Shown piece after piece: positions 1 through 64,000 of a stretch of DNA of 64,000 nucleotides. How positions within the stretch are numbered: position 1 is the first letter of the stretch; each line of letters starts with the position of its first letter. The translations under genes and the position numbers were made by a program. The notes under the pieces are model-generated. The model worked only from the letters and a program-made list of their open reading frames with translations, did no database searches and had not been told where the DNA came from. Source of the DNA: Solibacteraceae bacterium (lineage in GTDB: Bacteria; Acidobacteriota; Terriglobia; Bryobacterales; Bryobacteraceae); assembly GCA_021324015.1 (NCBI GenBank), contig JAJPJX010000129.1, forward strand, positions 1 to 64,000. Direction: 5' to 3'.

Positions 1-362
1 AAACTCTGGCCGAAAACCGGTTTCTGTTGGTCCCGTCCGCGGCATCTGGCACACAGGGCCAGTCCCGCGGCAAGCCTTTCTAGGGGCGCCGGGCGCCAGG
101 ATCACCGGTGGGAGCGGCGCAAGGCCGCCCCACTGACGATGACATGCTGCGCAGCATGGAACTCATCGGGCCGGCCCGGGTGAACGAACCAGCCTTTCCT
201 GATTTCAGCGTAGGGCATAGGGGAAGAGGGCGCGGGGCGGTTGGGGCCGCGGGGGATTGAAAATGGGGGAGATATTTTTGTGAATGGGTGGTGACTCGCC
301 CTGCCCGGCATACCGGGTAGACCAGCCTGCCCGGTGGTTCCGCTTCCGGCGCAACAACCAAG
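1..362. other. Left-edge region without a recognisable gene
   Basis: I see no convincing coding region on either strand. The short open frames are arginine/proline-rich shadows of GC-rich DNA. A RelE/ParE-type toxin would be expected here, just downstream (minus strand) of the antitoxin that ends at 363, but no such protein can be read in any minus-strand frame. Confidence 0.5.
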
Positions 363-587
363 TCAGCGGCCATAGCGCTTGCAGACTCTGCGCTTCACCT
401 CCTCCCACGTCAGGCCCGAAGCGGGGTTCTTGAAAAAATCACTCCTTCTGCGCTCCAATTCGTGCTTCTGCCAGTCATGGACCGGCACCGCCTCTGGCGT
501 GGCCGCGAGGTCGTCCCAGAGGTCTTCCACGAGTTGAAGCTTCTCGGAGGGGCTGAGGTCAAAAATCGATGGGCCTGCCGGATTCAC
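363..587 (-). CDS. Orphan addiction-module antitoxin-like protein
   Basis: This 74-residue protein resembles the putative addiction-module component family (TIGR02574-like), the small acidic-then-basic antitoxins usually paired with a ParE/RelE toxin. Visible hallmarks are the N-terminal stretch LSPSEKLQLVEDLWDDLAA and a C-terminal W-E-E-V-K-R-R segment, matching the family's usual length and layout. In complete modules the antitoxin gene is followed directly by the toxin gene; here nothing toxin-like follows on the minus strand. It is therefore probably an orphan antitoxin, either a relic or a stand-alone protein. Family membership is fairly clear; function in this orphan state is unknown. 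Confidence 0.7.
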   Translation of the reverse strand: MNPAGPSIFDLSPSEKLQLVEDLWDDLAATPEAVPVHDWQKHELERRRSDFFKNPASGLTWEEVKRRVCKRYGR

Positions 588-689
588 TGTGCGTCCCTCA
601 TCATGGCCAATTCTCTCAGATTTGCCAGCTCACTGACACGTCGGATCAGCGGTCCGAAGCTCGGTTAGGGACGAGGTAGAATCGAATCG

Positions 690-853
690 ATGGAAAACTG
701 GAAAGATCACATCAGCGTTAATCCTGCCGCCTGCCATGGGAAGGCAAGCATTCGAGGCGCCCGAGTCCTGTCTCGGTGATTCTCGACAACGTTGCCGCGG
801 GCCTACCCCGGCCGGAAATTCTTGCCAGCTATCCGTCCGAGTATCCGGAGTGA
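690..853 (+). pseudogene. Frameshifted DUF433 (VapB45-like) antitoxin remnant
   Basis: Starting at the ATG at 690, the frame reads MENWKDHISVNPAACHGKAS and then an I-R-G-A-R motif, the typical start of DUF433 proteins (W-x-x-x-I-x-x-N-P ... G-K-x-x-I-R-G-T-R). It hits a TGA at about 777. The family pattern resumes in another frame as SVILDNVAAGLPRPEILASY, followed by PSEYPE and a stop at 851-853. Joining the halves needs one inserted base near 768-773, so a single-base deletion is the simplest explanation. The normal C-terminal part after the Y-P-x-L motif is also missing. DUF433 proteins are usually antitoxins for PIN/DUF5615-type toxins; no such toxin lies next to it. The remnant ends 3 bp before the next gene. 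Confidence 0.6.
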
Positions 854-856
854 CGG

Positions 857-1765
857 ATGACGCTACTTGAGGAAATTCAAAACGCTGCTATTGACGCTGG
901 CAGCGATCTAGGGACCTTACTGCGGAAGTGCAAACTGTTGGCCGCTCGGTTGGACAGCCAGCCGTTGGAGGAGTGGCTACTATGGGAATCGAACGGCTAT
1001 CCGGATGAGGTTCCCCTCCCGTCGTACCGCGTCTGGCCGATGGATCTGAAAGGAGACTTCGCAGGTCCATTCGGCTCGGGTCTGCGCAACATGCCGATTC
1101 CACTGGCTACCATTCCCGAGGAAGCACGCACAACCTTTGAAGAGTATCGATGCAGGGAGAGCGTCGCAAACGTTGAAGCAACATTGAAGAGATCCAAGAG
1201 AGGCACTCTTCAGGTACCCACCGGTGATCTCGCGCTATTGCTTGGAACTGGAGTCTATCAACGCCAAAATTGCATACAGGCATGGGGTGAATTCGGGGTC
1301 GGGAACTTAGCGGAACTCCTTAATAGCGTCCGCAATCGAATATTGGATTTCGCCCTGGCCGTCTGGAAGGCGCAGCCACAAGCCGGAGAAGCGGGTAATC
1401 AGGTGCCGAAAATGGAACCTTCCAGGGTAACTCAGATTTTTCACACGACTGTTTACGGCGGTTCCACAAACGTTGTGGGAACAGCTACCGCATCCCACAT
1501 GGCTTTTACCGTTGGTGCTAGCGATTTCTCTTCCTTGCGTCGCGCGCTCCGCGAGAACCATGTCTCAGAAGATGATATCGCGGAGTTGCAGGATGCGGTG
1601 GAATCGGAAAAAACGCCCGCAAGGCCCGAATCGTACGGGCCAAAAGTATCCTCTTGGATTGCAAAAATGTTTAAGAAAGCATCCGACGGCACCTGGACAA
1701 TCGGCATTACTGCCGCTGGCCAGATCCTTCCGAAACTCATCGCCAAGTATTACGGCTTTCAGTAG
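857..1765 (+). CDS. AbiTii-domain protein (candidate phage-defence gene)
   Basis: A 302-residue protein whose first 100 residues have the layout of the AbiTii domain, named after a lactococcal abortive-infection protein: an opening helix with LLEEIQNAAIDAGSDLGTLL, then a K-x-x-x-L-A-A-R-L segment, then the W-x-x-x-E-x-x-G-Y-P signature followed by a short P-x-Y-R-V strand. The remaining 200 residues are less conserved and end in a hydrophobic tail (GITAAGQILPKLIAKYYGFQ) that could be an amphipathic or membrane-interacting helix. It is a single gene flanked by antitoxin relics, which fits a defence patch. The molecular mechanism of AbiTii proteins is poorly known. Base composition is visibly less GC-biased than that of the neighbours, consistent with transfer. 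Confidence 0.65.
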   Translation: MTLLEEIQNAAIDAGSDLGTLLRKCKLLAARLDSQPLEEWLLWESNGYPDEVPLPSYRVWPMDLKGDFAGPFGSGLRNMPIPLATIPEEARTTFEEYRCRESVANVEATLKRSKRGTLQVPTGDLALLLGTGVYQRQNCIQAWGEFGVGNLAELLNSVRNRILDFALAVWKAQPQAGEAGNQVPKMEPSRVTQIFHTTVYGGSTNVVGTATASHMAFTVGASDFSSLRRALRENHVSEDDIAELQDAVESEKTPARPESYGPKVSSWIAKMFKKASDGTWTIGITAAGQILPKLIAKYYGFQ

Positions 1766-1902
1766 GGCAACGTGAGCGGCGTGAACCGTCCGAATGAAAG
1801 CATCCGAATCATGAAGAGTCACAGACGCGCTGGTTGTGCTTTGCCCGGCGCGGCTCGGGCCCCAGCTCGCCTGAAGTGGGTTGGCCCATGCGTGCGGCAC
1901 CC

Positions 1903-3711
1903 TTAATGGGCGCCGCCGGGCGAATGCGCTGCGACGAACTTGGTCCACTCGGCGAACAGTTCGGGATCGCGCCGGATGCCCTGGCCGCTGCGCAGGAGTT
2001 GGGCTCCGTTGAAGGCCGCCAGGGCGTGGCCGGCCTGGGCGGCCTTTAGCCACCAGCGGCCCGCCTCCGTGTAATTCTGCTGGACGCCCTGGCCGTCGGC
2101 GTACATCATGGCTACGGCGGCTTCCGCCGGGACGTAGCCCTGCTCCGCCGCTTCCAGGGTGTACTTGAAGGCGAGCGCGGGCTTTCTGGCCGTCTGCTGG
2201 CCGGTAGCCAGATTACGGCCAAGAAGGTACGCGCCCCCTTGGCAATACAGATCGAGGCCTCGCGCGGACTTTGCCGTGCCGGAGGCACAGGCTTCGTAGT
2301 CCTTCCGATACCCGGCGGCTTTGGCGCTGACCTCGTCGAGCCAATGCTGCCAACCTCCCTCGGGCGCCTTGCGTTCGGTGCGGCCGGAATCGCCTCTGTA
2401 GTCGCGATCCCGAATGGGCGCCAGGGTGTTGACGGCCATGGTGCGCAATTCGTCGTTCTGGTCGTCCAGCAGCGCGACGAGGGCCTGGAACATGCCTGGG
2501 TCCTGGCGGACTCCGTGGATCTGGTACTTCACCGCGCGCACCAGTCCATCGACGGCGCCGACACGATCGACCGGGGCCACGGCTTTCCCGGGGTTGGTGG
2601 CGAGTTCGATGAGCGCCTCCTGCGCGGTCCGGGAGCGCCAGTTGGCGTGGAGCGCGAGAGCGCGGATGGCGGCCCGGCGCACCTTCGGCGACGGATCGGT
2701 CACCTTTTGGGCGAGCGCCGCCACCGCCGGCTCATCGAAGATCGCCTGCGCGAAGGTTTCCGCAGCCGCGGCACGCACGTTCGCGTCACTGGAATCGAGT
2801 AGTTTTCGCGCAACCTCGCCCGCGGGAGCGCCGCCCACGAGCGCGAGCGCCTGGTAGTAACCGTCCGGACCGGGAGCCGGCAGAGTGCGCTTGTGGAAGG
2901 CGTTGAGCAGTTTTCTCTCCCCTGACGATAAGGGAATGTTTTTGTTGCGCAGCCGGGTGACCCAGGCGATGGCGTCGTCATTGCTGGGCGGGTGATACGT
3001 CCTGGCGCCGAGCTCCTCGAACTCGCGATAGATCACGTGGTAGCCCTTGGCGTTCACGCGATCGTAGTTATCGCGCACGGTCGTGAGGTGGTACGAGAGG
3101 TCCCGGAGTCCCAGAACCATATAGAATTCCGGCGCGTGATTGGCGAAATCGATGGGCTCGTCCAGCTCCGAAGGCATGCGCCACCAGCCCCAACTGTACG
3201 TGATGGCGGCGGCGACGACATCGGGATGCAGCATGGCCGTCTCGCCGGAAATCTTCCCGCCTTCGCCCTTGCCATACATGTAGACGCGGCGCGGATTAAT
3301 GGGATACGTCTTTTTGGCCCAGGCGATGAGCTGCGCGATGGGCTCATCATCCGCGGGCCCGAACTTGCGTGCCTGCGGGTGCCCGGCGAGGAGAACGTAC
3401 TGATCCCTGATTCCCTGCCGTAAGAGGGCCTCGCGTACGGGCAGGATTTCGTCGCCCGTCGGCCTGTCGTGTTCCGGAAAGCACAGAATTAAGCCCACCT
3501 GTTTGGCGGGATCCGTGGCGCCGGCGGGTGCGATCCTCTCGGGTGCTTCGACTACATAGCGGATGATGGTGTTTCCGGCGCTGTCCTTGAGCTCGGTTTC
3601 CTGCGCGGCGCGGAGAGGCGCCGTGAATGCGCCGGCAACCATGAGCACGCCGGCAATCCAGGGCATGGTTGCGCAAGGATGTGCAATTTTGATAGCGGTC
3701 TGAGTCAGCAT
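1903..3711 (-). CDS. Secreted hydrolase-fold protein with HEAT-like and Sel1 repeats
   Basis: About 600 residues with an N-terminal signal-peptide-like segment (start chosen at the ATG at 3711; 3744 or 3666 are possible). Residues ~40-260 have the shape of an esterase/PHB-depolymerase-type alpha/beta hydrolase. However, where the nucleophile elbow G-x-S-x-G is expected after the strand RRVYMYG, the sequence reads G-K-G-E-G-G, so the catalytic serine appears to be missing. The middle (~290-430) is helical and HEAT/PBS-lyase-like (VRRAAIRALALHANW). The C-terminus (~510-595) holds two Sel1 repeats (A-x-x-G-Y-x-x-A-x-x-x-x-A-x-M-Y-x-x-G-x-G-V). The combination suggests a binding or scaffold protein of the periplasm rather than an active esterase. 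Not assigned to a pathway. Confidence 0.6.
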   Translation of the reverse strand: MLTQTAIKIAHPCATMPWIAGVLMVAGAFTAPLRAAQETELKDSAGNTIIRYVVEAPERIAPAGATDPAKQVGLILCFPEHDRPTGDEILPVREALLRQGIRDQYVLLAGHPQARKFGPADDEPIAQLIAWAKKTYPINPRRVYMYGKGEGGKISGETAMLHPDVVAAAITYSWGWWRMPSELDEPIDFANHAPEFYMVLGLRDLSYHLTTVRDNYDRVNAKGYHVIYREFEELGARTYHPPSNDDAIAWVTRLRNKNIPLSSGERKLLNAFHKRTLPAPGPDGYYQALALVGGAPAGEVARKLLDSSDANVRAAAAETFAQAIFDEPAVAALAQKVTDPSPKVRRAAIRALALHANWRSRTAQEALIELATNPGKAVAPVDRVGAVDGLVRAVKYQIHGVRQDPGMFQALVALLDDQNDELRTMAVNTLAPIRDRDYRGDSGRTERKAPEGGWQHWLDEVSAKAAGYRKDYEACASGTAKSARGLDLYCQGGAYLLGRNLATGQQTARKPALAFKYTLEAAEQGYVPAEAAVAMMYADGQGVQQNYTEAGRWWLKAAQAGHALAAFNGAQLLRSGQGIRRDPELFAEWTKFVAAHSPGGAH

Positions 3712-3812
3712 CCCGATTTCCGGATCCCCGATAGGGTGAATCATATACCAAAACAAATCGGGAAATCACGGTAAGGCTAAGCGCTGACCGTGAGCCGGCG
3801 TATACTGAGTTT

Positions 3813-4016
3813 GTGAAGTTTCGCGTGGTTCTTGCATACGATCCCGTTGCCGAGAGCTGGTCGGCCGTGTGCCCGGAACTACCAGGATGCGCTTCCGCCG
3901 GGGAAACGGAAGCCGAAGCACGCCGCAACATTGAGGACGCCATCCGACTCTATCTCGCACCGTCGGAAATCGAACTACCGCAAGACGCCAAACTCGTTGA
4001 GGTGATGGTTGGGTGA
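3813..4016 (+). CDS. hicB: HicB-family antitoxin
   Basis: A 67-residue protein beginning at a GTG (3813). It matches the short HicB form: FRVVLAYDPVAESWSAVCPE, then L-P-G-C-x-S-x-G-x-T-x-x-E-A, then a helix R-x-N-I-E-D-A-I-R-L-Y-L. This is the degenerate RNase H-like fold that blocks the HicA toxin. The C-terminal DNA-binding part found in longer HicB proteins is absent. The stop codon overlaps the start of the hicA-like gene by 8 bp, so the two are very likely co-translated. The order hicB then hicA is the reverse of the best-known E. coli locus but is common. Confidence 0.8.
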   Translation: MKFRVVLAYDPVAESWSAVCPELPGCASAGETEAEARRNIEDAIRLYLAPSEIELPQDAKLVEVMVG

Positions 4017-4233
4017 ACGCGGGACGCCGCTCCTCACGCCGGAGCAAGTTGTTGCCATCCTGCGCCGTGGAGGATTCAAAATGGTTGGCAGCTCCGGAAG
4101 CCATCAAAAGTGGCGCAATGCCGTTACGGGCAAGCAAGTGATTGTCCCGTACCATCGAGGCCGCATTCTCCCCCTTGGCACGATGCGGGCCATCATCGAA
4201 GGCAGCGGGATCGACGCAGATCGTTGGCTCTAG
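4009..4233 (+). CDS. hicA: HicA-family mRNA interferase toxin
   Basis: A 74-residue protein, start taken as the TTG at 4009 overlapping the end of hicB. It shows the HicA double-stranded RNA-binding-like pattern: T-P-E-Q-V-V-A-I-L-R-R-G-G-F, then G-S-S-G-S-H-Q-K-W with the conserved catalytic histidine, then a strand with V-I-V-P-Y-H and the L-P-x-G-T-M-R-A-I-I-E-G-S-G-I helix. HicA toxins cleave mRNA and are held inactive by HicB. No frameshift or missing key residue is seen, so the pair looks functional. Confidence 0.8.
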   Translation: MGERGTPLLTPEQVVAILRRGGFKMVGSSGSHQKWRNAVTGKQVIVPYHRGRILPLGTMRAIIEGSGIDADRWL

Positions 4234-4266
4234 TGGATCGCGCGCGGCGAGATCCGGCCCGGGGGC

Positions 4267-5130
4267 TCAGACCGCTTTCATGGTGCGGCGGCGCTTTTTG
4301 ACTTCCGGCTCGGCGGGAAGTTCCTGCTCCGCCTCGCCGCCCGCGGCGGCGGTCGCCACTTTGACCGGCTTTTTCTCCGCCAGACTCTTTTTGAGGGCTT
4401 CCATGATGTCGATGACCGGCGCCATGGCGGGCGCGGGGGTCTCCACCACCTTGTGCCCGGCCACCTTGGCCTCGATCATCTGCTTCAGATTGTCGCGGTA
4501 AGCGTCGTGGTATTTTTCCGGCTGGAAATCCGCGGCCAGCGTCTCGATCAGCATCCTGGCCAAGTCCAGCTCCTTGTCCTTGACGAGGCTGGTGTCGGTG
4601 CGGAACTCCTCCATGTGCCGGACTTCGTCCGCGAAATACATGGTGTGCAGCACCATGCCCTTCTTGCCGGGACGAATCACCACCACGTGCTCGCGGTTGT
4701 GCATGGCCACCTTGGCAACGGCGTAGTAGCCGGTCTCGCGCAGGGCGGAGAACAGCAGCGTGTACGGCTTCTCGCCGCCTTCATCGGGGGCCATGTAATA
4801 GGAGCTTTCCAGGTAGACCGGGTCCACTTCGCCGGCTTTCACGAATTCCTGGATCTCCATGACCTTGGCGGTCTTGGGGGCGACCTTCTTGATGTCCTCT
4901 TCGTCGATGACCACGTAGCGGTCCTTCTCGTACTCATAGCCTTTGACGAGTTCGCTGCGCGGGACCGGCTTGTCCTCCGCCTGGCAGTAGGTGACCTGTT
5001 TGATGCGGGAGTGGTCCGCGGCATGCAGTTGATTGAAGCTGATGGTTTCCCCGCGAGCCGCTGTGAACAGTTTGACCGGCAAAGAAACGAGGCCAAACGT
5101 AAGATGCCCTCTCCACACTGTGGTTGCCAT
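4267..5130 (-). CDS. ku: Ku protein (non-homologous end joining)
   Basis: A 287-residue bacterial Ku homologue: opening W-R-G-H-L-T-F-G-L-V-S-L-P-V-K-L, then the beta-barrel region with YEYEKDRYVVIDEEDIKKV, and the A-x-x-A-R-x-L-I-E-x-L-like part (LDLARMLIETLAADFQPEKY). Length is normal for bacterial Ku. The C-terminus ends in a basic tail (K-K-R-R-R-T-M-K), typical of the lysine/arginine-rich extensions that modulate DNA binding and LigD recruitment. Ku homodimers encircle double-strand ends and recruit LigD. The gene is divergent from ligD with 68 bp between their starts, so a shared control region is likely. Confidence 0.95.
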   Translation of the reverse strand: MATTVWRGHLTFGLVSLPVKLFTAARGETISFNQLHAADHSRIKQVTYCQAEDKPVPRSELVKGYEYEKDRYVVIDEEDIKKVAPKTAKVMEIQEFVKAGEVDPVYLESSYYMAPDEGGEKPYTLLFSALRETGYYAVAKVAMHNREHVVVIRPGKKGMVLHTMYFADEVRHMEEFRTDTSLVKDKELDLARMLIETLAADFQPEKYHDAYRDNLKQMIEAKVAGHKVVETPAPAMAPVIDIMEALKKSLAEKKPVKVATAAAGGEAEQELPAEPEVKKRRRTMKAV

Positions 5131-5198
5131 ATGCTGGTCTCCTAAGATACAGCTTATCCGGATACCCTGTAAACAGGGGGATCGGCCAGCACTCGCCT

Positions 5199-7850
5199 AT
5201 GCCGTTGGACGAATACGCACGAAAACGCCGTTTCGACCGCACTCCCGAGCCCGCCCCGGGGGCGGCGCGCGGCGCGGGGGCCGGCGCGTTCCCCTATTTT
5301 TGCGTGCAGCGGCACGATGCCACGCGGCTGCATTACGATTTCCGGCTGGAGGTGGATGGCGTTCTGAAATCCTGGGCGGTGCCCAAAGGCCCGACCCTGG
5401 ATCCGGCGGAAAAGCGCCTGGCCGCCCACGTGGAGGACCATCCGCTCGAATACGGCGATTTCGAAGGCAACATTCCCGCGGGAAACTACGGCGCCGGGAG
5501 CGTCATGCTGTGGGACCGCGGCGATTACGAGGTGCTGGGGGAGAAGAGCGCGGCGGAGCAACTGGCGCGCGGCGATTTCAAATTTCGCCTGCACGGGGAA
5601 AAGCTCCGGGGCGAGTTCGCCATCGTGCTCATGAAAGGCCGCGGCAAGGGGAACGAATGGCTGCTGCTCAAGAAGCGGGATGCCTGCGCCGCCGCCGGAT
5701 GGAACGTGGAGGACTTTGCCTGGAGCGTGCTTTCGGGGCGCACGCAAGAAGAGATCGCGCGCGGCCTGGCGGCGCACGAGGACCGGCGCGGCTCGGCCGG
5801 GGCGCCGGACCGGGTGTGGGAATCGAGCCGCCCGGCGCGCACGCGACGCACGGTGGCCGCGGCTCCGGCGCCCGCCGCGCCGCCCGGGCGCGCGGTCCGC
5901 GCCGCGGACCTGCCGGGAGCCGTGAGGGCCGCGATGCCGGAGCAGGTCAGCCCCATGCTGGCCACGCTGGTGAACGAGCCGCCCCGGGGCGACGAGTGGC
6001 TCTTCGAAGTGAAGTGGGACGGCGTGCGGGCCCTGGGGTTTGTGGCGGACGAGAAGATCCGCCTGGTCTCCCGCACGGGCCATCCTTGCGAGAAGCAGTA
6101 CCCCGAACTGAGCGTGGCGCCGCACTACCTGGCGGCCAAGCAGGCCATCCTGGACGGCGAGATTGCCATGCTGGACGAACGCGGTGTGGCGCGCTTTGAA
6201 CTGATCCAGCCGCGGATTATGAACAGCGACCCGAACACCATTGCGCACCTGGCGCGCTCCCGGCAGGTGACATATTTCGTCTTCGACCTGCTCTACCTGG
6301 ACGGCTACGATCTCCGGAAGACGCCGCTCGAGGAACGCAAGCGGGCCCTGGAGCAGATTCTGACCCCCACCGACGTCCTGCGCTATTCCGGGCACTTCGC
6401 CGGCGTAGGTGAGCAGATGCTCGCCTCGGCGCGAGAGTTGGGCCTGGAAGGGATCATGGCCAAGCGGGCGGGCAGCTTCTACGAAGCCGGGCGCAGCCGG
6501 GAATGGAAGAAAGTCAAGGTGGCCGAGCAGCAGGAGTTTCTGATTTGCGGCTACACCACCGGCCAGCGGGATTATTTCAGCGCGCTGGTGCTGGGATTCT
6601 ACGAGGGAGGGCGGCTGCGCTGGGCGGGAAACGTGGGCACGGGCTTCGACGGGAAGATGCTGGAGAAGATCTTCCAGAAACTCCAGCCGCTGGTTTCTCC
6701 CACGAGCCCGTTCGAGCAGCCGCCGGAAGTGCCCAACGCCGTGTGGGTGCGGCCGGAGACCGCCTGCACGGTCAAGTTCGCGAACTGGACCCAGGACCGC
6801 AGGCTGCGGGCGCCGGTCTTTGTGGGGCTGCGGGAGGATGTTTCGCCCGCGGCGGTGGTGCGCGAACAGCCGGCCGTGCAGGCTGAGCGGCCGCCGCTGG
6901 TGGCAGGCAGCGCCGCGGAGGCCTTCGTGAAGGTGGGCGAGCGGCGGCTGAAGTTCACCAACCTGAACAAGGTCTTTTACCCGGCCGAGGGCTACACCAA
7001 GCGGGACGTGCTCGACTACTACGATGCCGTCGCGGGCCTGATTCTGCCGCACCTCCAGGACCGGCCGCTGTCTCTCAAGCGCTACCCCGACGGGATTGCG
7101 GGCGAGTACTTCTTCCAGAAGGACGCGCCGGCCACTTTCGCCTCCTGGCTGCGCCGGGAAAAGATCGTGGTGGAGGAGAACCACAAGGCGACCCACTTCG
7201 TGCTGGCGGAGGACCGCGCCAGCCTGCTGTACCTGGCGAACCTGGGGTGTATCGACCAGAATCCGTGGATGAGCCGCGCGGGCCGCCTGGAGCATCCCGA
7301 TTTCGTGCTGATCGATCTGGACCCGCAGGAGTGCCCGTTCGAGCGCATCGTGGAGGCGGCGCTGCTGATCCGCGAAAAGCTGGAACAGCTCGGCTTGCGG
7401 GGATACCCGAAGACCACCGGCGGAGACGGGATGCACATTTATGTGCCCGTCGGGCCAGACTACAGCTACGACCAGACGCGCACGTTTGCGGAGATCCTGG
7501 CGCGCATCGTCAGCCAGGAGCGGCCGGACCTGTTCACGCTGCCGCGCTCGCTGGCCAAGCGGGAAAAAGGCAAAGTGTATTTCGACTATTTGCAGAACGG
7601 GATGGGCAAGACTATCGCGGCGCCCTACGTGCTGCGGGCGTATCCCGGCGCGCCGGTGGCCACGCCGCTGGACTGGCGGGAGGTGCGCCGCGGGCTGCTG
7701 CCCGCGCAGTTCCACCTGCGCAACGCCTTGGATCGCTTTGCCGCGGTGGGAGACCTGTTCGCGCCGGTACTCCACGCGCCGCAGAAGCTGGAGGGGTCCA
7801 TGGAGCGGCTGGAGGAGATGATCCGGCGGGTTCACTCGAAACGCGCCTGA
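5199..7850 (+). CDS. ligD: Multifunctional ATP-dependent DNA ligase LigD (PE-LIG-POL)
   Basis: An 883-residue LigD; start placed at the ATG at 5199 (M-P-L-D-E-Y), because the 25 residues upstream in frame are not family-like. Three domains are visible in the order phosphoesterase (~25-180; Q-R-H-D-A-T-R-L-H-Y-D-F-R-L-E), ligase (~250-540; nucleotidyl-accepting lysine in the K-W-D-G motif at residue 272) and primase-polymerase (~580-870; acidic motif L-I-D-L-D-P near residue 705). A linker rich in Ala/Pro/Arg joins the first two. This is the Pseudomonas-type order, not the mycobacterial POL-PE-LIG. The enzyme trims, fills and seals double-strand breaks with Ku, whose gene is divergent next door. 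The 3' end is convergent with the MFS gene, 6 bp away. Confidence 0.95.
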   Translation: MPLDEYARKRRFDRTPEPAPGAARGAGAGAFPYFCVQRHDATRLHYDFRLEVDGVLKSWAVPKGPTLDPAEKRLAAHVEDHPLEYGDFEGNIPAGNYGAGSVMLWDRGDYEVLGEKSAAEQLARGDFKFRLHGEKLRGEFAIVLMKGRGKGNEWLLLKKRDACAAAGWNVEDFAWSVLSGRTQEEIARGLAAHEDRRGSAGAPDRVWESSRPARTRRTVAAAPAPAAPPGRAVRAADLPGAVRAAMPEQVSPMLATLVNEPPRGDEWLFEVKWDGVRALGFVADEKIRLVSRTGHPCEKQYPELSVAPHYLAAKQAILDGEIAMLDERGVARFELIQPRIMNSDPNTIAHLARSRQVTYFVFDLLYLDGYDLRKTPLEERKRALEQILTPTDVLRYSGHFAGVGEQMLASARELGLEGIMAKRAGSFYEAGRSREWKKVKVAEQQEFLICGYTTGQRDYFSALVLGFYEGGRLRWAGNVGTGFDGKMLEKIFQKLQPLVSPTSPFEQPPEVPNAVWVRPETACTVKFANWTQDRRLRAPVFVGLREDVSPAAVVREQPAVQAERPPLVAGSAAEAFVKVGERRLKFTNLNKVFYPAEGYTKRDVLDYYDAVAGLILPHLQDRPLSLKRYPDGIAGEYFFQKDAPATFASWLRREKIVVEENHKATHFVLAEDRASLLYLANLGCIDQNPWMSRAGRLEHPDFVLIDLDPQECPFERIVEAALLIREKLEQLGLRGYPKTTGGDGMHIYVPVGPDYSYDQTRTFAEILARIVSQERPDLFTLPRSLAKREKGKVYFDYLQNGMGKTIAAPYVLRAYPGAPVATPLDWREVRRGLLPAQFHLRNALDRFAAVGDLFAPVLHAPQKLEGSMERLEEMIRRVHSKRA

Positions 7851-7856
7851 AGCCGG

Positions 7857-9452
7857 CTACACGGGTTTGTGGGGCGGGGTGCTCTTCATCAGGAACATAA
7901 TCGGGATCATGGCCAGGAAGGTCACACCCAGCAGCCAGAAGTTATCGATGAAGGCCTTCATGTTGGATTCGCGCAGGAGCATGGCGTAGACCAGGCCCTC
8001 GGCCTGGTGCAGGGCGTCGGCCGCACTGGCTCCTTTAGCTACCAGCATCTGGGTGGCGCCGTTCAGCATGTCGCGATAGGTCTGGTCGAGCGGCGTCAGG
8101 TGGCTGACCAGGGCCTGCTGGTGGAACTGCGCCCGGCGGGCGAGCATGGTGGTAACCATGGCGATGCCGGAACTGCCGCCGATGTTGCGCGCCAGGTTGA
8201 TGAGCCCGGTGGCGCTGTTGGCCTGCTCCTTGCGCAGGAAGGCAAAGGCCATGGTGTTGATGGGCACGAACAGGAACGCCATTCCGGCGCTCTGCACCGC
8301 GCGCGCCAGCATGGCGGTGCGGTAGTCGATCATCAGGTTAAAGCGGGCCATCTGGAACAGGCCCAGGGCGCAGATGGAAAGCCCGAACACCACCAGCCAG
8401 CGGGCCTCCACCTTGGAGAGCAGCCAGCCGACCAGGGGCATCAGCACGACCACGGCGAAGCCGCCGGGCGACATCACCAGGCCGCTGAGCATGGCGGTGT
8501 AGCCCATCAGCGTTTGCAGCAGGATGGGCAGCAGCACGGTGCTGCCGTATAGCACGAAGCCCAGCAGGAACATGGTGCAGGTGGAGAGAAAGAAGTTCCG
8601 GTTCCGGAGCAGGTGAAGATTCACCACCGGGTCAGGACAATACCACTCCCAAACGAGCGCCGCCGCGAGCGCCAGCAGCGCCACCAGGCCGGACACGATG
8701 ATCAACTGCGAGCCGAACCAGTCCTTGCGCTGGCCCTCGTCGAGAAACACCTCCAGGAAGCCCAGGCCGATGGTGATGAGCCCCAGTCCCAGATAGTCGA
8801 TGCGCAGGCCTCTGCCCAGACTCTTACGGACCAGGTAGGGCGGGTCGAAGATGAGCACGGAAGTCAGCAGCAGGGAAAAAGCGCCCACCGGAATGTTGAT
8901 GAGGAAGATCCAGCGCCAGCTATAGTTGTCGGTGATCCAGCCGCCCAGCGTCGGTCCGATGATGGGGGCGAATACCACGCCGATGCCGTACATGGCCATG
9001 GCCATGCCCTGTTTGTGCTTGGGGAAGCTCTCCACCAGGATGGCCTGGGAGATGGGCTGCATCGCACCGCCGCCCACACCTTGCAGGATGCGGAAGAGGA
9101 TGAGGGCCGTCAGGCTGGGGGCGAAGCCGCAAAGGCAGGAACTGACCGTGAACAGCGCCACGCAGATCATGTAGAAGCGCTTGCGCCCGAACAGGGAAGA
9201 GAACCAGCCGGCTAGCGGCAGGACAATGGCGTTGGATACCAGGTAGGACGTGAGCACCCAGGTGCTCTCGTCGATGGTGGCGGAGAGATTTCCGGCGATG
9301 TGCGGCAGCGCCACGTTGGCGACGCTGGTGTCTAGCACCTCCATGAACGTCGCCAACATTACGGTGAAAGCAATCACCCATGGGCTGATGGCCTCGGCCT
9401 GATTGCGCTCCATGGGACTGTGCGGGGCGAGCGGCGCCCGCCCGCGCCTCAT
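7857..9452 (-). CDS. DHA2-type MFS drug efflux permease (EmrB-like)
   Basis: A 531-residue, ~14-helix major facilitator of the EmrB/QacA type. Hallmarks: the D-T-S-V-A-N-V-A-L-P-x-I motif in helix 1, W-V-L-T-S-Y-L in helix 2, the loop 2-3 motif G-x-x-x-x-x-F-G-R-K-R, and the antiporter-type G-I-G-x-x-x-x-P-x-x-G-P-x-x-G-G. The start ATG at 9452 overlaps the stop of the upstream adaptor gene in an ATGA arrangement, indicating coupling; an internal ATG at 9413 is an alternative. With the upstream HlyD-like and TolC-like genes it should form an inner-membrane/adaptor/outer-membrane exporter driven by proton motive force. Substrate unknown; EmrAB systems export hydrophobic toxic compounds. Confidence 0.9.
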   Translation of the reverse strand: MRRGRAPLAPHSPMERNQAEAISPWVIAFTVMLATFMEVLDTSVANVALPHIAGNLSATIDESTWVLTSYLVSNAIVLPLAGWFSSLFGRKRFYMICVALFTVSSCLCGFAPSLTALILFRILQGVGGGAMQPISQAILVESFPKHKQGMAMAMYGIGVVFAPIIGPTLGGWITDNYSWRWIFLINIPVGAFSLLLTSVLIFDPPYLVRKSLGRGLRIDYLGLGLITIGLGFLEVFLDEGQRKDWFGSQLIIVSGLVALLALAAALVWEWYCPDPVVNLHLLRNRNFFLSTCTMFLLGFVLYGSTVLLPILLQTLMGYTAMLSGLVMSPGGFAVVVLMPLVGWLLSKVEARWLVVFGLSICALGLFQMARFNLMIDYRTAMLARAVQSAGMAFLFVPINTMAFAFLRKEQANSATGLINLARNIGGSSGIAMVTTMLARRAQFHQQALVSHLTPLDQTYRDMLNGATQMLVAKGASAADALHQAEGLVYAMLLRESNMKAFIDNFWLLGVTFLAMIPIMFLMKSTPPHKPV

Positions 9453-10723
9453 TGCGTAAAGATCGTTGCCTCTACATTCATTCCAGGTCTTAGAACCACT
9501 CCGGAGGGCAGCGCGTCAAACACAATCTTCACCGGGATGCGCTGCACCACCTTCACGAAATTGCCGGTGGCGTTTTCCGGCGGCAGCAGGCTGAGGCGGG
9601 CGCCCGTGGCGCCGGCGATGGAGTCCACGCGCCCGACCACCTTGCGGCCGTACATGTCCACTTTCACTTCGGCCTTCTGGCCCGGCCGCACGTCCGCCAG
9701 TTGGGTTTCCTTGAAATTGGCGGTGACCCACACGTCGTGCAGGGGGATGATGGTCATCAACCCCTGGCCGGGCTGCACGATCTGGCCGACCTCCACGGTC
9801 TTGCGGGTGACCTGGCCGTCGATGGGGGCGGTGATAGTGGTGTAGCTGAGCTGCAGTTCCGCGGCTTCCAGGTTCGCGCGGGCCTGCTGGATGGCCGCAT
9901 CGGCGGAGGCGGCTTGCGCCGCGCTGACGGTCACTTGTCTCTGGCTGGCGCGGGACTGCGCCAGGGCGGCGCGAGCCTGCTCCACGCGCGCGCGGGCGGC
10001 CAGTTCGGCGGCGTGCTTGTTGGAAGCGTCCTGTTCGGCGCCGGAGACTTTGTCGTGGGCGGCTTTTAACTGGGCTTCGGCAACCCGGGCGGCAGCCAGG
10101 TAGGAATCCAGTTGCTGCTGGGAGATTTCCGCCTTGGCGGCCAGGGGCCGCATGCGCTCCAGGTCGGCCTGCGCGCGCGCGTTGTTGGCCTCGGCAGCGG
10201 CCAGGTTGGCGCGCGCGAAGGAAAGATCCGAGGTGGCCGCCTGCTCGGCCGCCAGGCGGGCGCGCTGATAATCTGCTTCCATGGCTGCCAACTGCGCTTC
10301 CGCTCCGCTGGTGCCGCTGGTGGTGGTTTCGCGGGTCAACGGCACGCCCACGCGGGCGCCGCGGGCCTGGCTTTCGGACACCGCCAGCGCGGCTTTGGCC
10401 TGGTCCACTTTCACCTGGTAGTCGCGCGGGTCGATGCGCACCAGCACCTGGCCCTGTTTCACGGACCAGTTGTTATCCACGAGCACATCCACCACGTTGC
10501 CGTAGATTTTGGAGGCAATAGGCGCGATATGCCCGTCCACCTGCGCGTCGTCGGTCGAAACCTGGCCCCGAAAATACCACCAGAGGCCGGCGGCCAGGGC
10601 CACCAGCACGACCGCCAGCGGGAGAACCACCCGCAGCACTCTGCTTCTGGGCCGGGGTGGCAGCGCCTCCGGTTCCGGGCTCTTATTGGCGTCCGTATCG
10701 GATGGGGATGTGTAGGTTGCCAT
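9449..10723 (-). CDS. HlyD/EmrA-family membrane fusion adaptor
   Basis: About 424 residues. Start placed at the ATG at 10723, preceded by GGAAGAGAG; an ATG at 10750 overlapping the tolC-like gene is the alternative. Layout: short cytoplasmic N-terminus rich in Pro/Ser, one membrane helix (VLPLAVVLVALAAGLWWYF), a biotinyl-lipoyl half (F-R-G-Q-V-S-T-D-D-A-Q-V-D-G-H), a long alanine-rich coiled-coil hairpin (~110-270), then the second lipoyl half (TTITAPIDGQVTRKTVEVGQ) and a beta-barrel. This is the periplasmic adaptor linking the MFS permease to the TolC-like channel in the same operon. Confidence 0.9.
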   Translation of the reverse strand: MATYTSPSDTDANKSPEPEALPPRPRSRVLRVVLPLAVVLVALAAGLWWYFRGQVSTDDAQVDGHIAPIASKIYGNVVDVLVDNNWSVKQGQVLVRIDPRDYQVKVDQAKAALAVSESQARGARVGVPLTRETTTSGTSGAEAQLAAMEADYQRARLAAEQAATSDLSFARANLAAAEANNARAQADLERMRPLAAKAEISQQQLDSYLAAARVAEAQLKAAHDKVSGAEQDASNKHAAELAARARVEQARAALAQSRASQRQVTVSAAQAASADAAIQQARANLEAAELQLSYTTITAPIDGQVTRKTVEVGQIVQPGQGLMTIIPLHDVWVTANFKETQLADVRPGQKAEVKVDMYGRKVVGRVDSIAGATGARLSLLPPENATGNFVKVVQRIPVKIVFDALPSGVVLRPGMNVEATIFTQ

Positions 10724-10739
10724 ACGGCTCTCTTCCAGC

Positions 10740-12104
10740 TTACCTGGCATACAGGTTCTCCGTCTGACCGGTCGCGCGGGCCAGGTCCGCGCGCGCCTGG
10801 TTGTAGCGGTAGAGCGCCACGATCTGGTTGTCGTTGGCGCGGGCCAGAGCGTCCTGCGCGGAAATCACCTCGATGTTGTTGGCCACGCCCGCCTGAAAGC
10901 GGTCGCGCGCCTGGTTCACCTCTTCGCGGGCCAGGCTGACGCCGAGATTGGCGACATCCACCTCGTTCCGCGCGGCCTCCAGTTGGGCTACCGCGGTCTT
11001 CACTTCCAGCGCTACCAGGTTGCGGGTCTCCTGGCGCTGTTGTTCGAGTTTGCGGAGCTCCAGGTCGGCGCGGGCCACTTCGGCGGCGATGCGCCCGCTG
11101 GTGATCAGAGGCAGGTTGAGGCTGACGCCGTACTGGTAGGAGGGGATGACCGATTGGGGAGACAGACCCAGGTAGGCCCAAAAGCCGTCCACGCGGACGC
11201 TGGGCAGGCGCGCGGCGGAGGCGGCCTTCTTCCGCGCCTCCACCGCCTGCTCCTGATAAGCCAGGGCTTTCAACTCGGGGCGGCTGGTATAGGCGTTTTC
11301 CAGGCTCTGGTCCACCTGAATCGTGGGGGTGGCGAAGAAGCTCACCTTGTCCGCCAGTTCGATGGGCCGGTGCGGATCCAGATTGAGCAGCCGGGAAAGC
11401 CCGAACAGCGTGGTTTTCTGCTGCGTCTCGGCGCTGATCAGGCGCTGCTTCTCGTTCTGCAACTGCACGTTGGCGCGCAGCGTATCGATGCCGGTGCCCA
11501 CCCCGTGCTGCTGCAAATCGTGGGCCTGATCGTAGAGCGCCTGGGCCAGTTCCACCCGCGATTGCGCGGCCTGCACATTCGCCGCAGCCCGCAGGCTGGC
11601 CAGGTACTGCGAAACCACCAGAGCCGCGGTCTGCTCGCGCACCGTGTGCTCCTGCTGAGTGGCGGCGCCCACCTCGAGTTTGGCGGCCTTCCAACGATGC
11701 CAGAGCGTGAGGTCAAAGACGTTCATCCCGAACGCCGGACCCGTTTGGAACGTCTCGAACGGGCCCGCGTGCTGGGGTACACCCGGGAACCTCTGTCCGA
11801 TGAAAGCCTCCAGGTTCAGCCGCTGAATGTGCTCGGAGGTCTGGAAGCTGGCCTGCGGGAGTAGGCCGGAGCGATCGATGATCACCTGTTCCTGGCTCTG
11901 GGCCAGGGTCAGATTGGCAATCTGGACCTGTGGGTTCTGCTTCAGGGCCAGTTGGACGGCATCGCGCAGCGTCAGCCGCACCGGGGTCTGGTCCTGGCCA
12001 GGCAGTCTGGAGACGAACCCGGCCAGCAGCACGAGACCCACCGCGATGCGCCCTGCCCTGGTCCGCTTGCTCCCGCAGTGTTCGTGAAGCCTGATCCGCA
12101 GCAT
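10740..12104 (-). CDS. TolC-family outer-membrane efflux protein (EmrAB-type operon)
   Basis: A 454-residue outer-membrane factor. An N-terminal signal peptide (AVGLVLLAGFVSRLPGQ) is followed by two repeats of the OEP family, each beginning with a T-L-R-D-A-V-Q-L-A-L-K-Q-N-P-like helix and containing long Gln/Ala-rich coiled coils. C-terminal residues Q-A-R-A-D-L-A-R-A-T-G are typical of the family. It is the first gene of a three-gene efflux operon: its stop lies 16 bp before the adaptor start. It forms the trimeric channel-tunnel through which the exporter discharges. Confidence 0.9.
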   Translation of the reverse strand: MLRIRLHEHCGSKRTRAGRIAVGLVLLAGFVSRLPGQDQTPVRLTLRDAVQLALKQNPQVQIANLTLAQSQEQVIIDRSGLLPQASFQTSEHIQRLNLEAFIGQRFPGVPQHAGPFETFQTGPAFGMNVFDLTLWHRWKAAKLEVGAATQQEHTVREQTAALVVSQYLASLRAAANVQAAQSRVELAQALYDQAHDLQQHGVGTGIDTLRANVQLQNEKQRLISAETQQKTTLFGLSRLLNLDPHRPIELADKVSFFATPTIQVDQSLENAYTSRPELKALAYQEQAVEARKKAASAARLPSVRVDGFWAYLGLSPQSVIPSYQYGVSLNLPLITSGRIAAEVARADLELRKLEQQRQETRNLVALEVKTAVAQLEAARNEVDVANLGVSLAREEVNQARDRFQAGVANNIEVISAQDALARANDNQIVALYRYNQARADLARATGQTENLYAR

Positions 12105-12247
12105 GCCAAGGTTCAGGGCACGCCATGCTCCAAAGTAACTAGCTTAGGAATCAACGAATTGCGGGCCAGTGCCAATTATCCGGCGCCGGGCTTTTGGCAG
12201 GCGCCCAAATGCTGTCGCGGGCAGGCGCGCCCGGCGGCGGCGCAAAT

Positions 12248-12661
12248 TCAGCGGCGGATCTCCGTACCGGCGCTGCGCGCCCCCTGACCAATGGCGGCGG
12301 CAACCTCTTCCGGCAGCCGGCTGGAACCGCGCGTGCGGAACTCGTACTTTTCGATGCGCATGGCCGCGCGGCCGTCCTCCGCGCGTACGACCCGACCCAC
12401 AGCCACCAGTTTCAACGGGCAGCCGCTATCCAACGCAACCGGCCAGTATACGCATAGCTCCAGGCGTTTCCCGCGTTCCAGTTGCTGATCGGTCGTAAAC
12501 AGCACCCCCGCGCTGCTCATATCTAACGTGACACCTTTATAGGTGCTCTGGCCCGGCTGGGCATCCAGGATGCGATAGCTCACCGGCTGCTCGATCGGAA
12601 AGCGCGGAGAGGTCCGGCGCTCCGTTCCTGGCGTATACCGGCATTCGTTGGCAGCAGTCAT
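12248..12661 (-). CDS. PilZ-domain protein
   Basis: About 137 residues; start taken as the ATG at 12661. The RxxxR motif of PilZ domains is present as R-R-T-S-P-R-F near residue 20, followed by P-V-S-Y-R and, later, the D-M-S-S-A-G-V-L-F element matching the D/N-x-S-x-x-G signature. These residues bind cyclic di-GMP in characterised PilZ proteins. No other domain is attached, so it is probably a single-domain effector or adaptor. The C-terminal ~30 residues are less conserved. It stands alone, separated from the efflux operon by 143 bp. Confidence 0.8.
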   Translation of the reverse strand: MTAANECRYTPGTERRTSPRFPIEQPVSYRILDAQPGQSTYKGVTLDMSSAGVLFTTDQQLERGKRLELCVYWPVALDSGCPLKLVAVGRVVRAEDGRAAMRIEKYEFRTRGSSRLPEEVAAAIGQGARSAGTEIRR

Positions 12662-12897
12662 ACTGTTCACTCTTTAATCATGAGGCAGAATAGATTCTGC
12701 GGACAATAGGCCGAACGTTACAAAACAGGACAGGACGCAGGTTGTAGTACGCGAGTGTTACATGATGTTGAATTTTCAGGCAGTCGCGCTTGACACCATG
12801 CCGGATTTAGACCATTTCTAAACTCATATCCGGGACGAAAAACTGACTTGAGGGGCGGCCGCGGCCTATGCTGTAAAGATAGAGGAGCAAAAGGGAC

Positions 12898-13245
12898 ATG
12901 GACGAACCCGAACAGATCCTGTTGACCAAGCAGTGCAAACCGTGCCGGGGGGACGTGCCGGCTTTACGGGGGGAGGAACTGGCGGCGCTCCGCGCGCAGG
13001 TTCCCGGCTGGCACGTGGTAGCCGAACACCATCTGGCCCGGGCGTTCACCTTTCCGGATTTCCGGACCGCGCTGGATTTCGTCAATCGCGCCGGGGAGGT
13101 GGCCGAGGCCGAAGGGCATCATCCGGACTTGTACCTGAGCTGGGGCAAGGTGGAAGTCAAAATCTACACCCACAAGATCAACGGGTTGACGGAGAGCGAT
13201 TTCATTCTGGCGGCCAAGATCGGGCGGCAGTACCAGCCATCCTGA
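12898..13245 (+). CDS. Pterin-4a-carbinolamine dehydratase
   Basis: A 115-residue member of the PCD/DCoH family. The signature E-G-H-H-P-D-L-Y-L-S-W with the two active-site histidines is intact, followed by V-E-V-K-I-Y-T-H-K-I-N-G-L-T-E-S-D-F. The enzyme dehydrates 4a-hydroxytetrahydropterin, regenerating the cofactor of aromatic amino-acid hydroxylases; in bacteria lacking such hydroxylases it may serve molybdopterin metabolism. The N-terminus carries an extra C-K-P-C pair that many bacterial members have. A good ribosome-binding site (AGAGGAG) precedes the ATG. No pathway partner is adjacent. Confidence 0.9.
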   Translation: MDEPEQILLTKQCKPCRGDVPALRGEELAALRAQVPGWHVVAEHHLARAFTFPDFRTALDFVNRAGEVAEAEGHHPDLYLSWGKVEVKIYTHKINGLTESDFILAAKIGRQYQPS

Positions 13246-13254
13246 AGGCGGCGG

Positions 13255-13890
13255 CTACGGCTTGTAGTTGCGCAGCACGCGCTGGATGTAGGTGAGCGTC
13301 TCCGCGTAGGGCGGCACGCCGCGGTACTTGTCCACGGCGCCGGGCCCGGCGTTGTACGCCGCCAATGCGTGGTAGAGGCCGTAGTGGTATTTCTGGAGCA
13401 GGTCCCGCAGGTAGCGCGCACCGGCATCCACGTTCTGACGCGGGTCCGCCGCGTCGGCGCCCAGCGCGGCGGCGGTGCCCGGCATCAACTGCATCAACCC
13501 GCGGGCACCCTTGGGAGACACGGCGTCCGGCCGGAAGCCGGATTCGGCGGCCATCACGCCGCGCACCAGAGACTTGGGCAGGCCGTATTTGCCGGCGGCC
13601 GCGTCCGCCAGGTCGCGGGGAGGCGGGGCCGGCGCCGGGGCGGCGGAGGGCGCCACCGGCTGCGCGGGCGGGACGTAGTCCTCGGGTTCGAAGCCGCGGA
13701 TCATGCGGCTATCGATTTCGCTGGTTCCGGTGGTGGAATACAGCACCACCTTGCCGCCCTCGGTGGAGTGCCGCTCGACGCGCATGCGCGCGCCGCTCGA
13801 AAAGACAACATACTCCCCGGCGAGCGCGGGGCCCGCCAGAGCCAGCAGGATTGCCCAGCGCTTCAGCTCCGCAATACGCACAAAACCCAA
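13255..13890 (-). CDS. Secreted lytic transglycosylase (SLT domain)
   Basis: A 211-residue protein with a signal peptide (RWAILLALAGPALAGE), a ~70-residue linker containing a short beta-rich DUF4124-like or uncharacterised part plus a Pro/Ala-rich stretch, and a C-terminal SLT domain (~95-211). The catalytic glutamate sits in V-M-A-A-E-S-G-F, followed by G-L-M-Q-L-M-P-G-T-A and the A-Y-N-A-G-P-G-A-V motif. Such enzymes cleave peptidoglycan glycan strands between MurNAc and GlcNAc with formation of anhydro ends. It is divergent from thrC and convergent with the dehydratase gene. Confidence 0.9.
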   Translation of the reverse strand: MGFVRIAELKRWAILLALAGPALAGEYVVFSSGARMRVERHSTEGGKVVLYSTTGTSEIDSRMIRGFEPEDYVPPAQPVAPSAAPAPAPPPRDLADAAAGKYGLPKSLVRGVMAAESGFRPDAVSPKGARGLMQLMPGTAAALGADAADPRQNVDAGARYLRDLLQKYHYGLYHALAAYNAGPGAVDKYRGVPPYAETLTYIQRVLRNYKP

Positions 13891-13958
13891 TTATATGACG
13901 CCCGGGAAGCCGCTCGCGTGCATGCCGGGCCGCGCGGTGTTATAGACTCGTAAAGCGA

Positions 13959-15194
13959 ATGGGGCAAACAACGCGCGTCACGCACCTGGAGTGCAGTCTG
14001 TGCCGGAAACGGCATGCGGCCGGGCAGGTGCACAACCTCTGCGATTGCGGCGGGCCGCTGCTGGTCCGCTACGACCTGGAACAAGTCGGCCAGGGCTGGA
14101 GCCGGGAGCAGGTTCCCCAGGGCCCGCACACGATGTGGCGCTACGCGCCGGTGCTGCCGCCCGAGCGGGAGAGTTCGGTGGTCTCGCTGGGCGAGGGCAT
14201 GACTCCCCTGGTGCGCGCCGCCCGGTTGGGGCAGCGCCTTGAGGCGGACCATCTCTGGATCAAGGACGAAGGGCTGAATCCCACCGGCTCGTTCAAGGCG
14301 CGCGGTCTTTCCTGCGCCATCTCCATGTGTGTCGAGCTGGGCATCCGCAAAGTGGCCATCCCTTCGGCGGGGAACGCGGCCAGCGCCATGGCGGCGTATG
14401 CCGCGGCGGCCGGCCTGGAGGCGCACATCTTCATGCCGCGCGACGTCCCGCAAGCCAACTTTATCGAGTGCAAGGCCTTCGGCGCGCGCGTGACGCTGGT
14501 GGACGGGCTGATCAGCGACTGCGCCAAGATCGTGAACGCGGGCGCAAAGACCGAGGGGTGGTTCGACGTGACCACGCTCAAAGAACCGTACCGCATCGAG
14601 GGCAAGAAGACCATGGGCTACGAGCTGGCCGAGCAGATGGGCTGGGAGCTGCCGGACGTGATCTTCTATCCCACCGGAGGGGGCGTGGGCATCATCGGCA
14701 TGTGGAAAGCGTTCCACGAGATGGAGGCGTTGGGGTGGATCGGCAGCCGGCGGCCGAAGATGATCGCGGTGCAGGTGGAGGGTTGCCAGCCGGTGGTGCG
14801 CGCCTACGAGCGCGGCGAGGAACGCAGCCAGTTCTGGGAGAATGCCCACACCGTGGCGAGCGGCCTGCGCGTGCCCAAGCCGCTGGGGGATTTTCTGATT
14901 CTGGAGGCCGTGCGGGCGAGCGGCGGCACCGCCATCGCGGTGAGCGACGAAGAACTGCTGGACGCCGGCATCGATCTCGCTACCGGCGAGGGCATGTTCG
15001 TGGCCCCGGAAGGCGCCGCCTGCGTGGCCGCGCTGCACAAGCTGCGGGCCTCCGGCTTCCTCCGGCGCGACGAGAAAATCGTCATCTACAATACCGGTTC
15101 CGGGCTCAAGTACCTGGAGGCCTATTCCACGCGCTTTCCGCGGGCGGGGGCCGGCGAACAGGATAAGCTGGGCGGGCTGATCACGCCGCGGTGA
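13959..15194 (+). CDS. thrC: Threonine synthase
   Basis: A 411-residue fold-type II PLP enzyme. The N-terminus contains a small zinc-ribbon-like set of cysteines (C-x-x-C near residues 12-15 and C-D-C near 28-30). The PLP lysine lies in N-P-T-G-S-F-K-A-R-G, and the phosphate-binding loop is P-T-G-G-G-V-G. This fits the plant/archaeal-type threonine synthase, which converts O-phosphohomoserine to threonine. Related zinc-ribbon members can be cysteate or diaminopropionate synthases, but the overall sequence fits ThrC best. The gene ends 6 bp before tldD, so the three plus-strand genes from here may be cotranscribed. Confidence 0.85.
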   Translation: MGQTTRVTHLECSLCRKRHAAGQVHNLCDCGGPLLVRYDLEQVGQGWSREQVPQGPHTMWRYAPVLPPERESSVVSLGEGMTPLVRAARLGQRLEADHLWIKDEGLNPTGSFKARGLSCAISMCVELGIRKVAIPSAGNAASAMAAYAAAAGLEAHIFMPRDVPQANFIECKAFGARVTLVDGLISDCAKIVNAGAKTEGWFDVTTLKEPYRIEGKKTMGYELAEQMGWELPDVIFYPTGGGVGIIGMWKAFHEMEALGWIGSRRPKMIAVQVEGCQPVVRAYERGEERSQFWENAHTVASGLRVPKPLGDFLILEAVRASGGTAIAVSDEELLDAGIDLATGEGMFVAPEGAACVAALHKLRASGFLRRDEKIVIYNTGSGLKYLEAYSTRFPRAGAGEQDKLGGLITPR

Positions 15195-15200
15195 TTCCCG

Positions 15201-16658
15201 ATGAAAGACCTTGCTCTCGAAGCGCTGGGCGCCGCCACCGCCCCCGGGGTCAGCTACGCAGATGTCCGCGTGCAGGAACTCCGGGAGCGCAGCGTCGCCA
15301 CTAAGAACGGAAAAGTGGGGCACGTCTCGAGCTCCGTCTCGCTGGGGATCGGCATCCGGGTGCTGGCGCACGGATGCTGGGGCTTTGCCGCCACCGACGA
15401 CCTGAGCCGCGAGGGCCTGGCCCGGGCCGCCGCGCAGGCCCTGGAGATCGCGCGCGCCGGAACCCTGGCGCACGAGCGCGACGTGGTGCTGGCGCCGGAG
15501 GAGAAATACGAAGCGGTGTGGGTTTCCCCCTGCGCCGCGGATCCGTTTGCCACCTCGGTGGACCAGAACCTGGACCTGCTGCTGGCGGTGGACCGTGAGC
15601 TGCGGCGGAACCAGGGCGTCAGCCTGGCCGAGGCTTCGCTGACCTTCGAGCGGAGGCGGCAGGTCTTCGCTTCCACGCTGGGCAGCCTGATCGACCAGAC
15701 CCGCACGGTCACCGGGGCGGGATTCTCGGCATTGAGCTACCGGGACGGCGAGATTCAGAAACGCTCCTATCCCAACTCCTTCGGCGGACAGTATCAGTTG
15801 AAGGGCTACGAACTGGTGGAGGAGCTGCGGATGCTCGAGCACGCCCCGCGGATCGCGGAGGAGGCCGTGGCGCTGCATTCCGCCGACCAATGCCCGGAAG
15901 GCGAATTCGACCTGATCCTGGACAGTTCCCAGCTTGGACTGCAGATCCACGAGTCGATCGGCCATCCCATCGAGTTGGACCGCGTGCTGGGCAGCGAGGC
16001 GAATTACGCGGGCATGAGTTTTCTGACGCTGGATCAGCTCTACCGGCTGCAATACGGCGCGGAGATCGTGAACGTAGTGTGCGATGCCCGTTTGGAGCAC
16101 GGCCCGGGGCTGGGCACGTTCGCTTTCGACGACGAGGGAGTGCCCGCGCAGCGCACCGACATCATTCGCGGCGGGCGGTTCACCGGCTACATGACCTCGC
16201 GCGAGACCGCGCCGCTCATCGGGCAGACGCGCTCGAACGGCACCATGCGCGCGGACGGCTGGGCGCGCGCGCCGCTCATCCGCATGACCAACGTCAGCCT
16301 GCTCCCCGGAGAGCAGAGCCTGGAGGAAGTGTTCGGCGGAACGGATCATGCCATCTACATGGAGACCAACCGGAGCTGGTCGATCGACGACAAGCGCTAC
16401 CAGTTCCAGTTCGGCTGCGAGATCGGTTGGGAAATCCGTAACGGGCGGCGCACCCGCATGTTGAAAAACCCCAGCTACAGCGGCATCAGCACGGAATTCT
16501 GGAATGCCTGCGCGGCCATTGCAGGGCCGGAACACTGGACTCTGTGGGGCACGCCCAACTGCGGCAAAGGGCAGCCGGAACAGGTGATGGGCACGGGGCA
16601 CGGGGCCAGCCCGGCGCGCTTCCGACGGATCCGCGTGGGGAGCGCCTACGGCGGCTAG
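15201..16658 (+). CDS. tldD: TldD-type metalloprotease subunit
   Basis: A 485-residue TldD homologue. The zinc-binding HExxxH motif is present as H-E-S-I-G-H-P, followed by the E-L-D-R-V-L-G segment; the C-terminal half carries the conserved M-x-x-G-H-G-x-S-P-A-R-like end (MGTGHGASPARFRRIRVG). TldD works with TldE as a heterodimer that degrades unfolded peptides in an extended form and matures some modified peptides (microcin B17) and CcdA. The partner gene follows after 15 bp. No RiPP precursor or modification genes are seen nearby, so a general peptidase role is likely. Confidence 0.9.
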   Translation: MKDLALEALGAATAPGVSYADVRVQELRERSVATKNGKVGHVSSSVSLGIGIRVLAHGCWGFAATDDLSREGLARAAAQALEIARAGTLAHERDVVLAPEEKYEAVWVSPCAADPFATSVDQNLDLLLAVDRELRRNQGVSLAEASLTFERRRQVFASTLGSLIDQTRTVTGAGFSALSYRDGEIQKRSYPNSFGGQYQLKGYELVEELRMLEHAPRIAEEAVALHSADQCPEGEFDLILDSSQLGLQIHESIGHPIELDRVLGSEANYAGMSFLTLDQLYRLQYGAEIVNVVCDARLEHGPGLGTFAFDDEGVPAQRTDIIRGGRFTGYMTSRETAPLIGQTRSNGTMRADGWARAPLIRMTNVSLLPGEQSLEEVFGGTDHAIYMETNRSWSIDDKRYQFQFGCEIGWEIRNGRRTRMLKNPSYSGISTEFWNACAAIAGPEHWTLWGTPNCGKGQPEQVMGTGHGASPARFRRIRVGSAYGG

Positions 16659-16673
16659 AGGGCGACGCCAGGA

Positions 16674-18020
16674 ATGCCGATGGATACGAATCACTGCGAG
16701 GAAATCTTCGAACTGGCGGCGCGGCATGCGCGAGCGCAGGGAGTACCGGACGTGGAGGCGCTGATCGGCTGGCACACGAGCGCCCTGACCCGCTTCGCCA
16801 ACAACGCCATCCACCAGAACGTGGCCGAGCGGACCGGCTGGCTTTCGCTGCGCGTGCTGTGGGAAGGGCGCACGGCGCGGGCCGGCACCAACCGGCTGGA
16901 CGGCGAATCCATCCGGCGGGCGGTCGAGGAAGCCATCGCGCTGGCCCGCGTGCAGGAACCGGATGCGGACCTGCCGCCCCTGGCCGAGCCCGCCGCGTTG
17001 ACCCCGGTGGAGCGCCACTTCGCGGATACGGCCGCAGTGACGCCGCAGGAGCGCGCGCGAGCTGTGGCGGACGCCATCGCGGAGGTGCGTGCTGCGGGGC
17101 AGACCGCGGCGGGCATCTATTCCACTTCGGACTCCCTGACGGCGGTGCTGAACTCCCGCGGCGTCGATGCCCGGCACGCGGAGACCATGGCGCAGTTCTC
17201 CGTGACGGCCATGGCGCGGGACAGTTCGGGCTGGGCCAAGGCTACCGCCTGCCATCACCGCGGCCTGGATCCCGTGGCGCTGGCGCGCACCGCCGCCGGG
17301 AAGGCCGCGGCCTCAGCCGCGCCGCTGGAACTGCCGCCCGGGCGCTACACCGCGATCCTCGAACCTGCCGCGGTGCTCGACCTGGCGGGACAGATGTTCG
17401 GCGATTTCAGCGCCACCGCCATTCGCGACGGCCGCAGTTTCCTGGCCGAACGCATCGGCCGCAAGGTATTTGGCGAAAACATCCGTATTCTGGACGATGT
17501 CTACCATGCGCTGCAAGCCGGCGCTCCCTTCGACAGCGAAGGCGTTCCGCGGCGCAAGCTCTCGCTGGTCGAAAACGGGGTGGTGCGCGAGGTGGCGTAC
17601 AGCCGCCAGGCGGCCCGGCTGGCCGGCGTCTCTCCGACCGGGCACGGCTTTCCGGTTCCCAACGAGTACGGCGAAGCGCCCATGAATCCGGTGATCGAGG
17701 GCGGCTCCACCTCCCTGGAGGAAATGATCCGCTCGACGGCCCGGGGCATCCTGGTGACGCGCGTCTGGTACGTGCGCGAAGTAGACCCTTCCGAGAAGAT
17801 CCTCACGGGGATGACCCGCGACGGCACCTTCCTGATCGAAGACGGCCGCATCGCGCGCGGCGTACGCAACTTCCGGTTCAACGTGAGCCTGCTCGAGATG
17901 CTTTCCAGCGTCGAGGCGCTCTCTCCCGCGGTGCGCTCCTCGGGCGAGGAGGCGTTTGACATGGTGGCGCCGGCCATGAAGGTGTCCGCGTTTCCCTTCG
18001 CCGCGGTGACCCGTTTCTGA
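16674..18020 (+). CDS. tldE: TldE/PmbA-type peptidase subunit
   Basis: A 448-residue PmbA/TldE protein, the non-catalytic-metal partner of TldD. It lacks the HExxxH motif but shows the family pattern: F-A-N-N-A-I-H-Q-N near the N-terminus, then G-E-N-I-R-I-L-D-D and the S-T-A-R-G-I-L-V-T-R-V-W-Y motif in the C-terminal half, then G-x-x-R-N-F-R-F-N-V-S. Together with the gene just upstream it would form the TldD/E complex. Start at the ATG at 16674; GACGCCAGG lies upstream. Confidence 0.9.
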   Translation: MPMDTNHCEEIFELAARHARAQGVPDVEALIGWHTSALTRFANNAIHQNVAERTGWLSLRVLWEGRTARAGTNRLDGESIRRAVEEAIALARVQEPDADLPPLAEPAALTPVERHFADTAAVTPQERARAVADAIAEVRAAGQTAAGIYSTSDSLTAVLNSRGVDARHAETMAQFSVTAMARDSSGWAKATACHHRGLDPVALARTAAGKAAASAAPLELPPGRYTAILEPAAVLDLAGQMFGDFSATAIRDGRSFLAERIGRKVFGENIRILDDVYHALQAGAPFDSEGVPRRKLSLVENGVVREVAYSRQAARLAGVSPTGHGFPVPNEYGEAPMNPVIEGGSTSLEEMIRSTARGILVTRVWYVREVDPSEKILTGMTRDGTFLIEDGRIARGVRNFRFNVSLLEMLSSVEALSPAVRSSGEEAFDMVAPAMKVSAFPFAAVTRF

Positions 18021-18052
18021 TAAGCAGTACACTAGAAGCGGAGGTTCGTCCT

Positions 18053-18988
18053 TTGCATTCGCACGCTCACGCGCACGAGGGCACGGGAAAGATTCTGAGG
18101 TGGTCGCTCGCGGCCACGATCGCCTTCGTGGGCGTAGAAGTGGCCGCCGGGTTGACGTCCGGCAGCCTGGCGCTGCTCTCGGATGCGGGACACAACTTCA
18201 CCGACGCCCTGGCGCTGCTGCTGGCCTGGTTCGGGCTGTATCTCCAGAACAAGCCGGCCGACGAAGTCAAGACCTACGGATACCACCGCGCCGGCGTGCT
18301 GGCGGCTTTCGTCAACGCGCTGACGCTGCTGGCGCTTTCCGCATGGATCTTTTACGAGAGTTATCTGCACCTGCGCCATCCGGAACCGGTGAACGAGAGC
18401 ATCATGATGGCGGTGGCCGCCCTGGGCCTGGTGTTGAACGCGGGCATCATGTGGGGCCTGCGAGCGGCGCGGCGCACCGATATCAACGTGCGGAGCGCGT
18501 TTGTGCACATGCTGGGCGACGCGCTGGGCTCCCTGGCCATCGTGGCGGGCGGGGTGGGTATCCGCTATACCGGCTGGCAGCGCATCGATCCTGTTCTCTC
18601 CCTGCTGATCGGGATCCTGATCGTGTGGACCGCCTGGGACATCGTCACCGAGTCCCTGAACATTCTGCTGGAAGGGCTGCCGCGCGGCCTGGAATTGAGC
18701 TCGGTAATTTCCTCCATGCGGGAGACCGACGGCGTGCTGGACGTGCACGACCTGCACATCTGGAGCCTGGGGTCCAATACGCGGGCCTTGAGCTGCCATG
18801 TGCTCATCGACGATGTACCGCCCTCGGCGAGCAACTGCATCCTGCGGCGGCTGAACGATATGCTGTCCCGAAGCTTCCACATCAACCACACCACCGTGCA
18901 GTTCGAGCACGTGGGGTGTGCGCTTTCCGAAAACGGCTGCGTGATTCCGGCGGACAGCGCCGGCGAGCACGACGGCCACCAACACTAA
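18053..18988 (+). CDS. Cation diffusion facilitator (CzcD-like)
   Basis: A 311-residue CDF exporter starting at a TTG (18053) with a good GGAGG site 8 bp upstream. The N-terminus is histidine-rich (H-S-H-A-H-A-H). Helix 2 and helix 5 carry the metal-site residues in D-A-G-H-N-F-T-D and in H-M-L-G-D-A; the H-x-x-x-D type pattern points to zinc or related divalent cations. Six membrane helices are followed by a cytoplasmic ferredoxin-like domain (V-H-D-L-H-I-W-S-L). The C-terminus is again His/Asp-rich (E-H-D-G-H-Q-H). It exports Zn2+/Co2+/Cd2+-type ions against protons. Confidence 0.9.
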   Translation: MHSHAHAHEGTGKILRWSLAATIAFVGVEVAAGLTSGSLALLSDAGHNFTDALALLLAWFGLYLQNKPADEVKTYGYHRAGVLAAFVNALTLLALSAWIFYESYLHLRHPEPVNESIMMAVAALGLVLNAGIMWGLRAARRTDINVRSAFVHMLGDALGSLAIVAGGVGIRYTGWQRIDPVLSLLIGILIVWTAWDIVTESLNILLEGLPRGLELSSVISSMRETDGVLDVHDLHIWSLGSNTRALSCHVLIDDVPPSASNCILRRLNDMLSRSFHINHTTVQFEHVGCALSENGCVIPADSAGEHDGHQH

Positions 18989-19016
18989 TCCGCACGGCCT
19001 GTGCGGCGGGGCAAGC

Positions 19017-20816
19017 ATGGTAGCATCGTCAACGATGAGCGCGCGCACCATCTACGAGGTACTGGAAGAGACCGCGCGGCGGTACGGCGACCTGCCGGCA
19101 CTGCGCCAGCCGCTGTCAGGGAACGAAGGGCGGGGATACCTGACGTATACCTGGAACGAGTACAAACGCGCCGTGGACGAGATCGCCGCCGGCCTACGCA
19201 GCCTGGGCTTGGGCAACGGCGACGTGGTAGCGCTGGGCAGCGAGACCCGCCTGGAGTTCTACCTGGCGGACCTGGGGATCATGGCAAACGGCTCGGTGGC
19301 CGCGGCGCTGTATCCCAGTTCTCCGCCGCAGGACCTGGTGCGCACCCTCCGCAACTGCGGGGCGCGGGCGGTCTTCGCGGAAGATGCCAAGACTTTGGGT
19401 CTGCTGAAAGGCGCGCCGGTGGATTTGTGGGTCCTGCTAACCGGGCGGGCCGAAGACGCCCTCAGCCTGGACGAGTTGCGGGAGCGGGGCCGGCAGGCGA
19501 TGGCCGCCGATCCCGGACTGACGGCCTTGCTGAAGGCTGCCGTCAGACCCGCCGACCACGCCATCCTGTACCTCACCTCCGGCGCCACGGGCGAGCCCAA
19601 AATGGCGCTGGTCACGCATCAGGCCATTGTGGCCAACCTGGACATGGGACCGGCGGCCCTGCCCATGGGGCCGGAAGACGCCACGGTGGCGTTTCTGCCT
19701 TCCGCCCACATCGCGCAGCGCGTGGTGATGGAATTACTGACCATGAGCGCGGGCACGCCGGTGACGTTCGCGGAAAGTCTGATCAAGCTGCCGCAGGAGA
19801 TCAAGGCCGTGCGGCCCACCATCCTGCTCGCGCCGCCGCGCCTGTGGGAGCGGATCTATTCCACGATTTGCACGGAACTGCGCAAGCGTCCCGCAGTGGT
19901 GCGCAAGCTGTTTTACGGCGCGCTGGGCCTGGGGCTGAAAGCCGGCGAGTATCGCCGCCAGGGGAAGCCGGTTCCGGGGCGGATCGCCGGGCCCCTCAAG
20001 GTCTTCGACCGGCTGCTGTTCCGTCAACTGCGGGGCCGTTTCGGTGGACGGCTGCGCGTGGCGGCATCCGGCGCCGCGCCGCTGAGCAAGCAACTGGCGG
20101 AGTTCTACGAGGCGATCGGCATGCCGCTGGTGGAAGGCTACGGGCTGACCGAAGGCGGGATTCTGGCACTCAATCCGCTGGATGCTCCCAGGCCCGGCAG
20201 CATCGGCAAAGCGCTGCCCGGCGTGGAGGTGCGTATCGCCGAGGACGGAGAACTGCTGTTCCGGGCGCCCTGCGTCTTTTCCCGCTATTACAACGATCCG
20301 GAGACCACCGCCGAGGTGATGCGCGACGGCTGGCTGCACACGGGCGACGTCGCCTACCAGGACAGCGGCGGGTTCCTGTTCATCACCGGGCGAAAGAAAG
20401 AGCTGATCGTTTCCTCGACCGGGAAAAAGATCTACCCTTCGCGCGTGGAGAACCTGTTCAAAATGGAATCGCTGATCAGCCAGGTGTTGCTGGTGGGCGA
20501 CCGCCTGCCCTACCTCACGGCCCTGCTCACCATCAACGTGGCCGCGGCAGAGACGCTGAAGGGCATGGAGCCCTGGAAGGGGAAACCGGGGGTGGAGATT
20601 GCCTCGGCGCCGCCCGTGCTGGAGGAGGTGCGCCGCCTGGTGGGGCGCATCAATAAGCAACTGGCCCCGTTCGAGCAGATTCGCAGGTATCGCGTATTGG
20701 GCCGCGATTTTGCCCTGGAGCAAGGCGAGCTCACGGCCACCATGAAGGTACGCCGGGCGCAGGTGCTGGAAAATTTCAAAGAGGACATCGCCGAACTGTA
20801 CGCGGGTAAGGAGTAG
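19017..20816 (+). CDS. AMP-dependent acyl-CoA synthetase (long-chain fatty acid-CoA ligase type)
   Basis: A 599-residue adenylate-forming enzyme. The P-loop-like motif is L-Y-L-T-S-G-A-T-G-E-P-K, followed by G-Y-G-L-T-E-G-G (A5 motif) and the hinge G-D-V-A-Y-Q-D-x-G-G-F-L-F-I-T-G-R-K-K-E-L-I. Sequence style and length fit the long-chain FACL (FAA1/FadD15-like) group, which activates fatty acids to acyl-CoA via acyl-AMP. The final lysine region (T-A-T-M-K-V-R-R) fits the catalytic lysine of this family. The start could also be the ATG at 19035. The 3' end converges with the alpha/beta hydrolase gene, 6 bp away. Confidence 0.9.
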   Translation: MVASSTMSARTIYEVLEETARRYGDLPALRQPLSGNEGRGYLTYTWNEYKRAVDEIAAGLRSLGLGNGDVVALGSETRLEFYLADLGIMANGSVAAALYPSSPPQDLVRTLRNCGARAVFAEDAKTLGLLKGAPVDLWVLLTGRAEDALSLDELRERGRQAMAADPGLTALLKAAVRPADHAILYLTSGATGEPKMALVTHQAIVANLDMGPAALPMGPEDATVAFLPSAHIAQRVVMELLTMSAGTPVTFAESLIKLPQEIKAVRPTILLAPPRLWERIYSTICTELRKRPAVVRKLFYGALGLGLKAGEYRRQGKPVPGRIAGPLKVFDRLLFRQLRGRFGGRLRVAASGAAPLSKQLAEFYEAIGMPLVEGYGLTEGGILALNPLDAPRPGSIGKALPGVEVRIAEDGELLFRAPCVFSRYYNDPETTAEVMRDGWLHTGDVAYQDSGGFLFITGRKKELIVSSTGKKIYPSRVENLFKMESLISQVLLVGDRLPYLTALLTINVAAAETLKGMEPWKGKPGVEIASAPPVLEEVRRLVGRINKQLAPFEQIRRYRVLGRDFALEQGELTATMKVRRAQVLENFKEDIAELYAGKE

Positions 20817-20822
20817 CCGGGC

Positions 20823-22241
20823 TCATCGGCCTGTGTGCCGCGCGATCCAGTTTCCGATGACGTCCAGGGCCGCCGGCGCGATGGTTTCTTCGATCTGCGC
20901 GTATTCCTGGGGCGAGCCGGTGCGGCAGGTCTGCAACAGGTGGTTCAGCCCGGGCAGCTTGACGATGGTGTAGTGCGGGTTGCCGCCGGCCTCAAGCGCC
21001 GCCGCGATGGCCGGCAGGTTCTCGGCGGGCGGCACCTGGAGGTCCCGCTCGCTGCTCACGGCCAGCACCGGCGCGCGCACCTGGCGCAGGGCGGCGGCCG
21101 GGTCGTAAGTCAGGAAGAAGCGGAACCAGGGTGAAGTGGCAAACGCCAGCTTGCGTTCGGTCTGGTCGAGAATCCTGTCGAATGCCTGCTCCTGCTGCTT
21201 GGGAAAGGACGAGCGCAGGTTTTCGACGATGGCCAGAATCTTGCGGCGCGCGGCAGCGTTGTCTTTTTCCTGCTTCAAGACGCTGCAGACAGCCTGGTCT
21301 ACGCTGCGCAGTTTCTGCGCCAGATCGTCCGGCATTCCCGCCGCCCGGTTGATCAGGTAGTTCTGCGAGTACAGGATCCGTTCGCCGGTGACGCCGGGGG
21401 CGGCCAGCAGGACGAGGAAGGCAATGTCCTCTCCGCGGGCCGCCACCATGGCCGCCACCTCGGCGCCTTCGCTGTGGCCGATCAGCCCGATGCGCCGCAC
21501 ATCGATATCCAGGCGGCCTTTCAAAAAGTCCACTCCGGCGCGGGCGTCGGCCGCGAAGTCCGCGGTGGTGGCCGTATTGAACTTCCCCGTGGAATTGCCC
21601 ACGCCGCGGTCGTCGGCGCGGAGCACCGCCAGCCCGCGGCGGGTCAGGAAGTCCGCCAGCACTAGAAACGGCTGGTGGCCGGAGATGGTTTCGTTGCGGT
21701 CCTGCGGGCCGGAGCCCGTGATCAGCAGGGCGGCTGGGTGCGGCCCGGAAGAGTTCGGCAGCGTCAATGTGCCCGCCAGGCGCACTCCCGCGGCCCGGTT
21801 CTCGTAAGCCACCTCCTCTTCGCGGTAGGGGTAGGGACGCTTTGGATTCTGCGGGCGGATCAGTTCCGGCGCTTTCTCCGCGTGATGAAAGGTCAGCGGC
21901 AGGGTCATGCCCGCCTGGCGGAACTGTCCGGTCAGCGCGGAACCGTCCGGGCTCAGGGCGCCCGCGAACGAGGCGCGGATGCTCTCCCATTCGAGGACCA
22001 CCGCGCCACCGTTGAGCGTCACCCTGGTCGCCGGGATGCCCATGGCGCCCTGATCGACGCTGTCGAGGCTGGCTGTCAGCTTACCGTCCCGCGCCCGGTT
22101 GACATGCAGAGTCAGGTGCAGTTTGACGGCGCCGGCCTCCAGCGTCCCCAGCCAGGCGCCTTCTATCGCGGGGCTCCCGGCCGCCTGCGCCACACTCGCC
22201 GCGAGCACGGCCAGAGCCACCAGCAGACGCATGTTCCGCAC
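20823..22241 (-). CDS. Secreted alpha/beta hydrolase (esterase/peptidase-like)
   Basis: A 472-residue protein with a signal peptide (LLVALAVLAASVAQAAG), an N-terminal beta-rich domain of ~110 residues (G-x-W-x-G-x-L-x-x-x-x-x-x-x-L-x-L), and a C-terminal alpha/beta hydrolase. The nucleophile elbow is G-H-S-E-G; the oxyanion-hole region is L-L-I-T-G-S-G-P-Q-D-R-N; A-D-D-R-G-V-G-N-S is the strand-turn typical of BAAT/dienelactone-hydrolase-like enzymes; the likely histidine is in L-P-G-L-N-H-L. The pattern is common in Bacteroidetes and Acidobacteria. Substrate unknown. Start could be the ATG at 22232. Confidence 0.85.
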   Translation of the reverse strand: MRNMRLLVALAVLAASVAQAAGSPAIEGAWLGTLEAGAVKLHLTLHVNRARDGKLTASLDSVDQGAMGIPATRVTLNGGAVVLEWESIRASFAGALSPDGSALTGQFRQAGMTLPLTFHHAEKAPELIRPQNPKRPYPYREEEVAYENRAAGVRLAGTLTLPNSSGPHPAALLITGSGPQDRNETISGHQPFLVLADFLTRRGLAVLRADDRGVGNSTGKFNTATTADFAADARAGVDFLKGRLDIDVRRIGLIGHSEGAEVAAMVAARGEDIAFLVLLAAPGVTGERILYSQNYLINRAAGMPDDLAQKLRSVDQAVCSVLKQEKDNAAARRKILAIVENLRSSFPKQQEQAFDRILDQTERKLAFATSPWFRFFLTYDPAAALRQVRAPVLAVSSERDLQVPPAENLPAIAAALEAGGNPHYTIVKLPGLNHLLQTCRTGSPQEYAQIEETIAPAALDVIGNWIARHTGR

Positions 22242-22348
22242 TACGCACCGCCCTCCCGAGAGGTTCCAGCGCCCCCTCCGCGCCGGCGCACAAGACTGGC
22301 ACGGACGCCGGGGGCGATGCTACAATCATGCTAGAATCGAACGGCCGT

Positions 22349-22422
22349 TGGGAGGTCGTCTAACGGTAAGACTGCAGACTCTGGATCTGCGTATCGGGGT
22401 TCGAGTCCCTGCCTCCCAGCCA
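22349..22422 (+). tRNA. tRNA-Gln (anticodon CUG)
   Basis: The cloverleaf folds by eye: 7-bp acceptor stem TGGGAGG/CCTCCCA, D arm, anticodon stem GCAGA/TCTGC with loop CTCTGGA (anticodon CTG at 22381-22383), T arm around GGTTCGAGTCC, discriminator G, and an encoded CCA end at 22420-22422. The UGG start and G discriminator are normal for glutamine tRNAs. A TACAAT or TAGAAT hexamer just upstream (22321-22337) may serve as the -10. A toxin-antitoxin-like pair ends only 5 bp downstream on the other strand. Confidence 0.95.
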
Positions 22423-22427
22423 AATCC

Positions 22428-22652
22428 CTACGCCGCGAATTTCAGGATTTCGACCTCGGCCCCGCTCTTGACTGCCAATTCGGCCCTTTCCAACACCTGC
22501 GCCGTCACCTCGCTGGAAAGATAGTACTGCCCGCAGTTGTCACACACATCGGCTGGCACCCGTTTCAAAATCACGGTTGTTTCGCCGCGTTGGAGCGTCA
22601 CCGTCACGCATCCGCTAGAGGTTGTTCCGTTCCTGCAAATCACGCAGCTCAT
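22428..22652 (-). CDS. YgiT-type zinc-finger protein (MqsA-like antitoxin N-domain)
   Basis: About 74 residues, with the ATG at 22652 overlapping the stop of the upstream gene in an ATGA arrangement. Two zinc-binding pairs are visible, C-x-x-C near the start (C-V-I-C) and C-D-N-C further on, separated by a strand-rich stretch with I-L-K-R-V-P-A. A C-terminal helix with L-S-S-E-V-T-A-Q-V-L-E-R-A follows. This is the YgiT-type zinc-finger family, related to the N-terminal half of MqsA. Members usually pair with a small DUF4258 or similar protein, as here. Confidence 0.8.
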   Translation of the reverse strand: MSCVICRNGTTSSGCVTVTLQRGETTVILKRVPADVCDNCGQYYLSSEVTAQVLERAELAVKSGAEVEILKFAA

Positions 22653-22936
22653 TTCACCTTCCTCGTTCGAAAATCCGCGTTCCACTGTTCGACTGCGGGC
22701 GCATATGCGGTGATGACGATGCAGACATTCGCGGCCTTGTCAAACGCGAGAACGACATGCAGCGCCTTGGCCTCAACAAATCCGAGGAGCAGGCGGCTCG
22801 GGTACGGGCTGTCCTCCGGATAGTCGGCGATGGTCTCACCCTGAGCGATCACGGTCAAAACCGCGCCCCGACCGATCCCGCGCTCGAACATGCGCTGGAC
22901 CGCGTGGCCGGAGAAGACCACTTGTCCGCAGTCCAT
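22649..22936 (-). CDS. DUF4258 protein, probable toxin partner
   Basis: About 95 residues, start placed at the ATG at 22936. The family pattern is complete: V-F-S-G-H-A-V-Q-R-M-F-E-R-G-I at the N-terminus, G-E-T-I-A-D-Y-P-E-D-S-P-Y-P-S-R-L-L-L-G in the middle, H-V-V-L-A-F-D and I-V-I-T-A-Y-A-P at the end. DUF4258 proteins are small, RelE/BrnT-like in size, and occur with YgiT-type zinc fingers. The pair resembles a type II toxin-antitoxin module, with the toxin first as in mqsRA. Toxicity is inferred from context only. Confidence 0.75.
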   Translation of the reverse strand: MDCGQVVFSGHAVQRMFERGIGRGAVLTVIAQGETIADYPEDSPYPSRLLLGFVEAKALHVVLAFDKAANVCIVITAYAPAVEQWNADFRTRKVK

Positions 22937-23147
22937 GAATTGTTTCCATCGTATCAACAACAACCCCACCGGCGCCGTGCTGCTCTCTCCCAACTTCTGT
23001 TTGCTTTCGGGCGCATAAATCCCAAGACCGGACAGGCGGTTTCCGCCTTCTGCGCGGCAACACCAGGAGAAGCAGTCAGAAGGCCGGAGTCAGAATGGCT
23101 GGTTCGCGTTGGAAGCAGAGTTGCAGAGCAGAAGAGCCGGAACTTAC

Positions 23148-25604
23148 ATGCGGACTTTCTGGCAGGATCTGCGCTACGGCGTCCGTGTTCTCATGGGCAG
23201 CCCAGGGTTCACGGCGGTCGCCGTGCTGACGCTGGCTCTGGGCGTCGCCGTCAACACCACGGTCTTCAGTTGGGTGGACACCCTGCTGCTGCGCCCGTTT
23301 CCGGGCGCCCGCAACAGCCAGCAACTGGCGGTGCTCGAAATGCAGACCACGGGCGCGCCGAACGGAGCCAACCAGACCTCGTACCTGGACTATCGCGATT
23401 ATCGCGCCAACCTGAAGTCCCTCTCCGGCCTGGCGGTGCACCGCGAGGACGTTTTCAGCCTCGGGCAGGCGGCCGACGCGCAGCCGGTATGGGGCGAACT
23501 GGTCTCCGGCAACTACTTCGCGGTGCTGGATGTACGGCCGGCGCTGGGCCGCATGTTCACTTCGGATGAAGACGGCGACGCGCTGGGCGCCTACCCCGTG
23601 GCGGTGATCAGCTACCGCCTGTGGCGCGACCGCTTTCAGGCGGATCCGCGGGCGGTGGGCAAGACCTTTCGCGTCAACCAGCGCGAGTTGACCCTGGTCG
23701 GGGTGGCGCCGCCGGAATTCCGCGGCACCATGCCGGGTCTGGCCTTCGATATCTGGGTCCCGGTCACCATGGGGGTGGATCTGCGGATGCTGGATCTTCC
23801 GGACTTCCGCCGGCGAGGGAACCGGTGTTTATACGCGGTGGCACGCCTGAAACCAGGCATCTCGATCGAGCAGGCGCGGGCGGAGGCGGCCACCTTCTCG
23901 CGCAGCCTGGCTGCGCTCGCTCCGGACAGCAATCGCCGCGTTACGGCCACCATCCTGCCGGTCTGGAGATTTCACAGCGGCGCCCCGGATCTGCTGCTCA
24001 AACCACTGCAGATCCTGATGGCGGTCTCGCTTCTGGTGCTGCTGATCGCTTGCGCCAATGTCGCTAACCTGTTGCTGGCCCGCTCGGTGGCGCGGCGGAA
24101 GGAACTCAGCATCCGGCTGGCCCTGGGTGCCGGTCCGGGGCGCCTGAGCCGCCAATTGTTCACCGAGACGCTGCTGCTGGCGGGTGTGGGAGCCCTCGCC
24201 GGTCTGCCACTGGCTTTCTGGATGGGGGACTTGCTGCCGGCGCTGGTCCCCCGGATCGGCGTATCGGTAGCTGCCGGATTCGAACTGAACGGCCGGGTGC
24301 TGGGGTTCACCGCCCTAGCCTGCGTGGCGGCTGCGTTGGCGGCCGGAGCGGCGCCCGTGCTGTTCTGGCGGCGCTCGGATGTCGCCGAAGCGCTCAAGGA
24401 AGGCGGCCGGGGGGGCGGCCCGGGAGTGCACTCGCACCGCGCGCGGGCGTTGCTGGTGATCGCCGAAGTCGCCCTGGCAACAGTGGCCCTGGTCGGCGCG
24501 GGCCTGTTTGTGCGCAGCTTCCATAACGCCAGGAGCATCTACCCCGGCTTCGACCGGGGCAACGTGGTGCTGGCACGGTTTTACCTGTCCGGCGCCCGCT
24601 TCTCTACCCTCGAAGCGCACCAGTTCTGTCTCCGGCTGACGGACCGGCTGCGGCCGGCTCCCGGGATTCTGGATGCCGCCTACGCGGACAGCGCGCCGCT
24701 CGGCTCCAGCGCGGGGCCGTACTCCGGTGTTCAGGTGGAAGGCTATGTGCCACCCGAAGGCGACGCCATGCAGATCAACCGGTACCTGGTATCGCCCGGT
24801 TACTTCCACCTGCTGAAGATTCCGCTTCTCGAAGGCCGGGAATTCCGGGAGAGCGACGACTGGAATACGCCGCCGGTACTGATCGTGAATCAGAGCTTCG
24901 CCCGCCGATTCTTTCCCGCAGGAAGTGTGCTGGGCCGCAAAGTACGGTGCTGGGGGAAATGGCATACCGTGGTTGGGCTGGTCCAGGACAGCAAGTATTT
25001 CGATATCGCTGAGTCACCCAGACCTCATTTTTTCGCCCCGTTCCAGCAGCGGGCGGGGTGGGATGCGCAGCTCTATTTCTTTCTCAAAGTGAGGGGCGCC
25101 CCGGCTGCGGCGATGGCGGCGCTGCGCCGCGAGGTGGCGGCTGTCGATCCGAATGCCGGGGCCTTTACTCCGATGATGTTGGAGGATTGGACCGACGTCA
25201 CGCTGCTGCCCCAAAGAGTCGCAGCCAGTTTGCTGACGGTTCTGGGGCTGGTCGCGTTGCTGCTGGCCTCGGTCGGCTTGTATAGCGTGATGGCTTACGC
25301 CGTCACCCAACGCACCCAGGAGATTGGCGTTCGAATGGCTTTGGGCGCGCAGCCGGGGGATGTGCTGCGAGATGTCCTTTGCCGCGGGGCTGCGCTAACC
25401 GGAATCGGCCTTGTGGTCGGCAGCGCCGCGGCGCTCACGGTCGCGCGCCTGGTCGCCAGCATGCTCGTTCGCCTGAGCGCCGACGACCCGGCAACTCTCG
25501 CCATGGCGACACTTTTCCTGGCCGTGGTCTCGATGCTCGCCAGCTATATCCCCGCCCGGCGCGCCACGAAGGTAGACCCCATGATCGCACTCCGCTGGGA
25601 GTAG
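23148..25604 (+). CDS. ADOP-type MacB-like ABC permease
   Basis: An ~818-residue membrane protein; start placed at the ATG at 23148 (M-R-T-F-W-Q-D-L-R-Y-G), the usual opening of ADOP proteins (acidobacterial duplicated orphan permeases). It contains two copies of the MacB periplasmic core plus FtsX half: first copy ~20-400, second ~440-818, with the FtsX signature A-R-R-K-E-L-S-I-R-L-A-L-G-A near 325 and T-Q-E-I-G-V-R-M-A-L-G-A near 720. The end reads P-A-R-R-A-T-K-V-D-P-M-I-A-L-R. No ATPase gene is adjacent, hence orphan. Function is unknown; a role in export or lipoprotein handling is a guess. The usual upstream PadR regulator is absent. Confidence 0.9.
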   Translation: MRTFWQDLRYGVRVLMGSPGFTAVAVLTLALGVAVNTTVFSWVDTLLLRPFPGARNSQQLAVLEMQTTGAPNGANQTSYLDYRDYRANLKSLSGLAVHREDVFSLGQAADAQPVWGELVSGNYFAVLDVRPALGRMFTSDEDGDALGAYPVAVISYRLWRDRFQADPRAVGKTFRVNQRELTLVGVAPPEFRGTMPGLAFDIWVPVTMGVDLRMLDLPDFRRRGNRCLYAVARLKPGISIEQARAEAATFSRSLAALAPDSNRRVTATILPVWRFHSGAPDLLLKPLQILMAVSLLVLLIACANVANLLLARSVARRKELSIRLALGAGPGRLSRQLFTETLLLAGVGALAGLPLAFWMGDLLPALVPRIGVSVAAGFELNGRVLGFTALACVAAALAAGAAPVLFWRRSDVAEALKEGGRGGGPGVHSHRARALLVIAEVALATVALVGAGLFVRSFHNARSIYPGFDRGNVVLARFYLSGARFSTLEAHQFCLRLTDRLRPAPGILDAAYADSAPLGSSAGPYSGVQVEGYVPPEGDAMQINRYLVSPGYFHLLKIPLLEGREFRESDDWNTPPVLIVNQSFARRFFPAGSVLGRKVRCWGKWHTVVGLVQDSKYFDIAESPRPHFFAPFQQRAGWDAQLYFFLKVRGAPAAAMAALRREVAAVDPNAGAFTPMMLEDWTDVTLLPQRVAASLLTVLGLVALLLASVGLYSVMAYAVTQRTQEIGVRMALGAQPGDVLRDVLCRGAALTGIGLVVGSAAALTVARLVASMLVRLSADDPATLAMATLFLAVVSMLASYIPARRATKVDPMIALRWE

Positions 25605-25719
25605 ATCGGCGAACAAATACACTAAGTAATTGACGCCTGAGCCAAGCGCTTGTCTCGTGCTAAATGCACCCTGAGGTCTGGGCGAACCTGCGGCCGGAAA
25701 CCATCAGGCTGTGGATGCC

Positions 25720-25869
25720 TTACCGTCCCCAGGGGCCGGGGTGCGGCCGCACAATCGGGGGGATCCAAGGGCACGGATTGCACTCCGGCACCGGATCATC
25801 CGCTACCACTACGCCGAAACCGGCGAACGTAATCACAAAGAGGGCCGCAAGCAGGAATCTCCGAATCAT
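25720..25869 (-). CDS. Small secreted Pro/Cys peptide, 49 residues
   Basis: A short frame from the ATG at 25869 to the TAA at 25720 encodes 49 residues: MIRRFLLAALFVITFAGFGV then V-V-A, a textbook signal peptide with a likely cleavage after V-V-A, then a 26-residue mature part with D-D-P-V-P-E-C-N-P-C-P-W-I-P-P and several more prolines. A GAGGT ribosome-binding site lies 5 bp upstream of the ATG, and a good sigma-70 promoter precedes it. The two cysteines could form a disulfide or bind a cofactor or metal. I do not recognise a family. It is read independently of the permease gene, which ends on the other strand. Confidence 0.55.
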   Translation of the reverse strand: MIRRFLLAALFVITFAGFGVVVADDPVPECNPCPWIPPIVRPHPGPWGR

Positions 25870-25896
25870 TCGTACCTCGTTTCTATTCTAACTTGA

Positions 25897-25925
25897 TTTC
25901 TATCAGACGCGAGCGGTTTCGTCAA
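25897..25925 (-). promoter_or_regulatory. Sigma-70 promoter for the 49-residue peptide gene
   Basis: On the minus strand TTGACG (25925-25920) is followed after exactly 17 bp by TAGAAA (25902-25897), 5/6 and 4/6 matches to the consensus. Transcription would begin near 25890, giving a short leader before the ATG at 25869. The block is clearly AT-richer than its surroundings. Confidence 0.55.
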
Positions 25926-25969
25926 AATCGATTTGAAAGGCAAGGTTCTCCCTTTCCCAGTACGTTCGG

Positions 25970-26144
25970 TTAGCCGACGCCCAGTTTGCGCAGAAACGCC
26001 ATCATGGGGCACCAGTTGGTGAAGGCCGACTGGAACAGGTTGAGTCCTACGAAGGCCGTGAACCAATACCAGCCGGGGTGGACCCAGTGGCCCAGGGCCA
26101 GACTGATCAGGACGAATGCACCGGCGATCAGCCGGAGCCAACGT

Positions 26145-26155
<11 letters not shown>
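25970..26155 (-). CDS. DUF2892 (YgaP transmembrane-type) small membrane protein
   Basis: A 61-residue protein with two hydrophobic helices and the family end [25 protein letters not shown]2892 is the membrane part of the rhodanese YgaP and often occurs as a stand-alone gene beside sulfur- or thiol-related functions. Its start overlaps the 3' end of the RND permease gene by 11 bp, making it the last gene of that operon. The conserved cysteine is present. Role unknown; a link with the divergently encoded OsmC protein in thiol stress is possible. Confidence 0.85.
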
Positions 26156-29323
<3,168 letters not shown>

Positions 29324-29327
<4 letters not shown>

Positions 29328-30466
29328 GGCCGGACCTCCACCTTTGCGCCATCGGTCAGGCCGGGGGGCAGCGGCGCGATCACGGCTTCGCCTGCACTGA
29401 GCCCGGAGAGCACTTCCACCTGGTCCCCGCTGCGCCGGCCCAGAGTGACGAGGCGCGCCTGGGCCGTGCCGCCTTCGGCCACCATCACGGATTGCAACTG
29501 CCCGCGCTCGGCCACGGCGGCGGAGGGCACCGCCAGCACCCGGCGCGTGCCGAGCGCGAAGAGGGCGCGGCCGAACAGCCCGGAGCGTACCCGCGGCGAA
29601 GCCGGCAGGTCGATTTTGACGGTGCCGGCGCGGGAGGCGGCATCCACGGCGGGCAGGACTTCCGATACGCGAGCCTGGAAGGGGCTGCCCAGCGCATCCA
29701 GCGACACCGTGACTGGCTGGCCGGTATGGATGGATGCCAGGCGGGACTCCTCGACGGAGGCTTCCAGCCGGTAGGCGCCGTCGCGCTCGATGGTGAGGAG
29801 CGGCGCCCCCGGCGTGGCCAGGCTGCCCGGATCCACCGAGCGGACGGTCACCACTCCAGCGAAGGGCGCCTCGAGGCGCGCATAGCTGTGCGCCACCTCG
29901 GCGGCGCGGCGCTCTTCCTCGGCCTGCGCGATGCGGGCGGTGAGCTGCGCCCGCTTGGCCAGCGCCATCTCGTGCGCGGCCCGCGCGGACTTCAGGCGGG
30001 CGGCGCTTTCATCGAACTCCTGGTTGGAGATGGATTTCTTGGAATACAGGTCCTGCATGCGGCGGAAGGTCACCTGCGCGAGTTCCAGGTTGGCTTGCGC
30101 CGCGGCCACGGCACTCTCGACTTCCGGCTGTGCGCTGCGCGCCTCGTCGTAGCCCGCCTGGGCGCGCCGCAAGTTGGCTTCCAGGTCGCGGGAGTCCAGC
30201 GTGACCAGCAACTGGCCGGCCTGCACGCGGTCGCCGGCCTGCACGCGCACGTCGCGCACATAGCCCATCACTTTGCCGGCTATCACGGCGGTCACGCGCG
30301 CGCGCACCGTGCCGGTGGCCTCGTAGGTGTCCGGCCAATCGGCGGCGGAGACGGCCACGGTCCGCACCGCGATGGGAGCGCCCGCGGGAGCCCGTTCCGC
30401 CTTGCGGGGGCTCTCGCCGCAGGAAAGCAGCAGGACCAGAGAAGACAGGATCAAGATACGCAGCAT
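29324..30466 (-). CDS. RND periplasmic adaptor lipoprotein
   Basis: A 380-residue adaptor with a lipoprotein signal peptide (L-V-L-L-L-S-C-G-E; lipobox cysteine ~17). The usual order is visible: barrel-sandwich half ([15 protein letters not shown]), a coiled-coil hairpin (~80-180), the second half ([19 protein letters not shown]), a beta-barrel domain and a membrane-proximal domain ([12 protein letters not shown]). It is anchored in the inner membrane by lipid and links the RND pump to the outer-membrane channel. Overlaps: 1 bp with the upstream tolC-like gene, 4 bp with the downstream permease. Confidence 0.9.
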
Positions 30467-31806
30467 TATCGGTCAATGACCTCCGAATCGGGGGAGAGAG
30501 TTCCCGCCGCCAGTTCCAGCATGGTGGCGGCGATGCGCTGATCGTGGACGGCAGCCAGATACCGGGTCTTGCTCTCGAGCAGCGCGGTTTCGGTGCGCAG
30601 CAGGTCTGTCACGGTGCTCAGGCCGGCCGCGTAGCGGTTTTGCGTGATGCGCAGGCTTTCCTGGGCTTCCGCGACCGAGGCACGCGCCACTTCGATGCGC
30701 TCCTGGGCGGCCCGCAGGTCGGCCCAGGCCCGCCGCACCTCCAGGCGAATGCCGGACCCGGCCCGCTCCTGCTCGGCCTCGGCGCGCCGCACGGAAAAAC
30801 CCGCGGCTTGGATGCGCGCCTTGTCGCTCTGCCCGTTGAACAGGTTCCAGCGCAGGCTGAAGGAAGCCAGCCAGTTGGCTCCGCCGCGGTCTACGAATCG
30901 CTGGCGGTCCGCCTCAAACGCGCCGTGGAAGCCCACTTCCGGCAGCAGGGAGCCGCGGGCGGCCTGCTGCTCGGTGCGCGCCAGGCGGGCGGCCAGTTCG
31001 ACGGCGCGCGCCTCGGGCCGGTTCTCGGCCGCCTGCCGTTCCAGGTCCGCCAGCGCCGTGTCCGGCATGCGCGCCGGCTGGAGCGGGGTGGACAGCTTGT
31101 GCGGCGCGTCCAGCGGCAGGCCGAGGACCTCGTTCAACGCGGCCCGGGCCACATCCAGGTCGGCGGCGCGGCGGATCTCCTGTTCTTTCACTCCGGCCAG
31201 ATGAACGCGGATGGAAAGCACGTCCACGTCCGTGGACATGCCGGCGCTGCGCACGGTGCTGGCGCGCTGGAGATCCGCCTCGGCCGAGCGCACCGCTTCC
31301 CGCGCCGTCTGGAGGCTCTCCGCGCTGAGAACCGCGCCGTAATAGGCCCGCACCACCCCGGCGATCACCTCCATGCGCGTGCGGCGGTCCTCTTCCCCGC
31401 TCAGATCGTGCCGCAACTCCGCCGCGCGCACCGCATGCTTGGTTTGGCCGGCGTCATAGAGCACCTGGTCCACGGTGACCTGAGACTGAAAGTTATTCAG
31501 AAAGTCCGGCCGGTTCAGCGGGCCCACCTGAAAGTTCTGCTCGGTGAACAGGTGCTGGGTCAGCAGGGAACTGAACACAAACACCGGGTTATTGCTGCGC
31601 GTGAACGACTCCGTGTAATTGAGCTTGGGGAGGTAGCCACCGCGCGCCGCGGCGATCTGCGCCTCGGCGGCTTTGGATCCCGCCACGGTGGCCTGGATGG
31701 ACTTGTTCTGCTCCACTGCCAGGCGCACCGCGTCCCGCACCGACAGCGCGTCCTGCGCTCGGACCTGCGCGGCCAGAAGAATCAAAAAAAAGGATTTTCT
31801 TCCCAT
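30466..31806 (-). CDS. TolC-family outer-membrane protein (RND operon)
   Basis: About 446 residues; start chosen at the ATG at 31806 (M-G-R-K-S-F-F-L-I-L-L), which has GAGGT six bases upstream and opens a clean signal peptide ending in V-R-A-Q. Two OEP repeats with long coiled coils follow (S-V-R-D-A-V-R-L-A-V-E-Q-N-K and, in the second half, A-R-L-A-R-T-E-Q-Q-A). It is the first gene of a four-gene minus-strand operon, with adaptor, RND permease and DUF2892 protein following by overlap. Its start region is divergent from osmC. Confidence 0.9.
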   Translation of the reverse strand: MGRKSFFLILLAAQVRAQDALSVRDAVRLAVEQNKSIQATVAGSKAAEAQIAAARGGYLPKLNYTESFTRSNNPVFVFSSLLTQHLFTEQNFQVGPLNRPDFLNNFQSQVTVDQVLYDAGQTKHAVRAAELRHDLSGEEDRRTRMEVIAGVVRAYYGAVLSAESLQTAREAVRSAEADLQRASTVRSAGMSTDVDVLSIRVHLAGVKEQEIRRAADLDVARAALNEVLGLPLDAPHKLSTPLQPARMPDTALADLERQAAENRPEARAVELAARLARTEQQAARGSLLPEVGFHGAFEADRQRFVDRGGANWLASFSLRWNLFNGQSDKARIQAAGFSVRRAEAEQERAGSGIRLEVRRAWADLRAAQERIEVARASVAEAQESLRITQNRYAAGLSTVTDLLRTETALLESKTRYLAAVHDQRIAATMLELAAGTLSPDSEVIDR

Positions 31807-31920
31807 CGGACCTCGAAGTGTCTTTCCACCCCTAGGATGCAACGTCCCGTGGACGAGTGACAACCGGCGCCTCTGTCACCTTTGTGCCGTACCCGCATCT
31901 CCCGGAGTGGGAAACGAAGA

Positions 31921-32328
31921 ATGACAGTCACGGTTCGGCATCTTAACGAGGTGAAATTCGAGGTGGCCGCGCGGGGGCACCGCGTGGTGTGCGACCAACC
32001 TACAGAAAACGCCGGGGCGGACGCGGGTATGTCACCCCCGGAGTTCCTGCTGGCCTCGCTCGGCACGTGCGCGGGCTACTATGCCGCCCAATATCTTCGG
32101 ACGCGCGGACTGCCCGCCGAGGGACTCGAGGTGCGGGTGACGGCCGAAAAGGCACTCCAGCCCGCCCGCCTGGCTTCTTTCCGCATCGAAGTGCTGGCGC
32201 CCGGCCTGGAGGAGCGTCATGAAACGGGTCTCCTGCGGGCTGTCAAGGCCTGCCTGGTGCACAACACCCTGCTCCACCAGCCGGCTATCGAGACCGCGGT
32301 GCTTACGGCGGTCGAGACGGCGGCCTGA
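31921..32328 (+). CDS. OsmC/Ohr-family protein
   Basis: About 135 residues, start at the ATG at 31921. The OsmC fold is recognisable from the opening V-R-H-L-N-E-V-K-F-E, the S-P-P-E-F-L-L-A-S-L-G-T-C helix with the first reactive cysteine, and the second cysteine in V-K-A-C-L-V-H-N-T-L-L. Ohr/OsmC enzymes reduce organic hydroperoxides or, in the YhfA-like branch, have less clear thiol roles; the spacing and the D-Q-P-x-x-x-G-G-like start suggest the YhfA/OsmC-like branch. It is divergent from the RND operon that ends with a DUF2892 gene, which hints at a shared redox or sulfur-stress theme. Confidence 0.85.
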   Translation: MTVTVRHLNEVKFEVAARGHRVVCDQPTENAGADAGMSPPEFLLASLGTCAGYYAAQYLRTRGLPAEGLEVRVTAEKALQPARLASFRIEVLAPGLEERHETGLLRAVKACLVHNTLLHQPAIETAVLTAVETAA

Positions 32329-32376
32329 ACCCCGTCGCGCTCGGGAGGTCCGGTACAATGAGACCAGGATCGGGCC

Positions 32377-32988
32377 TTGAACCAGGATCACGAGACCACT
32401 CTTGCCCGCGAGTTGCTGGCGGGCCGGCCGGAAGCGTTCGACCGCTTCGTGGAACACTTCCGCTCCAAAATCTTTCAATACAGTTGGATGATGTGCGGGC
32501 ACCGGGACGACGCCGAAGAGGTGGCCCAGGACACGCTCCTCAAGGTGTTCGAAAACTTCGATCAGTTGCGCGAGCCGGAGCGCGTGCGGGCTTGGGTCTT
32601 CCGTATCGCCAAGAATGCCTGCCTGATGAAACGCCGCCGCAGCATTTTCGCCCCGGCGCAGGAACTCTCTCTGGACGAATTTCTCCCAACCATGGAAGGC
32701 GACGGCGAACAGGTCAAGCTGCAAATCGCCGATTGGTCGAACCTGCCGGTGGACCACTTGCTGCGCCGGGAATTGCAGGAAGTCGTGCGGGAGGCCATCG
32801 CCGGCCTGCCCGAGATTTACCGGGCGGTGATTCTGCTGCGGGATATGGAGGGTCTTTCCACCGAGGAGACCGCCCAAGTGTTGGAAATCAGGGAGGACGC
32901 CGTCAAGACCCGCCTGCACCGGGCGCGCCTGGCCATCCGCCAGAAACTGGATGACTATTTGCGCCACGCTGTGGCGGCCAGGGGTTGA
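32377..32988 (+). CDS. ECF-type RNA polymerase sigma factor
   Basis: A 203-residue sigma factor starting at a TTG (32377). Region 2 is clear (F-R-S-K-I-F-Q-Y-S-W-M-M-C-G-H-R-D-D-A-E-E-V-A-Q-D-T), as is region 4 (L-P-E-I-Y-R-A-V-I-L-L-R-D-M-E-G-L-S-T-E-E-T-A, then V-K-T-R-L-H-R-A-R). There is no region 3, as in extracytoplasmic-function sigmas. A zinc-finger anti-sigma gene follows after 4 bp, so the pair should form a classical partner-switch-free ECF/anti-sigma unit. Its targets cannot be read from the sequence; the adjacent polyferredoxin gene is one candidate. Confidence 0.9.
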   Translation: MNQDHETTLARELLAGRPEAFDRFVEHFRSKIFQYSWMMCGHRDDAEEVAQDTLLKVFENFDQLREPERVRAWVFRIAKNACLMKRRRSIFAPAQELSLDEFLPTMEGDGEQVKLQIADWSNLPVDHLLRRELQEVVREAIAGLPEIYRAVILLRDMEGLSTEETAQVLEIREDAVKTRLHRARLAIRQKLDDYLRHAVAARG

Positions 32989-32992
32989 GGTC

Positions 32993-33271
32993 ATGCCAAC
33001 CGAACCGCACAAGCACAACGAGGAGTGCCGGGAAATCTTCGGACTGCTCTCCGCGTATCTGGATCTGGAACTGCCCCCCGACGCCTGCCGGGAAATCGAG
33101 CAGCACATGGCGGGCTGCCCGCCGTGCATCGAATTTGCGGAGAGCCTGCGCAAGACGGTGGAGTTGTGCCGGGAATTCCGGCCGGATGCGGTGCCCGAGC
33201 CCATCAGCGCCGAAGCCCGCGAAAACCTGCGCAGCGCCTACCAGCGGATGCTGGCTGCCCGCAGAAAATAG
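32993..33271 (+). CDS. Zinc-finger (zf-HC2) anti-sigma factor
   Basis: A 92-residue soluble protein, start at the ATG at 32993 with GTTGAGGT just before it. The ZAS-type motif H-x-x-x-C-x-x-C is present as H-M-A-G-C-P-P-C, preceded by the usual helix S-A-Y-L-D-L-E-L-P. There is no membrane helix, so this is a cytoplasmic anti-sigma factor of the RsrA/ChrR type, which often respond to redox state or oxidants through zinc release. It is translationally linked to the sigma gene upstream. Confidence 0.85.
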   Translation: MPTEPHKHNEECREIFGLLSAYLDLELPPDACREIEQHMAGCPPCIEFAESLRKTVELCREFRPDAVPEPISAEARENLRSAYQRMLAARRK

Positions 33272-33294
33272 GGTGATTTACCCCACCCGGCTCT

Positions 33295-33310
33295 AGTGAC
33301 CGAGGTCACT
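33295..33310. promoter_or_regulatory. Crp-type palindromic operator upstream of the polyferredoxin gene
   Basis: AGTGACCGAGGTCACT is a perfect inverted repeat with 7-bp arms and a 2-bp centre. It contains GTGA-N6-TCAC, the core of Crp-family binding sites. Its centre lies 41.5 bp before a possible start site if TAGCTT (33332-33337) is the -10, the classic class II activator position. A second copy differing only at the outermost and central bases lies at 39211-39226. Confidence 0.65.
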
Positions 33311-33366
33311 GCGCCTTTCCTCCCAATCCCTTAGCTTTGGAACTAGAAAGGCTAGGGAGAACTTCG

Positions 33367-34413
33367 ATGTCACCTGCCGCCGCCGCTCCTCCTCCCGTCC
33401 GGAAAAAGCTCGTGCGCCGGGTTGGCTCGGACCGTTCGCCGCTCCTGCGGCGCGTGGTGCAGGCGGCGTTCTTCGCGCTGAATCTCTGGGTCGGCGTGCA
33501 GTTTTACCTGTTCGTCCGTTTCTATGAGACCGGGGGGCATTCCGCCTGGGCATCCCGGCCGCCCGGCGTGGAGGGATGGCTTCCCATCGCCTCCCTGATG
33601 AATCTGAAGGTTTTTCTGCTCACCGGCCGGATGCCAACCTTGCATCCGGCGGGCATGTTCCTCCTGGCGGCCTTCCTCGCGATTTCCTGGCTGCTGCGCA
33701 AGAGCTTTTGCAGCTGGCTCTGCCCTGTGGGCACGTTTTCCGAGTTCCTCTGGCGCGTGGGGCGGCAGACCTTCGGCCGGAACTTCCGGCTGCCCAAGTG
33801 GTTGGACATTCCACTGCGCGGTCTGAAATACCTCCTGCTGGGGCTGTTCCTGTACGCGGTTGCCTCTATGTCCGTGCCTGCGATCCGTGCGTTTCTGGAA
33901 GGTCCGTACGGCGTCATCGACGATGTCAAGATGCTCAACTTCTTCCGCTTCCTGAGCGTAGGCGGTGCGGTCGTGCTGGGTCTGCTGGTGCTCGCGTCGG
34001 TGCTCCTCCAGAACTTCTGGTGCCGGTACCTCTGCCCTTACGGCGCCTTAATGGGCCTGGCGGCGCTGGCCAGCCCGCTGCGTATCCGGCGGGAACCGGA
34101 GCGGTGCATTGACTGCGCCAAATGCGCCAAGGCCTGCCCCTCCCTCCTGCCGGTGGACCGGCTGATCGCGGTGCACTCGGCGGAGTGCACCGGGTGCCTG
34201 GAATGCGTGGCGGTATGCCCGGCCGAAGGAGCCCTGCGAATGGCGGTGGGACGCAAGCGGGCGGTGCCGGGTTGGGCGATCGCGGCGGCTGCCGGCGTGC
34301 TCTTCCTGGGCATCTGCGGCTACGCGCGCTGGGCGGGCTACTGGCACACGGACCTCCCCGGCCGGGTCTATTTTGAGCTGATTCCCCGGGCCAACGAGTT
34401 CACACACCCGTAA
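33367..34413 (+). CDS. Membrane polyferredoxin (NapH/CcoG-like 4Fe-4S protein)
   Basis: About 348 residues, start at the ATG at 33367 after GGGAGA. Four or five membrane helices are interspersed with C-x-x-x-C-P elements (F-C-S-W-L-C-P-V-G and W-C-R-Y-L-C-P-Y-G, both facing the cytoplasm in NapH-like proteins). Two 4Fe-4S cluster motifs follow near the C-terminus, C-I-D-C-A-K-C-A-K-A-C-P and C-T-G-C-L-E-C-V-A-V-C-P, and a last helix. Such proteins move electrons between the quinone pool and a periplasmic or cytoplasmic partner (NapH, NosR, MauN, CcoG relatives). The partner is not encoded beside it. A Crp-type palindrome sits in its promoter region. Confidence 0.85.
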   Translation: MSPAAAAPPPVRKKLVRRVGSDRSPLLRRVVQAAFFALNLWVGVQFYLFVRFYETGGHSAWASRPPGVEGWLPIASLMNLKVFLLTGRMPTLHPAGMFLLAAFLAISWLLRKSFCSWLCPVGTFSEFLWRVGRQTFGRNFRLPKWLDIPLRGLKYLLLGLFLYAVASMSVPAIRAFLEGPYGVIDDVKMLNFFRFLSVGGAVVLGLLVLASVLLQNFWCRYLCPYGALMGLAALASPLRIRREPERCIDCAKCAKACPSLLPVDRLIAVHSAECTGCLECVAVCPAEGALRMAVGRKRAVPGWAIAAAAGVLFLGICGYARWAGYWHTDLPGRVYFELIPRANEFTHP

Positions 34414-34512
34414 GGCGGTCAAAGGCCGGGGTTGCCACTGGATGCGCCGGCTCGAAGCTGGGGAAGGCTTTCTGCGGAAGGGGGCCTTGTCCCGTAGCCC
34501 GCAGGGTATTGG

Positions 34513-35481
34513 TTATTGCTGCTGCTGTTGCTGCTGGGGCGGTTCCTCGGGCAAGGGGCCGCGCGGAGGGCCGGCGTTGGTTTGCGCCAGGTGTTCGCAG
34601 CCCTCGTGATCCAGGGCCGGCCGAACCTGCACGTCTACGGAAAGCCGTTGCCCCGCGTGCCCCTTGTACACTCCGCGTACCGGAGCCACGTCGCCGTAGT
34701 CGCGGCCGTAGGCCACCCGCACGTGCTGCAGGCATACGGGGCGTCCGAGCGTCGGGTCGAGGCCGAACCAGCCCGCGCCGGGCAGGTAGACTTCCGCCCA
34801 GGCATGGGAGGCCTGCCCGCCGATGACCTCCTCCACACTGGCTCCCGGTTCGGCCGTGCGTCGAGGTACCAGGTATCCGGAGACATAGCGGGCGGGCAGA
34901 TGGCGCATGCGCAGCACGGCCAGCAGCAGATGCGCGAAATCCTGGCAAACGCCGGCCCCCGTGGAAAGGGCGTCGCGGATGGAAGACTGGACGTGCGTGG
35001 CTCCTTTTTCGTAGCGGAAACGCTCGTAGATGAGGGTGGCGGCCGCCAGAGCATAGCTGCCGGCGGAGCCGTCGCTGCGCTCTCCGGCCTCTTGCATCAG
35101 CCCCGCCAGTTCCGCCAGATGCGGCGCGTAAGCGGTGGGCGCGAGCAGGTCGTAATATTGGTCGATCTCCTCATCCAGAAGGTCGAGGTCCGCCAGGCGC
35201 CGCGTCCCGGCAGGGATGGCCGGCGGCGTCTGCACGAGAACCACGGAGTCTGCCGCGACGCGCAGCCGGCGATGTTCGGCCAGCACGTTGAAACGGTGCA
35301 CCCAGTTGCCGAACGGGTCCACATGGGCCGATGGACGTGAGGACGGATCTGTGGAAAGTCGAAACGACAAGCAGCTTTGCGTTTCGTCCTGCCGCGGGCG
35401 CAGCCGCACCTCGTTGTAGCTTTCCGAAACCGGACCGTCGTATTCGAACAGGGTGACGTGCTGCAGGCGATACCGGTTCAC
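34513..35481 (-). CDS. Transglutaminase-like protein with a poly-Gln tail
   Basis: A 322-residue protein of the bacterial transglutaminase-like family: an N-terminal beta domain (Y-R-L-Q-H-V-T-L-F-E-Y-D-G-P-V), then the papain-like core with the catalytic cysteine in G-A-G-V-C-Q-D-F-A-H, the histidine in S-H-A-W-A-E-V-Y-L-P and the aspartate in G-L-D-P-T. Members act as peptidases or amidases more often than as cross-linkers. The C-terminus ends in P-P-Q-Q-Q-Q-Q-Q-Q, encoded by a CAG/CAA run at 34516-34536. The start overlaps the alpha-E gene by 4 bp (ATGA), and both follow the ATP-grasp gene: the well-known three-gene set. Confidence 0.85.
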   Translation of the reverse strand: MNRYRLQHVTLFEYDGPVSESYNEVRLRPRQDETQSCLSFRLSTDPSSRPSAHVDPFGNWVHRFNVLAEHRRLRVAADSVVLVQTPPAIPAGTRRLADLDLLDEEIDQYYDLLAPTAYAPHLAELAGLMQEAGERSDGSAGSYALAAATLIYERFRYEKGATHVQSSIRDALSTGAGVCQDFAHLLLAVLRMRHLPARYVSGYLVPRRTAEPGASVEEVIGGQASHAWAEVYLPGAGWFGLDPTLGRPVCLQHVRVAYGRDYGDVAPVRGVYKGHAGQRLSVDVQVRPALDHEGCEHLAQTNAGPPRGPLPEEPPQQQQQQQ

Positions 35482-36446
35482 GCGACCACCCCATAGTAGA
35501 AATACGTGCGGGCGATCTGCTCGCCGATGGCCCGGCAGGTCTTCTGCAAATCCACCAGGAACCGGTGGAGGCCCCGGGAGAAGATGTCTTCAATGCGGTC
35601 GTACATGAGGCTTTCGTGCAGCTTCCCGGTGAGGCGTTCGGCCTCGTTGGCATAGGCTTCGGGCCCGGCCGAGGAGCCTCCCGCGCTGATAGCGCGCAGG
35701 GACTGCTGGACCACGCCCACGTTGAAGCGGATCGAACGCGGATGCAGGGGGTGCAGGATCAGAAGTTCCGCCACTCTCTGCGGCTCGATGCGCGAGTGGT
35801 ACTGGCGGCGGTAGCTTTCGTAGGCGGCCACGGAGAGCAGCACCGCCATCCATTGATGGTTATCCGGCGCGCCGGCCGTTTCCGGGCCTTCCACGAGCTT
35901 CTGGTATTCCAGGTCCACGATGCGGGCCGTCATCTCGGCGCGCTCCAGGGCGCGGCCCGCTTGCAGGAACTGCCAGCCTTCGTCGTGGGGCAGCGTGTCG
36001 TCGCTGACGCCGTGAAGGCGGTGGCTGCCGAACTTGATCAGGTTGCAGAAGCGGTGCGGCCCCACGTTCATCTCCTCTTCCGGCAGAAACCGGCTCACCG
36101 TGTGATACAGGCCGTTGACTTCTTCCCACATCTCCCGGGAGATGCGGTCCCGGATGGTGCGGGCATTCTCGCGCACGTTGGAGACGCACTCCACGATGGA
36201 GTTGGGGTTGTCCCGGCGAAATGCCAGAAACTCGAACACATTGCGGGCGTCGGCTTCCTGGTAGCACTGGAAGAAGCGTTCCTGCTCGCCGGTGATGGTC
36301 ACGAGTTGATCCCAGCGCAGGCGGTAAGAGGTGACGGGTTGCTCCAACAGCATGTGATAGTTGACGTCCAGGATTCGGGCCGTGTCTTCGGCGCGCTCCA
36401 TGTAGCGGGCGATCCAGAACAGGGAATCGGCGATCCGTGAGAGCAT
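35478..36446 (-). CDS. Alpha-E domain protein (DUF403)
   Basis: A 322-residue all-helical protein starting [20 protein letters not shown], the invariant opening of the alpha-E (bacterial DUF403) family, with a second copy of the R-A-L-E-R-A-E-M-T-A-R pattern near residue 170. It always travels with a circularly permuted ATP-grasp gene and a transglutaminase-like gene. Comparative work has proposed that these form a peptide-synthesising or peptide-tagging system. The start codon shares one base with the stop of the ATP-grasp gene. Confidence 0.85.
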   Translation of the reverse strand: MLSRIADSLFWIARYMERAEDTARILDVNYHMLLEQPVTSYRLRWDQLVTITGEQERFFQCYQEADARNVFEFLAFRRDNPNSIVECVSNVRENARTIRDRISREMWEEVNGLYHTVSRFLPEEEMNVGPHRFCNLIKFGSHRLHGVSDDTLPHDEGWQFLQAGRALERAEMTARIVDLEYQKLVEGPETAGAPDNHQWMAVLLSVAAYESYRRQYHSRIEPQRVAELLILHPLHPRSIRFNVGVVQQSLRAISAGGSSAGPEAYANEAERLTGKLHESLMYDRIEDIFSRGLHRFLVDLQKTCRAIGEQIARTYFYYGVVA

Positions 36447-37963
36447 CACAGGTCGCCTCCCAGCACCCAGGTATCTTTGCTGCCGCCTCCCTGCGAGGAG
36501 TTCACCACCAGCGAGCCCGGCTGCAAGGCGACCCGGGTCAGCCCGCCCGGCACGATGACGACTTTTTCGCCGTTGAACAGGCAGTAGGGCCGCAGGTCCA
36601 CGTGCCGGCCGGCGATAGCGGCGTTCCGCGGATCGTAGGAAGGGACCCGCGAGAGCGGCACTACGGGCTGGGCGATGTAATTCCGCGGATTGTCCTGCAA
36701 CCGGTCGCGAAATTCCGCGATGGTGGCGCGATCTGCGGTAGGCCCCATCAGCATACCGTATCCTCCGGACTCGCCCACGGCTTTGACCACCAGTTCCGGA
36801 AGATGATCCAGCACGTGCGCGAGGTCCTTGGGCCTGGAGCACAAGTAGGTCTCCACGTTGCGCAGGACCGGTTCTTCGCCCAGGTAGTAGCGGATGAACT
36901 CCGGCACGTACGCATAGATAGCCTTGTCGTCCGCCACTCCATTGCCGAGCGCGTTGGCCAGCGCCACGTTGCCGGCGCGGTAAGCGCCCATCAGGCCGGG
37001 CACGCCCAGCAGGGAATCCGGGCGGAAGGCCAGGGGGTCCAGGTAGTCGTCGTCGATGCGGCGGTACACCACGTCCACGCGCATGAGGCCGTGGATGGTC
37101 TTCATGTAGACCACCTCGCCATCCACGATCAGGTCCCGGCCTTCCACCAGCTCGATGCCCATCTGCTGCGCCAGGAAGCTGTGCTCGAAATAGGCGCTGT
37201 TGTAGATTCCAGGGGTCAGCAGCACAATCGCCGGCGCATCCCCGCCGCGCGGAGAAAGAGAGCGCAGGATCTGGCACAGTTCCGTGGGATAGTGGTCCAC
37301 CGGGCGGACCGGGTGCTCGTGGAATGCGTAGGGGAAGGTGCGCGTCATCACGAGCCGGTTCTCCAGCACGTAGGAGATGCCGCTGGGCGTGCGCACGTTG
37401 TCTTCCAGCACCAGGAACTCGCCTGTGCGGGAATCGCGCACCAGGTCGATCCCGGCGACGTGTGTGTAGATGCCGCCCGGAACCTGCACGCCGATCATTT
37501 CCCGCCGGAAGTGGCCGCAGGAATAGATCAGCGAGCGCGGCAGGCGGCGGTCCTTGAGGATGCGCTGCGCGCCGTAGATATCCTGCAGGAAGAGATTCAG
37601 CGCGATCACGCGCTGCGACAGGCCCCGTTCGATGCGGTCCCAATCGGAGGCCGGCAGGATGCGCGGGATCAGGTCGAAAGGAAAGAGGCGCTCGGTGCCC
37701 CGGCCATCGCTGTAGACCGTGAAGGTGATGCCTTGCAGCAGAAAGGAGAGATCCGCCAGTTGGCGGCGTTCCTCGAATTGCTCGGGAGCCATGGAGTCTA
37801 GCTCCCGGAACATGCGCGCGTAATGCGGCCGCGCTTGCCCGTCCGGCAGGAACATCTCATCGTAGAACGGGCCTGGATCGTAACCGCGGAACAGCCTGCC
37901 CCTCGACTCCTCGGTCTGTGGTGACAACAGACGGTAGTATAACAACGGCCGCGCGGCGCCCAC
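36446..37963 (-). CDS. Circularly permuted ATP-grasp protein (DUF404/DUF407)
   Basis: About 500 residues. The opening [14 protein letters not shown] and the later motifs [28 protein letters not shown] and [11 protein letters not shown] define the family, whose ATP-grasp halves are permuted. It probably ligates amino acids or peptides using ATP. The furthest start is a GTG at 37963. However, a TATACT -10-like hexamer lies inside the first ~10 codons, so the true start may be 20-40 bases further in (before the F-R-G-Y-D-P-G motif). First gene of a three-gene overlap operon. Confidence 0.85.
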
Positions 37964-37982
37964 CCCAAAAGTTTTTTTGGGG
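37963..37982. other. Perfect short inverted repeat upstream of the ATP-grasp operon
   Basis: CCCCAAAAGTTTTTTTGGGG forms an 8-bp stem (CCCCAAAA/TTTTGGGG) with a four-base loop GTTT. It touches the GTG used as the furthest possible start of the operon. It has no T-run outside the stem, so it is more likely an operator-like or leader element than a terminator. Confidence 0.35.
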
Positions 37983-38029
37983 CTGTATTTGAAATTGTTA
38001 GGGCGCCAGGCAGGCCGGCAGCCTGGCTC

Positions 38030-38065
38030 AAAAAAAGCCCGGGCCGGCGGAGGATCCGGCCCGGG
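38030..38065 (-). terminator. Rho-independent terminator after the radical SAM gene
   Basis: Read on the minus strand, the perfect 10-bp stem CCCGGGCCGG/CCGGCCCGGG (8-base loop) is followed by GC and then seven T (38036-38030). It begins about 40 bp after the radical SAM stop codon. A second GC hairpin lies just beyond it. Confidence 0.85.
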
Positions 38066-38103
38066 GCCGTGTTAGCGGAAGCCAGCAGACAGACTGCCCC
38101 GTT

Positions 38104-39174
38104 TCAGCCCACCATCGCATCCACCAGGTGAGGCTGATAGACACAGCGCGGGTCGGCTGCCAGGTAGTCCCCGGTCAGCGCATAGGCCCGCGAGCGCGAC
38201 CCACCACAGATCTTTTTGTATTCGCAGATGCCGCACTTACCTTCGCGCAGGTCGGTGTCGCGCAGGCTGCGGAACAGTTCCGAGTTCCGGTACACGTCGG
38301 TCAGCGAATCGTGCAGCACATTGCCGGCGGTGATGGGGAGGAAGCCGCTGGGGAAGATCTCGCCAGTGTGGGAGACGAAGACAAATCCCTTGCCGTCGCT
38401 CACTCCCGCGGTCCGCCAGGCCACGCTGCGGGCATTCTCGCTTTCCGGCCGCGTGGTGTGCTCGTCCTTCATGCGCTGGGCCACGTAGCGGCGATAGTGC
38501 ATGGCTTCGGTGGTCTTGATCCCGAAGGGGGCAGTCTTCGAGAGGTTGTACATGAACTCGAAGACCTGCTCGTACTCTTCAGCCTGGAGGTCGTCTGCCT
38601 CCGCGGCGCGCCCGGTGACGATCAGGAAGAACAGGCTCCACATCTTCGTGCCAACCTCGCGCGCGATCTCCGCGACCTGCGGCAGCTTGGCCATGTTGCG
38701 GCGCGTGACGGTGGTTTGCAACTGGGTGTCCAGGCCGATCTTCTGCGCGTGCCGCAGGGCGAACATGGCGCGGTCGAAGGTCCCGGGAATGCCGCGGAAA
38801 TCGTCGTGCGTGGCCGCGTCCGGACCGTCCAGGCTGATAGCCATGCGGTTGACGCCGTTCTCCTTAAACCGTTCGATGGCCTCGGCGGTGAGCAGCGGCG
38901 TGGCGCTGGGCGTCACGTTGGTGCGCAGGCCGATCCCGGCGCTGTAGCGGATCAGGGAGTAAATGTCCGGACGCTTAAGGGGGTCCCCCCCAGTGAAAAC
39001 CATCAGCGGATCGCCGAACGTGCGGATCTGGTCCAGCAGCCGGTACCCCTCTTCCGTGGTCAGTTCATTCGGGTGCCGGTCGGGCTGGGCCGAAGCGCGG
39101 CAATGCACGCATGCCAGATCGCACGCTTGAGTCACTTCCCAGATCACCAGCAGCGGGGCCTGATCGAAGTTCAT
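38104..39174 (-). CDS. Radical SAM/SPASM protein (NirJ/AhbD-like)
   Basis: A 356-residue radical SAM enzyme. The cluster-binding motif C-x-x-x-C-x-x-C is C-D-L-A-C-V-H-C near residue 18, followed by the S-adenosylmethionine-binding G-G-D-P. The C-terminal SPASM-like part has cysteines in G-K-C-G-I-C-E-Y-K-K-I-C-G-G and a last P-R-C. The opening V-I-W-E-V-T-Q-A-C-D-L-A-C-V-H-C-R-A-S-A is that of the heme-related branch (NirJ, AhbC/AhbD and the TIGR04053-like group). A role in heme or modified-heme formation would suit a neighbourhood with 24 heme-binding motifs, but is not proven. A Crp-type palindrome is 37 bp upstream and a strong terminator follows. Confidence 0.8.
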   Translation of the reverse strand: MNFDQAPLLVIWEVTQACDLACVHCRASAQPDRHPNELTTEEGYRLLDQIRTFGDPLMVFTGGDPLKRPDIYSLIRYSAGIGLRTNVTPSATPLLTAEAIERFKENGVNRMAISLDGPDAATHDDFRGIPGTFDRAMFALRHAQKIGLDTQLQTTVTRRNMAKLPQVAEIAREVGTKMWSLFFLIVTGRAAEADDLQAEEYEQVFEFMYNLSKTAPFGIKTTEAMHYRRYVAQRMKDEHTTRPESENARSVAWRTAGVSDGKGFVFVSHTGEIFPSGFLPITAGNVLHDSLTDVYRNSELFRSLRDTDLREGKCGICEYKKICGGSRSRAYALTGDYLAADPRCVYQPHLVDAMVG

Positions 39175-39210
39175 CGTGTCTCCAGTCTATAAATGAAGGC
39201 TTAGCAATTC

Positions 39211-39226
39211 GGTGACCAAGGTCACC
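39211..39226. promoter_or_regulatory. Crp-type palindromic operator upstream of the radical SAM gene
   Basis: GGTGACCAAGGTCACC has 7-bp perfect arms and a 2-bp centre, and contains GTGA-N6-TCAC. It is the same element as at 33295-33310. It lies between the murJ stop and the radical SAM start, with only minus-strand genes around, so it should control the radical SAM gene. A TATAGA hexamer (39191-39186, minus strand) is a possible -10. Confidence 0.65.
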
Positions 39227-39266
39227 CGCGTTTCTTTTCAGTACTCAACCCGGGGAGTGGGTGAAA

Positions 39267-40856
39267 TCACGCAGCTTGCCGCGAGGGGAGGCGGGCCACC
39301 CGCCCCAGCATGGCGCGAGATTCCTCAACTCCCCACACGAAAGTCAGCGCAAAGTAGAGCAGGCCGTAGGGCCCCAGGGTCAGCAGTCCCGCCAGGATGG
39401 GGCGGTGCGTCCCGAGCACCAGCTTTGCGCCCCAGGCGGCTGCGGCGGCCAGCAGGGCCGCCAGCCAGAGCCTGGCGAGATAGGCGGGGGACAGCCCGGT
39501 GCGGCCGATGCGACGGTTTAGGCCGCGGCGCAGCAGCGTGAATTCCACCCATCCGGCCACCCCCGCGGAGGCGGTCAGGCCGGCGGCCCCCCACGACGCA
39601 TCGATGCCGATCCAGCCAGGCAGGCGCAGGGCCGCCAGGTAGCCCAGCGCGGTGGTGAGCGAAACGCGTACGATGGCGTAGCGCAGCGGCGTGCGGGTGT
39701 CCCGCAGGGCATAATAAGTGGAAGAATAGAGCCGCCCCAGCGTGGTGGCCAGCAGTCCCACGGTCGATCCCGCCAGAATGCCCCAGACGTAGACCGAATC
39801 GGCGCGGGTGAAGCGCCCGGTCTGGAGCACGGCCCCGGCCACCAGGTCGCCCAGAGCCAGAAACGCTACGGCGGAGGGCACGATGAAGAACGCGATCTGC
39901 CGCAGCCCGGCGTCCAGGCGGCGCCGCAGATAGTCGGCCACCTGCGGCGCATCCCCCAGCGCGCTGGACATCGCGGGCAATTCGGCCGCCGAGACCGACA
40001 TCCCGAACAGGCTGACCGGCAGCGTGTACAAAAGCTGTGCGTTGGAAAGGCCGGCCAGCGCGCCGGCCGGCAGATAGCTCGCCAGCAGCGTGTCCACGTA
40101 GGCGCTGATCTGCACCACGCCGCGGCTGATAAACACCGGAACGAAATTGCCGATCACGGTGCGGACGTTTTGCAGGTGCGCGTCCAGCGAGAGGCGCAGG
40201 CGGCGCGCCATGCGCAGGACCGGGGGAAGCTGCACTCCGAATTGCAGCGCGCTGCCGGCTACCGAACCCCAGGCCAGCAGCACCGCCAGCCGCTCCAGGT
40301 CCCTCCGCCCGCCATACAGCAGCAGCGTGGCGATCATCACCAGGTTCCAGATCACCGGCGCGGTGTAGGAGAGAAAGAACTTGCGGTGGCTGTTCAGAAT
40401 GCCCAGGCACCAGGCGGAAAGCACCAGGCAGCCCGCGCCCGGGAACAGAATCCTGACCAGCCGGATGGTCAGCGCGCGCTGGTCTCCGGCGAAGCCCGGG
40501 GCGATGACGTCGATCAGGTAGGGGGTGGCCAGGACACCCAGCAGGACGAGCCCCGAAGTGACCAGCGCCAGGATGGCGGCGACCGCTCCAGCCACCCGGC
40601 CGGCTTCTTCCTCGTCCTTTTGCGCCAGCAGCGCGGCGTAGACCGGGATGAACGAAGCCGAGAGCACCCCTTCGCCGAACAGGTTCTGGAGAAAATTGGG
40701 AATCCGGAAGGCGGCGTTGAAGGCGTCCGCCTGCGGCAACAGCCCGAAGTAATGCGAGAAGACCCGCAGGCGCACCAGCCCCATGAGGCGGCTGAGCAGA
40801 ATCCCCGCGGCCACCAGGAAGGCGTGACGCCCAGTGCTCTCGTGCTTCGGCTTCAC
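39267..40856 (-). CDS. murJ: Lipid II flippase MurJ
   Basis: A 529-residue MviN/MurJ homologue with about 14 membrane helices. Characteristic motifs: L-S-R-L-M-G-L-V-R near the N-terminus, A-F-R-I-P-N-F-L-Q-N-L-F-G-E-G-V-L-S-A-S-F-I-P-V-Y, and later Q-I-S-A-Y-V-D-T-L-L-A-S-Y. MurJ flips lipid II across the cytoplasmic membrane for peptidoglycan synthesis and would be essential if it is the only copy. It is 87 bp downstream of the Crp/Fnr-family gene with a GC hairpin in between, and probably has its own promoter. Confidence 0.9.
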   Translation of the reverse strand: MKPKHESTGRHAFLVAAGILLSRLMGLVRLRVFSHYFGLLPQADAFNAAFRIPNFLQNLFGEGVLSASFIPVYAALLAQKDEEEAGRVAGAVAAILALVTSGLVLLGVLATPYLIDVIAPGFAGDQRALTIRLVRILFPGAGCLVLSAWCLGILNSHRKFFLSYTAPVIWNLVMIATLLLYGGRRDLERLAVLLAWGSVAGSALQFGVQLPPVLRMARRLRLSLDAHLQNVRTVIGNFVPVFISRGVVQISAYVDTLLASYLPAGALAGLSNAQLLYTLPVSLFGMSVSAAELPAMSSALGDAPQVADYLRRRLDAGLRQIAFFIVPSAVAFLALGDLVAGAVLQTGRFTRADSVYVWGILAGSTVGLLATTLGRLYSSTYYALRDTRTPLRYAIVRVSLTTALGYLAALRLPGWIGIDASWGAAGLTASAGVAGWVEFTLLRRGLNRRIGRTGLSPAYLARLWLAALLAAAAAWGAKLVLGTHRPILAGLLTLGPYGLLYFALTFVWGVEESRAMLGRVARLPSRQAA

Positions 40857-40876
40857 CCTTCCATCAGAGCATAGAT

Positions 40877-40901
40877 CGGGCGCCGGACATGCCGGCGCCC
40901 G
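40877..40901 (-). terminator. GC-rich hairpin after the Crp/Fnr-family gene
   Basis: A perfect 10-bp stem CGGGCGCCGG/CCGGCGCCCG with a 5-base loop lies between the regulator stop (40944) and the murJ start (40856). There is no T-run, so it is a terminator-like or attenuator-like structure rather than a full intrinsic terminator. Confidence 0.5.
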
Positions 40902-40943
40902 AGGACACGAAGCGCTCGCTCCGAATTCACACGAGCAAGAAAT

Positions 40944-41621
40944 CTATAATTGCGCTTCGGCTTCGCGTTCCAGGCTGGCCCGGTCGAGGATCGTGACCTT
41001 GCGGTCCTCGATCTTGATAAGGCCCTCGGCGCGGAAGCGGGCGAGGTTGCGCGACACCACTTCCCGCACGGTTCCCAGACGCGAGGCCAGTTCCTGGTGG
41101 GTGAGGGGCAGTTCGAACTGGTTGCCGTGGGCCTGGCGCCCTGCGTCTACCAGCAGGCGCGCCAGTCTTTGGGTGACGCTGCCGAAGGTCATGCTCTCGA
41201 CTACCGACACCAGGTGCCGCAAGCGCCGCCCGACCACGGCCAGAACCTTCAGCGCCAGGTCCGGATATTGTCGGCAGACCTGGTAAAAGTCGGCCTTATG
41301 GATGAAGTAGGCGAGCACGGGATCGATGGCGCGCACCGAGGCCGGATAGGGTCCGCCGTCGAACAGCGGGAGCTCGGCTACCGTGGAGGGCGCTGTCTCG
41401 AGCGCCAGCATCATCTCCCGCCCGGAGGCGGAGGTCTTAAAGATCTTGACGGTGCCTTCGGCGATCAGGAAAATCCCCGCGCACGGCTCGCCCTCCCAGA
41501 ACAGAATCTCCTCGGCGGTGTAGCGCTTCTCGATGGCGCGCTGTGCCAGTGCCTGCACCTCGGCCTCGCCGAGACCGGAAAACAGGGGGATTTGCGTCAG
41601 GACTTCGGTCTTGTTGGGCAA
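40944..41621 (-). CDS. Crp/Fnr-family transcription regulator
   Basis: A 225-residue protein: cyclic-nucleotide-type beta-roll (~10-115; L-F-S-G-L-G-E-A-E-V, E-G-E-P-C-A-G-I-F-L-I-A-E-G), dimerisation helix, and a winged helix-turn-helix (L-T-H-Q-E-L-A-S-R-L-G-T-V-R-E-V-V-S-R-N-L). The recognition helix has R-E-V-V-S-R, matching the Crp arginine/glutamate/arginine set that reads GTGA. The N-terminal cysteine cluster of Fnr is absent, so oxygen sensing through an Fe-S cluster is unlikely; the effector is unknown. It follows the tetra-module cytochrome gene after 22 bp and is probably the last gene of the cytochrome operon. Confidence 0.9.
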   Translation of the reverse strand: MPNKTEVLTQIPLFSGLGEAEVQALAQRAIEKRYTAEEILFWEGEPCAGIFLIAEGTVKIFKTSASGREMMLALETAPSTVAELPLFDGGPYPASVRAIDPVLAYFIHKADFYQVCRQYPDLALKVLAVVGRRLRHLVSVVESMTFGSVTQRLARLLVDAGRQAHGNQFELPLTHQELASRLGTVREVVSRNLARFRAEGLIKIEDRKVTILDRASLEREAEAQL

Positions 41622-41643
41622 CTCTGCCGCCGGAATCCCGATC

Positions 41644-42753
41644 TTACTGCAATGCGTTCAGATAGGCAATCAGGTCGGACATTTGCCGCGCGTCGAACTG
41701 CGGCCAGGGCAGGTTCTTGGCCTGCATTTGCGCCAGCATGCCGGGGCCGTGGTCCCACAGGGCCGCCACCATGGAGATGGTGGAGAAGGAACCCTTCTTC
41801 GCCGCCAGGTTTGGAGCCCCGCTGGAGGGATTGTTGTGGCAGGTGGCGCAATTCTTCTCCGTGAAGACCCGCTTGCCGCGCGTTGCGCTGCCCCCTCCGC
41901 GGAAGAACTGCCGCACCCAAAGGTAGCTGACGATCTTGCGCATTTCGTCCTGCTCGAGCGCGGGGGGCGCCGGCTTCATTCTGGGCGCGTGGTTCCACAT
42001 ATCGACGGCAATGTCCGTCAGGGTGAGGTCGCGCAGGCGATTTTCCAGAGCCAGTCTTCCCACGTGGCACTTGATGCAGCCCTTGGATTGAAACAAGGCG
42101 TCGCCTCCCTGGGCTGGAGGGTACTCGAAGCCGGCCGGCAGGTTGCGTGTCTCCGGCAGGTTCCGGAGATAGACCAGGATGTCCGTCAGTTCCTGGCTGG
42201 TAAGCTGCTGCCAGGGAATCTTTTTCTGGGCAAAGGCCGCGCGCATGTTGGCGGCGTGGTTCCACATGGCCTGGACCAGGATGATGGGGTGCCCCAACGC
42301 CGTCCACTGGGCCACGGGCTTGGCGCCGGATTCCTTGGGCGTGGCGATGCCGTGGCATTCCGCGCAGTGATGCGCGGAGAACAGTTGCTTGCCGCGCCCG
42401 GCATCCCCCGGCTTGTCGAAAAAGCGCGTGGAATAGAAATAGGCAAACAGGTCCGCCGCGGCCTGCTCGCTCAACTGCCTCTTTTCCACTCCCTGGCTGC
42501 GCATGGCCGACCACATGGTGGGCGCGTGGTTCCACATCGTGCTGGCCAGCACCGCCGGGGTGAAGTCCCGGTCCACCCGCCGGCCGAGATCCGGGGCCAC
42601 TTTGCCGCCCTGCCCATTGATGCTGTGGCACTGGACGCAGGATTCGCTGCGGAACAGTTCCCGGCCGCGCTGCGAGTCTCCGGCCACTTCCTCGGCGGCA
42701 TGGGCACCCAGGATCAGCAGACTACCGAGCATCGCGAGTCGAATCGTGCGCAT
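41644..42753 (-). CDS. Four-module c-type cytochrome (4 CxxCH)
   Basis: A 369-residue periplasmic protein with signal peptide (A-M-L-G-S-L-L-I-L-G-A-H-A). It is built from four tandem class I-like monoheme modules with heme motifs C-V-Q-C-H, C-A-E-C-H, C-I-K-C-H and C-A-T-C-H. After each heme motif comes a repeated helix M-W-N-H-A-x-x-M (third copy M-W-N-H-A-P-R-M, fourth changed to L-W-D-H-G-P-G-M), whose methionine or histidine could be the distal heme ligand. Each module ends in a D-x-x-A/V-Y-L-like helix. It follows the mtrB-like gene after 9 bp. It is a good candidate for the periplasmic electron shuttle feeding the MtrA-like protein. Confidence 0.85.
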   Translation of the reverse strand: MRTIRLAMLGSLLILGAHAAEEVAGDSQRGRELFRSESCVQCHSINGQGGKVAPDLGRRVDRDFTPAVLASTMWNHAPTMWSAMRSQGVEKRQLSEQAAADLFAYFYSTRFFDKPGDAGRGKQLFSAHHCAECHGIATPKESGAKPVAQWTALGHPIILVQAMWNHAANMRAAFAQKKIPWQQLTSQELTDILVYLRNLPETRNLPAGFEYPPAQGGDALFQSKGCIKCHVGRLALENRLRDLTLTDIAVDMWNHAPRMKPAPPALEQDEMRKIVSYLWVRQFFRGGGSATRGKRVFTEKNCATCHNNPSSGAPNLAAKKGSFSTISMVAALWDHGPGMLAQMQAKNLPWPQFDARQMSDLIAYLNALQ

Positions 42754-42762
42754 GGGGGTCTC

Positions 42763-44823
42763 CTATTTGGTCAGCCTCAGGCCGGTCATGAAGATGTGGG
42801 CGCGAAAGCCCTCATACAGATAGTATGCTTCGCCAAACCCGTAATAGCGCCACTCGGCGGTCCAGAAAAGGTTCTTGCACAGCGGGAGAGCCAGTTTGGC
42901 CAACGGCTGATAATAGCTCGTGGGCCGGCTCCCCGAGGAAACCATGTAGCTGCCCCCCAGCGAGATTTTGGGGATCATGCCGGCATATGCCGGCAGCGCG
43001 AAGTCCGCCAGCACCGTGCCGGCGTGCGAGTTGTCGCGGTAGAACGAGCTCTCGGTGGCGAAATACGGACCCGCCAGGTAGTTGATATCGGAACGCAGGG
43101 TGGAACGGCTGTACTCGGCGAGCACCGTGACGCGCTTGCCGCCCGCCGGCGTCCACAGGGCGGAAACCGAGTTCTGCCGGCTCAGGAAGTCGTAGTGGAT
43201 CCCCTGGGACGGGTTCTGGTTGTTCAGGATGGAGAAGTCCGCCGAAAGAGCCAGCGTGCCGAAAGCCTGGTAGCGCGCCCGGGCGCGCGCGCGCTGGTAA
43301 TCGTACAGGCTGATGCGGAAGTAGTCCCGATCGCTCGAGGCGCCCTCGAAGTCCACGTTGAAGGAGAATTTCTGGCCGCTGTGGAAGGAAGCTCCCGCCA
43401 GACCTACCTGGCGGCGCAGTTCGCCGGATTCCAGGCCTCCGGCATTCGGGCTCAGCACGGGCGCCAGGTCCTGCCCGTCACCCCAGACATAGCGGTGCCC
43501 GCCGCGCAGTGTCAGCCGGGAGGTCACATCCACCAGCACATCCACCTGCTGCTGGTTGTAATTCATCACCAGGCGGCTTGAGAGCGGCGCGACTTGCGAC
43601 AAGCTGGCTGAATTGGGCAGCAGGAACTGTTCCGCCAACTGGCCGATGCCGGCGCTGTGCAGCCGGTCAGTGGACCAGGATTCGATGACCCGCACACGGC
43701 GCAAGGGACGCACCTCGAAGCCCAGGCTGCCGGCGGTGTGCGGCATCTTGGCCGTCGCGGTAGCCAGATCCTGCTGCCCGTTATAGAGCAGCAGGCTGCT
43801 CAGCAGCGCAAAATTCCCGGTGTTGTACTGATTGTAATGAACATCGTTGTTGGGCTGGCTGTACAGGAACTGGCCATAGACATCCATCCAGGCGAAGGGG
43901 TTGGCCGTCACCAGCACCTTGCTGTAAGTCCCGTCTCCGCGAATCCCGTAGGCCTGCAACAGGCTGCCCAGGTACAACTGCTGGCCGGCGTAGGGCGTGG
44001 TTCGGTTGCCGTAGTTCTGCGTGAGGTTGTTGTAGACCTGCTGATCGTCCTTAAAGGTCGTGCCGCCCTCTTCCAGGGTGGCATGGAAGCGCCGCAGTTC
44101 CACCCGTACGCCGCCCCGATAGGTGTTGGTCTCATCGCGCAGGAGGTCCGGCACCGGGTACTCGTTGGTGGCGTCGAGCACGAAGGTGGTGACCCCGTGG
44201 CCAGATCCGGCGTCACGGCTATACGCCAGGTACGGGGTGATCCAGTTGCCCGGAAGCAGGTCCAGTTCGAAATCGCTCATCTTCCGGCGCAAATCGTAGG
44301 AGCGCTCGTTGAGAAAGATGCCCTTGCTGGTGTCCAGCAGGGGATCGGCGAAGGATGGCAGGTAGTTGAAGTAAGCCAGGTTGCGGTAATCGAAGTTGAA
44401 GTCGTACAGGCTGCGCTTGCGGGCGGAGATGTGCGCCGTGGTGTAGGGATCGTCGCCCCAGTTGTAGCCGCGCACGTCCAGGCGGTCGAACAGGCGGTGT
44501 TTAGGATCCTGCACCGTGAAATCCAGGCCCGTGAGCTTGGGGCCTTCGCCCAAATTCACGATGCTGCGATACGCATCCAGGCTGCCGCCCACGTTGCTCA
44601 CCCAGCGGTATCCGAAATCCACACTGCCGGAGATCACCGGCTCGCCGGCGGGTACTGGAGAAGCGGCCTGCTGCTCGGACGGGGCGGCCGGCTTCGCCTC
44701 GGCGGGCGCCGCCTTCTCCTCCGGCTTCGGCTGCGCCGCCGGAGCGGGCTGCGCCTCCGGCTTGGGAGCGGCCTGCTGCCCCACGAGCGGCAGAGAAAGG
44801 AAGAGGACCAGTAGGGCTCTCAT
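42763..44823 (-). CDS. MtrB/PioB-like outer-membrane barrel (porin of a porin-cytochrome conduit)
   Basis: About 686 residues; start at the ATG at 44823, which overlaps the stop of the decaheme gene as ATGA and opens a signal peptide (A-L-L-V-L-F-L-S-L-P-L-V-G-Q). A Pro/Ala/Glu/Lys-rich linker of ~55 residues follows, then a long region of alternating aromatic beta-strands (e.g. Y-R-S-I-V-N-L-G-E-G-P, F-N-F-D-Y-R-N-L-A-Y-F), ending in the strand F-M-T-G-L-R-L-T-K. I identify it as the barrel sheath mainly from its place directly after the MtrA-like gene and its strand pattern; it lacks the N-terminal C-x-x-C of Shewanella MtrB. It would hold the MtrA-like cytochrome inside the outer membrane. 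Confidence 0.7.
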   Translation of the reverse strand: MRALLVLFLSLPLVGQQAAPKPEAQPAPAAQPKPEEKAAPAEAKPAAPSEQQAASPVPAGEPVISGSVDFGYRWVSNVGGSLDAYRSIVNLGEGPKLTGLDFTVQDPKHRLFDRLDVRGYNWGDDPYTTAHISARKRSLYDFNFDYRNLAYFNYLPSFADPLLDTSKGIFLNERSYDLRRKMSDFELDLLPGNWITPYLAYSRDAGSGHGVTTFVLDATNEYPVPDLLRDETNTYRGGVRVELRRFHATLEEGGTTFKDDQQVYNNLTQNYGNRTTPYAGQQLYLGSLLQAYGIRGDGTYSKVLVTANPFAWMDVYGQFLYSQPNNDVHYNQYNTGNFALLSSLLLYNGQQDLATATAKMPHTAGSLGFEVRPLRRVRVIESWSTDRLHSAGIGQLAEQFLLPNSASLSQVAPLSSRLVMNYNQQQVDVLVDVTSRLTLRGGHRYVWGDGQDLAPVLSPNAGGLESGELRRQVGLAGASFHSGQKFSFNVDFEGASSDRDYFRISLYDYQRARARARYQAFGTLALSADFSILNNQNPSQGIHYDFLSRQNSVSALWTPAGGKRVTVLAEYSRSTLRSDINYLAGPYFATESSFYRDNSHAGTVLADFALPAYAGMIPKISLGGSYMVSSGSRPTSYYQPLAKLALPLCKNLFWTAEWRYYGFGEAYYLYEGFRAHIFMTGLRLTK

Positions 44824-45854
44824 TTCAGGAACATCCGATCCACGTATGATCCGTGGACTTTCTGGTGGCAGATGGTGCAGTTGCGGAACCGGGGAGACCG
44901 CAGGTCGTGGAAGGCGGGCGGCACCACCCCGAGAACCGTGCCCGCCCCCGCCGTCGATAGCGGCAGGTTGGCGTGGCATTCCAGGCAGACGTAGCGGACT
45001 TCCTGGCGTGCAAGCATCCGCGGATTGGCCGACCCGTGCGGTTCATGGCAGGTCATGCATCCTTCGAACCGCACCGGCGCGTGCTCGTACGTGAAGGGAC
45101 CGCGCTTATCTCCGTGGCATTTGAAGCAGCCCGGTTCGTTGCCCGCGAAATATTGCATCTGTCCGGGGCGGAAGCCGCCGTGCGGATTGTGGCAGTCCAC
45201 GCACGACATGGCGCCTTCCGGCAGGCGGTGCTTGTACGGCAACTGGAAGCGGACCCACTGGCTGGTGTGGCAGGAGGCGCACAGTTCGTTGATGGCTGGC
45301 GCCTTGCGCGCCACCAGGCCGTTCGGACCGTTGCGATGAATGGCGTGGCAGGCGGTGCAGCTCACCTGGTTCTTGGCATGGCTGCTCTGGAGCCGTCCAA
45401 CGTGTGTAGGCTGGTTCAGGTGGCACTTCAGGCAGGTGCGGTCGGTTTGCGCCGGGGGCAGCTTTTCGGGATTCCGGATATCCGCAGCCGACGCGGACTC
45501 GGCGTGCTTGCTGCCCGGACCGTGGCAGGACTCGCAGGCATTGTTCTCAAACCCGCGCCTCTTATCGGTCTGCACTACCCAGTGGGGGTTTTTCTGAAAG
45601 GCTTTGAAGATGTCTTCGTGGCACGCCTGACAGGTTTCCGAGCCGACGTAAGTAGCCGGCTTGTTTTCCGCCGGAGGCGCCTCGGCCGGCTTGGCCTCCG
45701 CCGGCTTGCTAGCCTGGGCTTGGGCGCCGTACAGGGCAGCGCTGGAAAAGAGAGCCGCCACCAGGACGACAGCCGGGAGAAGCGCCACCGCGCTGCGGCG
45801 GCGCTTCCGAAGAGCGGCGGGAACCGGCTTGGTCGCCGGTAGCGGCCATAGCAT
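44820..45854 (-). CDS. MtrA/DmsE-like decaheme c-type cytochrome
   Basis: About 344 residues; start at the ATG at 45854 (GGAG nine bases upstream). An Arg-rich then hydrophobic signal peptide (~17-47) is followed by a Lys/Ala/Pro/Glu-rich linker. Ten CxxCH motifs then run from residue 75 to near 330: CQACH, CESCH, CLKCH, CTACH, CASCH, CVDCH, CFKCH, CMTCH, CLECH, CTICH. Ten hemes in ~260 residues, with the H-N-P-H-G and H-E-P-H-G spacers, match the DmsE/MtrA/PioA family. Such proteins form the heme wire that crosses the outer membrane inside the MtrB barrel. Its gene sits 48 bp after the mtrC-like gene and overlaps the barrel gene by 4 bp. Confidence 0.9.
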   Translation of the reverse strand: MLWPLPATKPVPAALRKRRRSAVALLPAVVLVAALFSSAALYGAQAQASKPAEAKPAEAPPAENKPATYVGSETCQACHEDIFKAFQKNPHWVVQTDKRRGFENNACESCHGPGSKHAESASAADIRNPEKLPPAQTDRTCLKCHLNQPTHVGRLQSSHAKNQVSCTACHAIHRNGPNGLVARKAPAINELCASCHTSQWVRFQLPYKHRLPEGAMSCVDCHNPHGGFRPGQMQYFAGNEPGCFKCHGDKRGPFTYEHAPVRFEGCMTCHEPHGSANPRMLARQEVRYVCLECHANLPLSTAGAGTVLGVVPPAFHDLRSPRFRNCTICHQKVHGSYVDRMFLK

Positions 45855-45902
45855 AAAGTGCGTCTCCGTAAACCAGTAGTCTAGCAACCGAATGATCCGG
45901 AA

Positions 45903-48044
45903 CTACCTCGCGTGCACTTGATTTACGGAGAACTGCGCATCCGATCCGTGGCATACTTCGCAGCTCTCGCCCAACTGTTGCGTGGTCTGGGCCAGGGCAT
46001 GGGAAGCGGCAGCGGTACTGACATGGCAGCCGATGCAAGCGTTGGTGGTCGGGCCTACCGGGTTCAACAACCCCTGCGGGCTGGTCACCTGGTTCAGTCC
46101 GGGCTGCAGCGGCAACTGCTCGGAGCCGTTCACGTGGCACATGCTGCAATTGCGCCGGTCGCCGGGCTGGCCGGTGGGGCTGAAGGCGGGGTAGCGGACT
46201 TCGGTGAAGTCGTTCACGCTGCCGCCGAAGCCGATCACCGTGAAGGAGCCGCCATCCTCCAGCATTTGCTCTCCGGTGTGGATGCGGTGAATCATATACG
46301 CGAAATCCACGGATTGCGGGGGCATGGCCCTCTGCGCGGGATCCGTGGCGGTCGGGCGCCGGGCTTTGTCCGTTTCGCTGGCGTTGTGGCAAAGCACGCA
46401 CATCTCGATCTGGTTACGATTCTCGCCGTGCAGCGACAGGAACGCGTGGCACTTGTTGCAGTTGTTGACGTCTACTACCTTGCGCCGCGGCGTTACGGGA
46501 GTGCCGTCCACCGAGAAGTAGGAAACCTTGTTGATGGCCCCGTACTCGGTGCTCATCTGTTTGGTGGTACCAGGCAGCAGCGTCAGGCCGCGCCGGGCTT
46601 CAATGCCGATGGCGAAGGTGCCTTTGGCATCGGCCGGGATGGCGTGCTGGAAGGTGTAGGTGCAGGTCCCGTCCGAACTGCACTGCCCGGTCTTGGTGGG
46701 ATCTTCGGAGACATAGCCGCCGGTGGTTACGTCGCTGCCGAAGTTGGTGTAGCCGTAATCCTTGGTCGGGCCGGCCAGCACCAGCGCCACCCGGTTGGGC
46801 GTGGTGGTCATGCTGCCCAGCGGGATGCCCGCGCCGCTGTTGTCGCGCAGGGTGAAGGTGACGGTCGGCTTGTTGCCGGCGGTGCCGTTATCCACTTTGA
46901 CGATATCGACATTCACGCCCGGACGGGTGGCGGACTGCTCCGGAATGGTGTGCGCGCCCTTGATGGAGGCGTCAAACTCCAACTCGCCCTGCGGGATGTG
47001 GCAATTGGCGCACTGGTCGTCGCTGATTTGCGGCAGGTTCACGTGGTTCTCGCCAGTGGCGAAGTTCACGTTGTCGTGACAGGCGCCGCAGGCCGCCCGG
47101 CTGGGCTTGTTGAGATAGTTCGCCGCCTGCGTGCTGGCTCCCTGCACGTGGCAGACTTCGCAGCGCCGCACATCGGCCGGAAAGACTACCGTGGACCAGT
47201 CGCTGACCGATTGCTGGAACCCGATAATCTGGTACTTGCCGCCGGCCTGTACGCTGGGTAGAGAGGAGCCGGCGTGGATCTTGTGGATCATGACGGGAAA
47301 ATTCACCGTGTTGCCGGTATCCGGGTCGGTGGTCTGCGGGGTATGGCACAGGATGCAGAGTTCCACGCTGCGCCGCGAGCCGCCATGGAAAGCCAGTTGA
47401 TCGTGGCAGGCGTTGCAGGCCGGAGTCCGGACCACGTCGCGCACCTGAGTGACCGCCGCGCCGTTGGGCACGAAGGTCAGCACGTCATCGTCATACTGGA
47501 TGCCCATATCGAATTCGCTGAGGTCGCGCGATCCATACACCCCGATGCTATGGGTGGCGCTGGCGTCGAAGCCACTGGGCGCCTTGGTCTTGAAGGTGTA
47601 GGTGTAAACGCCGTCGGCCGTTTTGGTGAAGCTGCCGCCGGAGTCGGCGCCCGCCTGCACGGCCGTGACATTCGTGATGGGGCTGGTCTGCGTGCGCGTG
47701 GTGTAGGCCGTGTACTGCGTCTGCCCTTTAGGAATCGTGGCGGCGATGAAACTCACCGACACCGCGCCGGGTGTGGTGATTCCATCCTTGTCCAAAGGCA
47801 ACCCTTTGGGATCCGTCAACTTCACCGAGGCGGTGATGGTGCCGTCCGCCGCGATGGCGGCGGATTGCAACTTAATCATCAGGCCCGGCCGCACGAAGTT
47901 GACCGTGTTGGGATCGGCGTAGTACGCCTTGTCGTGAACCGTGAAAGCAGGCTTGGGAGCACTGACCAGCGCGACGGATCCGACCAGCACCGTCACCGCC
48001 AATGCCCACCGAGCAACTGCGAAAACCGAAGATGGCATCCGCAT
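45903..48044 (-). CDS. OmcA/MtrC-family decaheme outer-membrane cytochrome
   Basis: About 713 residues; start taken at the ATG at 48044 (48038 also possible). The N-terminal signal peptide ends near A-L-V-S-A. Four-domain layout as in MtrC/OmcA: beta domain, five CxxCH (CNACH, CILCH, CEVCH, CGACH, CANCH; ~209-345), second beta domain, five more (CNKCH, CVLCH, CSMCH, CIGCH, CEVCH; ~528-700). The repeated I-H-x-I-H-x-G signatures before the third heme of each half (M-I-H-K-I-H-A-G and M-I-H-R-I-H-T-G) are typical. Unlike the Shewanella proteins it has no lipobox cysteine. It should be the cell-surface terminal reductase for minerals or other extracellular acceptors, and is the first gene of the operon. 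Confidence 0.9.
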   Translation of the reverse strand: MRMPSSVFAVARWALAVTVLVGSVALVSAPKPAFTVHDKAYYADPNTVNFVRPGLMIKLQSAAIAADGTITASVKLTDPKGLPLDKDGITTPGAVSVSFIAATIPKGQTQYTAYTTRTQTSPITNVTAVQAGADSGGSFTKTADGVYTYTFKTKAPSGFDASATHSIGVYGSRDLSEFDMGIQYDDDVLTFVPNGAAVTQVRDVVRTPACNACHDQLAFHGGSRRSVELCILCHTPQTTDPDTGNTVNFPVMIHKIHAGSSLPSVQAGGKYQIIGFQQSVSDWSTVVFPADVRRCEVCHVQGASTQAANYLNKPSRAACGACHDNVNFATGENHVNLPQISDDQCANCHIPQGELEFDASIKGAHTIPEQSATRPGVNVDIVKVDNGTAGNKPTVTFTLRDNSGAGIPLGSMTTTPNRVALVLAGPTKDYGYTNFGSDVTTGGYVSEDPTKTGQCSSDGTCTYTFQHAIPADAKGTFAIGIEARRGLTLLPGTTKQMSTEYGAINKVSYFSVDGTPVTPRRKVVDVNNCNKCHAFLSLHGENRNQIEMCVLCHNASETDKARRPTATDPAQRAMPPQSVDFAYMIHRIHTGEQMLEDGGSFTVIGFGGSVNDFTEVRYPAFSPTGQPGDRRNCSMCHVNGSEQLPLQPGLNQVTSPQGLLNPVGPTTNACIGCHVSTAAASHALAQTTQQLGESCEVCHGSDAQFSVNQVHAR

Positions 48045-48279
48045 AACCTTTTCTTCTCCAATGTTGCCAGTCATCCCCACCCAGGCGCCAGCGAGAACCT
48101 CCTCGCCCGTCCGAGTGTCCTGCCACTATCCGAGCCAAGGCTAGTAGCATTCATTGGCCCAAAATCAGCGTCGGATTTCGAGCTTTGTCAACGCCTTTGT
48201 TATCAATATGCTGAGAAATTCATCAGTCATGTAGGGAAATTCTACACCAGTGGGGGATTGGGTGAAATAGCGGAGGAGT

Positions 48280-49029
48280 ATGGGTGAAAGCCCACTGATG
48301 CATCTCACGCCGGGCGACCTGGCGCCGCTGGCGGCGGTCTTGGCGGTGGCCACGGCTGCCTACGTGTGGCGGGAGCGGCGGCGCAGACGCACTCTGGTGC
48401 GGCCAGCGTATCCCGACATCGAAGTGGCGCAGGTCTGGGAAAACTGGCTCGCCGGCATCCGGGAAACTCCTGATCTGGTGCTGGCTCCACCGGGGACCGA
48501 TGACCTCGCGGAGCCTCTGGGGCCGCGGGCCCTGGCCGGGCTGGTGGAGACCGGGTGCCGTTGTGCGAGCGCCGAACATCCCCGGATCGCGTTGCGACAG
48601 GCGATTCTCGAAGCGGCCACCCTGGGCTTACACCTGGAAGTTCTGCTGGAGGCGGACGAGACGGAGCGCCGGTCGCTGCTCAAAGGCTACCAGGAAGGCA
48701 TGGAGCCCTGGCTGCGGGAGTCCTTCACCCTGGCCACCGTGCACTGGCTAGTCTTGCGGCAATACGGGCAGTGGAAGTACGACGATGCCGCTCCGGACGA
48801 CTGGTTCCACCGCTTCTTCCGCGTTGCACGCCCGTATATTCGGGAGAAGATGCGGGTGGCGCGGGAGTACCTGCTGGAGGGCGGCACAGGTTCCCCGCGG
48901 CTGATCGAGATCTACGACCAGTTGCTAACCGAACTGGCAGACCTCTCCCTACGGGCCGCTCCCAAGCGCCGGTTCGCGCGCCCCGATTTGCCCTTGGACG
49001 CGCGCCGCCTGGAAGAAGATCCGGGCTGA
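48280..49029 (+). CDS. Membrane-anchored protein of unknown function
   Basis: A 249-residue protein, not recognised. It has one N-terminal hydrophobic helix (L-A-P-L-A-A-V-L-A-V-A-T-A-A-Y-V-W) followed directly by a strongly basic stretch (R-E-R-R-R-R-R-T), so it is probably anchored with the rest in the cytoplasm. The remainder is mostly helical and charged, with Trp/Phe-rich W-K-Y-D-D-A-A-P-D-D-W-F-H-R-F-F near residue 165, and no known catalytic motif. GGAGG lies just upstream of the ATG at 48280. It is divergent from the cytochrome operon with 235 bp between, so a functional tie is possible but unproven. Confidence 0.6.
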   Translation: MGESPLMHLTPGDLAPLAAVLAVATAAYVWRERRRRRTLVRPAYPDIEVAQVWENWLAGIRETPDLVLAPPGTDDLAEPLGPRALAGLVETGCRCASAEHPRIALRQAILEAATLGLHLEVLLEADETERRSLLKGYQEGMEPWLRESFTLATVHWLVLRQYGQWKYDDAAPDDWFHRFFRVARPYIREKMRVAREYLLEGGTGSPRLIEIYDQLLTELADLSLRAAPKRRFARPDLPLDARRLEEDPG

Positions 49030-49033
49030 AAAC

Positions 49034-49255
49034 CTAGCGGAACTGGCGGCGCTGCTTGGAACGCTTCTTGCCCCGGCGCGCGGGTTCCTGCCGGGTGGTG
49101 GTTTCCAGAGGTTGCGGGCGCCTCCTGCGCGCCTCCCGGTCTCCGTCGTTCCACTCGGCCACGAAGCTTTGATGAGGGCCTTCGTGGTTCAGATAGCGGA
49201 TGCAGCGGCGGGCCTCGTCATCGGGCTGTCGAGCATTACACAGTTGGTGACTCAA
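49034..49255 (-). CDS. Small basic protein with Cys/His motif, unknown function
   Basis: A 73-residue protein. The first half has C-x(11)-C followed by H-E-G-P-H-Q-S-F-V-A-E-W; this C...C...H-x-G-x-H pattern recurs in small bacterial proteins and could bind a metal ion. The second half is very rich in arginine and lysine (R-R-R-R-P, K-K-R-S-K-Q-R-R), suggesting nucleic-acid binding. It converges with the 249-residue gene, 4 bp apart. The coding call rests on the motif and position only. Confidence 0.45.
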   Translation of the reverse strand: MSHQLCNARQPDDEARRCIRYLNHEGPHQSFVAEWNDGDREARRRRPQPLETTTRQEPARRGKKRSKQRRQFR

Positions 49256-49426
49256 AGGAATCTCACTGGCGATTTGAGCTGTTTCGTAGCCAACGGCCGG
49301 CAGGACCCCCGCGATCAGGTGCCTGCCATCACATTTTTACCACACTATGGCGTCTTCTTGGGCCGTCCCGTTCGCGGGGTCGCCTGCCGCCGGGCCCGTA
49401 AACGAGAGATATTAAGGTCTGAATAT

Positions 49427-49456
49427 TTGACACGCCGCTGCGCTTTTCCACATAAT
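49427..49456 (+). promoter_or_regulatory. Sigma-70 promoter that decides the start of the enolase-superfamily gene
   Basis: TTGACA (49427-49432), an 18-bp spacer and CATAAT (49451-49456) match the consensus at 6/6 and 5/6. The first in-frame ATG (49455) lies inside this -10 hexamer, so transcription would begin near 49463 and translation at the ATG at 49479. Confidence 0.6.
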
Positions 49457-49478
49457 GAAGGCCATCCGGATCTCATAC

Positions 49479-50834
49479 ATGAAATCTTCACCGACTTTCC
49501 TTTCCAGCCGGCGCTCGTTTCTGGGCGCGGCTGGCGGTGCGGCAGCGGCCGCATTTTGGGCGGACGCCACGCTGGAGCGGGGGCTGGCTTACGTCCGCAC
49601 GGACTCCCGTCCCTCCGACCTGAAGATCACCGACCTGCGGATTGCCCTGGTGGGGCGCTCGCCCATGGCCTGCCCCATCCTGCGCATCGACACCAACCAG
49701 GGGATCTCCGGATTAGGTGAGGTACGCGACGGAGCCAGCAAGACCTACGCCCTTTTGCTTAAGAGCCGCCTGCTGGGGGAAAATCCCTGCAACATCGACC
49801 GGATTTTCCGGAAAATCAAACAATTCGGCTTTCACGGACGGCAAGGCGGGGGAGTCTCCGGGGTGGAAATGGCGCTCTGGGACCTGGCCGGCCAGGCCTA
49901 CCAGGTGCCGGTCTATCAGATGCTGGGCGGCCGGTTCCGCGACAAGATCCGCATTTACGCCGACACGGCCGAATCCCACGACCCCAAGGTCTACGGCGAG
50001 CGCATGAAGAAGCGGGTGGAGCAGGGCTTCACCTTTCTGAAGATGGACCTGGGCATGGACCTGGTGGCGGGCCTCCCCGGGACCGTCTCCCGTCCGCTGG
50101 GCCTCTCCCCGCGCGAGGTCTGGACGGTGGAGCACATGTTCACCGGGATGGAACTGACCGACAAGGGAATCGCCCTCATGTGCGACTACGTGGCCCAGAT
50201 CCGGGAGATCGTGGGCATGGACATCCCGCTGGCGGCGGACCACTTCGGTCACATCGGAGTGAACTCCTGCATCCGCTTGGGGAAGGGCCTGACCAAATAC
50301 AATATGGCCTGGCTGGAGGACATGATCCCCTGGCAGCGCACGGAATTGTTGAAAAAGATCACCGACGAGATCGACATCCCCACGGCAACCGGGGAAGACA
50401 TCTACCTGAAGGAGCCTTTTGTGGAACTGTGCCGGAACCATGCCGTGGACATCATCCAGCCGGATCTGGCCACCGCGGGCGGGATTCTGGAAACCAAGAA
50501 AATCGGCGATGCCGCGCAGGAATTCGGGGTGCCCATGGCCATGCATTTCGCCGGCACGCCGGTCTCCTGCATGGCCAACGTGCATTGCGCCGCCGCGACC
50601 GAGAACTTCCTCATCCTGGAGAACCACTCGGTGGACGTGCCCTGGTGGAGCGACTTGGTGGAAGGAGTGGAGAAGCCGATTATCCAGCGAGGCTTCATTC
50701 CGGTGCCCGAAAAACCCGGCCTGGGCATCACTCTCAATGAAGAGGCGGTGAAACAGCACCTGGCCGAGCCCGGGTATTTCGAGCCCACGCCCGAGTGGGA
50801 CAAAGAACGCTCGCAGGACCGCCTGTGGAGTTAG
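49479..50834 (+). CDS. Tat-exported enolase-superfamily protein (mandelate racemase/muconate-lactonizing type)
   Basis: About 451 residues. A twin-arginine signal (S-S-R-R-S-F-L-G-A-A-G-G-A-A-A-A) opens the protein. An enolase-type capping domain and a TIM barrel follow, with F-L-K-M-D-L in strand 2, metal ligands in A-A-D-H-F-G (Asp), W-L-E-D-M (Glu) and T-G-E-D-I-Y (Glu/Asp), and a histidine in A-M-H-F-A-G that could be the general base. The K-x-D variant of the usual K-x-K motif suggests a dehydratase subgroup rather than muconate-lactonizing enzymes. Substrate unknown, probably a sugar acid acted on in the periplasm. The start is fixed by the promoter. Confidence 0.85.
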   Translation: MKSSPTFLSSRRSFLGAAGGAAAAAFWADATLERGLAYVRTDSRPSDLKITDLRIALVGRSPMACPILRIDTNQGISGLGEVRDGASKTYALLLKSRLLGENPCNIDRIFRKIKQFGFHGRQGGGVSGVEMALWDLAGQAYQVPVYQMLGGRFRDKIRIYADTAESHDPKVYGERMKKRVEQGFTFLKMDLGMDLVAGLPGTVSRPLGLSPREVWTVEHMFTGMELTDKGIALMCDYVAQIREIVGMDIPLAADHFGHIGVNSCIRLGKGLTKYNMAWLEDMIPWQRTELLKKITDEIDIPTATGEDIYLKEPFVELCRNHAVDIIQPDLATAGGILETKKIGDAAQEFGVPMAMHFAGTPVSCMANVHCAAATENFLILENHSVDVPWWSDLVEGVEKPIIQRGFIPVPEKPGLGITLNEEAVKQHLAEPGYFEPTPEWDKERSQDRLWS

Positions 50835-50841
50835 GAACTCC

Positions 50842-51294
50842 TCACACGCGTCGCACCGTCACGCCGGCCTCGCTAAACAGCACCTCGACCATGCCGAAGT
50901 GCTGATTGTAGTAATCGCTGGAATAGGCCTGCATGCGCTCGGCGGAAATCACCACGGCGTTGATGCCGGCCTGCACGATGGCGCGGGCGCAATCCATGCA
51001 GGGCATGATCTCGACGTAGATGGTGCAGCCCTCGGTGGCCGTGCCGGCGCGCGCCGCATTGCAGATGGCGTTGCGCTCGGCGTGCTCGATCCAGAGGTAC
51101 TTGGTGGGGCGCTCCAGGCGTTCCGGTACCTGGTCGCGGATGCCCCGTGGAAACGAGTTGTAGCCCGTGGAGCGGATCTCGTGCGAAGGCCCCACAATCA
51201 CACAGCCCACCTGCGTGTTGGGGTCCTTGCTGCGCGAAGCGACCACTTTGCAGACGTTGAGGTAGTACTCATCCCAGCCAGGAATCTGTCTCAT
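50842..51294 (-). CDS. dCMP deaminase family protein
   Basis: A 150-residue zinc-dependent deaminase, start at the ATG at 51294. Zinc ligands are seen in E-H-A-E-R-N-A-I (H-A-E with the catalytic glutamate) and in M-P-C-M-D-C-A. The opening M-R-Q-I-P-G-W-D-E-Y-Y and the N-T-Q-V-G-C-V-I-V strand fit deoxycytidylate deaminase (ComEB/DCTD-like), which makes dUMP for thymidylate synthesis. The first 11 codons and the upstream region are duplicated in front of the second receptor gene at 55036-55277. The stop faces that of the enolase-superfamily gene 7 bp away. Confidence 0.85.
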   Translation of the reverse strand: MRQIPGWDEYYLNVCKVVASRSKDPNTQVGCVIVGPSHEIRSTGYNSFPRGIRDQVPERLERPTKYLWIEHAERNAICNAARAGTATEGCTIYVEIMPCMDCARAIVQAGINAVVISAERMQAYSSDYYNQHFGMVEVLFSEAGVTVRRV

Positions 51295-51503
51295 TTCAGG
51301 CGAGTTACATCTTACCACGCGAATCTTTTTCAGAGTTACAGATCTCAATAGTCTTGACACTGATATCTGCCCCGGCATACAATTTGCCTGAACATCCGTC
51401 CGGTATGCCGGCCATCGCGGGGTGTGTCCGGCGCCGGACACGTAACGAGGATTTCAGTGGGTCTTTAGCTGGTTGGCACCAGGCCCAACCAGAAGGGTGA
51501 AAC
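51262..51503. repeat. Direct repeat, copy 1: deaminase 5' end plus receptor leader
   Basis: This stretch and 55036-55277 are clearly related throughout: the 5' end of the deaminase gene, the GGCGAGTTA segment, the TTGACACTGAT promoter and the CAGTGGGTCTTTAGCTGG leader element (51455-51472 and 55228-55245). It marks one boundary of the unit duplicated with the receptor gene. Confidence 0.75.
51354..51383 (+). promoter_or_regulatory. Promoter of TonB-dependent receptor copy 1
   Basis: TTGACA (51354-51359), 18-bp spacer, TACAAT (51378-51383). Near-consensus. It predicts a leader of about 110 nt before the ATG at 51504. Confidence 0.65.
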
Positions 51504-54500
51504 ATGAAACGGAGATTTATCTGGCTGGCGCTGCTCGGCCTGATGGCGGGGAGTGCTGCGGCACAGGAGTATCGCGGCAGGGTACAAGGGATTGTGACGG
51601 ATCCCAGTCAGGCGGCCGTAGTAGGCGCCAAAGTAGCGCTGAGAAACATGGAGACCGGTGTGGAGAACACCAGGGAAACCGATTCCACCGGCCATTACCT
51701 GTTTGATTTCGTGCAGCCTGGAACCTACAGCGTGGCGGTCGAGCACTCCGGGTTCCAGAGGTTTTTGCAGGAGAATATCACCGTGCTGACGCGCGGTGAC
51801 GTCACGGTGAACGCCATGCTTACGGTGGGCGCCGTGGCGGAGACGGTGAATGTCACCGAAGAAGTCGCCCAGGTGCAGTTCAACACCTCGACGATGACCA
51901 CCACCGTGCAGGGTTCGATGCTCAAGGACCTGCCGGTGCTGGCACGGAATCCCTTCACGCTGGCGATGCTCAATCCCGCAGTGGTGAACCAGTATTGGGA
52001 CGTGGCGCATCGCAACCCGTTCTACATGTGGTCCAACGGCGGCATGGACATCGGCGGCCCGACGGGCGGCAAGAACGACCAGGAGCTGGACGGCACCACG
52101 CTGAACATCTCGGCGCGGGGTTCCTACAATGCCCCCATGGATGCGGTGCAGGAAGTGGCCGTGCAGCAAAACGCCATGGACGCGGAGTTCGGCTTCAGCG
52201 CGGGCGGCACGCTCAACCTGTCGATGAAGTCGGGCACCAACGACTTCCACGGCACGGCGTACTATTTCGGGCGCAACCCGGCCATGAACGCGCTGGCCAA
52301 TCGCATCACCCGGGACGAGAACATTATCAAGCAGAACATCTGGGGCGGCACCTTCGGGAACCCGATTCGGAAGAACAAGCTGTTTAACTTCTTTGCGTAC
52401 GAACAGTGGCGGTCCACGCAGCCCTCGAGCAATGTCTCGACGGTGCCGACGGCGGCGCAGCGCAACGGCGACTTCTCTCAGACCCTGACACCTTCCGGAG
52501 CGCTGCGCCCGATCTACGATCCGTTCAGCACGAAGTTCGACGCCGCGACCTCCACGGTGACGCGCACTCCTTTCCCCGGCAACATCATCCCGCAAAACCG
52601 GATGGACGCCGCGGGAAAGAAGGCGCTGGCTGACTTGTGGATGCCCAACCGGGCGGGCGACGACCTCTCGGGCATCAACAATTTCAAGAAAGCGTACGCC
52701 TGGTGGCTGCATTATTGGAACATCTCCGACCGGGTGGACTACAACGTCAGCGACAAGTGGAGGATGTTCTTCCGCTTCAGCAAGTTCGAGACGCGCCTGG
52801 ACAACCCCAACTGGGGTAACACGATCGCGGTGCCCTCGGATAACGGGGGCCTGATGGACGCGCTGAACGCGGCCGCGGACGTGCTTTACATGCCCAATCC
52901 CACCACCACCGTCAACTTACGCCTGGGGGTGACCTACGACGAAGACGATTACGATTCCGGCTGGGCTAAGGTGCCGGAGAGCGTGTGGGCGGGGTTTTTC
53001 CCCAGCGGTTGGTACAAGCCCGCGCTAGCCGCATTGCCGGGGATCTATTACCCGAACTTCAACTTCAGCGGGAATGGCAGCGCGTACACCGGGTTCGGAA
53101 GTTGGTGGCTGGTGCGCGGACGGTCGTACAATCCCACCGTCAACGTCACGCACGATCGCGGCATCCACCACATGAAGGCCGGCTGGCAATTGCGCTATTC
53201 GTACGACCAGAACGGGCAGCCTGGTCCCGGATACTTCTACATGAACTCTGTGGACACCGGCAGCACGTTCCTGGGCTACAACGCGGCGCAGAGCGGCGAT
53301 ATGTACGCCTCGGCGCTGCTGGGCGTGCTGAACAGCGGCACGGCCCGCATCTATCCCATGGTGGATATGCACCAGCAGCAGTGGGCGTACTATTTCCAGG
53401 ATGATATCCGGCTGACCCGCAACATCACTTTGAACCTGGGGTTGCGTTGGGAACGGGAAACTGCGCCGCTTTCGGAGACTCGCCAGTTGGTTCGCACGCT
53501 GGACCTGACCAACCCGATTCCAGAATTGCAGAACGTCACCATGCCTGCGCAGGTGACTTCCATCGCCAAGGTTCCGTACAAGTACAACGGCGCCTTGATT
53601 TACACCGACAACTCGAATCCGCGCATGTACGATGCCCCGTGGACGAACTTTCTGCCGCGCGCCGGCATCGCCATCCGCATCAACGACAAAACCGCGTTCC
53701 GGGCGGGCTACGCGCGCTATGCCGTCCAGTGGGTCACCGTGCACCCGGAGACCTGGGATCTTCCCAAGAACGGTTTCTCGCAGACCACGGATATGCTGGG
53801 ACCATTGCAGGGCACGCCCCGCACGCTGCTCAGCGACCCGTTCCCCTCCACCAATCCACTGCAACTGCCAACGGGAAACACCCTGGGGAGGTATACGGAC
53901 TTGGGCAACAGCATCACTTTCTGGGACGGCAACCAGATGAAGACGCCGCTGAATGACCGCATCAACTTCACCGTACAGCGGCAGGCGCCGCAGCGCATCT
54001 TCACGGAAGCCACCTTCTTCATGATGTTCGGGCACAACGTACAGGACCCGAGCATGTGGGGCGGCTCCAACTCTTACAACCTCAACCAGATGGACCCCAA
54101 TCTCGCTTACACCAATAAAGGGTTGGTGGACCAATCGGTACCGAACCCCTTCTATAACCTACTGCCGGCCAACAAGATGCCCGGCGTCCTGGGGAGACAG
54201 GAGACCGTCTCAGTGAGCCAGTTGCTGAAGCCTTATCCGCAGTATGGGAACTTGACCATACTCGGCTGGCCCGGCAAGAGCGATCACTACTACGCGCTCC
54301 AGATGAAAGCGGAGCGCCCCATGAGCAACGGCCTCACCTTCCTGACGGCGTACAACTACAGCCGGGAGACCCATGGCGAGTGGTTCAATGACCCGGATTA
54401 CTACGCCAACCGACTGACCATGCTGGACCGCATGCGGCCGCGGCACAATCTACGTCTCGCGGGTACCTGGGAACTGCCGTTCGGCAAAGGGCGGAAGTAC

Positions 54501-54944
54501 CTGACTAATGCGCATCCGATCGTGGATGCCGTCATCGGTGGGTGGGCCACCAGCCACATCTTGATGTGGCGCAATGGCAACCTGCTGAACTTCGGCGCCG
54601 CGCAGGTGAGCGGCGATCCGACCAAGAACGTTCCGTCCGGGCTGTACTTCAACCCGGCGGTGTTCTCCACGCTTCCGGCTTACACGCCACGCACCAACCC
54701 GTGGTACTACGATGGAACCCGCGGTCCGGGTTTCTGGCAGCTTGACTCGACGATCGTGAAGTACTTCAAGATCACCGAGCGGGTGAAGTTCGAACTGCGC
54801 ATGGAGTTCTATAACATGCCCAACGCGTTCATGCCCAGCGATCCGGATATGGGCGTCGGCAGCGGCACCATGGGACGCAGCACCTGGGTAGCGGGCGGCA
54901 ATTACGGCCGGGAAATTCAGTACACCGGCCGCATCCACTTCTAA
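51504..54944 (+). CDS. TonB-dependent receptor, Oar-like (tandem copy 1)
   Basis: An 1146-residue outer-membrane receptor. Signal peptide M-K-R-R-F-I-W-L-A-L-L-G-L-M-A-G-S-A-A-A-Q, then a carboxypeptidase-regulatory-like beta-sandwich (~22-110; G-x-V-x-D-P-S-Q-A-A-V-V-G-A-K-V, then F-V-Q-P-G-T-Y-S-V). A plug domain follows (~115-270; T-S-T-M-T-T-T-V-Q-G-S-M-L-K-D-L-P and G-G-T-L-N-L-S-M-K-S-G-T-N-D-F-H-G), then a long 22-strand-type barrel ending in the terminal phenylalanine (Y-T-G-R-I-H-F). Oar-like receptors take up large ligands such as oligosaccharides or proteins, using TonB energy. Substrate unknown. First of four paralogues in a row. Confidence 0.95.
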   Translation: MKRRFIWLALLGLMAGSAAAQEYRGRVQGIVTDPSQAAVVGAKVALRNMETGVENTRETDSTGHYLFDFVQPGTYSVAVEHSGFQRFLQENITVLTRGDVTVNAMLTVGAVAETVNVTEEVAQVQFNTSTMTTTVQGSMLKDLPVLARNPFTLAMLNPAVVNQYWDVAHRNPFYMWSNGGMDIGGPTGGKNDQELDGTTLNISARGSYNAPMDAVQEVAVQQNAMDAEFGFSAGGTLNLSMKSGTNDFHGTAYYFGRNPAMNALANRITRDENIIKQNIWGGTFGNPIRKNKLFNFFAYEQWRSTQPSSNVSTVPTAAQRNGDFSQTLTPSGALRPIYDPFSTKFDAATSTVTRTPFPGNIIPQNRMDAAGKKALADLWMPNRAGDDLSGINNFKKAYAWWLHYWNISDRVDYNVSDKWRMFFRFSKFETRLDNPNWGNTIAVPSDNGGLMDALNAAADVLYMPNPTTTVNLRLGVTYDEDDYDSGWAKVPESVWAGFFPSGWYKPALAALPGIYYPNFNFSGNGSAYTGFGSWWLVRGRSYNPTVNVTHDRGIHHMKAGWQLRYSYDQNGQPGPGYFYMNSVDTGSTFLGYNAAQSGDMYASALLGVLNSGTARIYPMVDMHQQQWAYYFQDDIRLTRNITLNLGLRWERETAPLSETRQLVRTLDLTNPIPELQNVTMPAQVTSIAKVPYKYNGALIYTDNSNPRMYDAPWTNFLPRAGIAIRINDKTAFRAGYARYAVQWVTVHPETWDLPKNGFSQTTDMLGPLQGTPRTLLSDPFPSTNPLQLPTGNTLGRYTDLGNSITFWDGNQMKTPLNDRINFTVQRQAPQRIFTEATFFMMFGHNVQDPSMWGGSNSYNLNQMDPNLAYTNKGLVDQSVPNPFYNLLPANKMPGVLGRQETVSVSQLLKPYPQYGNLTILGWPGKSDHYYALQMKAERPMSNGLTFLTAYNYSRETHGEWFNDPDYYANRLTMLDRMRPRHNLRLAGTWELPFGKGRKYLTNAHPIVDAVIGGWATSHILMWRNGNLLNFGAAQVSGDPTKNVPSGLYFNPAVFSTLPAYTPRTNPWYYDGTRGPGFWQLDSTIVKYFKITERVKFELRMEFYNMPNAFMPSDPDMGVGSGTMGRSTWVAGGNYGREIQYTGRIHF

Positions 54945-54971
54945 CCCTCTCTTACTTTGCAAAGCCCTCAA

Positions 54972-55002
54972 GGCCCGCCCCATCCCGGGGCGGGCCTTTT
55001 TT
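54972..55002 (+). terminator. Terminator after receptor copy 1
   Basis: A perfect 10-bp stem GGCCCGCCCC/GGGGCGGGCC with loop ATCCC is followed by six T. It sits 27 bp after the stop codon. Confidence 0.9.
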
Positions 55003-55035
55003 ATATCGACCGATTCAGATAATCGGCGTCGTCGA

Positions 55036-55068
55036 ACCATATTTATCCAAACCGGGAATCTGTCTCAT
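55036..55068 (-). pseudogene. Truncated 5' end of a dCMP deaminase gene (duplication scar)
   Basis: On the minus strand, ATG at 55068 reads M-R-Q-I-P-G-L-D-K-Y, nearly the same as the first ten residues of the intact deaminase (M-R-Q-I-P-G-W-D-E-Y). It then diverges and stops at 55015. No more of the gene is present. The fragment, together with the upstream repeat, shows that the receptor gene was copied as a unit including the start of its divergent neighbour. Confidence 0.75.
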
Positions 55069-55127
55069 TTCAGGCGAGTTAGATCTTGACACGCCGACAT
55101 TATCAAGAGTTGCAGATCTCAAGATTC

Positions 55128-55157
55128 TTGACACTGATGTGTGCTGCGGCATACAAT
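55128..55157 (+). promoter_or_regulatory. Promoter of TonB-dependent receptor copy 2
   Basis: TTGACA (55128-55133), 18-bp spacer, TACAAT (55152-55157): the same hexamers and spacing as in copy 1. Confidence 0.65.
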
Positions 55158-55277
55158 CTGCGTGAACATCTGTCCGCTCTGCCGGCCGCCGTGCGGTGTG
55201 CCCGGCACCGGGCAAGTCGCAAAAGTTCAGTGGGTCTTTAGCTGGTTGCTTTTCAGGGGCAGCCAGAAGGGTAGAAC

Positions 55278-58200
55278 ATGAAGCGGAGATTTGTCTGGCT
55301 GGCGCTGCTGTGCCTGCCGGCTGGGATTAGCCTCGCACAGGAATATCGTGGCAGGGTACAGGGCATTGTGACGGATCCCAGCCAGGCGGCCGTGGTAGGC
55401 GCCAAAGTAACGCTGAGAAATATCGCGACCGGCATAGAGGCCGTCCGGGATACGGACACCGTCGGGCGCTACCTGTTTGACTTCGTGCAGCCTGGAACCT
55501 ACACTGTGGCCGTTGAGCACGCGGGATTCCAGAGGTTTTTGCAAGAAAATCTCACCGTGCTGACGCGCGGTGACGTCACGGTGAACGCCATGCTCACGGT
55601 GGGCGCCGTAGCGGAGACGGTGAATGTCACCGAAGAAGTCGCGCAGGTGCAGTTCAACACCTCGACGATGACCACCACCGTGCAGGGCTCGATGCTTAAA
55701 GACCTTCCGGTTTTAGCACGCAACCCCTTTACGCTGGCCCTGCTCAATCCGGCCGTGGTGAACCAGTATTGGGACGTGGCCCATCGCCTCCCGTTCTATA
55801 TGTGGTCCAACGGCGGTCTGGATATCGGCGGCCCGACGGGTGGTAAGAACGAGCAGTTGTTGGATGGCACGACGCTGAACATCTCGGCGCGCGGTTCCTA
55901 CAACGCGCCGATGGACGCCGTGCAGGAAGTGGCCATCCAGCAGAACGCCATGGACGCTGAGTATGGCTTCAGCGCAGGCGGCACGCTCAACCTGTCCATG
56001 AAGTCCGGCACCAACGACTTTCATGGCTCGGCGTACTACTTCATCCGCAACCCGTCGATGAACGCGCTGGCCAACCGCATCACGCGCGACGAGAACATCA
56101 TCCGCCAAAACATCTGGGGCGGCACCATTGGCCACCCGATCATTAAGAACAAGCTGTTCAACTTCTTTTCGTACGAGCAATGGCGGGCCACGCAGCCCTC
56201 GTACAAACAGCAGACCATGCCCACCGCGGCGGAGAAGAACGGCGACTTTTCGCACTCGCTGACGCCGCAGGGCAACCTGCAAACGATTTACGACCCGTTC
56301 ACCACGAAGTTTGACCCGGCCACCTCCACGGTGACCCGTCAACCGTTTGCGGGTAACATCATTCCGGCCAGCCGGATCGATCCCACTTCGGCGAAACTCA
56401 TGAGCTACCTGTGGGCGCCGAACCGCGCCGGTGACGATGCCTCCGGCCTCAATAACTTCGAGATCACCTACCCCTGGTGGACGCACTACTGGAACATCTC
56501 CGATCGGGTGGACTACAACATCAACGACAAGTGGCGCATGTTCGCGCGCTTCAGTAAGTTCGAGACCCGCCTGGATAACGTCAACTGGGGCGGCACCATT
56601 GCCGTGCCGTCGGATAACGGCGGCATCATGGATGCGCTGAACGCCTCCATCGACGTGCTCTGGATGACCAGTCCGCGGACTACCGTCGACTTCCGATTCG
56701 GCTCCACTTACGACGAAGACGACTATGCCTCGGGCTGGGCCCAGGTGCCGGTCAGCGTGTGGCAGGGGCTGTGGCCGAACAGCAACTGGTACTCGAAGGT
56801 GGTGCAACCCTCCCAGGGCATTTACTTCCCGAACTTCAATTTCAACGGCAACGGGAGTTCCTACACGGGCTTTGGCGGCTGGTGGCTGGTGCACGGACGG
56901 TCCCACAACCCCACGGTGGACGTGACGCACGATGTCGGCCGGCATCACCTGAAGGTCGGCTGGCAGTTGCGTTACTCCTATGACCAGGACAACGCGGCCT
57001 CCGGTCCTGGCAGCCTCTCCTTCAACTCGATCGATACCGGCAGCACCTTCCTGAGCAACTACGTGGCTTCGCAGAGCGGCAACATGTACGCTTCGGCGCT
57101 GCTGGGCGTGCTGAACACCGGGAACGCCAACATCGCGCCGAACCTGGACATGCACCAGCAGCAGTGGGCCTACTACTTCCAGGACGATCTCAAGTTGACT
57201 AAGGACATCACCTTGAACCTCGGCCTGCGGTGGGAACGCGAGACCGCGCCGCTGGAGGAGACCCGGCAGTTGGTGCAGACTCTGGACTTGACCAATCCGA
57301 TTCCGGAACTCCAGGGCATCAAGATGCCGTCTGAGGTCACCTCCATCGCCCAAATTCCGTATAAATTCAACGGCGCGATGATCTACACCAGCAACAGCAA
57401 CCCGCGCATGTACGACGCGCCGTGGACCACCTTCCTGCCGCGCGCCGGCATCGCCGTGCGCATCAACGACAAGACCGCATTCCGTGCGGGCTACGCGCGG
57501 TATGCGGTGCCGTGGGTCACCATCCATCCGGAGACGGGCGGCCTACCCACCAACGGCTACTCGCAGTCCACGCCGGTTCTTGGCCCGCTGCAAGGCATGC
57601 CCCGGGCCCTGGTGAGTGATCCGTTCCCGTCCTCCAATCCCGTGCTTCTGCCGGTAGGCAACAGCCTGGGCCGTTATCAGGATCTGGGCAACAGCATCAG
57701 TTTCTGGAACGGCAATCAGATGAAGACGCCCATGAACGACCGCATCAACTTCACCATCCAGCGGCAGGCGCCGCAGCGGATCTTCACTGAAGCGACGTTT
57801 TTCATGATGTTCGAGCATAACGCCCAGGATCCCAGCATGTGGGGCGGCCACTACGATTACAACCTCAACCAGATGGATCCGAACCTGTCATACACCAACA
57901 AGGGTCTGGTCGATCAGACGGTTGCGAATCCCTTCTACAACCTGCCGGCCAATATCATGCCGGGCAGCCTGCGCACCCAGCCTACTGTCGCGGTCAGCCA
58001 GTTGCTAAGGCCCTATCCGCAGTACCTGAACCTGAACGAATACGGGTGGCCGGGCGCCGCCGACCACTACTATGCGCTGCAAATGAAGGCTGAGCGCCCC
58101 ATGTCTAACGGCCTGACTTTCCTGGTGGCTTACAACTACAACCGGGAATATCACACCCAGTACTTCAACGATCTCGACACCTACAATAACAAACTGACCA

Positions 58201-58724
58201 TGATGGACCGCGGCTACCCGCGGCATAATTTCCGGCTGGCGGGCACCTGGGAACTTCCGATCGGCAACGGACGCAAGTATCTGAGCCACGCGAACCCAGT
58301 CGTGGATGCCATCCTGGGCGGGTGGGCCACGAGCTCGATCTACATGTGGCGCAACGGCAACCTGTTAACCTTCAACACGGCGCAGGTCAACGGCGATCCC
58401 AGTCAGAACATTCCGGCCGGCGATTACTTTAACCCCGCTGTATTCAGCGCTTTGCCGGCATATACGTCGCGAACGAACCCGTGGCACTACAGCAACCTGC
58501 GAGGCCCGGGCTTCTGGCAGCTCGACTCGACTCTGGTGAAATATTTCACGATCACCGAGAAGATCAAGTTCGAGCTGCGCGGTGAATTCTACAACTTGCT
58601 GAACGCGTTCATGCCGAGCGATCCGGACATGGGCGTGGGCAGCGGCACCATGGGCATGAGCACCTGGGTGGCGGGCGGCAACTACGGCCGCGAAATTCAA
58701 TTGACCGGCCGCATCCACTTCTAA
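55278..58724 (+). CDS. TonB-dependent receptor, Oar-like (tandem copy 2)
   Basis: An 1148-residue paralogue of copy 1 with the same domain order: signal peptide (L-A-L-L-C-L-P-A-G-I-S-L-A-Q), regulatory-like sandwich, plug, barrel, terminal F. Its N-terminal 110 residues and leader are closest to copy 1. Its middle (56206-56520; A-E-K-N-G-D-F-S-H-S-L-T-P-Q-G and L-M-S-Y-L-W-A-P-N) is of the type shared with copy 3. Its last ~160 residues (N-G-R-K-Y-L-S-H-A-N-P, I-T-E-K-I-K-F-E-L-R-G-E) differ from copies 1 and 3, which agree with each other there. Surface-loop differences could change ligand preference. Confidence 0.95.
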   Translation: MKRRFVWLALLCLPAGISLAQEYRGRVQGIVTDPSQAAVVGAKVTLRNIATGIEAVRDTDTVGRYLFDFVQPGTYTVAVEHAGFQRFLQENLTVLTRGDVTVNAMLTVGAVAETVNVTEEVAQVQFNTSTMTTTVQGSMLKDLPVLARNPFTLALLNPAVVNQYWDVAHRLPFYMWSNGGLDIGGPTGGKNEQLLDGTTLNISARGSYNAPMDAVQEVAIQQNAMDAEYGFSAGGTLNLSMKSGTNDFHGSAYYFIRNPSMNALANRITRDENIIRQNIWGGTIGHPIIKNKLFNFFSYEQWRATQPSYKQQTMPTAAEKNGDFSHSLTPQGNLQTIYDPFTTKFDPATSTVTRQPFAGNIIPASRIDPTSAKLMSYLWAPNRAGDDASGLNNFEITYPWWTHYWNISDRVDYNINDKWRMFARFSKFETRLDNVNWGGTIAVPSDNGGIMDALNASIDVLWMTSPRTTVDFRFGSTYDEDDYASGWAQVPVSVWQGLWPNSNWYSKVVQPSQGIYFPNFNFNGNGSSYTGFGGWWLVHGRSHNPTVDVTHDVGRHHLKVGWQLRYSYDQDNAASGPGSLSFNSIDTGSTFLSNYVASQSGNMYASALLGVLNTGNANIAPNLDMHQQQWAYYFQDDLKLTKDITLNLGLRWERETAPLEETRQLVQTLDLTNPIPELQGIKMPSEVTSIAQIPYKFNGAMIYTSNSNPRMYDAPWTTFLPRAGIAVRINDKTAFRAGYARYAVPWVTIHPETGGLPTNGYSQSTPVLGPLQGMPRALVSDPFPSSNPVLLPVGNSLGRYQDLGNSISFWNGNQMKTPMNDRINFTIQRQAPQRIFTEATFFMMFEHNAQDPSMWGGHYDYNLNQMDPNLSYTNKGLVDQTVANPFYNLPANIMPGSLRTQPTVAVSQLLRPYPQYLNLNEYGWPGAADHYYALQMKAERPMSNGLTFLVAYNYNREYHTQYFNDLDTYNNKLTMMDRGYPRHNFRLAGTWELPIGNGRKYLSHANPVVDAILGGWATSSIYMWRNGNLLTFNTAQVNGDPSQNIPAGDYFNPAVFSALPAYTSRTNPWHYSNLRGPGFWQLDSTLVKYFTITEKIKFELRGEFYNLLNAFMPSDPDMGVGSGTMGMSTWVAGGNYGREIQLTGRIHF

Positions 58725-58750
58725 CCTCTTAACCCTGCGAAGCTCCTCAA

Positions 58751-58780
58751 GGCCCACCCCATCCCGGGGCGGGCCTTTTT
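58751..58780 (+). terminator. Terminator after receptor copy 2
   Basis: Stem GGCCCACCCC/GGGGCGGGCC (one weak pair) with loop ATCCC and five T. It is homologous to the terminator after copy 1. Confidence 0.85.
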
Positions 58781-58832
58781 CCTTTTGTCTCCCGGATTCA
58801 GGCAATCGGTGTTTAAAAACGAATAATTCCAA

Positions 58833-58861
58833 TTGACACTGCCACTCAAGGAGCGTAAAAT
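58833..58861 (+). promoter_or_regulatory. Promoter of TonB-dependent receptor copy 3
   Basis: TTGACA (58833-58838), 17-bp spacer, TAAAAT (58856-58861), about 120 bp before the ATG at 58984. Confidence 0.65.
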
Positions 58862-58983
58862 CCTGGTAATTTCGTTCGGGTGCGGTAGCTCCCGGGCCGC
58901 TGGGTGACGTCTCAGGGGACTGCGACACCGAGTGCATGGAAACGCTTTGCGGGCTGCCGGCCTGGCAGCCTGGGGAGGGAATT

Positions 58984-61900
58984 ATGTGCGCAAATCGTGT
59001 CTCGTGGTGCGCCTTGGCAGGCGTCGCTGCCGCCCTGCTGGGGGTAAGTCTCGCGCCGGCGCAGGAATATCGCGGTCGGGTGCAGGGGACGGTCTCGGAT
59101 CCCAGCCACGCGGCGGTGGCCAGCGCCAAGGTCACCCTGCGAAACGTCAATACCGGCATCGAGACTGTCAGGACGGCGGACGCGACCGGCCACTACCTGT
59201 TCGACTTCGTTCAGCCCGGAACGTATAGCGTCGCGGTCGAGGCCTCCGGGTTTCAGAAGTTCGTGCAGGAGAACGTGACCGTCCTGACGGGCGGGGACGT
59301 CACCGTGAACGCGGTGCTGGCGGTGGGCGCCGTCACGCAGACCGTGAATGTGACGGAAGAGGTGGCGCAGGTCCAGTTCAATACCTCGACCATGACTACC
59401 ACCGTGGAAGGTTCGATGTTGAAGGACCTCCCTGTGCTGGCGCGCAATCCTTTCACGCTGGCGCTGCTGAATCCGGCGGTGGTGAACCAGTACTGGGATG
59501 TGGCGCACCGGCTGCCGTTCTACATGTGGTCGAACGGCGGGCTGGATATCGGCGGGCCCACCGGCGGCAAGAACGAGCAGTTGCTGGACGGCACCACGCT
59601 GAACATCTCCGCGCGCGGCTCGTACAACGCGCCCATGGACGCGGTGCAAGAAGTGGCCATCCAGCAGAATGCCATGGACTCGGAGTTCGGCTTCAGCGCC
59701 GGCGGGACACTCAACCTGTCCATGAAGTCGGGCACCAACGATTTCCATGGCACGGCCTATTATTTCGGCCGCAATCCTGCCCTGAACGCGCTGGCCAACC
59801 GCATCACGCGCGACGAAAACATCATCCGCCAGAACATCTGGGGCGGCACCATCGGCCACCCGATCATCAAGAACAAGCTGTTCAATTTTTTCGCGTATGA
59901 GCAGTGGATCTCCACGCAGCCGTCGAGCAAAGAAGAGACCATGCCGACCGACGCCCAGAAGAACGGCGACTTTTCTCACACCCTGACGCCGCAGGGAGCC
60001 CTGCAAACCATCTACGACCCGCTTACCACCAAGTTTGACGCGGCTACCTCGACCGTGACCCGGCAGCCCTTCGCCGGGAACATCATTCCGCAGAACCGCA
60101 TCGACCCTACCGCCTCCAAGCTGATGCCCTACCTGTGGGCGCCCAACAATCCTGGCGACGACCCCTCCGGCCTGAACAACTTCAAGAAGGTTTACCCGTG
60201 GTGGACGCACTACTGGAACATCTCCGACCGGGTAGACTACAACATCAACGACAAGTGGCGCATGTTTGCGCGCTTCAGCAAGTTCCAGACCCGCCTGGAC
60301 AACGTGAACTGGGGCGGCACGATCGCCGTGCCATCGGATAACGGCGGCATCATGGATGCGCTGAACGCCTCGATGGACGTGCTCTGGACGGCCAGCCCGA
60401 CGACCACGGTGGATTTCCGCTTCGGCTCGAGCTACGTGGAAGACGACTACGCCTCGGGCTGGGCCCAGGTGCCGCAAAGCGTGTGGGCAGGCCTCTGGCC
60501 GTCGAGCAACTGGTACCAGAAGGTGCTGCAGCCTTCGCAGGGCATCTATTTCCCGAACTTCAATTTCAATGGCAACGGCAGTTCCTATACCGGGTTCGGC
60601 AACTGGTGGCTGGTGCATGGGCGGTCTCACAACCCGACCGTGAACGTTACCCACGACATGGGCAGGCATCACCTCAAGGTCGGCTGGCAGTTGCGCTACT
60701 CCTACGACCAGGACAACGCCGGTTCCGGACCGGGCAACCTGAATTTCAACTCCATCGACACCGGCAACACGTTCCTCAGCAACTACAACCCGACGCAGAG
60801 CGGCAATATGTACGCTTCGGCGCTGCTGGGCGTCCTGAACGGGGGAACAGCCACGATCGCACCCAACCTGGACATGCACCAGCAGCAGTGGGCCTATTAT
60901 TTCCAGGACGACATCAAGCTGACGCGGGATATCACGCTGAACCTGGGTTTGCGGTGGGAGCGCGAGACCGCTCCAGCGGAGGAGACCCGCCAGTTGGTGC
61001 AATCCCTGGACTTGACCAATCCGATTCCGGAACTCCAGGGCATCCATATGCCGTCGGAGGTCACTTCTATCGCCCAAGTGCCGTATAAGTTCAACGGCGC
61101 GATGATCTACACCAGCAACAGCAATCCGCGCATGTACGACGCGCCGTGGAACACTTTCCTGCCGCGCGCCGGCATTGCCGTCCGGATCAACGACCAGACG
61201 GCGTTCCGGGCGGGTTGGGCGCGCTACGCGGTGCCGTGGGTCACCATCCACCCGGAGACCGGAGGCCTGCCCACCAACGGCTACTCCCAATCCACGCCGG
61301 TTCTGGGCCCGTTACAAGGCATGCCGCGGGCCATGCTGAGCGACCCGTTCCCGTCCACCAACCCGGTCGTGCTGCCGGCGGGCAACAGCCTGGGGCGCTA
61401 CCAGGATCTGGGCAACAACATCAGCTTCTGGGACGGCAACCAGCTCAAGACGCCGATCAATGACCGCTTCAACTTCACCATCCAGCGGCAGGCGCCGCAG
61501 CGCATTTTCACCGAAGCGACCTTCTTCATGATGTTCGGGCACAACGTTCAGGACGCCAGCATGTGGGGGGGCAGCTATAACTACAACGTGAACCAGATGG
61601 ACCCGAACCTGGCCTACCAGTACAAGGGCCTGGTGGACCAGACCGTGGCGAATCCCTTTTACAACCTGCCTGCCAACATCATGCCGGGCGTGCTGCGCAC
61701 GCAGCCGACGGTTTCGGTCAGCCAGTTGTTGCGGCCTTATCCGCAATACGGGACGCTGACTCAAATGGGATGGCCAGGCTACAGCGACCATTACTATGCG
61801 CTGCAGATGAAAGCCGAGCGTCCCATGGCCAACGGTTTGACCTTCCTGGTGGCATACAACTACAACCGGGAATACCACTCCCAGTTTTTCAACGACCCTG

Positions 61901-62448
61901 CTACTTACAACAACCAGCTCACCATGATGGACCGCGGGTTGCCGCGGCATAACCTGCGCATCGCGGGCACCTGGGAACTGCCGTTCGGCAAAGGGCGGAG
62001 GTTCTTGAACAACGCCAACCCGATCGTGGATGCGATTCTTGGGGGGTGGGCCACCAGCCACATTCTCATGTGGCGCAACGGCGACCTGCTGAACTTCGGC
62101 GCCGCCCAGGTGAGCGGCGATCCCACGCAAAGCGTTCCCTCCGGCCTGTTCTTCAACCCGGCGGTGTTTCAGGTCCTGCCGGCCTATACACCGCGCACCA
62201 ATCCCTGGTATTACGACGGGCTGCGCGGCCCGGGCTTCTGGCAACTGGACTCGACGATCGTGAAATACTTCAAGATCACCGAGCGGGTGAAGTTCGAACT
62301 GCGCATGGAGTTCTACAACCTGCCCAACGCGTTCATGCCCAGCGATCCGGACCTCGGGGTGGGCAGCGGCACGATGGGGCGCAGCACCTGGGTGGCCGGC
62401 GGCAACTACGGCCGGGAGATTCAGTACACCGGCCGCATCCACTTCTGA
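58984..62448 (+). CDS. TonB-dependent receptor, Oar-like (tandem copy 3)
   Basis: About 1154 residues; start at the ATG at 58984 (M-C-A-N-R-V-S-W), preceded by GAGGGA. An earlier in-frame ATG at 58936 adds 16 residues that do not suit a signal peptide. Same domain order as its neighbours. It is a mosaic: from the plug to mid-barrel it follows copy 2 (A-Q-K-N-G-D-F-S-H-T-L-T-P-Q-G, L-M-P-Y-L-W-A-P-N), while the last ~160 residues follow copy 1 (S-H-I-L-M-W-R-N-G-D-L-L-N-F-G-A-A-Q-V-S-G-D-P). Recombination between the tandem genes is the simplest explanation. Confidence 0.95.
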   Translation: MCANRVSWCALAGVAAALLGVSLAPAQEYRGRVQGTVSDPSHAAVASAKVTLRNVNTGIETVRTADATGHYLFDFVQPGTYSVAVEASGFQKFVQENVTVLTGGDVTVNAVLAVGAVTQTVNVTEEVAQVQFNTSTMTTTVEGSMLKDLPVLARNPFTLALLNPAVVNQYWDVAHRLPFYMWSNGGLDIGGPTGGKNEQLLDGTTLNISARGSYNAPMDAVQEVAIQQNAMDSEFGFSAGGTLNLSMKSGTNDFHGTAYYFGRNPALNALANRITRDENIIRQNIWGGTIGHPIIKNKLFNFFAYEQWISTQPSSKEETMPTDAQKNGDFSHTLTPQGALQTIYDPLTTKFDAATSTVTRQPFAGNIIPQNRIDPTASKLMPYLWAPNNPGDDPSGLNNFKKVYPWWTHYWNISDRVDYNINDKWRMFARFSKFQTRLDNVNWGGTIAVPSDNGGIMDALNASMDVLWTASPTTTVDFRFGSSYVEDDYASGWAQVPQSVWAGLWPSSNWYQKVLQPSQGIYFPNFNFNGNGSSYTGFGNWWLVHGRSHNPTVNVTHDMGRHHLKVGWQLRYSYDQDNAGSGPGNLNFNSIDTGNTFLSNYNPTQSGNMYASALLGVLNGGTATIAPNLDMHQQQWAYYFQDDIKLTRDITLNLGLRWERETAPAEETRQLVQSLDLTNPIPELQGIHMPSEVTSIAQVPYKFNGAMIYTSNSNPRMYDAPWNTFLPRAGIAVRINDQTAFRAGWARYAVPWVTIHPETGGLPTNGYSQSTPVLGPLQGMPRAMLSDPFPSTNPVVLPAGNSLGRYQDLGNNISFWDGNQLKTPINDRFNFTIQRQAPQRIFTEATFFMMFGHNVQDASMWGGSYNYNVNQMDPNLAYQYKGLVDQTVANPFYNLPANIMPGVLRTQPTVSVSQLLRPYPQYGTLTQMGWPGYSDHYYALQMKAERPMANGLTFLVAYNYNREYHSQFFNDPATYNNQLTMMDRGLPRHNLRIAGTWELPFGKGRRFLNNANPIVDAILGGWATSHILMWRNGDLLNFGAAQVSGDPTQSVPSGLFFNPAVFQVLPAYTPRTNPWYYDGLRGPGFWQLDSTIVKYFKITERVKFELRMEFYNLPNAFMPSDPDLGVGSGTMGRSTWVAGGNYGREIQYTGRIHF

Positions 62449-62462
62449 CCTGCTTCCCTTCC

Positions 62463-62495
62463 GCGGGTCCGCCGTCCCTGCCGGGGCGGACCCGC
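62463..62495 (+). terminator. Terminator hairpin after receptor copy 3
   Basis: A perfect 11-bp stem GCGGGTCCGCC/GGCGGACCCGC with an 11-base loop, 15 bp after the stop codon. It is followed only by a T-rich (TGTCTTCTTCC) tail, so weaker than the first two. Confidence 0.7.
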
Positions 62496-62566
62496 TGTCT
62501 TCTTCCCCGCCGGGGTGTCTTTCCCGCAGCCCTCCCTAACTTCGGTCAATTCAGCGTTTAAGAGTC

Positions 62567-62596
62567 TTGACACTTCTAACCAAGAAAGCGTAGAAT
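62567..62596 (+). promoter_or_regulatory. Promoter of TonB-dependent receptor copy 4
   Basis: TTGACA (62567-62572), 18-bp spacer, TAGAAT (62591-62596), about 110 bp before the ATG at 62709. Confidence 0.65.
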
Positions 62597-62708
62597 CGGC
62601 GTAATTCTGCATTGGGCTTCTTTGGCGGAGCCAGGCCTGCCGCTGTAGCCGATAAAATTTTTGGGAATTCTTGTTGGTTGCCGGATACGGCAGCCCCGGG
62701 GTGAGGAT

Positions 62709-64000
62709 ATGCCTAAAGCAAAGAGAATCGTGTGTTTCAGCAGTTTTGCGCCATTGGCCATGGTCCTGGTGTTGGCCGGGCCGGCGCTGGCGCAGGATTA
62801 TCGGGGCACGGTCCAGGGTGTCGTGACCGACCCCAGCCACGCGGCTATTGCGGGTGCTAAAGTCAGTTTGAAGAACCCCAATACCGGCCTGGATACCGTC
62901 CGCGTGACGGACACCACTGGCCATTACCTCTTCAATTTTGTTCAGCCCGGCACCTACAGCCTTTCGGTGGAGGCTGCCGGATTTCAGCATTTCGTACAGG
63001 AGGGAGTGACCGTCCTGACGCGCGGCGACGTCACGGTGGACGCCGCGCTCACTGTCGGCGCTGTCGCGGAGACGGTCAATGTCACCGAGGAGGTCGGGCA
63101 GGTGCAGTTCAACACCTCGACCATGACTACCACCGTGCAGGGCTCCATGCTGAAGGATCTCCCGGTGCTGGCGCGCAATCCCTTTACTCTGGCGCTGCTG
63201 AACCCGGCGGTGGTCAACAAGTATTGGGACGTGGCCCATCGCAACCCGTTTTACATGTGGTCGAACGGCGGTATGGATATCGGCGGGCCCACGGGCGGCA
63301 AGAACGAGCAGTTGCTGGACGGCACCACGCTGAACATCTCGGCGCGCGGTTCCTACAACGCGCCCATGGACGCGGTGCAGGAGGTCGCCATTCAGCAGAA
63401 CGCCATGGACGCCGAATACGGTTTCAGCGCGGGCGGCACGCTCAACCTGTCCATGAAGTCCGGCACCAACGACTTCCATGGCACGGCGTACTACTTCGGC
63501 CGCAACCCGGCCTTGAACGCGCTAGCCAACCGCATCACGCGCAATGAGAACATCATCCGCCAGAACATCTGGGGCGGCACCATCGGCCATCCCATCATCA
63601 AGAACAAGCTGTTCAACTTCTTCTCCTACGAGCAGTGGCGCACCACGCAGCCCTCGAGCAATGTCTCCACCGTGCCGACAGCAGCAGAGCGCAACGGCGA
63701 TTTCTCGCACTCGCTGACGCCGCAAGGCGGACTGCGCACAATCTACGATCCGTTCACCACGCAGTTTGACCCGGCGACTTCGGCGGTCACGCGCCAGCCA
63801 TTTCCCGGCAATATCATTCCCTCGAACCGGATGGATCCTTCCGGCAAGAAGGCTCTGGCGGACCTGTGGATGCCCAACAATCCGGGCGACGACCTTTCGG
63901 GCATCAACAACTTCAAAACCGCGTATGCGTGGTGGATCAAGTACTGGAACCTATCCGACCGTGTCGACTACAACATCAACGACCGGTGGCGCATGTTCGC
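62709..64000 (+). CDS. TonB-dependent receptor, Oar-like (tandem copy 4, cut by window end)
   Basis: The first 430 codons of a fourth paralogue; the frame is open to the window end. Start at the ATG at 62709 after GGTGAGGAT. Signal peptide (L-A-M-V-L-V-L-A-G-P-A-L-A-Q), regulatory-like sandwich, plug and the first barrel strands are present. Its N-terminus resembles copy 3 (D-P-S-H-A-A). The segment at 63656-63940 (N-V-S-T-V-P-T-A-A, then R-M-D-P-S-G-K-K-A-L-A-D-L-W-M-P-N) resembles copy 1 rather than its direct neighbour, again showing the mosaic nature of the array. Confidence 0.93.
   Translation, partial: MPKAKRIVCFSSFAPLAMVLVLAGPALAQDYRGTVQGVVTDPSHAAIAGAKVSLKNPNTGLDTVRVTDTTGHYLFNFVQPGTYSLSVEAAGFQHFVQEGVTVLTRGDVTVDAALTVGAVAETVNVTEEVGQVQFNTSTMTTTVQGSMLKDLPVLARNPFTLALLNPAVVNKYWDVAHRNPFYMWSNGGMDIGGPTGGKNEQLLDGTTLNISARGSYNAPMDAVQEVAIQQNAMDAEYGFSAGGTLNLSMKSGTNDFHGTAYYFGRNPALNALANRITRNENIIRQNIWGGTIGHPIIKNKLFNFFSYEQWRTTQPSSNVSTVPTAAERNGDFSHSLTPQGGLRTIYDPFTTQFDPATSAVTRQPFPGNIIPSNRMDPSGKKALADLWMPNNPGDDLSGINNFKTAYAWWIKYWNLSDRVDYNINDRWRMF

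Follow-up and report, generated by a model that had tools for sequence, protein, structure and literature searches.

An MtrCAB-type conduit operon in a Bryobacterales-like acidobacterium, with a probable ImcH-type electron source and a direct repeat before mtrC

The stretch of DNA analysed here (64,000 nucleotides, the window) carries a nearly gapless run of five genes on the minus strand, from 48044 to 40944, encoding in order an MtrC-like cytochrome, an MtrA-like cytochrome, a predicted barrel, a cytochrome with four hemes and a protein of the Crp family. These genes, and a repeat that precedes them, are:

45903–48044, minus strand: OmcA/MtrC-family decaheme cytochrome (ATG at 48044; a GTG at 48080 keeps the frame open)
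44820–45854, minus strand: MtrA/DmsE-family decaheme cytochrome (ATG at 45854; TTG at 45887)
42763–44823, minus strand: MtrB-like outer-membrane beta-barrel by predicted fold, with no heme motif
41644–42753, minus strand: secreted four-module class-I-type cytochrome c with four CxxCH motifs (Cytochrom_C and Cytochrome_CBB3)
40944–41621, minus strand: Crp/Fnr-family transcription regulator, last in the run (PF00027 and PF13545)
48259–48289, minus strand: direct repeat TTTCACCCA-N13-TTTCACCCA, a candidate operator some 215 bases upstream of the ATG of mtrC

The MtrA and barrel genes overlap by 4 bases, the barrel and tetraheme genes are 9 bases apart, the tetraheme and Crp genes 22, and the gap between mtrC and mtrA is 48 bases, or 15 if MtrA starts at the earlier TTG. 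All five genes named in a preliminary description of this DNA, which gave no strand, are present, and the mtrC-mtrA-mtrB order that it proposed is found here and conserved in relatives, with the barrel assigned as mtrB by fold only. Judged by its sequences, with TIGR03507 and TIGR03508 scores above cut-offs and the gene order conserved, this conduit gene set is not due to chance.

The MtrC-like protein contains ten CxxCH motifs and belongs to the OmcA/MtrC family according to NCBIfam TIGR03507 (578.7 bits against a curated cut-off of 209.3), a membership that does not include lipidation; it also matches PF22113 and, in the PDB, MtrF (3pmq, E 4.9e-26). Hydropathy indicates a single N-terminal hydrophobic segment, which lacks a Cys and hence a lipobox, and among the listed MtrC relatives one loose lipobox match (in L100) was judged to be chance. 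The MtrA-like protein likewise contains ten CxxCH motifs, scores 267.7 bits with TIGR03508 (curated cut-off 192.2), placing it in the MtrA/DmsE family, and matches chain A of the Mtr complex (PDB 6r2q) over residues 35–347 of 355 with an E value of 7.7e-38. Since TIGR03508 also carries the DmsE name, this model cannot separate DmsE from MtrA.

The barrel protein has no Pfam match and one meaningless NCBIfam match, and neither its single sequence nor a 22-row profile linked it to MtrB among PDB sequences. Of the family models proposed for checking the locus, those for MtrA/DmsE and OmcA/MtrC were passed, but MtrB/PioB (PF11854) gave no match: a genome-wide search at E ≤ 10 hit two other sites but not the barrel gene. 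The predicted structure (pLDDT 86) has 28 strands, and its best fold match is MtrB itself (6r2q_B; Z 26.1, rmsd 3.6 over 550 residues), the next match reaching Z 16.8. Foldseek also placed 6r2q_B first (E 7.3e-15, TM 0.65); TonB-dependent receptors matched the model with E values down to 7.6e-12, but with TM scores of only 0.37–0.47. The barrel is thus MtrB-like in its predicted fold and lies outside the MtrB/PioB family as defined by the Pfam profile. Failure to model as an outer-membrane beta-barrel had been named in advance as grounds for abandoning the conduit reading; the protein models as one, with MtrB as its closest match.

A comparison of neighbourhoods in relatives found the gene order kept; the nearest relatives with a name are MAGs labelled Bryobacterales, Terriglobia, Acidobacteria or Solibacter. 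Where over 3.5 kb of sequence precedes the barrel, MtrA is encoded on its strand and no more than 4.5 kb away in 64/64 loci, and MtrC in 58/64 (54 of them upstream). Searching 61 genomes (this one included) for the barrel gave matches at E ≤ 1e-80 in 32, weaker matches in 19 and none in 10; 60 of the 75 barrels were aligned with that of the window. Tandem mtrC genes occur in three of the 80 related loci (L107, L128 and L141). The gene labels used in this part of the comparison come from a simple ORF picker, which makes starts and small genes uncertain, and where L111 shows mtrC and mtrA twice, split frames are the probable cause.

Each of the four modules of the tetraheme protein has a single CxxCH and a single WxHxxxM. 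In an alignment of 40 of the 42 tetraheme proteins with that of the window (41 sequences), the His of WxHxxxM is present in 164/164 module cells and the Met in 158/164; the heme axial ligands could be either His/His or His/Met. A fold search with the predicted model returned no match at E ≤ 0.001. Among the 69 loci whose sequence continues for over 1.4 kb behind the barrel, 42 have the gene there (L099 only as a one-heme piece), and in the other 27 it was not seen. The preliminary description placed this cytochrome outside the classical set, but a predicted periplasmic tetraheme cytochrome directly after mtrB is a published mark of the Bryobacterales MtrCAB named Group 5 by Baker et al. (2022, PMC8805035).

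The locus is an MtrCAB-type conduit of a kind already described in Bryobacterales in that survey, which reports five Acidobacteriia matches. As in its Group 5, mtrC-mtrA-mtrB (the last by fold only) is followed by a tetraheme gene in a Bryobacterales-type host, with no quinone oxidoreductase beside this copy. In the survey's account of Group 5, every member has the tetraheme gene and none has a nearby quinone oxidoreductase or duplicated mtrC (PMC8805035), whereas the loci compared here include 27 without a visible tetraheme gene, three with tandem mtrC and 25 of 80 with an ImcH-type gene in their flanks.

Shewanella MtrC is a lipoprotein with a lipobox at its N-terminus. The present locus resembles Shewanella MtrCAB (PDB 6r2q) in the families of MtrA and MtrC, the fold of MtrB and the gene order, and differs from it in an MtrC that has no lipobox, a barrel whose sequence shows no detectable similarity to that of MtrB, and an operon that also encodes a four-module class-I-type cytochrome. 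It differs, too, in the inner membrane: no CymA, a small tetraheme NapC/NirT protein, was found in the genome by PF03264, since the only two matches at E ≤ 0.001 are ImcH-type proteins. The earlier observation that the window contains no CymA-like quinol oxidase holds, in that PF03264 has no match there, but an ImcH-type gene with such a match lies on the same contig 4 kb past the window's end, 19 kb from mtrC.

The marks of ImcH are three helices and a CX3CH motif (Zhong and Shi 2018, PMC6295460). Both ImcH-type genes of the genome (C59 and C61) pass the PF03264 cut-off, and a CX3CH with five CxxCH motifs is present in 26/26 ImcH-type proteins examined, namely the genome's own two and those of 24 of the 25 flanking loci, the cut gene of L085 being left out. 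Plain hydropathy gives three N-terminal peaks in 19 of the 26, including the C61 protein, and two in seven, including that of C59. In their CX3CH, NapC-like part and predicted hydrophobic N-terminal helices, two or three by this measure, these proteins carry marks of ImcH; Geobacter ImcH has seven CxxCH motifs against five here, homologs ranging from five to nine (PMC6295460). The genome also encodes a CbcL-type protein (the C61 gene) that, like Geobacter CbcL, combines nine CxxCH motifs with a b-type membrane domain (PF01292, 47 bits, residues 456–634); four of the usual six helices appear by plain hydropathy.

Because the ImcH-type gene is 19 kb away and the CbcL-type gene sits on a different contig from the operon, their tie to the conduit depends on relatives. 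Counting only frames with CxxCH and more than 100 bits, an ImcH-type gene flanks the conduit in 25/80 loci (19 downstream on the same strand, six on the opposite strand) and was not seen in the flanks, in part short, of the other 55. Acidobacterial homologs of ImcH are themselves known, with 19 in the table of PMC6295460; in that paper's account no mtrAB or mtoAB adjoins imcH, whereas the two are adjacent in relatives of this locus. In one relative (G044) the ImcH-type, 12-heme and MtrA parts form a single open frame, and in another (G062) the first two share a frame with the MtrA match 70 bases further on. The full frame was seen in 1/81 genomes and retains the signal-like segment of MtrA inside it; it may be an assembly fault. 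These comparisons point to the ImcH-type quinol oxidase as a probable candidate for the conduit's missing inner-membrane partner.

We interpret the operon, with a probability of about three in four, as an MtrCAB-type conduit that passes electrons from the quinol pool to an extracellular acceptor. MtrA, with its ten hemes, would sit inside the MtrB-like barrel and hand electrons to MtrC at the cell surface, and the periplasmic carrier between the inner membrane and MtrA would be the four-module cytochrome. Electrons would most likely leave the quinol pool through inner-membrane cytochromes of the ImcH and CbcL types, whose genes lie elsewhere in the genome, and would exit to, for example, Fe(III) or humic substances. 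Weighing against this reading are the distance of the ImcH-type and CbcL-type genes from the operon, the 55 loci with no ImcH-type gene seen beside them, the missing lipobox of MtrC, the 27 loci in which no tetraheme gene was seen and the weaker Foldseek matches of the barrel to TonB-dependent receptors. The family scores and the MtrB-like fold support the original proposal of such a conduit in a Solibacter- or Bryobacterales-like acidobacterium.

The conduit could instead run inward, as proposed for MtoAB and PioAB, from Fe(II) or another donor through MtrC and the tetraheme protein to the quinone pool or an oxidase. The locus shares the MtrA–barrel core with those Fe(II)-oxidation systems, the tetraheme modules match Cytochrom_C and CBB3 domains, and MtoD is a class-I monoheme cytochrome. 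Moreover, mtoD homologs accompany mtrCAB in betaproteobacterial Group 4 (PMC8805035), and CbcL/MtoC homologs are found in Fe(II) oxidisers, CbcL-type proteins being implicated in both electron directions (PMC6295460). Unlike MtoAB and PioAB, however, this locus encodes a surface MtrC, and nothing seen here speaks for inward use; ImcH-type genes recur beside the conduit in relatives, and outward flow is favoured because ImcH has so far been implicated, in the same source, in quinol oxidation only. We therefore regard outward flow as likelier and an inward conduit as unlikely.

Far less probable is a DmsEF-like extracellular terminal reductase module, in which MtrA and the barrel would serve a soluble acceptor: the shared DmsE name of TIGR03508 leaves room for it, but none of the five genes encodes a molybdoenzyme, and an OmcA/MtrC decaheme accompanies MtrA and the barrel in the 58 loci counted above. 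That the decahemes are periplasmic nitrite- or tetrathionate-type cytochromes beside an unrelated barrel, the other outcome named in advance as refuting, is the least credible reading: the NrfH- and NrfB-type scores of MtrA that speak for it are weak (41.1 and 30.4 bits, far below cut-offs of 134.2 and 184), the MtrA and MtrC models are passed and the barrel resembles MtrB in its fold.

Many soils are rich in Acidobacteria, whose role in iron and humic redox cycling has been argued mostly from genes. Two details are added here to the account of Baker et al. (2022): a probable source of electrons in the inner membrane, and a repeat in the DNA before the operon that may have a role in its control. 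A likely quinol oxidase would close the gap left for Group 5 by the survey, and the ImcH-type candidate and conduit together provide a defined gene set for expression and testing. More tentatively, at somewhat less than even odds, we envisage a Bryobacterales hybrid in which ImcH (partly CbcL) feeds MtrCAB through the tetraheme protein or an ImcH-fused 12-heme connector, under a direct-repeat operator switch of its own. The entry would then be Geobacter-type and MtrCAB Shewanella-type, a combination for which we found no published description.

The Crp gene, described initially as a linked regulator, is present at the locus, but a homolog (55–77% identity) lies near the conduit in just 11/80 related loci, and relatives of the protein are found, too, in genomes where the barrel has no match; it is an occasional neighbour of the conduit. 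The main text of Baker et al. (2022) contains no word starting with crp.

The direct repeat was followed in 60 of 81 mtrC upstream regions, the window's included, the others lacking 400 bases or a plus-strand mtrC. Binding sites of Crp/Fnr proteins are palindromes. The Crp protein, considered as the binder of the repeat, is not supported, the site being a direct repeat. None of seven palindrome patterns tried upstream of mtrC was clearly enriched in loci with a Crp gene; TGA-N6-TCA differed most (3/10 Crp-bearing regions, window included, against 5/50 others). Relaxed repeat pairs occur in 12/60 upstream regions (own included; 11/59 in relatives) and 0/11,751 random segments, figures that are not independent of the repeat's discovery, as the same loci served both to find and to test it; in ten of these 12 regions the conduit has no Crp gene nearby, some flanks being short. 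Genome-wide searches for the strict pair offer a partly separate check: TTTCACCCA-N13-TTTCACCCA occurs once in the 8.2 Mb genome, before mtrC, and in 3/61 genomes strict pairs occur, at four places, all roughly 200 bases upstream of an mtrC. That strict pairs are confined to three genomes, against 32 with a strong barrel match, and that TTCACCCA is absent from 39/60 upstream regions, argues against a general feature. The repeat may be an operator controlling the operon, and would then offer a handle on the inducing condition and the regulator of the conduit.

The host genome comprises 8.2 Mb in 214 contigs, with the window covering bases 1-64000 of contig 59 (C59), where ORF, heme-motif and family calls delineate a run of five genes. 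The MtrA and barrel genes overlap by four bases, and the remaining intergenic gaps are 48 (15 with an earlier TTG start of MtrA), 9 and 22 bases. Given this overlap and the short gaps, the gene arrangement indicates that the five genes likely form one operon. The preliminary description, which read the run as an mtrCAB-type conduit operon, was correct in its main lines: the operon is real and well conserved, and it is a further member of the published Group 5 kind of MtrCAB. The suggestion of a Solibacter-like acidobacterium as host fits the labels of the nearest barrel relatives, the ten best named of which (55-59% identity) come from MAGs labelled Terriglobia, Bryobacterales, Acidobacteria or Acidobacteriaceae, with Candidatus Solibacter just below them. 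The value for follow-up lies in the link to ImcH and in the repeat before mtrC.

Features of the conduit and associated genes (C, contig; L, locus; G000, own genome; G044, a related genome)
C59, 48044 (or 48080) to 40944, minus strand: five-gene run in the order decaheme OmcA/MtrC-family protein, decaheme MtrA/DmsE-family protein, long barrel, 4-CxxCH protein, Crp-family regulator
C59, 48259-48289, coding strand, upstream of mtrC: candidate control site, TTTCACCCA twice, 22 bases apart
C59, 67129-68568: ImcH-type gene, 19 kb from mtrC, past the window end
C59, 72608-76569 (L165 10608-14569): bc-type complex (Rieske protein, cytochrome b, nine-heme cytochrome), about 25 kb from the operon
C61, adjoining the ImcH-type copy there: CbcL-type frame, 689 residues, nine CxxCH, b561-type membrane domain
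G000:C201:4286-5383 (L043): second four-module cytochrome, 57% identical to the operon copy
G044, L064 8811-12305: fused open frame, 1164 residues, 27 CxxCH and one CX3CH

In the NCBIfam search of the operon proteins, both decahemes exceeded the cut-offs of their models: TIGR03507 gave the MtrC-like protein 578.7 bits against 209.3, and TIGR03508 gave the MtrA-like protein 267.7 bits against 192.2. Models of nitrite-reductase type scored far under their own cut-offs. Among PDB structures, MtrC matched MtrF, OmcA and MtrC, and MtrA matched 6r2q chain A (E 7.7e-38, residues 35-347), whose tabulated molecule name, cystathionine beta-synthase, looks like a labelling error because it clashes with the entry title, Structure of the Mtr complex. 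Decaheme MtrA/MtrC-type sequences were reported earlier from Solibacter usitatus and Terriglobus (PMC3669403).

The barrel has no Pfam match and one meaningless NCBIfam match; its gene was not returned by a genome search with the MtrB_PioB profile at E <= 10, and a 22-row barrel profile found no match among PDB sequences. A structure prediction built from 61 sequences gave a model of pLDDT 86 with 28 strands and an N-terminal stretch of low confidence. Foldseek ranked MtrB (6r2q_B) first (E 7.3e-15, TM 0.65), followed by TonB-dependent receptors (from E 7.6e-12, TM 0.37-0.47), and a second aligner gave MtrB Z 26.1 (rmsd 3.6, 550 aligned) with a TonB-dependent receptor as runner-up (Z 16.8). 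Because MtrB tops both structure comparisons and the profiles miss this protein, the barrel as modelled is MtrB-like by fold and lies outside the Pfam MtrB family. Elsewhere in the genome (G000:C196:5953-8790, L042), a second MtrA accompanies another barrel of very different sequence (23% identity) with a weak GSU2204-family score; MtrC was not found in that 19 kb contig. Ten loci chosen because related genomes gave weak barrel matches there (L071-L080) hold MtrA and a barrel without MtrC. Barrels of the Bryobacterales type also occur on contigs labelled Nevskia soli (L101, 54% identity) and Candidatus Sumerlaeaceae (L144, 42%), more probably through errors of binning or labelling than through transfer.

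Each module of the four-heme cytochrome comprises a CxxCH followed 27 to 35 residues later by WxHxxxM on a helix. Of the 164 module cells in 41 sequences, all retain the His of this motif and 158 the Met; module 3 accounts for five of the six losses. Profile matches to Cytochrom_C and Cytochrome_CBB3 mark the modules as class-I-like; a fold search with the protein gave only matches above E 0.01, led by class-I cytochromes. The copy on C201 has a DUF362 gene and one for a dCache-domain protein as neighbours, and the 14 kb inspected there contain no conduit genes.

The barrel alignment, run against the species-genome collection, yielded 122 relatives; the survey retained the best 80. Where more than 3.5 kb precede the barrel in these (64 loci), MtrA always lies on the barrel's strand within 4.5 kb, and MtrC does so in 58 (54 upstream, 4 only downstream). 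The tetraheme gene is present in 42 of the 69 loci with more than 1.4 kb behind the barrel (L099, a one-heme piece only, is counted) and absent from 27. Group 5, in the survey of Baker et al. (2022, PMC8805035), is confined to Acidobacteriia, Bryobacterales or unclassified, and has in every case a tetraheme cytochrome, predicted to be periplasmic, encoded directly after mtrB and no putative inner-membrane quinone oxidoreductase nearby. The survey saw no mtrC duplicates in Group 5, whereas tandem mtrC genes stand beside the conduit in L107, L128, L141 and G001:C50 (L178). A Crp homolog (55-77% identity) occurs within 3 kb behind the barrel in 11 of the best 80 loci (of the 52 loci where more than 5 kb is available there, 9 have it); in five of the 11 it follows the barrel directly, without a tetraheme gene. 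Regulator matches at E <= 1e-40 were found in 30 of 61 genomes, counting the host and its relatives together, and G007, G008, G059 and G060 have such a match and no barrel match. With 11 of 80 loci bearing it and relatives in barrel-less genomes, the regulator is a recurrent, not a fixed, member of the operon.

As to the electron source, a genome search with PF03264 returned two proteins (C59:67987-68244 and C61:88870-89133) of 479 and 487 residues. Hydrophobic stretches mark their N-termini, and each carries one CX3CH and five CxxCH. In the atypical CX3CH and the NapC-like part both fit the marks of ImcH given by Zhong and Shi (2018, PMC6295460), who also name three helices, and the adjoining C61 frame shares the design of CbcL. 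Of the best 80 loci, 25 have an ImcH-type gene in their flanks. In 15 the gene is on the same strand within 1.5 kb of the barrel end, in four it shares the strand and follows a relative of the CbcL-type gene, and in six it is on the opposite strand. All 26 ImcH-type proteins examined have CX3CH and five CxxCH; three hydrophobic peaks are seen in 19 and two in seven, the C59 gene among the seven. PMC6295460 counts 19 ImcH homologs in Acidobacteria, with no mtrAB or mtoAB beside imcH. Since neither it nor PMC8805035 saw such neighbours, the adjacency of an ImcH-type gene and MtrCAB looks new; titles and abstract openings from a partially covered literature held no mention of it.

In eight loci (L088, L095, L101, L103, L107, L116, L123, L134) the ImcH-type gene is followed by a small protein of 101-131 residues with one heme. 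A one-heme protein of 132 residues on C61, a possible relative, has no Pfam or NCBIfam match and matched only one such protein, in L149. Behind the C59 bc-type complex lies a five-heme cytochrome-c554-like gene.

The full fused frame occurs in G044 alone among 81 genomes searched. It joins an ImcH-type part (residues 8-456; 49% identity with the protein on C59) to an MtrA part (residues 898-1164), with twelve CxxCH between them; in another relative, G062, the ImcH-type and 12-heme parts form one frame and the MtrA match starts 70 bases on. Because a hydrophobic, signal-like segment is retained before the MtrA part, the G044 frame may reflect faulty assembly or the loss of a stop.

In the route we propose, ImcH- or CbcL-type proteins would most likely oxidise quinol, the tetraheme protein would carry electrons across the periplasm, MtrA inside the barrel would conduct them across the outer membrane, and delivery to an external acceptor would fall to MtrC. 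Quinol oxidation is the only role so far implicated for ImcH (PMC6295460), and the presence of ImcH-type genes thus argues for outward electron flow, as judged from gene content. The CbcL-type proteins are uninformative on direction.

The TTTCACCCA pair before mtrC occurs once in the whole genome. Strict pairs were found at four places in 3 of 61 genomes, every one roughly 200 bases ahead of an mtrC. Across 60 upstream regions, each 400 bases long, TTCACCCA has 33 coding-strand copies, spread over 21 regions, and none on the opposite strand, where about one would be expected by chance per strand; the other 39 regions lack it. Relaxed pairs (at most one mismatch per copy, spacing 19-24 bases) occur in 12 of the 60 regions, window included; the opposite strand gave 0 of 60, and random segments taken from these loci gave 0 of 11,751, the motif having been discovered and tested on the same loci. 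At a local score over 100 the 21 regions bearing TTCACCCA form 18 clusters; close common descent thus accounts for little of the recurrence, though weaker relatedness remains. A lone TTTCACCCA, for which chance predicts 0.25 per window, lies on the minus strand at window 39258-39266, about 84 bases before a gene (39174-38104) that we take to be radical-SAM-like.
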